Below are positions 1 through 32,415 of a stretch of DNA of 32,415 nt, in pieces. Below the pieces are notes generated by a model. The model saw nothing but the letters and a program-made list of their open reading frames with translations, was not told the origin of the DNA and made no database searches. The stretch lies in contig CAJYCI010000005.1 of the NCBI GenBank assembly GCA_913428515.1, forward strand, positions 1 to 32,415, read 5' to 3'. The stretch's first letter is position 1, and every line of letters begins with the position of its first letter. This stretch comes from an uncultured Gammaproteobacteria bacterium (GTDB lineage Bacteria > Pseudomonadota > Gammaproteobacteria > Pseudomonadales > Azotimanducaceae). The position numbers and the translations under genes are program-made.

Positions 1-59
1 GTAAAAACATAGCGAAAGTTTTGTATGATATTTGATAGCAGACTTAAAAGGAGAAAACT

Positions 60-329
60 TTGTTAATAGCAGTAAGGGCAAAAGTAGAAAGTGTCGAGCA
101 TTGGAGAGAAAAATTTAAAACGCACGTAGAACTATTTAAAAGTCAGGGTGTGACTGCTGCACACATGGGAGCAGCGAATGATGAAACAGTAGTCGCAGTC
201 TTCGAAACAAACGATCCCGATGAGTTCACAAAAATATTTAATGATCCAGCAACGGCGGAAGCAATGTCAGAAGACAAGATAATTGGCGGTGTTGAGATGT
301 TCGTGCTAGATGAGACCGTGAAATTATGA
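60..329 (+). CDS. Small protein of unknown function, possibly dimeric alpha/beta barrel (antibiotic-biosynthesis-monooxygenase-like)
   Basis: 89-aa ORF with TTG start preceded by AAGGAG; pattern MLIAVRAKVES..W...F..H...F.SQGV and ..VVAVFETNDPDEFTKIF resembles small ferredoxin-like barrel proteins. Confidence 0.6.
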   Translation: MLIAVRAKVESVEHWREKFKTHVELFKSQGVTAAHMGAANDETVVAVFETNDPDEFTKIFNDPATAEAMSEDKIIGGVEMFVLDETVKL

Positions 330-337
330 ATATGTAA

Positions 338-1618
338 ATGGCTAAATTCCGTCCCTACATCGTGTCTTTCATTAGAAAAAGAACCTTCTTAAAAATTTTA
401 CCCTTATTATTTATCGGTCTTTTGACTCAGTTTAAATCGAGAGGTGCCAAAAGTACTGTTGTCTCGAAGACTGATAGAAAAAGACTAGAAAAAGATTTGG
501 TAGAGTGGGATTCCATCGAACTCCACAGGACAGGCACTGTAGGAGATGAGCAGACTGCTATTTGGCTAGCAACGGAAATTGAAAATTGCGGACTTATTCC
601 TGAACTAGATCCGGTAAGGTTTACTAAAAGGACTCCCGGGAGATGTGAGGTGACTAACGGAACAATGTTAGCGAGAGGCCTTCCGCTTTTTGATGGAGGA
701 AGCACCTCTGCTCTAGGGATTACTGGTGAGTCTGGGTCTTTAGATGAAACAAAGTTGATAGCGATTACAAAATTTGGGATATCTTCATTAGGGTCGGCTA
801 CAAAAAATTTAACAAAAGCTAGGAAAGAAAACAGACATTCTGTAATTGTGGCAATAGCTGACGGTGAAACTAGTGCCCCGGGGTTAGCTGTCCTGAACGC
901 TGAATCATATAACGAACCTTTTGGACCGCCCGTACTTCAAGTTGCATCTAAAGAAGCTCAGTGGCTTTTAGCTCTGGACGAAAATGAACTTTTAACCGTC
1001 TGTGTTGAGTTAACTGGGGAAGACTCTGAAGCTTTAAATGTTCAGACTAAAATAATAGGGAAAGATTCTTCATTAAAGCCGATTGTTGTGATGACGCCAA
1101 GAAGCGGCTGGTGGACCTGCACCTCTGAAAGAGGTGGCGGGATAGCGGTCTGGCTAAATGCAATAAGGCATCTTTCAAAAAATACCCCGAATCGGACTGT
1201 GATATTTATAGCAAATACAGGACATGAGTTAGGTCATCTAGGATTCAATCATTTCTTGAAAAAAAATTCTTCTTTAGTTGAGCATGCTTATTGTTGGGTT
1301 CACTTGGGTGCGAACTTCGCTGCAAGCCGGGGAAGTCTACTTTGGCAGGCTTCAAGTCAAAACTATATCGATAAAGGTCAGAAAAAGTTAAGTGGCCTAG
1401 GTTTAGAGGACCTCGAATTCTGGCCCATTTCTTCAAGGCCCCTCGGAGAGGCAAGAAATGTGCACGATGGTGGTGGTCAGTATATTTCTTTGCTTGGCAG
1501 TAATCCCTTGTTTCATCATCCAAATGATCAATGGCCACACTCTGTAGACATGTCTAAACTTGAAAAACTTAACGGATTTATGATGGCGATGATATCTGAC
1601 CTAGCGAATCAAAAGTAA
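338..1618 (+). CDS. M28-family-like (aminopeptidase fold) protein, probably membrane anchored, metal ligands partly missing
   Basis: N-terminal hydrophobic segment; NRTVIFIANTGHELGHLGFNHFL and C-terminal HHPNDQWPHSVD resemble M28 motifs. Confidence 0.65.
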   Translation: MAKFRPYIVSFIRKRTFLKILPLLFIGLLTQFKSRGAKSTVVSKTDRKRLEKDLVEWDSIELHRTGTVGDEQTAIWLATEIENCGLIPELDPVRFTKRTPGRCEVTNGTMLARGLPLFDGGSTSALGITGESGSLDETKLIAITKFGISSLGSATKNLTKARKENRHSVIVAIADGETSAPGLAVLNAESYNEPFGPPVLQVASKEAQWLLALDENELLTVCVELTGEDSEALNVQTKIIGKDSSLKPIVVMTPRSGWWTCTSERGGGIAVWLNAIRHLSKNTPNRTVIFIANTGHELGHLGFNHFLKKNSSLVEHAYCWVHLGANFAASRGSLLWQASSQNYIDKGQKKLSGLGLEDLEFWPISSRPLGEARNVHDGGGQYISLLGSNPLFHHPNDQWPHSVDMSKLEKLNGFMMAMISDLANQK

Positions 1619-1628
1619 AGGATCCTTT

Positions 1629-2045
1629 ATGAACATTTTATACCCAATGCTTCTGGTAATTACTCTCTCGGGAATTTTATTTCTACTATTAGGAGCCACT
1701 CGGGTGCCTTCGATTATAAAATATTTTGGAAAGTTGCAAGCCGCTAAACATTCAGACGATTTGAGGCCAAATTTACCCAGCTCGGCAAGAAACATTACCG
1801 ACAATTACAATCACCTATTTGAGCAGCCAACTCTTTTCTACGCGCTTGTTACTTATATTTATTTAATGGAGCACGCGGACAGCACTCATCTTTATTTAGC
1901 TTGGCTTTACGCAGCATTAAGGATCGTCCACTCCGTTATTCAGATTACTTCGAATAATGTTTCATACAGAGCCCTAATTTTTCTAGGCTCCGGTGCATGT
2001 TTGATGCTTATGATTATAAAAGAAGTCGTGTTTTTCGTATCATAA
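1629..2045 (+). CDS. MAPEG family membrane protein
   Basis: 138 aa, about four hydrophobic segments, motif DNYNHLFEQPTLFYALV and LAWLYAALRIVHSVIQ typical of MAPEG. Confidence 0.8.
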   Translation: MNILYPMLLVITLSGILFLLLGATRVPSIIKYFGKLQAAKHSDDLRPNLPSSARNITDNYNHLFEQPTLFYALVTYIYLMEHADSTHLYLAWLYAALRIVHSVIQITSNNVSYRALIFLGSGACLMLMIIKEVVFFVS

Positions 2046-2146
2046 TGGGGTGTCAAATTTGATAATTTATTTACGAGATGGTTGGCGGTGTTATTTTATA
2101 ATCAACCCAGACTAAGGTGTCCTAATATTCTAGATAGGCTAAAAAA

Positions 2147-2470
2147 ATGAATCTGTACTTTTATCTTTTTATTGCGATCTCTCTTGAAGTGCTCGGTACG
2201 ATGCTTCTCCCATTATCTCAGAATTTTTCTAAGTTAATTCCTACTTCTGTTTTGCTTCTCTCTTACGCGACATCTTTTTACTTTCTAGCTCTGGTTTCTC
2301 AGAAACTTCCTCTGGCTATAATTTACTCTTCTTGGGCCGGATTAGGGGTCTTCTCGGTAGCTATCCTAAGCAACTTTATTTACAGGCAGACATTAAACTG
2401 GCAGATAATTCTGGGTTTGTTTCTGATAATTATTGGCGTGACTATCGTGAATGTTTATAGAACCTCTTAG
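2147..2470 (+). CDS. Small multidrug resistance (SMR/EmrE-like) membrane protein
   Basis: 107 aa, four TM segments, AISLEVLGTMLLPLSQNFSKLIPT and PLAIIYSSWAGLGV motifs of the SMR family. Confidence 0.85.
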   Translation: MNLYFYLFIAISLEVLGTMLLPLSQNFSKLIPTSVLLLSYATSFYFLALVSQKLPLAIIYSSWAGLGVFSVAILSNFIYRQTLNWQIILGLFLIIIGVTIVNVYRTS

Positions 2471-2511
2471 CCTGGGTCGCCTCGTGTTCAAAGATTTTCT
2501 AAAAAAGTTAT

Positions 2512-3720
2512 CTAAATAAGTTTATATAAGGCTCTGGTTAGTTTATTCGTGGTCTGATAGAGGTCCTGTAATTTGTGCATTCTGTTACATAAAAATCCAT
2601 AGCCTATTTTCTTTTCTAAGTCTCCGAATGCTACTGAACCTCCAACTCCACAGTGACCAAAAAGCGAAGCGGGATGTTTTTTGGAAGCGATAGTGGTGAT
2701 GCCTAACCCTATATCAAAACCTACGCCGAAGTTCACATCTGCGCCAAACAAGACAGTGTCTGGTCCGCTCGATAAGGGTTTTATGCTTTGTATCAGTGTG
2801 CTTTCGTTCAAGAGCTTTTTTCCGTTCCTTTCGCAACCCGTGCTTAGAATACCAAATAACTTGGCCAAAGATTTTGCAGTCCCGTGTCCATTTGCGGAGG
2901 GAATCTCGGCCTTCCGCCAGTCCTCTTCGTTGACGTAATTGGAGTCGGTCACCCCGCCATCAAATGCAATTTTGAAGTCTCCCCTGCTAAGAAATTTTTT
3001 CAAGTTTCTGAGTTGCTTCGAAAGAAGAAAGTTAGGAACCAACTTTAAGACCTCAAGGGATTTAGGGTTAGGTTTCGAATCTACTAATACGTCACCGCAT
3101 CGAGTTATGTCCTCGTCATCAAGGCCAATCTTAAAGTCAATCCCAAACGGATCGGCTATTTCCTCTCTAAAGTATTGACCAACAGATCTCCCGTCTATTC
3201 TCCTCAGGATTTCCCCGACTAACCACCCGTAAGTTAAGGCATGGTATCCCTGAGTCGATCCTGGAATATAAAAAGGGGCCTGATTTTGAAGTAACTCGAT
3301 CCATCCTTCCCAGTCTCCAAATTTAGTAGCAGGAAAGCCTTGCTGGAACCCGAACATTCCCGCGCGATGACAAAGGAAGTCGCTTACTCTCGTGTCTTCC
3401 TTTCCGTTACATCCATATTCCGGCCAATATGTCGTTACTTTTTCAGTCAAATCGAGTTTTCCTTCGTCTATAAGTTTGACGATACATAAGGCTGTGACCG
3501 CTTTTGTCGTAGAGAAAACATTGAGAATGGTGTTTTCAGACCAGAGCTCAGATCTCTCACGATCTTTATGTCCACCCCATAGATCAACAAGCATCTCACC
3601 GTCTTTTTCTATTGCGATAGCGGCACCGGTATCAAAGCCGCTTTCCAATGATCGCCTAAAAATTTCTGCGATTTCTGAAAATCTTGAGTCGCAGTGTCCG
3701 GATATGGCTGCTTTTTCCAT
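2512..3720 (-). CDS. Serine hydrolase, beta-lactamase (class C/esterase EstB-like) family
   Basis: 402 aa; SxxK motif in FSTTKAVTALCI, LCHRAGM, YHALTYGWLVGEI, HCGVGGSVAFGD. Confidence 0.87.
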   Translation of the reverse strand: MEKAAISGHCDSRFSEIAEIFRRSLESGFDTGAAIAIEKDGEMLVDLWGGHKDRERSELWSENTILNVFSTTKAVTALCIVKLIDEGKLDLTEKVTTYWPEYGCNGKEDTRVSDFLCHRAGMFGFQQGFPATKFGDWEGWIELLQNQAPFYIPGSTQGYHALTYGWLVGEILRRIDGRSVGQYFREEIADPFGIDFKIGLDDEDITRCGDVLVDSKPNPKSLEVLKLVPNFLLSKQLRNLKKFLSRGDFKIAFDGGVTDSNYVNEEDWRKAEIPSANGHGTAKSLAKLFGILSTGCERNGKKLLNESTLIQSIKPLSSGPDTVLFGADVNFGVGFDIGLGITTIASKKHPASLFGHCGVGGSVAFGDLEKKIGYGFLCNRMHKLQDLYQTTNKLTRALYKLI

Positions 3721-3864
3721 TAGGGGCCTTTCGAGATTTGTTATAGTAGAGGCAATATATCACGGTAAGGTAGCCTCTATACTTTATTAAAATACCTCGC
3801 CTAAATTTACGAGGTGGAGTTATTTCTTATCTCTTTTTTATTCACCATTAAAGGAATCTAAAAC

Positions 3865-4233
3865 ATGAGCTACGGGTTTTTTATTGCAGCCGCACTTATT
3901 TCGTTTGCGAGTGCTATATTTCATGGATTAATCGGAGGAAGAATGTATCTAGAGAATATCTCGCAAAGTGATCTGACAACACTAACTAAGTCTTTAAGCC
4001 TGGTGAGTTGGCACGTTTTTACAATATTTCTTGTAGTCTCCGCCGTTACGTTCACTTGGCTAGCTTATTACCCTGGGTTTGAGATCGCGGCATATCCGTT
4101 GATCGGGATAAATTTTTTAGGCGCTACCTTGTTTTTATTCTTGGGTTTCGGGAATCATAAAAACCTAATGAAACTGCCGGGCGCCTACTTAATGTCAATC
4201 ACTGGTCTTCTAGCTCTGCTTGCGGTTGTTTGA
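3865..4233 (+). CDS. Hypothetical small integral membrane protein
   Basis: 122-aa ORF with ATG, preceding AAAGGAATCTAAAAC, four predicted hydrophobic stretches. Confidence 0.65.
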   Translation: MSYGFFIAAALISFASAIFHGLIGGRMYLENISQSDLTTLTKSLSLVSWHVFTIFLVVSAVTFTWLAYYPGFEIAAYPLIGINFLGATLFLFLGFGNHKNLMKLPGAYLMSITGLLALLAVV

Positions 4234-4258
4234 TTCGCTTGGCAGTGAGAAACTCTTG

Positions 4259-4275
4259 TTGAGAATCATTCTCAA
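4259..4275. promoter_or_regulatory. Fur box (perfect palindrome TTGAGAAT-C-ATTCTCAA)
   Basis: 17-nt perfect dyad resembling the GATAATGATAATCATTATC Fur consensus, immediately upstream of an iron-transport gene. Confidence 0.85.
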
Positions 4276-4286
4276 TTAGGTACAAT
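4259..4286 (+). promoter_or_regulatory. Sigma70-like promoter: TTGAGA (4259-4264), 16-nt spacer, TACAAT (4281-4286)
   Basis: Hexamers and spacing close to consensus; overlaps the Fur box and lies directly before the ATG at 4294. Confidence 0.6.
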
Positions 4287-4293
4287 ACTGAAT

Positions 4294-5313
4294 ATGAGAT
4301 CTTTAATCTTTTTTTTATCAATCGTCCTTTTATCACAAGTTCTCCTCGCGTCTGAAGTCAATATCTATACCTCTCGACACTACGATTCTGACGCATCTCT
4401 GTACTCGGAGTTCACCGATCTAACTGGCATAAAAGTTAATATTATTTCGGGCAAAGGTCCTGCGTTGATAGAGAGGATAAAATCTGAGGGAGTGAATTCA
4501 CGAGCTGATATTTTTTTTACGGTAGACGCTGGAAACTTGTGGAAAGTCCAGAAAGAAGGTTTGTTTCAAGAGATTAAATCAAGAAGCGTCCTGGCAACAG
4601 TACCGGAAAATTTGAGAGGGCCTAACAACGAGTGGACCGCGATCGCAAAAAGAGCAAGAGTGGTGTTCTATAATCCTCAAAAAGTAAGCCGAGAAGAAAT
4701 CGTAGATTTTGCGTATGAGGACTTAGCAGATGGTACCTGGAAAAATAGAGTGGTTATTAGGAGCTCTAGTAATATGTACAATCAATCCTTGGTTGCATCG
4801 CTAATCGCTAATGTTGGGTTGGAAAGAACAGAAAACTGGGCAAAAGGCCTGGTAGCAAATTTTGCAAGAAAGCCCCAAGGAAATGATCGCTCCCAGATCA
4901 TGGCGGTCGCAAATGGCGAAGCTGATTTGGCTGTTGCGAATAGCTATTATTTTGGAATGATGCTCTCTGGATCCGCTGGAGAACAGCAGCTCGAAGCAGC
5001 CAAAAAAGTGAGAGTCTTATTTCCCAATCAAAAAAGCCGCGGAGTTCATATAAACATAAGCGGTGCTGGTATCTTGAAGTACTCGCCGAATTCTGAAAAC
5101 GGTAATAGATTTCTTGAATTTTTGCTTTCACCGAAGGTACAGAAATATATGGTCGATCGATCATACGAATACCCTGTATTGAAGCAGATTCTTCCGAGTC
5201 CAGAAATTACTGAACTAGGCCTTGGTTTTAAAGAGGATGAGATTTCAGTCAAAAAATTTGGTGAACTTAATCCTGAGGCGATCAGACTTATGGACCGGTC
5301 AGGTTGGAAATAG
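4294..5313 (+). CDS. Fe(3+) ABC transporter substrate-binding protein (FbpA/FutA-like)
   Basis: Signal peptide MRSLIFFLSIVLLSQVLLAS followed by EVNIYTSRHYDSD, typical of the FbpA/FutA family; Fur box upstream; permease and ATPase genes downstream. Confidence 0.92.
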   Translation: MRSLIFFLSIVLLSQVLLASEVNIYTSRHYDSDASLYSEFTDLTGIKVNIISGKGPALIERIKSEGVNSRADIFFTVDAGNLWKVQKEGLFQEIKSRSVLATVPENLRGPNNEWTAIAKRARVVFYNPQKVSREEIVDFAYEDLADGTWKNRVVIRSSSNMYNQSLVASLIANVGLERTENWAKGLVANFARKPQGNDRSQIMAVANGEADLAVANSYYFGMMLSGSAGEQQLEAAKKVRVLFPNQKSRGVHINISGAGILKYSPNSENGNRFLEFLLSPKVQKYMVDRSYEYPVLKQILPSPEITELGLGFKEDEISVKKFGELNPEAIRLMDRSGWK

Positions 5314-5362
5314 GATTTCACTGGTTTAAGCTCTATTCTCTTATTGAAGCAGCTTATAAAAA

Positions 5363-6988
5363 TTGAGATTTAGTAATTTTTCCCTCTGGAGATATTTCCC
5401 CTACATAGTTTTAATCGTGTTCACGGCACCGCTTTTCGTGGTACTAGCTAGCCTTTTTGGAGAGTACTCTGAGAACTGGGCACATTTGTTCGAATATGTC
5501 TTATTCGATTACGTAAGCACAACGGTAACCCTGGTAATTGGGGTCTCGGTTTTGGTTTTTTTGATAGGTACTACTACTGCATGGGTAGTTACAAACTATA
5601 ATTTTTTAGGGAGGAACCTGTTTGAGTGGGCCCTCATTCTCCCTTTAGCTATGCCTCCCTATGTTATGGCATACACGTTCACCGGTCTATTCGACCCTTA
5701 CGGAGATGCAAATAACCTAGTAAGAGACTTTTTTCAACTGAATCGTGATACGGTTGTATTCCCCAATTTTAGGAATGTCTATGGGGCCATTATTGTCTTC
5801 TCTTTTACCCTTTACCCGTATGTATATTTAGTTTGTAGAAGCGCATTTTTAAATCAATCTAAATCAATGAAAGAGGCGGCTCGGATCTTGGGGTTGAGCC
5901 AGATAAAGGTTTTTTACAACCTGGCACTTCCTATCGCGAGGCCGGCCGTCATTGGCGGGCTAGTGTTAGCTATCATGGAAACTCTTTCAGACTTTGGCGC
6001 GGTAGATCATTTTGCAATTCAGACATTCACTACAGGAATTTTTAGAACGTGGTATGGGATGTATGATCTTACTACAGCAATGCAACTGGCATCCTTCCTT
6101 TTGCTTACAATTGGCATTCTTTTTCTGGTAGAAAGGAGCGCGAGGACAAGACAAAATTACACATCAAATAATTCGAGTTTCTCCCCACAGTCTGAGCTGA
6201 AATTAAAAGGCATAAATTCTTTGATTGCTTTTTCAGTTTGCTTCCTCCCATTGTTAATTGGCTTTATTCTCCCAGTTTTAGAGCTCGTTCAATGGGCCTA
6301 CCACAGTAATTTAGCTTTTTTCAACCAACAATTTTTCATTACCGCTTTCAACACCTTATCCCTGGCGATCTGTTCGGGAATCATCTGCGCGTATACAGCT
6401 TTATTAATTAATTTTTCAATGCGCTTCGCCCCTAATCAGGCTATCAGCAAGCTTAGTTTCCTCTTATCAATTGGTTATGTAATACCAGGTTTGATTTTGG
6501 CGGTCGGGTTGGTACAGCTTTATTTATATCTAGATAATAGTATTCTGCAGGGCTCAAATTTTTTTCTCACCGGTTCCTTAGTCGGTTTGGTGTTGGCCTA
6601 CATTATAAAGACCTATGCATCCGCTAATTCGTCAATCGAGTCGGGTTATGAGAGGATCAGTGAATCTCTTGATAATTCAGCAAGAGTTTTAGGGACTAAA
6701 AGTTGGACATTGTTAAAAAAAGTTCATATGCCTCTTCTTAAAACTAGCCTTTTCACTTCAATACTTCTTGTGATGTCAGATGTCGTCAAAGAATTACCTG
6801 CCACACTGATTCTTAGACCCTTCAATTTTGATACGCTAGCCGTCTCGACTTACACTTATGCTGCTGAGGAAAGAATGTATCAGGCAGCTGCGCCTGCTAT
6901 TGCGATCGTTGTAGTAGGGCTTATCCCAATCATATTACTTACAAAAATGATTAGAGAATCAAGAGTGTCTGCAAAAAATGACAACTAA
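5363..6988 (+). CDS. Fe(3+) ABC transporter permease (FbpB-like, fused two-domain)
   Basis: 541-aa polytopic protein, two binding-protein-dependent permease EAA-type loops (KEAARILGLSQIKVF..., DNSARVLGTKSWTLLKKVHMPLL); TTG start. Confidence 0.92.
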   Translation: MRFSNFSLWRYFPYIVLIVFTAPLFVVLASLFGEYSENWAHLFEYVLFDYVSTTVTLVIGVSVLVFLIGTTTAWVVTNYNFLGRNLFEWALILPLAMPPYVMAYTFTGLFDPYGDANNLVRDFFQLNRDTVVFPNFRNVYGAIIVFSFTLYPYVYLVCRSAFLNQSKSMKEAARILGLSQIKVFYNLALPIARPAVIGGLVLAIMETLSDFGAVDHFAIQTFTTGIFRTWYGMYDLTTAMQLASFLLLTIGILFLVERSARTRQNYTSNNSSFSPQSELKLKGINSLIAFSVCFLPLLIGFILPVLELVQWAYHSNLAFFNQQFFITAFNTLSLAICSGIICAYTALLINFSMRFAPNQAISKLSFLLSIGYVIPGLILAVGLVQLYLYLDNSILQGSNFFLTGSLVGLVLAYIIKTYASANSSIESGYERISESLDNSARVLGTKSWTLLKKVHMPLLKTSLFTSILLVMSDVVKELPATLILRPFNFDTLAVSTYTYAAEERMYQAAAPAIAIVVVGLIPIILLTKMIRESRVSAKNDN

Positions 6989-7625
6989 CGTTCTACAAAT
7001 TGAACAACTTTCATACTCGTACACCGGCAGCAATAAAGTCCTGGATAACTTAGATTTAGAGATCCAGACAGGTGAGCGGGTAGGATTACTTGGTCCCTCG
7101 GGTTGTGGAAAAAGCACCTTACTCCGATTAATAGCAGGCCTAGAAAAACCTGATGGTGGAAGCATAACTATACTAGGAAATCTAGTATCTGGTCATAGGT
7201 CAATGGTTCCGCCGGAAAATAGAAAGATAGGGTTAGTGGTTCAAGAAAAGGCACTCTTTCCGCATATGTCGGTCAAAGACAATATCGTTTTTGGAATCAG
7301 GAAAGAAAAAAATAAGAACAAAATTGCCTCTGATCTATTGGAGATGCTAAAAATTACTAGCCTGTCCGAGAAGTTTCCACATGAGATTTCGGGAGGCGAA
7401 CAACAGCGAGTTGCGCTAGCACGGTCCATTGCCCCTGCGCCAAAATTACTGATGCTTGATGAGCCTTTTAGTGCTCTGGATCAGTCGTTAAAGAGTGAAC
7501 TCTATTCCGAAATATCTAAAGTGCTCAGTGAAAAACAGATCACCATTTTGTTAGTTACTCACGATGTTGATGAAGCTAAGATTTTAACAGATAGGCTGTT
7601 GGAGATAGCTGATTTACAAAAATAA
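6978..7625 (+). CDS. Fe(3+) ABC transporter ATP-binding protein (FbpC-like, short form)
   Basis: Walker A GPSGCGKST, signature SGGEQQRVALARSIA, Walker B LLMLDEPFSALD; overlaps the permease 3' end. Confidence 0.93.
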   Translation: MTTNVLQIEQLSYSYTGSNKVLDNLDLEIQTGERVGLLGPSGCGKSTLLRLIAGLEKPDGGSITILGNLVSGHRSMVPPENRKIGLVVQEKALFPHMSVKDNIVFGIRKEKNKNKIASDLLEMLKITSLSEKFPHEISGGEQQRVALARSIAPAPKLLMLDEPFSALDQSLKSELYSEISKVLSEKQITILLVTHDVDEAKILTDRLLEIADLQK

Positions 7626-7917
7626 GCTAAACGTAGGCACCGCTTTTCAGAGAAGGGTTTGGTCTGAGCTAGCAAAAATTCCTTCTGGAGAAACAAGGTC
7701 CTATAAAGAGATTGCAATTTCGATTGGCCTGCCAAATGCATCTAGGGCTGTAGCGAATGCGTGTGGAAAAAACCCTCTACCCATTATTGTGCCATGCCAT
7801 AGAGTTATCCGGTCTGACGGGAGCCTTGGGGGCTACAGCGCTTTAGGAGGTGTTGAACAGAAACGAGCCTTGCTTAAGTCTGAGCAGACTGGACAACCAA
7901 TTGAAAATCTGGACTAA
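7612..7917 (+). CDS. Methylated-DNA-protein cysteine methyltransferase, single C-terminal (MGMT/DNA-binding) domain; probable ATT start
   Basis: Not in the supplied ORF track. Frame reads IYKNKLNVGTAFQRRVWSELAKIPSGETRSYKEIAISIGLPNASRAVANACGKNPLPIIVPCHRVIRSDGSLGGYSALGGVEQKRALLKSEQTGQPIENLD*; active-site PCHRVI present. Frame opens at 7609 after TAG; no ATG/GTG/TTG ahead of the domain; GGAG at 7601-7604 lies 7 nt before ATT. Confidence 0.88.
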   Translation: MYKNKLNVGTAFQRRVWSELAKIPSGETRSYKEIAISIGLPNASRAVANACGKNPLPIIVPCHRVIRSDGSLGGYSALGGVEQKRALLKSEQTGQPIENLD

Positions 7918-8126
7918 TTTTTCGGAATCGGTAGTTTTCAAAATACTCTCTTACTAGCTAAATTTCGAAGCTAGTTTAAAGCCCAAGCCTATGCACCTTT
8001 GCCAGCCGCGTCGAGCTTTTCAGCCAATCTTTTTGATTACAAAATTTTAATCGAAAATTAATATAACTTCGCTTTATAGATCAGATATGATGGCGGTTCC
8101 CTTCCTCTCACGCAGGAAAAAAGGCT

Positions 8127-9374
8127 GTGGAAAGTTTGTTTTTAGATCCCACCTTAATTTTAATAATAGCCGCATTTGCTGGTTTTTTTATGGCTTTTGG
8201 CATCGGCGCCAACGACGTAGCTAACGCGATGGGGACGTCTGTAGGAAGCAAAGCAATAACGCTTAAACAGGCCGTCATAATCGCGGCAATTTTCGAGTTC
8301 TTGGGCGCCTATCTTGCCGGTGGAGAGGTAACTTCCACTATTCGAAAGGGCATAGTAAGTCCTAGTTTATATTCTAATGATCCTGATATATTTATAATCG
8401 GAATGCTCTCTGCACTATTTGCTGCAGGCACCTGGCTTTTTCTGGCAAGCAGAAAAGGTTGGCCAGTCTCAACTACCCATTCTATTGTGGGAGCGATCGT
8501 TGGGTTCGTTGTAATATCTATGGGCTTTGAGGCAGTATCTTGGGGAAAAGTTGGGAACATTGCCGCGAGTTGGGTTGTCTCTCCTCTTATTTCAGGGAGC
8601 CTAGCTTTTCTTATTTTCTGGAGCGCGAAGAAGTTTATTCTTGATAAAGAGGAGCCTATTTCGGCAGCGATTTTTCTCTTACCTGTTTATACTTTTTTTG
8701 CAGCGGTAATCATCGCTCTAGTCACTGCAAGAAAAGGCTTGAAGCATGTTGGATTGCCTCTTAGTGACAATGAAATAATCGGCGTTACGATTTTTTTTGG
8801 TGTTTTCGTGACGTTGATTGCTTCATTACTGTTGAGATTGAACAGAGAGAAGATAAAAGAATATGGTGTTGAATCCGCTTTCGCGCTTCTCATGATTGTA
8901 ACAGCAGCATCGATCGCATTCGCTCATGGTTCAAACGATGTAGCAAATGCTATAGGACCTGTGTCCGCAATTATCAGCGTGACAATGGAGGGGGAGATCG
9001 CATCGAAGACAGCGGTAAACTCTTGGGTGCTTTTACTTGGTGGTATTGGAATAGTTTTTGGTCTGGCGATGCTAGGCGGAAAAGTCATAGCTACAGTAGG
9101 AAGCAAGATCACAACCTTGACTCCTAGTCTTGGATTCTCAGCCAATATGGCGGCAGCTTCCACCGTAGTAGCAGCTACTTATGTAGGGTTTCCAATTTCG
9201 ACCACTCATACTTTAGTAGGCGCTGTGATTGGCGTTGGTTTGGCAAAAGGGGTAGCACACCTTGATTTCGCCTCCATTGGGCGCATCGTAATGTCGTGGG
9301 TAATTACAATTCCTGCTGGAGCGATCCTGACCATCTTATTTTACCTTTGTTTGAAAGTTTCTTTTGGCTTGTGA
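8127..9374 (+). CDS. PiT-family inorganic phosphate transporter
   Basis: Duplicated GANDVANAMG/GSNDVANAIGP and ISTTHT/VSTTHSIVGA signatures; GTG start. Confidence 0.93.
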   Translation: MESLFLDPTLILIIAAFAGFFMAFGIGANDVANAMGTSVGSKAITLKQAVIIAAIFEFLGAYLAGGEVTSTIRKGIVSPSLYSNDPDIFIIGMLSALFAAGTWLFLASRKGWPVSTTHSIVGAIVGFVVISMGFEAVSWGKVGNIAASWVVSPLISGSLAFLIFWSAKKFILDKEEPISAAIFLLPVYTFFAAVIIALVTARKGLKHVGLPLSDNEIIGVTIFFGVFVTLIASLLLRLNREKIKEYGVESAFALLMIVTAASIAFAHGSNDVANAIGPVSAIISVTMEGEIASKTAVNSWVLLLGGIGIVFGLAMLGGKVIATVGSKITTLTPSLGFSANMAAASTVVAATYVGFPISTTHTLVGAVIGVGLAKGVAHLDFASIGRIVMSWVITIPAGAILTILFYLCLKVSFGL

Positions 9375-9464
9375 TTTAAATAAGTTGCTTTCACCTTGGT
9401 TCTTTAAACTTACTCTAATTATTTCAAAAGATTTATTTTCCGGCGTTGCTTGCCAGGATTTTTA

Positions 9465-9962
9465 ATGTGCAAAGATAAAAGGGAACTGATACTCGTCAGG
9501 CACGCGCAAGCGGAATCGATCTCTTATTCCGGCCTCGACTTTGATAGGAGCCTTACAAGTCTTGGAGAGGAGCAAGCTAGACTAATGGCTCGCAGGGCGA
9601 TGAGTTTTGATCTAAAAATCGATCAATTGATATGCAGCCCAGCTATTAGAACTAAGATGACGGCTTTAGCTTTTTGTCGAGAGATCAACTATCAGCCAAG
9701 GGAAATTCTCTATCTAGAGAGACTCTATGAGGGAACTCTTCAGGATTACCTAAAGGTTTTTTCAACGTTGGCCAAAAACACGATAATTATCTTTGGGCAT
9801 AACCCTGGAATACAAGATTTTGGAAATTGGTTGTGCGGCGGTTATTTCCAAAACTTCCCACCGGCGGGCGTAATGTGCGCGAGAACCACGTTAGACCAAA
9901 TAGCCAATATGGCAAAAGGGCGCGGGGAATTAATTCGATTTGAATACCCTGAGATGCTCTAA
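9465..9962 (+). CDS. sixA: Phosphohistidine phosphatase SixA-like (histidine phosphatase superfamily)
   Basis: ILVRHAQAES motif, FGHNPGIQDFGNWLCGG; ATG at 9465 preferred over the TTG at 9450. Confidence 0.85.
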   Translation: MCKDKRELILVRHAQAESISYSGLDFDRSLTSLGEEQARLMARRAMSFDLKIDQLICSPAIRTKMTALAFCREINYQPREILYLERLYEGTLQDYLKVFSTLAKNTIIIFGHNPGIQDFGNWLCGGYFQNFPPAGVMCARTTLDQIANMAKGRGELIRFEYPEML

Positions 9963-10124
9963 CTCTGTTCCACTCATAAACACTGAGTTAACCAATAGGA
10001 CACGATTTCTGGTAGTCTTATATCTACAGAATTGCGAAAAAAGTTTCAGCTCCATCAAAAAATGAACTATCGTTCGCGCCCTTCTTCGAAGCTAGCGCAT
10101 GAACTAACCAATCGAGAAATATTA

Positions 10125-11498
10125 ATGACAGCTAAAACGATGGAAGAGCTAGTCGCTCTTTGTAAGCGACGAGGCTTTATTTATCAAACTAACGAAATAT
10201 ATGGAGGATTGCAGGGTCTATTTGATTACGGTCCCCTTGGCGTTGAACTCAAAAATAATCTAAAGCACTCTTGGTGGAGTGCAATGGTCTATGAGCGGGA
10301 TGACGTGGAGGGGCTAGATGCCTCAATTCTAACCAACCCCGCTGTGCTCAGACAATCTGGTCACGAAGACACTTTTACTGATCCCCTCGTTGACTGCAGG
10401 AGTTGTAACGCGAGATGGAGAGCTGATCATTTAGAAAAAAAAGAATGTCCAGCATGTGGGTCCACTGATCTCACCGAGCCAAGGGCCTTTAATTTGATGT
10501 TTAAAACAGCTGTTGGTCCCATAGATGATGGCTCTTCCTTCGCATATCTTAGACCCGAAACAGCCCAACAGATTTTTACCAACTTTAAAAATATTGTTGA
10601 CTCTACGTCGCGAACTTTACCCTTTGGAATTGCCCAGATTGGAAAAGCTTTTAGAAATGAGGTTACGCCTAGAAACTTTATCTTCAGAGTAAGAGAATTT
10701 GAGCAGATGGAGCTTGAATTCTTTGTTGAGAAAGGCTCGGACGAGGAATGGCATGAAATTTGGGTCAAAAAAAGATTAGCGTGGTGGAAAGATCAAGGAG
10801 TGAGTGAAGAAAACCTTGAACTACTATACGTCCCCAAAGAAGATCTCTCTCATTACTCGAAGGCAACGGTAGATATCATGTACAAATTTCCCCACGGTCT
10901 AGAGGAACTCGAGGGGATTGCCAATAGAACGGATTTTGATCTTGGTTCTCATTCAAAGAATCAAAAAGACCTGAATCTGACGGCGAGCGTTAAAGAAAAT
11001 AAGTCCTCGAATTCTAAGTTAGCGATTCAAAAAAGGGATACCGGAGAATGGATTGTCCCGTTCGTGATTGAGCCGTCTGCTGGAGTAGACAGAGGCGTAT
11101 TGGCGGTGATTAATGAGGCCTATAAGGTCGAGAATCTCGGAGAAGGAAAAGAGAGAACGGTTCTTTCTTTTCCTGCTCATCTTGCTCCAATTAAAGCAGC
11201 GGTGGTCCCCCTAAAAAGAAATAACGAGGATCTTGTAAAAGCTGCGTATGAGCTTAAGGATCAGCTCCAGTCGCTTAGGCTTGGACGCGTAGTAGTAGAA
11301 AACTCCGGAAACATAGGAAAAAGCTACAGACGTCATGATGAAGTTGGAACCCCAATGTGTATTACTATTGATTTCCAGACTCTCGAAGATGGCACGGTGA
11401 CTTTGAGGGACAGAGATTCTATGGAGCAAGAGAGGGTCCATCTAGACATGGTCGGTAAAACTTTTCAAGAGAGGATAGTTAGGACTGATTCGAGATGA
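10125..11498 (+). CDS. glyQS: Glycyl-tRNA synthetase, single-chain homodimeric (alpha2) class II type
   Basis: [29 protein letters not shown], zinc-binding [36 protein letters not shown]-terminal anticodon-binding domain; ORF opens at 10032 but ATG 10125 fits family N-termini. Confidence 0.94.
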
Positions 11499-11533
11499 AT
11501 AAACTAGAAATATAAAAAGTCTGAACAAGCGAC

Positions 11534-11553
11534 TAGCTATTAATAAATAGCTA
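11534..11553. other. AT-rich hairpin TAGCTATT-AATA-AATAGCTA just upstream of the terminator
   Basis: 8-bp perfect stem with 4-nt loop. Confidence 0.6.
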
Positions 11554-11555
11554 AA

Positions 11556-11580
11556 AAAGGCCCTAATAGCGAGGGCCTTT
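11556..11580. terminator. Bidirectional rho-independent terminator between convergent genes
   Basis: AAAGGCCCT-AATAGCG-AGGGCCTTT, 9-bp perfect stem with flanking A/T, between glyQS (+) and the secreted-protein gene (-). Confidence 0.85.
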
Positions 11581-11609
11581 AGATAACTTAGTCTTCAAAT
11601 GGTGGAGCA

Positions 11610-12047
11610 TTATCTAACAACATGCACATCGTGGGTCAGTGTGCGCTTAAACCCATCAAAGACGATCTTGTCTAGATTTTGAGTGCCGTCATCCATTCGG
11701 ACAAGGGTATACATGGTAAAAATAGTACCTTCACGATGATAAACCCCGCTGAAAGAGGCGTAACCAAAATATCCATCGGGGCCAAAACCTCTGCCTTCAC
11801 CTGTCACCAGGCCCCCTGATCTTCCAGAATCTGCAGTGAGTTCAAAAGTGGTGTAGACCCTTCCGTACTCTCCCATTGTTCCCTCAGCCATAATTATTCC
11901 GCCTCCTGGCTTTAATTGCACAGAAGTTATTTCCATTTCCGCGCTAGGCTGCCGCTCTTCAAAAGTTATTGTGGAACTTTCGTGGTCCGATGCCATCGAA
12001 TTTAAGGCGAATATAGTTAGAAGCAATGTAATGAAAAAGTTTTTCAT
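11610..12047 (-). CDS. Secreted protein of unknown function
   Basis: Signal peptide MKNFFITLLLTIFALNSMAS; ATG at 12047 preceded by AAAGGA; ORF track start 12077 is upstream of this. Confidence 0.7.
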   Translation of the reverse strand: MKNFFITLLLTIFALNSMASDHESSTITFEERQPSAEMEITSVQLKPGGGIIMAEGTMGEYGRVYTTFELTADSGRSGGLVTGEGRGFGPDGYFGYASFSGVYHREGTIFTMYTLVRMDDGTQNLDKIVFDGFKRTLTHDVHVVR

Positions 12048-12201
12048 AGATTTTTCCTTTGAATTAATGCTTAACATTTTTAGGTCCAGGTCAGCTTATC
12101 TAGTAAGTGCTGGTTTTTCTATAACAATGGTTCGTCTGAATAGATCTATGTATAAGAGAAGTGATATGGTGACTTAAATCAGCACTAAAAAGTGATTTTC
12201 C

Positions 12202-13047
12202 TTGTTTCGTAGCCTTGATCATTTAATTTTAATGACGCGTGATTTGTCTTCCGCGTCATCCGATTATTCAAAAGTTTTCGGATGCAAACCTGTTTGGCGG
12301 GGTGTACATGATGACTTAGGAACGGAAAATGCGATCTTTTCTTTTAAGAATACATATTTAGAAATCTTAGCGCCAAAGAAAAAGGGGGTGGGAGCAGATT
12401 TTGTGACCTCGATTATCGACTCTGAAGGAGAAGGACTGACTGGTCTAGCGTTTCAGACCTGCGACATAGGAAGGCTAAAAAAAGAACTTTCAGAAAAGGA
12501 AGTGTCTACAGAAAAAATTGTTTTCGGAAACGGCTTCGACGCGCATACGGACAAATCGCGATCGTGGCGTAACTTGTTTTTTTCTCGACGCTTAACTAGA
12601 GGTCTTTTTCTCTTTGCAATTGAGCATGAGTCTGGAGAGCTCCCAAAACCTAAAATAAACCGATCTCAAATTGATCGATTAGATCACGTGGTTATAAATA
12701 CCAATGACCCCGACGGATTTATTTCTTTATACCGCGATAAGTTTGGAATAAAGCTTAGCCTCGATCAGACGGTAGAAAAATGGGGTGGGCGAATGCTTTT
12801 CTTTCGGCTAAATAAGACAACTATAGAAGTTATCGGAAAAATAGACAAAGAAACCGAGCCTAAAGATTCGTTTTGGGGTTTAGCTTGGTCTGTTAATGAT
12901 TTGCATGCGGTCCATCGGCGAATGGCTGATGATGGCGTTGAATTGTCGGATATCAGAGAAGGACGAAAACAGCGAACGATTGTTTGTACCGTAAAATCTC
13001 ATACCTTAGGTGTTCCTACTCTTTTGATTCAGCACCTCGATCGTTGA
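12202..13047 (+). CDS. VOC (glyoxalase-like) family protein
   Basis: FRSLDHLILMTRDLSSASSDYSKVFGCKPVWRG and second half IDRLDHVVINTNDPDGFISLYRDKFGIKLSLDQ; TTG start. Confidence 0.82.
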   Translation: MFRSLDHLILMTRDLSSASSDYSKVFGCKPVWRGVHDDLGTENAIFSFKNTYLEILAPKKKGVGADFVTSIIDSEGEGLTGLAFQTCDIGRLKKELSEKEVSTEKIVFGNGFDAHTDKSRSWRNLFFSRRLTRGLFLFAIEHESGELPKPKINRSQIDRLDHVVINTNDPDGFISLYRDKFGIKLSLDQTVEKWGGRMLFFRLNKTTIEVIGKIDKETEPKDSFWGLAWSVNDLHAVHRRMADDGVELSDIREGRKQRTIVCTVKSHTLGVPTLLIQHLDR

Positions 13048-13083
13048 GTCTTGCCAAGCATTAGTACTTTTGGAAATTCGATA

Positions 13084-13974
13084 TTACCCGGGCAGATCGG
13101 AGAGAGGTTTTCTTAATCCTCGGCGGAACGCGAACAAAGGCAATAAAAGGAAGGGCCATAATTTTTGATAGTGATTAGGCGTTAGGCGCTGCGTAAGATC
13201 CATGATTTTCGCATCGAGCCCGACAAGGATCCGAGACCTTTTTGCTTTGATCCCGCTAAGAATAATCTTTGCAGCCCTGCTTGGATGCATCCCATTTTCT
13301 CTGAATATTTTGCCTTGTTCTTCTTGAGAGATGTCTTTTCCAACTATGTTGACTAGGTTCAAATCGGGAACGGATTCTTCTCTCTTAGCCGACGAGAGGA
13401 TGTTTGTACCTATATGGCCGGGATGAACAGAATGTATTTGCAAGTTTGTTCCTTTGAACTCCTTCGCAATGGACTCGGTAAAACCTCGAACAGCAAATTT
13501 AGCGGCGTGATAAACACTTTGATTGGGCACTGTAATCATCCCAAAGATGGAGGAAGTATTTATAAGGGCAGCCTCTGGTCTTAGTCTTAGGTGAGAAAGA
13601 AACTTCCTGGACAGACTAATTACCCCATGAAAGTTTACGTCAATAACGCGATCCCAATCTTTTTCAGACATGTTTGCAAAGTCGGAAAGCACCGTTATCC
13701 CAGCATTGTTAAAAAGCAATTCAACCGTCTTGTGGCGTTCCAGAACTTTTTCGTAGAAGTTGTCTATTTGTTCTTTATCCGCGATATCAACGGTGTGCAT
13801 CGAGCAGGCTACGTTGTAGTGATTCACCATTTTTGAGGTTTCAGCGAGCGCATTTTCATCGATGTCACAAATTGCTACGTTGCACCCAGCCTTTGCCAAA
13901 AGCACGGCTAAATACCTCCCCATACCAGAGCCCGCTCCGGTGATCACTGCAGTTTTGTTTAAAAAACTTTGCAT
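13084..13974 (-). CDS. Short-chain dehydrogenase/reductase (SDR) family oxidoreductase
   Basis: TGAGSGMGR nucleotide motif, NNAG, YHAAKFAV catalytic YxxxK. Confidence 0.93.
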   Translation of the reverse strand: MQSFLNKTAVITGAGSGMGRYLAVLLAKAGCNVAICDIDENALAETSKMVNHYNVACSMHTVDIADKEQIDNFYEKVLERHKTVELLFNNAGITVLSDFANMSEKDWDRVIDVNFHGVISLSRKFLSHLRLRPEAALINTSSIFGMITVPNQSVYHAAKFAVRGFTESIAKEFKGTNLQIHSVHPGHIGTNILSSAKREESVPDLNLVNIVGKDISQEEQGKIFRENGMHPSRAAKIILSGIKAKRSRILVGLDAKIMDLTQRLTPNHYQKLWPFLLLPLFAFRRGLRKPLSDLPG

Positions 13975-14149
13975 AATTCGTTTCTACTCTTTTAATTGTG
14001 ACATCGTTCGCGGAGTTAGTTTAACTAAAGGTTTTGGTTGAGATTTTTCTTTTTCAGTTTCAATCTAGCAACTAATCTTGCAGCCTTCAATGGTTTGGTG
14101 AGAGTCTTTGTCTGCTATGGTAGTCTCCTCTAAAAAATAGGGAAAACCA

Positions 14150-14581
14150 ATGAATGATCTTATATTACAGCCTGTTTTGTTTATGGGAGCACTCACTACG
14201 TTAATGTTGATTTGGATGTACGCTACCAGATTGCCAGCGTCTTTGGTTCTTCAACAAAAAGGTACCAATCTTCAGGATTTATCTCATCCCTCTGCGTTGG
14301 GCGGCGTTTTTCCAAGCAAAGTTGAAAGAGTAGCAGATAATTATAACCATCTTTGGGAGCAGCCTACTCTTTTCTACGCGATCGTATTTGTCATTTGGGC
14401 TCAGAATCATACGGATCAATTCTACTTAATTTTAGCATGGAGCTATTGCTTTATAAGGTTCTTTCACTCCATCGTTCAAGCCACGGTCAACCATGTCTGG
14501 GCCAGGTTCTCCTTGTTTATTTTGAGTTGGTGCGTTTTGATCTTTATGTTGCTCCGGGAAATTTTTGTAGTTCTGGGTTGA
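14150..14581 (+). CDS. MAPEG family membrane protein (paralogue of 1629-2045)
   Basis: DNYNHLWEQPTLFYAIV, LAWSYCFIRFFHSIVQATVNHVWARF. Confidence 0.82.
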   Translation: MNDLILQPVLFMGALTTLMLIWMYATRLPASLVLQQKGTNLQDLSHPSALGGVFPSKVERVADNYNHLWEQPTLFYAIVFVIWAQNHTDQFYLILAWSYCFIRFFHSIVQATVNHVWARFSLFILSWCVLIFMLLREIFVVLG

Positions 14582-14633
14582 ACAGAGTAAGAGTTCTTAC
14601 GGGTCCTTTTAAAAAAATTAGGTAATCCTCTAT

Positions 14634-15548
14634 ATGTTCTTAGTTTTTGCCTCGCTCATACTCTTAGCTATTGGGCTAACACTGGGCTCTCCAATTTTAG
14701 CTTTAGGCTTAGGCGCTGCTTTTTCGATTTTCAGTGGTATAGATGACCGATTCTATACCCGTATTTTTGCAACACGGTTACTCCAGATAGGAATTATCTT
14801 AATCGGGTTATCGATAAATGCCGTTGACGTTTTTGAGTTAACAAAAGTCTTTTTCCCTATTTTAGCTTTGTTCGTAAGCCTCGCTTTTTTTTTGGGCTTA
14901 TTGATCGGTCGAATTTTTCGGGTCGGCAGCAAATTTTCATTGCTCATAGCATCAGGCACTGCTATTTGTGGCGGAACAGCAATGGCAGCAATTGCTCCTA
15001 TTATAAGATCGAGACCAGCCGATCTTGCCACCGGAGTAACCATTGTTTTTGTCTTAAACGCAATAGCGATAGCATTTTTTCCAATGCTGGGAAAATTACT
15101 GGGGTTTTCGGAATTGCAATTCGGCGCGTGGGCTGCACTAGCGATCCATGATACTAGCGCTGTTCTTGGTGCGTCCTTAAATTATGGACCCGGAGCAGTA
15201 GATTCCTCTACGACGATAAAAATGTTGCGCACACTCTTCTTGGTACCTTTGATGGTTCTCTTGATCTTTTTCCAGCGGAGCGAAAAAAAGAAGATAGCTT
15301 TTCCCTTTTTTGTTGTTTTCTTCTCTATCTCGGTTGGAATTGGATCATTTATTGACTTGCCCGTCGGATCATCAGTAATTAGAGATGTTAGCCAGGTCTT
15401 TCTTTTGTTTGGTTTTTTTGCCGTTGGAACTCAGATCTCTAAAGAGGCGATTATTGAGCTTAAAGCAGTTCGTTTGGTTTCCTCGATTACCTTATGGGCA
15501 TTGATTATCCCCATCGCTTATTTCTTTGTCAGTCTGGGCGCTCTTTAG
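14634..15548 (+). CDS. YeiH/UPF0324 family putative anion (sulfate) exporter membrane protein
   Basis: IASGTAICGGTAMAAIAPIIRSR, WAALAIHDTSAVLGASLNYG motifs. Confidence 0.87.
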   Translation: MFLVFASLILLAIGLTLGSPILALGLGAAFSIFSGIDDRFYTRIFATRLLQIGIILIGLSINAVDVFELTKVFFPILALFVSLAFFLGLLIGRIFRVGSKFSLLIASGTAICGGTAMAAIAPIIRSRPADLATGVTIVFVLNAIAIAFFPMLGKLLGFSELQFGAWAALAIHDTSAVLGASLNYGPGAVDSSTTIKMLRTLFLVPLMVLLIFFQRSEKKKIAFPFFVVFFSISVGIGSFIDLPVGSSVIRDVSQVFLLFGFFAVGTQISKEAIIELKAVRLVSSITLWALIIPIAYFFVSLGAL

Positions 15549-15833
15549 CTCTAATTCTAAAAGGTTCGGGAAAACCCCTAGAGTTCAGGGTCACGACGAA
15601 TTAATTTCGTAGTCTGAGCTTAATACTTTTTCGTTTAGAGGATATTCAATTACTATTCTCAATCCTTTTTTCTCCTCCAGCTATCATGTGTCGTGTTAGA
15701 CCTAATCACTTGTAACTTATTTTGATCAAATTTAGATGCCAGGGATTAATGTTTAAAAAGTTGCTAGGATCATGGTCGATCACCCATTCTTACTTTATAG
15801 TTTTAGGTCAATTCTCCTCTCCAAAAATTTTAA

Positions 15834-16487
15834 ATGAAGAAAATTGAGCGCGCAGAGTTTATACTCAGACATCTGAATGAATTATACCCCGAGACTCCGA
15901 GCCCGCTGAATCATCGGAATAATTACGAGCTGCTCGTCGCTGTGCTATTGAGCGCGCAGTGCACTGATGAGAGGGTCAATAAAGTTACTCCCACTCTTTT
16001 TCGAGCGGCAAGAACGCCAAAGAAGATGAGAACGCTTGATCCAGAAACGGTTTATAACATTATTCGTCCTTGTGGACTGGCTCCAAAAAAATCTCGGGCA
16101 ATCTTAAAGCTATCCGATATCTTAGTTCGGGAATATGAAGGGTCTGTTCCCGAAAGTCTTGAAGCTCTAGAGCAATTACCCGGAGTAGGCCATAAAACTG
16201 CTAGCGTTGTTATTTCTCAGGGCTTCGGTCATCCGGCATTCCCAGTCGATACGCATATTCACCGACTAGCTCAAAGATGGGGTTTATCTAATGGAAAAAA
16301 CGTCACTCAAACCGAAGCAGACTTAAAAAGAATATTCCCAAAGGAGTCTTGGAATAAGTTACATTTACAGATTATTTTCTACGGTCGAGAATTCTGCAGT
16401 GCAAGAGGGTGCGATGGAAGACAGTGCTTTATCTGTAGAGCCTGTTACCCGAATAGGAAAAGGCCAAAAAAGACAAAAAAAGCTTAG
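15834..16487 (+). CDS. nth: Endonuclease III (DNA glycosylase/AP lyase)
   Basis: LLSAQCTDERVNKVTPTLF, LPGVGHKTASVVISQGFGHPAFPVDTHIHRLAQRWGL HhH-GPD motif, C-terminal Cys cluster. Confidence 0.95.
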   Translation: MKKIERAEFILRHLNELYPETPSPLNHRNNYELLVAVLLSAQCTDERVNKVTPTLFRAARTPKKMRTLDPETVYNIIRPCGLAPKKSRAILKLSDILVREYEGSVPESLEALEQLPGVGHKTASVVISQGFGHPAFPVDTHIHRLAQRWGLSNGKNVTQTEADLKRIFPKESWNKLHLQIIFYGREFCSARGCDGRQCFICRACYPNRKRPKKTKKA

Positions 16488-16540
16488 CTATACTTAGCGA
16501 AGGAACATTTTTTGACAAAGAGATAAATGGAGGCTTTATC

Positions 16541-16954
16541 ATGGAGGATCTTTCATATACTGGTTTAACAACCGGGATTGCGCTGCTAGCTTACTATTAC
16601 ACCCTCATGAAAGCTGGTTCAGCAAGAGGAAAATTTGGTGTTCAGGCTCCGTCGCACGATGGTCCGGATGAATATCTAAGATACGTTCGAGCCCATCAAA
16701 ATACGTTAGAACATATTGTGATTTTTCTTCCTGCACTATGGCTTTTCTCTTACGCCGTGGATTCTTTTTGGGGAGCCACAATTGGTCTGCTATGGCCAGT
16801 CGGAAGGATGCTTTATGCTCTTGGATACTATGTAAGTGCTGAAAAAAGGATGCTCGGGTTAATTATCAGTATGCTACCTCTCTTTGTTTTAGTTCTGGGA
16901 GGATTTCTCGGATGCGCCTGGAATCTCTACGAAGTAATTTACTCAAAGCACTAA
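16541..16954 (+). CDS. MAPEG family membrane protein (microsomal-GST-like subgroup)
   Basis: YLRYVRAHQNTLEHIVIFLPALWLFSYAVDSFWGATIGLLWPVGRMLYALGYY; GGAGG 7 nt before ATG. Confidence 0.85.
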   Translation: MEDLSYTGLTTGIALLAYYYTLMKAGSARGKFGVQAPSHDGPDEYLRYVRAHQNTLEHIVIFLPALWLFSYAVDSFWGATIGLLWPVGRMLYALGYYVSAEKRMLGLIISMLPLFVLVLGGFLGCAWNLYEVIYSKH

Positions 16955-17028
16955 ATAACTATCTTGAAGAGAACAATAGTTAAAATTAAATTAAAGTTTC
17001 TTAAGTTTTATCACGGGAGTAATTGATC

Positions 17029-17811
17029 ATGTTGATTTCAATAGCCAGTAAGCTTTCACTGTTACTAATATTATTGTGTTCATTTAATTCGCACTCAAAT
17101 GATTTAAAAGATTTTGTTGAGAGTAGCTCGCGAAGTGAGGCTAATATACTTAGAGATGTTTACAGAAATCCCTTTGAGACCTTATCTTTTTTTAAGCTTA
17201 AACCTGATATTAGTGTTGTTGAGCTTTCTCCAGGAGGAGGCTGGTACACCGAGATATTAGCACCATACTTGAAAGAGTCAGGAAACTTAATCGTTGCTCA
17301 TTTTAATCCTGATTTAGGTGGTTATTACGAAAAAAGCCGACGCCGTTTCGAAGAAAAAATCAAAGATAATGAGATTTTTGAAGCGATGACTATCGTAAAT
17401 CTTGATGCACAATTCTCTAAGCCCGGTGAGGCCGACGCAGTACTAACCTTTCGTAACTTACACAATTGGATAGGTCCGCAGTTGGATGTCATCTTAAACA
17501 GTGTCTATTTATCCCTTAAATCGGGGGGGATACTAGGGGTTGTTGAGCACAGGGCTGAACCGGGAACTAGCATCGAAGCAATGAAGAAAAGTGGATACGT
17601 TACTGAAGAGTGGGCGATTTCCGAGGTAGAGAAAAAAGGATTTGTTCTATTGGCTAGGTCAGAATTAAACGCCAATCCGCGCGATACCAAAAATCATCCA
17701 CGAGGAGTCTGGACACTTCCTCCGTCTATGGCAATGAAAGAACAAGATAAAAAGAAGTACGAGGCAATTGGGGAAAGTGATCGAATGACATTACTTTTTC
17801 AAAAACCCTAG
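17029..17811 (+). CDS. Predicted exported class I SAM-dependent methyltransferase (COG4798-like)
   Basis: Signal-peptide-like MLISIASKLSLLLILLCSFNSHS, then VVELSPGGGWYTEILAPYLKESG and FRNLHNW; ATG 17029 has better SD spacing than the TTG at 17023. Confidence 0.8.
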   Translation: MLISIASKLSLLLILLCSFNSHSNDLKDFVESSSRSEANILRDVYRNPFETLSFFKLKPDISVVELSPGGGWYTEILAPYLKESGNLIVAHFNPDLGGYYEKSRRRFEEKIKDNEIFEAMTIVNLDAQFSKPGEADAVLTFRNLHNWIGPQLDVILNSVYLSLKSGGILGVVEHRAEPGTSIEAMKKSGYVTEEWAISEVEKKGFVLLARSELNANPRDTKNHPRGVWTLPPSMAMKEQDKKKYEAIGESDRMTLLFQKP

Positions 17812-17814
17812 AAA

Positions 17815-19155
17815 ATGAGCTACATGAAATCAGACAGATCGGACTTTCTAGAAGGTTATTACCCTTCTCGCTGGCCTGTTGAGTGTGGCGGAAATCGTAG
17901 GCAAAAATCTGCTTTTGGTGGAATCTTTGCACGAGAAGGAGACCCCGAAGTCGTAAGTGTCAAGAATGGGCGATGGAATGTAATGACAATTCATAGAGGG
18001 CCCGGAGAGCTTTATCTCGCAGGGACAATGCCCTCGTTTAAAGGCCCTCCACCCTTCGGCTGGTTGCAAAAATTAGATCCAGACTCTCTTGATGTAATTT
18101 CTGAGTCTCGAGAGTTGCCGTGTGGAGACCACGTTTGGTGTGGTGCGATAGCCGCTCACGCCAACGGCAATATAATGATGGTCAATGGAAATTATCTTCA
18201 CAGCCTCTCACCTGATTGCGAAGTAGTGAGGGAAGCTAAGCTACCTGTAGACCAGGCGCATAATGGATTGATCGTGTTATCAGATGGAACCATTGTCACC
18301 AAAGATTTGCGTTTAGAAAATCAGGGCCAATCGACTATAAGCCGGCTTGATCCAGATACCCTGGAATTATTGCACGAACCTTTGATTCTCCCAGAGGGAT
18401 CGATGGGTAGAATAGCAAGTGATAAAACCGAAAAAGGAGAATTTATTTACGTGCCAGGCATTGAAAAAGTTTGGCGAATTGCTGTCGAGCCTGATGAGCT
18501 CAAATTGGATGAAACCTGGTGTCCCCGTTATCGTCGCATTGGAGGATCCCAGGGCTTGTCTTGGGATGGGTGTCTATCAGAGGACTATCTTTGGCTTATG
18601 GATAATGGCGATATAGATTCTCTGCGGGCAATCTACGGAAACCACCCCAACGGAAGGTTTCAAGCTGAAGATTTTGAAGCGCTCTCACGTTTGAGCTGGC
18701 AAAGAGCAGCGCCTTGGAGTGGACAACAACGATTATTAAGGTTTTCTCTTTGGGATGGATCCCTAAAAGAAATTTCACCCTTTGGCGCAGCGGGCGGAGG
18801 TATCATAGCGCCCCCCGTCAATGTTCCTGAGCATAAGATGTGTATAGCATGGGACAGTATCAACGGAGGTTTAGCCGGTATTTCAACTGACTCAGAAGAA
18901 CTCAAGTTGGCCTGGAAGATTGATGTTAGGCCCTCAATGCAGCCAGTGGTTTTTCCAGACTCAGGCGAGTTAGTGATTAATGACTATCAGGATAGGGACG
19001 ATCAAATAATAGTTGTGGATATTAGAAGTGGCGAATTAATAAGCAAAGTCAGTCTCAGCTCGCCACTAGCCAACGGAATGTTCCTCAGTCCAGGTTTTGA
19101 ACGAGATATTTACTACTGCTCGACCCTAACTTTTGCTCGAGTTCGGTGGCGCTAA
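17815..19155 (+). CDS. Protein of unknown function, beta-propeller-like (SMP-30/arylsulfotransferase/PQQ-repeat resembling)
   Basis: 446-aa ORF with several blade-like repeats (HNGLIVLSDGTIVTKDL, STISRLDPDTLELLHEPL, EFIYVPGIEKVWRI, GELVINDYQDRDDQIIVVDIRSGELI). Confidence 0.6.
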   Translation: MSYMKSDRSDFLEGYYPSRWPVECGGNRRQKSAFGGIFAREGDPEVVSVKNGRWNVMTIHRGPGELYLAGTMPSFKGPPPFGWLQKLDPDSLDVISESRELPCGDHVWCGAIAAHANGNIMMVNGNYLHSLSPDCEVVREAKLPVDQAHNGLIVLSDGTIVTKDLRLENQGQSTISRLDPDTLELLHEPLILPEGSMGRIASDKTEKGEFIYVPGIEKVWRIAVEPDELKLDETWCPRYRRIGGSQGLSWDGCLSEDYLWLMDNGDIDSLRAIYGNHPNGRFQAEDFEALSRLSWQRAAPWSGQQRLLRFSLWDGSLKEISPFGAAGGGIIAPPVNVPEHKMCIAWDSINGGLAGISTDSEELKLAWKIDVRPSMQPVVFPDSGELVINDYQDRDDQIIVVDIRSGELISKVSLSSPLANGMFLSPGFERDIYYCSTLTFARVRWR

Positions 19156-19952
19156 CAATGCTTCTCTATTAAATTCAAAGCCCAAGTTATGATTCTCGGA
19201 TTATCCTCAGCATTTAGAATGTATTCCTGTCCTTGTCCCTTGCACTCTAGAGTGCATTCATTCTCATTTTCCCATTTCAATCGGTTTAAAAACAAATCTT
19301 TTGATTTAGAAAAATACTTTTTGGGGAACCTCCAATGAGACCGTGTTTTCCCTTTTTCGGTGAGAATGAGATCAGCGCTGGTTTTTTTAAAAATGCCGTA
19401 GCCAGGGAGTTTTTTTTTAACGCCTGACAGACCTATTCTTTTTCGTCCTATGTACAAAGCGTTGTTTGGGTAGTTCGATCTTTCGCCAAATCCATGAGGA
19501 TGGACAAGTCCTCGTTCCTTTAGATAATTCTTAATATCAATGTCAGAAGTCAAAATGTCTTCTATTTGTAACCAACCAAATAAATGATGGGTATCCCGTT
19601 CTTTTGAAGAGAAACGTCTGAACCAGCCGAAAAATAAAAATAGATCGTCTTTCTCGACCTTCCTATTACGAAGTTCAGATTGTGACGAATTGGCTTGTCC
19701 AAATAAACCGATTCCAGTTCGGAGGTCAGGGTCGAAGTGACAGTAATCAGTTCTCGAAACTGACGAAACAGAAGCTTCCCTCAAAGCAACTTCTCCAGAT
19801 ATTCCATGGATCTTCAGGTCAGCGTACTTGTGAGGAGAAGGTACCTTAGAAGGAATTGGTATCGAAAAGATTGTGTCATCTGGAAATATAGGCGATGCCG
19901 TTCTTCCCGAGCTCGAGTCAAATCCTTTTCTACTTAGAATTATTCTTCTCAT
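19152..19952 (-). CDS. Nmad3 (nucleotide modification associated domain 3) family protein
   Basis: MRRIILSRKGFDSSSGRTASPIFPDDTIFSIPIPS, HFDPDLR...GLFGQANSSQSELRN..VEKDDLFLFFGWFRRF, HHLFGWLQIEDIL, YPNNALYIGRKR, GYGIF, LTEKGKTRSHWRFPKKYF match the family pattern as I recall it. Confidence 0.85.
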   Translation of the reverse strand: MRRIILSRKGFDSSSGRTASPIFPDDTIFSIPIPSKVPSPHKYADLKIHGISGEVALREASVSSVSRTDYCHFDPDLRTGIGLFGQANSSQSELRNRKVEKDDLFLFFGWFRRFSSKERDTHHLFGWLQIEDILTSDIDIKNYLKERGLVHPHGFGERSNYPNNALYIGRKRIGLSGVKKKLPGYGIFKKTSADLILTEKGKTRSHWRFPKKYFSKSKDLFLNRLKWENENECTLECKGQGQEYILNAEDNPRIITWALNLIEKHC

Positions 19953-20033
19953 CTCTGTTAGCTTTAGTTTGTTTAGAAAATACCGATAAAAAAAACTTGT
20001 TACAAGCTGAACGAAAACATTGTTAAATGGTGA

Positions 20034-22229
20034 ATGATGGATGTTTCAAATCTCCTAGATAATTTAAACGAACCTCAACGCGAATGTGTTGCCGGACCCA
20101 AGGGAAGTTCTCTGGTGCTCGCTGGTGCGGGTAGCGGTAAGACGAGGGTTTTGGTGCACAGAATCGCTTGGCTTATTAAGGCAGAGGGCATTTCGCCATT
20201 CAGCATCCTTGCGGTTACCTTCACGAACAAAGCTGCGTCAGAAATGAGAGCGAGAATCGAAGGCTTATTAGGTTCTTCCCTTCGAGGGATGTGGGTAGGT
20301 ACTTTTCACGGTATTGCCCACCGAATTTTGCGGGCTCACTACGAAGATGCTGGATTGCAAAGGGACTTCCAAATTTTAGATTCGGATGATCAGATTAGGT
20401 TGGTGAAGCGGGTGATTCTTAGCCTGGATTTAGATGAAAAAAAATGGCCAGCGCGGCAGGCCACTTGGTGGATAAATAGTCAAAAAGACGAGGGCTTAAG
20501 ACCAAAAAATATAGAGCACATGGATGACCTCTACATTAAAACACACCTGGCGATATATACCGCTTATGAGGACGCCTGTTTGCGTGGTGGTATGGTTGAC
20601 TTTGCAGAGTTGCTTCTGAGAGCCCACGAGCTTTGGTTAAAAAAACCTGAACTTCTTAAGCATTACCAAAATCGCTTCTCCGCATTGTTAGTAGACGAGT
20701 TCCAGGATACAAATTCTGTTCAGTATGCTTGGTTGAGGGTGCTTGCTGGAAACAACGACAATCTCATGGTAGTGGGTGATGATGATCAATCCATTTACGG
20801 TTGGCGCGGAGCGAAAATTGAGAATATTCAGCAATTTTCGAAAGATTTTCCACAGTCCAGCACCATCAGGCTTGAACAAAACTATCGGTCTACTTCCAAC
20901 ATCTTAAAGGCCGCTAATGGGCTTATCGATCAGAACTTTGGCCGTTTGGGTAAGGAGCTTTGGACAGACTTGGGCGATGGTGAGCCTCTTAACTTGTTTT
21001 CAGGCTTTAACGAGATCGATGAAGCTCGTTACATTGTAGATCGGATAAAAGATTGGACTGCTCAAGGCAATATGCGAAGAGAAGCTGCAATTCTATATAG
21101 ATCTAACGCGCAGTCAAGGGTCCTTGAGGAAGTTCTTCTAAGAAGCCAGATCCCATACAAAATATATGGGGGACAAAGATTTTTCGAGCGTATGGAGATA
21201 AAAAATGTTCTTGCATACATGCGTTTAATTAACGCACCATCCTCAGACTCAGCCTTTGAAAGAGTCGTCAATACACCGCCCCGAGGAGTTGGAACTAAGA
21301 GCGTTGATGAAATTAGAGGTTTTGCGAGGGAAAATAATATCTCTTTGTGGGACGCGTCTCAGCGGTTAGTTGAGGATAATATTCTTAGCTCGCGTGCTTC
21401 CAATTCGGTTCGTGGATTTATCGATTTTATAGTTCTGTTAACAAAAAAAAGTGATCAGCTCGATCTTGAAGAAATAGTTGAACTGGTAGTGAGGGAGAGC
21501 GGACTGAAAGAGTATCACATGAAAGAAGGCGGCGAGAGAGGCCAGGCGAGACTGGAAAATCTAGCAGAACTTGTCACTGCAGCTCAAACCTTTGATCCTT
21601 CCTTCGAGTATTTGTTAGATGACGACGGCGTTGAGCCTGAAGGATCTCAGCTTAGTGATTTAGAAGAATTTTTAAACCACGCCTCCCTTGAAGCTGGTGA
21701 GCAGCAGGCGGGTGATAGTGAAGATTGTGTTCAGATGATGACGATGCACAGTGCCAAGGGTTTGGAATTCCCGTTAGTCTTTTTGGCCGGTATGGAAGAC
21801 GGACTATTCCCTCATACAATGTCCATGGAGGAACCAGGACGATTAGAGGAAGAACGAAGACTCTGTTATGTCGGTATAACGAGAGCGATGAGAAAACTTT
21901 ATTTAACGTACGCAGAGTCCAGAAGAATCCACGGCAACGAGACAATGAACAGGCCCTCAAGATTTATCTCTGAAATTCCCGAGGAGGTTATAAAAGAAGT
22001 ACGAATGAATAATACCGTTGTACTCAACGCACCAAAACGCAGGGTAAGAGATGGCATAGTTGATGGGACAGACTTTAGACTGGGTCAGCGGGTAATACAC
22101 GATAAATTTGGGGAAGGTGTGATCTTGAATTACGAAGGAAATGGAACCTCTGCCAGAGTTCAGGTAAATTTTAATTCTGGCAGTAAATGGCTAGTTATGG
22201 CTTACGCTAACTTAAAAGCGGTGGGATAA
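20034..22229 (+). CDS. uvrD: DNA helicase II, UvrD/PcrA/Rep superfamily 1
   Basis: LNEPQREC, LAGAGSGKTRVL Walker A, VDEFQDTN, VGDDDQSIYGWRGA, MTMHSAKGLEF; C-terminal tandem-Tudor-like tail. Confidence 0.96.
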   Translation: MMDVSNLLDNLNEPQRECVAGPKGSSLVLAGAGSGKTRVLVHRIAWLIKAEGISPFSILAVTFTNKAASEMRARIEGLLGSSLRGMWVGTFHGIAHRILRAHYEDAGLQRDFQILDSDDQIRLVKRVILSLDLDEKKWPARQATWWINSQKDEGLRPKNIEHMDDLYIKTHLAIYTAYEDACLRGGMVDFAELLLRAHELWLKKPELLKHYQNRFSALLVDEFQDTNSVQYAWLRVLAGNNDNLMVVGDDDQSIYGWRGAKIENIQQFSKDFPQSSTIRLEQNYRSTSNILKAANGLIDQNFGRLGKELWTDLGDGEPLNLFSGFNEIDEARYIVDRIKDWTAQGNMRREAAILYRSNAQSRVLEEVLLRSQIPYKIYGGQRFFERMEIKNVLAYMRLINAPSSDSAFERVVNTPPRGVGTKSVDEIRGFARENNISLWDASQRLVEDNILSSRASNSVRGFIDFIVLLTKKSDQLDLEEIVELVVRESGLKEYHMKEGGERGQARLENLAELVTAAQTFDPSFEYLLDDDGVEPEGSQLSDLEEFLNHASLEAGEQQAGDSEDCVQMMTMHSAKGLEFPLVFLAGMEDGLFPHTMSMEEPGRLEEERRLCYVGITRAMRKLYLTYAESRRIHGNETMNRPSRFISEIPEEVIKEVRMNNTVVLNAPKRRVRDGIVDGTDFRLGQRVIHDKFGEGVILNYEGNGTSARVQVNFNSGSKWLVMAYANLKAVG

Positions 22230-22230
22230 A

Positions 22231-23328
22231 ATGATGAGATTATTTTTACTAGTTTTCGCGTTGTTCGCGGCCGGTTGCGACACAGAGACAGCTAAGAACA
22301 TTGCAGAAGTAACCAGTCCTGAAATTAAAAAAATTTATAACTGGAAAATGGTTACGACTTGGCCAAAAAATTTGCCAGGCCTTGGTACTTCACCAGAGCG
22401 AATGGCAAAAAAGATCGAACAGATGAGCAACGGTCGGCTAAAAATTAAAGTTTATGGAGCAGGAGAGATCGTCCCGGCGATGGAGGTATTTGAGACAGTT
22501 TCGCAAGGAACCGTCCAACTGGGTCATGGAGCCTCATACTATTGGAAAGGAAAGGTCCCAGTCGCCCAATTCTTTACAGCTGTACCGTTTGGCTTGACTG
22601 CCCAGGAGATGAATGGCTGGCTCCTTCATGGCGGCGGTCTCGAGTTATGGCGAGAGCTTTACGATCGCTACAACCTTTTTCCTATCCCGGGCGGCAACAC
22701 TGGGGTTCAAATGGCCGGTTGGTTCAACAAAGAGATTACATCCCTAGAAGATATTAAAGGTTTAAAAATGAGGATTCCTGGGTTAGGAGGAGAAGTCTTT
22801 GAAGCCGCTGGTGGAACTGCCGTCAGAATGGCCGCCAGTGAGATATTTACAAGCATGCAGACAGGGGTGATCGATGCAACCGAATGGGTAGGCCCATATA
22901 ATGATTTATCTCTTGGGCTCCATAAGACTGCGAAATATTACTATTACCCTGGTTGGCAAGAGGCAGGGCCTACGTTAGAGGTTATTGTTAATAAAGATGC
23001 TTGGAATAGTTTGCCTGCTGACCTTCAAGCTATTCTTGAAACCGCTTCTCTAGCCGCAAACACTGATATGCTCGCAGAATATACCGCTCGGAACAATTTC
23101 TCGCTAAGAGAACTTTTAGATCAGGGTGTTGAGCTACGACCGCTCCCACAAGACGTCTTGGATGTTTTCCGGGAAATTTCCTACAAACTGATTTCCGAAA
23201 TTCCTTCTGCTGATGATGAATTAAGTCAAAGAATATACGAGTCTTACAATGAGTATAGGAAAGGCGTGATAGGTTATCATCAGATATCAGAGCGTGCCTT
23301 CATTAACGTTCGAGGCGACGGCGAATAA
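22231..23328 (+). CDS. TRAP transporter substrate-binding protein (DctP/TakP-like), predicted lipoprotein
   Basis: WKMVTTWPKNLPGLGTSPERMAKKIEQMSNGRLKIKVYGAGEIVPAMEVFETVSQGTVQLGHG; N-terminus MMRLFLLVFALFAAGCDTE with a lipobox-like FAAGC. Confidence 0.92.
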   Translation: MMRLFLLVFALFAAGCDTETAKNIAEVTSPEIKKIYNWKMVTTWPKNLPGLGTSPERMAKKIEQMSNGRLKIKVYGAGEIVPAMEVFETVSQGTVQLGHGASYYWKGKVPVAQFFTAVPFGLTAQEMNGWLLHGGGLELWRELYDRYNLFPIPGGNTGVQMAGWFNKEITSLEDIKGLKMRIPGLGGEVFEAAGGTAVRMAASEIFTSMQTGVIDATEWVGPYNDLSLGLHKTAKYYYYPGWQEAGPTLEVIVNKDAWNSLPADLQAILETASLAANTDMLAEYTARNNFSLRELLDQGVELRPLPQDVLDVFREISYKLISEIPSADDELSQRIYESYNEYRKGVIGYHQISERAFINVRGDGE

Positions 23329-23858
23329 TGGATCTGCGCAAGAAATCGGAACGTCCAGGCTGGTTTGTCCGAAGAGAAATAGCACCGTTTACGTTAGAAG
23401 AACCAGAGGTTAAGAAAATATTAGAAACAGCGAACCACGCTGTTGTTAGTTGGGTGACTAAGGATTCAAAACCAGTCACAGCTATAATGTTATACGTAAT
23501 GGTTGATGGTAAAATAACCGTTACCTCAACTACCAATCGTGCAAAATACTGCGCCTGGAAAAGAAACCCAGCCACTTCTTTTTGTATTTGGGACCCAAAT
23601 AATATTGGGCGCCAGGTCGTACTGAGAGGGGAAGTTGAAATTACACAAGACAATCAACTGCTTCGTAGGTACACAAATGGCTTCCTAACTAATGCGAGGA
23701 ACGGGCGAGCGCCTTCGGTCGAGCGGCTAGAAAGGGAGCTCGCCAAATTCGATGCGCCAGATCGGCATATGATGCAGCTAAATGTAAAAAAGATCCTCTC
23801 TCACAATCTTGACGAGCTATTAAAAGTTGAGCAAGAAGGGCGCGACGTTTGGTCGTAG
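23328..23858 (+). CDS. Pyridoxamine 5'-phosphate oxidase-like (FMN-binding split barrel) protein
   Basis: HAVVSWVTKDSKPVTAIMLYVMVDGKITVTSTTNRAKYCAWKRNPATSFCIWD split-barrel pattern. Confidence 0.82.
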   Translation: MDLRKKSERPGWFVRREIAPFTLEEPEVKKILETANHAVVSWVTKDSKPVTAIMLYVMVDGKITVTSTTNRAKYCAWKRNPATSFCIWDPNNIGRQVVLRGEVEITQDNQLLRRYTNGFLTNARNGRAPSVERLERELAKFDAPDRHMMQLNVKKILSHNLDELLKVEQEGRDVWS

Positions 23859-23863
23859 AAAAA

Positions 23864-25228
23864 CTATCCGTATAAGATTCCCGGCAACCAGGTCGCTAGA
23901 CTGGGATATAAAGCAAGCAAAAACAATAAGATTAACTGAATTAAAACAAAGGGGATTACCCCTTTGTAAATATCTTTCGTCTCCACCTGGGGAGGAGCAA
24001 CCCCTCGAAGATAAAAAAGAGCAAAGCCAAAAGGGGGTGTTAAGAAAGACGTTTGCAAATTAACTGCAATCATTATCCCTAACCAAATTGGGTCCACTCC
24101 AAGAGCGAGCAAGGCGGGCCCCACGATAGGGACGACTATAAAAGTTATTTCTATAAAATCTAAAATAAATCCTAAGAGAAAGATAACTAGCATGACTATG
24201 ATCAATGCGCCGGTCGTGCCTCCAGGAATAAGAGAGAACCAGTGTTCGATTAACTCTTCACCACCATAGCCTCTAAAGACCAATGAAAATACCGAAGCAC
24301 CGATTAAGATAAAAAACACCATCGATGTGGTTTTAGTTGTAGAAATCGATATTTCACGTAGGTTGTCTCGATTAAATTCTTTTTTAAAGATGGCCAAAAA
24401 AATTGCCCCCAGGGCGCCTACACCAGCCGCCTCGGTAGGCGTCGCTACGCCTGTCAAGATTGAACCAAGGACAGCAAAGATAAGAGTGAGTGGCGGGATT
24501 ACGCTTACAAAAAGATCCGAAACTGTGACAGGTTCTTGGTCCTGTATCGCTGGGGCAAATTTAGGGTTAGAGATAGAAACAAGAACTATATATAAAAGGT
24601 AAAGCACCACTAACAAGATGCCCGGTATCAAAGCTCCAGCAAACAGATCTCCAACGGACACGGCCTTAGTATTAAATATCCCCTGCGACAATTGGGCCTG
24701 TTGATATGCATTTGATAAAACGTCTCCCAAGAGTACCAGAGCGATCGAAGGAGGAATAATTTGTCCTAGGGTACCAGTCGCAGAGATTGTGCCTGTAGCT
24801 AGTGGAATATGATAGTTTGACTTGAGCATTATTGGTAAGGCCATTAGGCCCATGGTCACCACGGTTGCTCCAACAATCCCAGTGCTGGCGGCCATTAGCA
24901 TGCCCACTAGGGTTACCGAGATCCCGAGCCCCCCTGGAAATTTCCCAAACGCTCTCCCCATTGTATTGAGGAGTTGTTCCGCAAGTTTAGTTTTCTCCAA
25001 CGTCACACCCATTAGGACAAAAAGTGGAACAGCAACCAGCGTTTGGTTTGAGATAATCCCGAAAATCCTGCTCGGTATAGCAGACAAGAAAGAGGGATCG
25101 AATGTTCCAAAAAAGATACCAATCGCCGCGCCAATCAACGCCGTCCCCGCTAGGGAAATTGCAACAGGATAGCCAAGTATAAGCACTGCAAAAACGGCTA
25201 AGACTAAAATTATTGGTGCTAGGGTCAT
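23864..25228 (-). CDS. TRAP transporter large permease (DctM-like)
   Basis: 454-aa polytopic protein; ILGYPVAISLAGTALIGA, GQIIPPSIALVLLGD, GVATPTEAAGVGALGA. Confidence 0.94.
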   Translation of the reverse strand: MTLAPIILVLAVFAVLILGYPVAISLAGTALIGAAIGIFFGTFDPSFLSAIPSRIFGIISNQTLVAVPLFVLMGVTLEKTKLAEQLLNTMGRAFGKFPGGLGISVTLVGMLMAASTGIVGATVVTMGLMALPIMLKSNYHIPLATGTISATGTLGQIIPPSIALVLLGDVLSNAYQQAQLSQGIFNTKAVSVGDLFAGALIPGILLVVLYLLYIVLVSISNPKFAPAIQDQEPVTVSDLFVSVIPPLTLIFAVLGSILTGVATPTEAAGVGALGAIFLAIFKKEFNRDNLREISISTTKTTSMVFFILIGASVFSLVFRGYGGEELIEHWFSLIPGGTTGALIIVMLVIFLLGFILDFIEITFIVVPIVGPALLALGVDPIWLGIMIAVNLQTSFLTPPFGFALFYLRGVAPPQVETKDIYKGVIPFVLIQLILLFLLALYPSLATWLPGILYG

Positions 25229-25722
25229 CGTGACTTTAGACGGGACAAATTTTTCAAGACGTCAGAAATTCCTTGTAAACCAACGAGTATTGCCATCACC
25301 GGAATCAGTGTTTTAAGGAGGAATACTCCTGGTAAACCTCCGGGATCTGGTGAGCTTTCTTGAACAGACCAAGCAAATCTCACATATTCAAGACTTACAA
25401 AGAATATAAAAAGGCAAAATGGCATAAGAAATAACAGGGTGCCTATTATATCGATAATTGCTTTATTTTTTTCTGAAAATCTCTCATGTAAAACGTCTAC
25501 GCGAACGTGTCCTTTTTCCTTAAGAGTAAAGGCAATGCCTATCATAAATACGCATCCATGGAGATACATGACTAATTCTTGCATGCCTATCGAACCAACA
25601 TTAAAAATATAACGAGCTGCGACAACCCCACATGTAAAAAGCACCATCAATGGAGTGAACCAGGCTATTGTCCTGCCCGTGACATCAGTGATCCAGTCAA
25701 TCGTCTTAATTATTTTAAAAAT
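25225..25722 (-). CDS. TRAP transporter small permease (DctQ-like), apparent ATT start
   Basis: ORF track starts at 25650, inside the first TM region; same frame extends upstream as IFKIIKTIDWITDVTGRTIAWFTPLMVLFTCGVVAARYIFN..., giving a normal DctQ N-terminus; GGAG 7 nt before ATT at 25722-25720; no ATG/GTG/TTG upstream before the in-frame stop. Confidence 0.85.
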   Translation of the reverse strand: MFKIIKTIDWITDVTGRTIAWFTPLMVLFTCGVVAARYIFNVGSIGMQELVMYLHGCVFMIGIAFTLKEKGHVRVDVLHERFSEKNKAIIDIIGTLLFLMPFCLFIFFVSLEYVRFAWSVQESSPDPGGLPGVFLLKTLIPVMAILVGLQGISDVLKNLSRLKSR

Positions 25723-25827
25723 TGATGCTCTCCTTCGACCTGCAGAAAAATGCCATCGCTATTTATGAGTTGGCCGGGCATCTCCTCTCGTCATCTTCAT
25801 ACTTGTCTTAATTATACCCGAAGGGAT

Positions 25828-26703
25828 TCATAAAAAATTCCCGCAAATACCAAGGAAGATAAAAAATCCTACCCAGTGGTTATTTAAAAAGGCTTTAAAG
25901 CAATTTTCTCGAGTTGCCTTTGAAAGTAAGAGGTGTTGATATAAAAAACACAAACCCGCACTGAAAATAGAGAGGTAATAGATTAAACCAAACTCATGCG
26001 ATTTGCCCAATAGCGTTAAAACGCCGAGAAAAAAAAATTGCAGCACTCCGATGATTAAACGACTAAATTTTCCAAATATGATTGCTGTCGACTTCAAAGC
26101 AAGTTTAATGTCATCGTCTTTGTCCACCATGGCGTACTCGGTGTCGTAAGCGATTACCCACGCCCAATTTGCCACTAGTAATAACCACATTGTGGTATCT
26201 AGGCTTCCTCCTCCTGCTGAGAAAGCCATTGGTATACCCCACGAAAAAGCTATTCCTAAGACGGCTTGTGGGAAATGCGTGTGTCTTTTCATAAAAGGAT
26301 AAACGCCCATTAATGCTAGTGCCCCAAACGCCAAGATTATTGTTGAGGTGTTGAGAGTTAAAACTAGAAAAAAGCATGGGACTAATAAACAGGTGAGCAC
26401 TAAAAAAGCGATTTTGACAGAAATTGCTTTGGTCGCGAGTGGCCTTAACCTAGTTCTTTTTACGTGCGGATCAAAGTCTTTATCTGCAAGATCATTAATC
26501 ACGCAGCCGGCAGATCTAGCTAAAATAGTTCCCATTGTGAAAACAAAAAAAAGATGTAAGCCTGGCCAACCGGCGGAACATACCCATAAAGCCCAAAGAG
26601 TTGGCCAAAGTAAGAGGAAAATCCCAATTGGACGGTTTAGCCTCGTTAGGGAAACAGACGCTTTAAATAGCGCTAGCCTGTCTGCCCGTACCGGATTTAA
26701 CAT
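25828..26703 (-). CDS. ubiA: 4-hydroxybenzoate octaprenyltransferase
   Basis: RLNRPIGIFLLLWPTLWALWVC, RSAGCVINDLADKDFDPHVKRTRLRPL, DTEYAMVDKDDD prenyltransferase Asp-rich motifs. Confidence 0.95.
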   Translation of the reverse strand: MLNPVRADRLALFKASVSLTRLNRPIGIFLLLWPTLWALWVCSAGWPGLHLFFVFTMGTILARSAGCVINDLADKDFDPHVKRTRLRPLATKAISVKIAFLVLTCLLVPCFFLVLTLNTSTIILAFGALALMGVYPFMKRHTHFPQAVLGIAFSWGIPMAFSAGGGSLDTTMWLLLVANWAWVIAYDTEYAMVDKDDDIKLALKSTAIIFGKFSRLIIGVLQFFFLGVLTLLGKSHEFGLIYYLSIFSAGLCFLYQHLLLSKATRENCFKAFLNNHWVGFFIFLGICGNFL

Positions 26704-26823
26704 GGGATGATCTCAGTTGTTAGTTTTAATGGTAGGTATAATTAATGTAGTATACGTCGCTCAAACAGTCCTTAACAGTTTGAATACGGGAAAGAATAAA
26801 GAACGCAAGTAAGAGTAATTTAG

Positions 26824-26988
26824 ATGAAGACATGGCAATGCATTGTTTGTGGTTTTGTATACGATGAGGCAGAGGGATGGGAAGAGGACGGAATACCTCC
26901 CGGAACTCCCTGGGATGAAGTTCCTGAAGACTGGCTTTGTCCAGAGTGTGGTGTTGGGAAAATAGATTTTGAGATGATGGAGGTGTAA
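26824..26988 (+). CDS. Rubredoxin
   Basis: Absent from ORF track (54 aa, below cutoff). [54 protein letters not shown]; two CxxCG iron-binding motifs. Confidence 0.97.
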
Positions 26989-26991
26989 CGA

Positions 26992-28230
26992 TTGACGGAC
27001 GATCGGTCGGCGCTAACTAAGAAAATCCTTTTAGGAATGCTCTCGGGTTTGCTTTTGGGATCCTTGGTTCACTTCTTATCCCTAGACGACTCCAATCCCA
27101 TAATACAATTTGGTATAAACGGTATCATAGAACTGGGTGGGCAGATATTCATCCTTACCTTAAAACTGCTCGTGGTCCCGCTTGTTTTTGTTTCCCTCGC
27201 GTGCGGTTCGAGCAACCTTTCTGGGGGGACGAGCCTTGGAAGGATTGGGATTAAAACGCTCGTTTTATACCTCTTCACAACGGCAGCAGCAATAAGTCTA
27301 GCACTGATTGCTGCAAATCTGATAAATCCTGGTTTAGGAATGTCTTTAGCGTCCGATACGGTTTTTGTAGGTAAAGAAAGTCCACCGATAAAGCAGGTTT
27401 TTCTAGATATCTTCCCGAGCAATCCTGTCAAAGCAATGGCTGAAGGAAACATGTTACAGGTCATTGTTTTCGCAATTTTAGTAGGGGTCGCAATTTCAAA
27501 AAGTGGCGAACATGGCTCTAGATTGCGTGATGGTTTAAACGATTGGAACGAGGTCATAATGAAACTTGTTCTTATGTTGATGTCGGTAGCGCCAATCGGT
27601 GTCTTTTGCTTGATGACAGCGGTTTTTTCAAATATGGGATTTGCAGGAATTTTAGATCTCGCTAAATATTTCTTCAATGTGGTCTTAGTTCTAGTTGTGC
27701 ATTTTGCCCTGACCTATTTTCTCCTTTTAAGACTTCTCGCAGGTTTGAGCCCGCTCCGATTTTTCAGGGATTTCTATCCTGTAATGGTCTATGCGTTCTC
27801 TACAAGCAGTTCTAGCGCTACCTTGCCGGTTACGCTTCAAACACTTGAGAATAAAATGGGTGTAAAGAAAGAGGTTGCCTCTTTTACGGCTCCTTTGGGG
27901 GCTACGATTAATATGGACGGCACTGCAATTATGCAGGGAGTGGCGACAGTATTTATAGCTCAAGCCTATTCCGTGGATATAGGATTATTTGGCTATATGA
28001 CGGTTATACTCACTGCGACGATGGCTTCGATCGGAACAGCGGGAGTCCCAGGAGTTGGCCTGATTACTTTAGCTTTGGTCCTTCAGCAGGTTGGCCTTCC
28101 TGTCGAGGGAATTGCTTTAATCATTGGTGTGGATCGATTGTTGGATATGCTGAGAACTGCTATCAATGTAGGCGGTGACGCCACTGTCGCGGCTATTGTC
28201 GCTAAGAGTGAGGGCAAGCTAGATTATTAG
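26992..28230 (+). CDS. Dicarboxylate/amino acid:cation symporter (DAACS/GltP family)
   Basis: FSTSSSSATLPVTLQ serine-rich hairpin, GATINMDGTAIMQG, GVPGVG, GVDRLLDMLRTAINVGGD; TTG start after GGAGG. Confidence 0.94.
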   Translation: MTDDRSALTKKILLGMLSGLLLGSLVHFLSLDDSNPIIQFGINGIIELGGQIFILTLKLLVVPLVFVSLACGSSNLSGGTSLGRIGIKTLVLYLFTTAAAISLALIAANLINPGLGMSLASDTVFVGKESPPIKQVFLDIFPSNPVKAMAEGNMLQVIVFAILVGVAISKSGEHGSRLRDGLNDWNEVIMKLVLMLMSVAPIGVFCLMTAVFSNMGFAGILDLAKYFFNVVLVLVVHFALTYFLLLRLLAGLSPLRFFRDFYPVMVYAFSTSSSSATLPVTLQTLENKMGVKKEVASFTAPLGATINMDGTAIMQGVATVFIAQAYSVDIGLFGYMTVILTATMASIGTAGVPGVGLITLALVLQQVGLPVEGIALIIGVDRLLDMLRTAINVGGDATVAAIVAKSEGKLDY

Positions 28231-28248
28231 AAGTTTATAAAATGATTT

Positions 28249-30330
28249 CTACGCAAGGTTGAGTTTATCTTCGCTCAAAACCCATCGCTTGACTAATCGT
28301 TTTGCCTTTTCTGTGTCTTGGGCTAGCAGCTTCGTAGCCATCTCAATAGATTCAATCGCGATTTTTTTATCTCTTTGAAGGTCGGCGATCTTTAACCGAA
28401 GTTCGCCCGATTGAAGTGTTCCAAATATTTCTCCTGGCCCTCTCATTTCCAGATCTTTTTCTGCTATGAAAAAGCCATCATTACTCGTTCTCATCACATC
28501 TAGTCTTTCTCGGCTTATAGTCCCGAGTGGTTTTTTGTAAAGCAGGAGGCAATGGGAGGCCTCGCTTCCTCGCCCAACCCTGCCCCGCAGCTGATGCAGC
28601 TGGGCTAGGCCTAGCCTCTCCGAATTTTCTATGATCATCAAACTTGCATTTGGTACGTCTACACCAACTTCAATTACGGTAGTACAAACTAGAAGATTAA
28701 TATTGCCTTTTTTAAATCCCTGCATGACTTTATTTTTTTCTTGCGAACTTAGTCGTCCATGTACGAGACCTATCGAAACCTTTGGTAATCTCTTCCGTAG
28801 GTCGCTAGCTACTTCTTCAGCTGCCTCGCATTCGAGAGTCTCAGATTCAGTAATAAGAGTACAAACCCAATAAGCCTGTCTTCCGGCTTGGCAAGCAAAA
28901 TTTACCTGCCCTATAACGTCTTCTCTTCTATCAGAAGATAATACAGAAGTTTTTACAGGTGTTCTTCCCGGTGGAAGTTCATCCAGGATAGAGACGTCCA
29001 TTTCAGTATAAAACCCCATAGAAAGTGTCCTGGGGATTGGAGTAGCGGTCATGATCATCTGGTGAGGACTTGAATTTTCCTTGGCTCCTTTTTTTCTGAG
29101 TGCTAGGCGCTGATTTACACCAAATCTGTGTTGTTCGTCGATTATCACAAGTCCGAGGTTTTTAAAATTTACTTCTTTTTGAAAAAGAGCGTGTGTTCCA
29201 ATTGCGAGATCGATTTCTCCTTCGGTAATTTTCTGCATCAACTCCTTCCTAGCGACGCCCCTAACATTTGCGGTTAATAAGCAAACCTTCACGCCGATCG
29301 GACGCAACCAAGTTTCAAGAGTTGCGAAATGTTGTTCCGCCAGCAATTCGGTCGGCGCCATCAAAGCTGTTTGAAGACCATTCTCATGTGCATGGACAGC
29401 TGCCAAAGCTGCCAGTACGGTTTTTCCGGATCCTACGTCGCCTTGCACCAGCCTATGCATCGGAAAATCCTTGAGCATATCTTCGGAGATTTCCGCGGAA
29501 ACGCGCTTTTGTGCGTTTGTAAGTTGAAACGCAAAAGCGTCAATAACCTCTCTATATAATTTACCTGGGATTGAAAGTTTTGAAGCTTTAAGAGTTTTTA
29601 GCTCTTCACGGAGCAACCTGGTCCTGACTTGATGCGCGGTTAGCTCATCTAAACTCAATTTTTTCTGTGCTGGGTGTCTGCCTTCGTTAAGCAGATCTGT
29701 CTCAGCGTCGGCCGGAGGCTGATGAAGATATCGGATAGATGTCGTTAAATTAGTAGATGAGCTTTCGGAAGCCAGATCTTCAAGCGGGAACCTATGGAGT
29801 TGTGATAATGCCTCGCTTACTATCTTTCGATAACGGCTTTGAGTCACTCCCTCAGTTGAGGGATAGATTGGCGTTAGATTTTTTGATTCTTCATTTTCAA
29901 TCGTTGCTTCTGAATATTCCGGATGATAGATCTCCGGTCCGGTCGCTCCTTGTCTAACTTCTCCATAACACCTTACTTTCTCGAGACGGTCTAAATTCTG
30001 TTGTTGGCGCTTAGAGAAATAATAAAATCTCAAACCAATCCTTCCAGATGGATCTTCAAGGAATGCCAATAGACTTCGCCGACGCCCATAGATGATCTTA
30101 ATCTCGCTTATCCTCCCTTCTAAGAGATAAGCTCCCCCCGTGACAACCGAACCGATAGGAGAAGTTCTTGTTCTATCTTCGTATCTGTATGGAAGATGGA
30201 AAACTATATCTTCTATCGTTTTTATACCAATTTTTAAAAGTTTATTCTGGAGACTCGGTCCAACGCCTTTTAATGACTCAACTGGTATTTTGCTGAGATC
30301 CTTTTGAGGCGCTTCTTCAGTCAATCGCAC
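28249..30330 (-). CDS. recG: ATP-dependent DNA helicase RecG
   Basis: LKGVGPSLQNKLLKIGI, VQGDVGSGKTVLAALAA, IIDEQHRFGVNQR, MTATPIPRTLSM, QLRGRVGRG. Confidence 0.97.
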   Translation of the reverse strand: MRLTEEAPQKDLSKIPVESLKGVGPSLQNKLLKIGIKTIEDIVFHLPYRYEDRTRTSPIGSVVTGGAYLLEGRISEIKIIYGRRRSLLAFLEDPSGRIGLRFYYFSKRQQQNLDRLEKVRCYGEVRQGATGPEIYHPEYSEATIENEESKNLTPIYPSTEGVTQSRYRKIVSEALSQLHRFPLEDLASESSSTNLTTSIRYLHQPPADAETDLLNEGRHPAQKKLSLDELTAHQVRTRLLREELKTLKASKLSIPGKLYREVIDAFAFQLTNAQKRVSAEISEDMLKDFPMHRLVQGDVGSGKTVLAALAAVHAHENGLQTALMAPTELLAEQHFATLETWLRPIGVKVCLLTANVRGVARKELMQKITEGEIDLAIGTHALFQKEVNFKNLGLVIIDEQHRFGVNQRLALRKKGAKENSSPHQMIMTATPIPRTLSMGFYTEMDVSILDELPPGRTPVKTSVLSSDRREDVIGQVNFACQAGRQAYWVCTLITESETLECEAAEEVASDLRKRLPKVSIGLVHGRLSSQEKNKVMQGFKKGNINLLVCTTVIEVGVDVPNASLMIIENSERLGLAQLHQLRGRVGRGSEASHCLLLYKKPLGTISRERLDVMRTSNDGFFIAEKDLEMRGPGEIFGTLQSGELRLKIADLQRDKKIAIESIEMATKLLAQDTEKAKRLVKRWVLSEDKLNLA

Positions 30331-30701
30331 TTGGCAATTGCATCAATCTCTACGATTGCCCCTTTTGGGAGACATGAGACTTCAACCGTAGCCCGGGCTG
30401 GGTAAGGCGGTTTAAAAAGTTGTACCATCTTCTCGTTAATTAGATCGAAGTTTGTCAAGTCTGTTAGATAAATGTTTAATTTCAGAATATCATCCATGGA
30501 AGCATCTGCTTCAGAGAGAATCGCCAATATGTTGGCGAAGACTTGGTCGGTCTGCTCTGAGATTCCTGTATGCACGATCGCGGTGTCCCCTGGGATAATC
30601 CCAATTTGGCCGCTGATATACAGAGTTCCCTGATTTTTTATTCCTTGGCTATAGGGACCAATTGCTGAGGGAGCCGACGCTGTTGATACCAGGTTTTTCA
30701 T
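30321..30701 (-). CDS. ridA: RidA family reactive-intermediate deaminase
   Basis: SAIGPYSQGIK, LYISGQIGIIPG, PYPARATVEVSCLPKGAIVEIDAIA. Confidence 0.95.
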   Translation of the reverse strand: MKNLVSTASAPSAIGPYSQGIKNQGTLYISGQIGIIPGDTAIVHTGISEQTDQVFANILAILSEADASMDDILKLNIYLTDLTNFDLINEKMVQLFKPPYPARATVEVSCLPKGAIVEIDAIAKCD

Positions 30702-32415
30702 TAGTTTCTTGCTCTAAGGATACGATTCACTCCTTTGATCGTTCTTATCTTTTTTATAACTGCAGCAAGATGAATTCGATCTTTGATACTAATTACTAGA
30801 TTAACGATACTGAGGTGAGCATCTTTTTCAAGGAAATTAATTCGCTCTATGTTTGCATTTGCGTTAGTCACTGCAGAGGCAAGTATGGCTATCATGCTTC
30901 TGTCGTGTTCGAGTTCTAGTCTCAGTTCAACCGAAAATTCTTGGTCTAGGCCAGACGCCCATCTGACCTCCATTATCTCCTGAGGCTTTTCTAGGAAGTC
31001 GGCCATATTTTTACAAGCATCTATGTGGATAACAATCCCCTTCCCAGCAGAGAGGTGCCCGATAATGGGATCGCCAGGGATAGGCCGGCAGCACTTCCCA
31101 TAGCTCACTACCATGCCCTCAGTCCCTTTAATTGCTAGCGGCCCCCCGGTCTCGGAAAATAGTGGATTTTCTCCCGATTCGCCTTTCAGTCTGCTTGCTA
31201 CAAGACTTGCCATCTGATTGCCGAGGCCTATCTCCCTTAGTAAGTCATCGAAACCGGATATGTCTCTTTCGTCAAGGATTGTTTGAAGAACATCTTTGTC
31301 TAATTTATCTATGGTTAGCTCATACTGACGCAAGGTCTGTTCCAAAAGTCTCTTGCCTAGATCCGTAGCTTCAACTTCTTGCTGCTGTTTTAGAGTATTT
31401 CGTATGCCGGCTCTTGCTTTACCCGTCACTATAAAATTAAGCCAAGTCGGATTTGGTCTTGCTCCTGGCGCTCTAATTATCTCTACCGTTTGTCCGGACT
31501 CAAGTGTTGCCGATAAGGGCGCAAGCCTTCTGTCGATTCTGCATGCAATGCAGGCATTTCCAATATCAGTATGGACTGCGTAGGCAAAATCTATCGGAGT
31601 TGCTCCCTGAGGAAGGTCAAAAATTTGACCCGTCGGTGAAAAAACGTATACGTCATCTGGAAACAAGTCTACTTTTACACTTTCTATAAATTCGAGGGAA
31701 TCGCCGGCGTTTTTTTGAATTTCCAATAAGCCCTTCATCCATTCAATAGCCCTGCCCCCAGATTTGTTTGGCGAATCATCAGTTGTTTTGTAGAGGTAAT
31801 GTCCGGCCAATCCGTTATTAGCGAAGGTTTCCATATCATGGGTTCGGACCTGAATCTCTATGGGGATCCCGTGCATACCAAAAAGCGTTGTATGCAATGA
31901 CTGATAGCCATTGGATTTGGGGATTGCTATGTAGTCCTTGAACCTTGCGGATACTGGCTTATATAAATTGTGCACCGCTCCAAGGGAGCGATAGCAATCA
32001 TCAACTTCAGTGACAACGATCCTGAAAGCGTAAACGTCCATTATCTCGCTGAAGGACTTTCGTTTGTTGCGCATCTTTTCATAAATACTGAATAGATGTT
32101 TTTGTCTTCCGAATACTTCTCCAGAAATGTTGAGTTTAGACAAGCAATTTTCTATCGATTCTTTTATCTGATCAACTATCTCAGTCCTGTTCCCCCGTGC
32201 TTTCTTCACTGCTTTTTCAATCATCGAGGATCGAAGTGGGTACATTGCTTTGAAGCCTAATTCTTCAAACTCAACACGAAGATTATTCATGCCAAGCCTA
32301 AGAGCGATCGGGGCATATATTTCGAGAGTCTCCTTAGCTATCCTCCTTCTTTTCTCTGGGTTTAAATATCCGAGTGTTCTCATGTTATGCAATCTGTCTG
32401 CTAGTTTAACGAGGA
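30701..32415 (-). CDS. spoT: Bifunctional (p)ppGpp synthetase/hydrolase SpoT; N-terminus lies beyond the window
   Basis: Frame stays open to the window edge (LVKLADRLHNMRTLGYLNPEKRRRIAKETLEIYAPIA...); TGS domain VYVFSPTGQIFDLPQGATPIDFAYAVHTDIG; C-terminal ACT; followed by ridA-recG. Confidence 0.94.
   Translation of the reverse strand, partial: LVKLADRLHNMRTLGYLNPEKRRRIAKETLEIYAPIALRLGMNNLRVEFEELGFKAMYPLRSSMIEKAVKKARGNRTEIVDQIKESIENCLSKLNISGEVFGRQKHLFSIYEKMRNKRKSFSEIMDVYAFRIVVTEVDDCYRSLGAVHNLYKPVSARFKDYIAIPKSNGYQSLHTTLFGMHGIPIEIQVRTHDMETFANNGLAGHYLYKTTDDSPNKSGGRAIEWMKGLLEIQKNAGDSLEFIESVKVDLFPDDVYVFSPTGQIFDLPQGATPIDFAYAVHTDIGNACIACRIDRRLAPLSATLESGQTVEIIRAPGARPNPTWLNFIVTGKARAGIRNTLKQQQEVEATDLGKRLLEQTLRQYELTIDKLDKDVLQTILDERDISGFDDLLREIGLGNQMASLVASRLKGESGENPLFSETGGPLAIKGTEGMVVSYGKCCRPIPGDPIIGHLSAGKGIVIHIDACKNMADFLEKPQEIMEVRWASGLDQEFSVELRLELEHDRSMIAILASAVTNANANIERINFLEKDAHLSIVNLVISIKDRIHLAAVIKKIRTIKGVNRILRARN

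Follow-up and report, generated by a model that had tools for sequence, protein, structure and literature searches.

The Nmad families reportedly owe their name to an association with base hypermodification. For Nmad3, the name is known, and the literature searched yielded neither an activity nor a fold, in keeping with the statement of the first-pass annotation of this DNA that no biochemical activity had been established. By predicted structure, the closest described systems are found in the PUA superfamily, whose EVE and YTH domains bind modified bases of DNA or RNA. The EVE domain of VcaM4I flips out 5mC or 5hmC and takes it up in a pocket formed by P24, W82 and Y130, and hydrogen bonds are provided by near-N-terminal residues, including T11 and E15 (PMC7897488). 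Within the same superfamily, the ASCH proteins set a precedent for enzymes: YqfB is an N4-acylcytosine amidohydrolase that hydrolyses N4-acetylcytidine, for which a Thr-Lys-Glu triad has been proposed (PMC6972931), and ZmASCH is described as a ribonuclease (PMC5615036). Here, an Nmad3 gene was analysed within the window, i.e. the whole stretch of 32,415 nucleotides, which makes up one entire contig of a 1.14-Mb assembly judged 58% complete.

Identity of the gene and its locus

The gene spans positions 19152–19952 on the reverse strand, starts with ATG and encodes a protein of 266 residues. Residues 3–246 cover positions 1–246 of the 247 positions of the PF18754 (Nmad3) profile in Pfam hmmscan, with E = 1.4e-52 and a score of 179.3 bits, where the curated cut-off is 27, and all columns invariant in the family are present. 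The product is a full-length member of the known Nmad3 family, which bears out the first-pass annotation, whose quoted motifs are all present. Pfam returned no second family even at E ≤ 5, and neither the EVE nor the ASCH profile matched at that threshold; the protein falls outside Pfam EVE (PF01878). Searches for PHROG, NCBIfam and PADLOC families (the latter at E ≤ 1) returned zero matches, and no relative of solved structure was retrieved by sequence using either the protein or a 31-member profile. Genes for base modification are absent from the 32-kb window, which leaves family membership unaffected because the association is the rationale of the name and not a sequence criterion.

On one side, the gene is convergent with, and overlaps by four bases, the gene of an orphan protein of 446 residues (17815–19155, forward strand) without a Pfam match above chance. 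On the other, it is divergent from uvrD, which encodes DNA helicase II (20034–22229, forward strand; NF008743, 1175 bits against a cut-off of 965), across an intergenic region of 81 bp (19953–20033). These are the two neighbours that the first-pass annotation had indicated, and since the gene is convergent with one and divergent from the other, it is not in an operon with either. Within the intergenic region, TTGTTACAA at 19997–20005 is kept in all four genus members compared. Together with TGTTAAAT, which is likewise kept in four genus members, it forms a pair of elements (19990–20026) that is possibly the uvrD promoter. A LexA box that would place Nmad3 and uvrD under joint SOS control was considered and discarded, as the intergenic region contains no LexA-box-like match.

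Three bases before the orphan gene ends another gene, which is weakly methyltransferase-like and encodes a signal-like N-terminus. The two (17023–19155, forward strand) likely form an operon that is inherited beside Nmad3 in the genus. The other genes of the window are ordinary chromosomal ones and include spoT, a RidA-type gene, recG, ubiA and an HhH-GPD DNA glycosylase gene, as well as genes for a dicarboxylate symporter, a TRAP transporter, an ABC transporter, a phosphate transporter and MAPEG proteins, the latter encoded by three separate genes (1629–2045, 14150–14581 and 16541–16954). Across the window, no phage gene, modification cassette or defence island was found, in agreement with the earlier remark that neither phage nor cassette was visible around the gene, and there were no RNA elements or tRNAs.

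The closest public relative is 93% identical and comes from an OM182-clade bacterium. Gene order, whose conservation the first-pass annotation had suggested examining, is kept in three orthologues of 93, 80 and 65% identity. The dN/dS ratio of Nmad3 is 0.08–0.10, about twice that of uvrD, and the gene is under purifying selection. Orthologues with conserved gene order and this ratio identify it as a real gene. Within the genus, Nmad3 is present in four of 17 genomes, and the orphan gene occurs in those four, plus as a fragment in a fifth. In four of six checked genus members devoid of both genes, glmS (named, like glmU, from the first part of its sequence) lies directly before uvrD, and the transporter after uvrD is kept. 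The left-hand flank of uvrD is therefore a rearranged junction. As the adjacency is limited to four genus members, uvrD was rejected as a conserved functional partner.

Distribution and partner genes

Nmad3 was found in 15 of 121 genomes of the window's own taxonomic family, the Azotimanducaceae, in seven of 369 genomes sampled in the class and in nine of 399 in the phylum, with the window's own genome counted in each case; a single copy is present in that OM182-clade assembly, which is 58% complete. The first-pass annotation had placed Nmad domains largely in phages. This premise does not hold for Nmad3 in the collections searched: tblastn with three divergent queries detected it in none of 50,697 phage records, so that carriage by known phages was discarded. 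Among 72,556 plasmids, there were only two matches, both in large secondary replicons typed as non-mobilizable. Pattern-based, non-exhaustive scans of 2.9 million IMG/VR contigs yielded 11 loci, and repeat scans gave the same contigs. In at least one such contig, L074, a Mu-like capsid gene adjoins Nmad3. With zero occurrences in phage records and 11 IMG/VR loci against 15 of 121 family genomes, a solitary chromosomal copy is the normal state rather than an anomaly. In the Nmad3 tree, members of the window's taxonomic family are split over several separate clades, and a locus from a Chloroflexota-labelled metagenome-assembled genome, whose contig may be mis-binned, is nested in the clade of the window. 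Together with the patchy distribution, the tree suggests horizontal transfer.

Certain other loci carry candidate partners. Nmad2 (PF18753) overlaps or adjoins Nmad3 at six of approximately 42 loci (L061, L063, L069, L072, L081 and G097), in both gene orders, yet is a separate family; the idea that it is a distant copy of Nmad3 was dropped, as profile comparison with hhalign gave nothing. Nmad2 occurs in four of 121 family genomes, three of which also have Nmad3 (Fisher P = 0.006, ignoring genome relatedness). A second protein, with the motif WEFGSFGCTxCHR and no Pfam match, hereafter the CxxCH protein, is encoded after Nmad3 in L043 (8764–9471, reverse strand) and L077 (5560–6222, forward strand) and is fused to the C-terminus of Nmad3 in L045 (684–1229, reverse strand). 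It was found in two of the 121 family genomes, each of which also has Nmad3, and is a possible new partner family. Neither Nmad2 nor the CxxCH protein was found in the window's own genome as assembled, which is incomplete. The window copy differs from other Nmad3 genes in that neither Nmad2 nor a modification gene adjoins it.

Further arrangements were observed at single loci. In L072 (7308–9550, forward strand), a viral or prophage contig, genes for Nmad2, Nmad3 and DUF1643 are consecutive. In L145 (2181–4977, forward strand), Nmad2 directly follows the gene of a UvrD-type helicase with an extra N-terminal region; this locus belongs to a member of the taxonomic family whose genome yielded no Nmad3. 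In L079 (758–2068, forward strand), an environmental contig, Nmad3 is fused to approximately 140 extra residues, whose final part weakly resembles HNH_3 (E = 0.085) and seems to be devoid of the catalytic histidine.

Conserved residues and predicted fold

Conservation was computed over 42 divergent Nmad3 sequences, with the window protein among them. Residues R8, D12, G16, P32-I33-P34, H72, D74, P75, G85, L94, D103, H153 and W207 are invariant in all 42, and the window protein keeps every column conserved in at least 90% of the sequences except G26 (38 of 42), which is replaced by D. Both R8 and D12 belong to the S7-R-K-G-F-D12 motif at the end of strand 1 (19917–19934, reverse strand, as for all segments below). 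H72-x-D74-P75, invariant in all but x, is encoded at 19728–19739, and H151-P-H153, in which H151 is found in 41 of 42 sequences, at 19494–19502. W207 corresponds to 19332–19334 and Q242-E243, each in 41 of 42 sequences, to 19224–19229. The set of invariant or near-invariant charged or histidine residues comprises R8, K9, D12, H72, D74, D103, H122, H151, H153, Q242 and E243.

An AlphaFold model of the window protein was obtained with a 14-sequence alignment (mean pLDDT 84.0, pTM 0.87). The compact homologue L077, which is 31% identical, was also folded (pLDDT 91.7, pTM 0.90) to test whether the fold signal of the first model was an accident of that one model; the two models are not wholly independent since both use the same 14 alignment rows. 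In Foldseek searches against the PDB, the window model returned near the top McrB-N (methylated DNA), THYN1 (5mC DNA), MJECL36, PH1033, ZmASCH, PH0355 and YTHDF2, and its leading matches were mostly PUA-superfamily domains (EVE, YTH and ASCH). With the L077 model, ranks 1–7 were all EVE proteins, including PH1033, THYN1, Q88CH6 and PSPTO5229, and the best match, PH1033, had a probability of 0.93 and a TM score of 0.54 by target length. The classing of the named entries as EVE, YTH or ASCH proteins follows PMC7897488 in part. A search of a viral structure library likewise returned ASCH and EVE proteins. None of the Foldseek matches reached E ≤ 0.001, with a best E of 0.02, and the best TM score by query length was 0.35, so large parts of Nmad3 lie outside the EVE core.

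The predicted order of the core elements in the L077 model is that of EVE domains (PMC7641849), with insertions. In an hhalign comparison of 44 Nmad3 with 30 EVE sequences, residues 89–109 (SSQSELRNRKVEKDDLFLFFG; 19626–19688), which form a helix followed by a strand, were paired at the expected place with the EVE segment QARNMLRDQMKVGDQIFFYH at P = 0.033, which is not significant alone. An unrelated transporter profile included as a control scored better than EVE (P = 0.0067 versus 0.033); EVE thus ranked second among the profiles compared, and profile–profile proof of homology was abandoned.

Based on the models and structure searches, the Nmad3 core probably has an EVE-like fold of the PUA superfamily, and the domain at 19215–19946 is predicted to be an EVE/PUA-like barrel with insertions. 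The EVE proteins of PF01878 (PH1033, PSPTO5229, THYN1 and VcaM4I) provide the top structural matches and agree in the order of core elements with that predicted for Nmad3, which differs from them in approximately 100 extra residues, other conserved residues, weak E-values and the lack of a Pfam EVE match. ASCH (YqfB and ZmASCH) and YTH domains, which were also returned in the structure searches, are smaller than Nmad3 and have no sequence match to it. The fold assignment is our own, as the literature searched, short of the Nmad-naming paper, contained no statement of it; it may already stand in that paper or in the Pfam clan assignment.

Proposed function and rival readings

For ligand, catalysis and biological role, we infer the following. 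Nmad3 is a stand-alone protein, with a core that is most likely a barrel of the PUA superfamily and nearest to EVE domains. In the latter, the modified base is flipped out and sits in a pocket of the barrel face, close to where strand 1 ends. Nmad3 may bind a modified base in an equivalent predicted pocket, whether that base is part of DNA, part of RNA or a free nucleotide. According to the models, its S-R-K-G-F-D segment after strand 1 would be placed where EVE domains have base-contacting residues. The conserved residues H72, D74, D103, H122, H151, H153, Q242, E243 and W207 resemble an active site. Nmad3 would more likely act on the base or nucleotide, as a hydrolase or eraser, than merely read it. 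An enzyme is favoured over a reader because the invariant or near-invariant positions include so many charged and histidine residues and because the PUA superfamily includes enzymes such as YqfB and ZmASCH. That Nmad3 is a PUA/EVE-like protein with a modified-base pocket, which would both bind the base and act on it, strikes us as evenly balanced. Its more specific form, a catalytic EVE/PUA branch that serves as a chromosomal eraser or nucleotide-sanitising hydrolase, spread horizontally in free-living bacteria and sometimes accompanied by Nmad2, is put forward tentatively.

The main rival to an enzyme is a passive, non-catalytic reader, which we deem rather unlikely. An EVE/YTH-like module would flip and bind one modified base and recruit further proteins or signal to them, with Nmad2 and the CxxCH partner as examples in other genomes, and in the window's genome it would work alone or with unlinked partners. 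The nearest folds are indeed EVE and YTH readers, partners adjoin or are fused with Nmad3 at several loci, and the fusion of L079 recalls EVE–HNH restriction enzymes (PMC7897488). However, about 12 invariant charged or histidine residues seem more than a simple aromatic cage needs, and no effector gene stands beside Nmad3 in the window.

An improbable alternative is biosynthesis, with Nmad3 belonging to a pathway that makes a hypermodified base in a genome with modified DNA. The reported basis of the family name is consistent with it, and in two related phage-like contigs (L073 and L075) Nmad3 is found just after a ParB-N6/N4 methylase gene. Yet the window has no modification cassette, Nmad2 was not found in its own incomplete genome, most chromosomal Nmad3 loci are without modification neighbours, and the phage records searched contain none.

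Antiphage defence, in which Nmad3 would sense or attack modified phage DNA, is very unlikely: its patchy, horizontally spread distribution and the presence of an Nmad domain of unspecified type in one of the uncharacterised predicted defence systems (PMC13092281) would suit such a role, but there is no PADLOC match, no defence gene nearby and a low dN/dS, and Nmad3 is found in small genomes, such as that of G306 with 1.2 Mb. Of the first-pass suggestion of action on nucleotides or DNA in a housekeeping or defence context, the action itself is strengthened by the predicted EVE/PUA-like fold, and the defence part found no positive evidence here, with neither a PADLOC match nor a defence island and with a low dN/dS.

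If the core is EVE-like, the Nmad3 family would be directly testable with modified-base oligonucleotides and nucleosides. As a chromosomal and solitary gene under purifying selection in marine bacteria, Nmad3 shifts attention away from hypermodification in phages and towards the ordinary nucleic-acid or nucleotide chemistry of bacteria.
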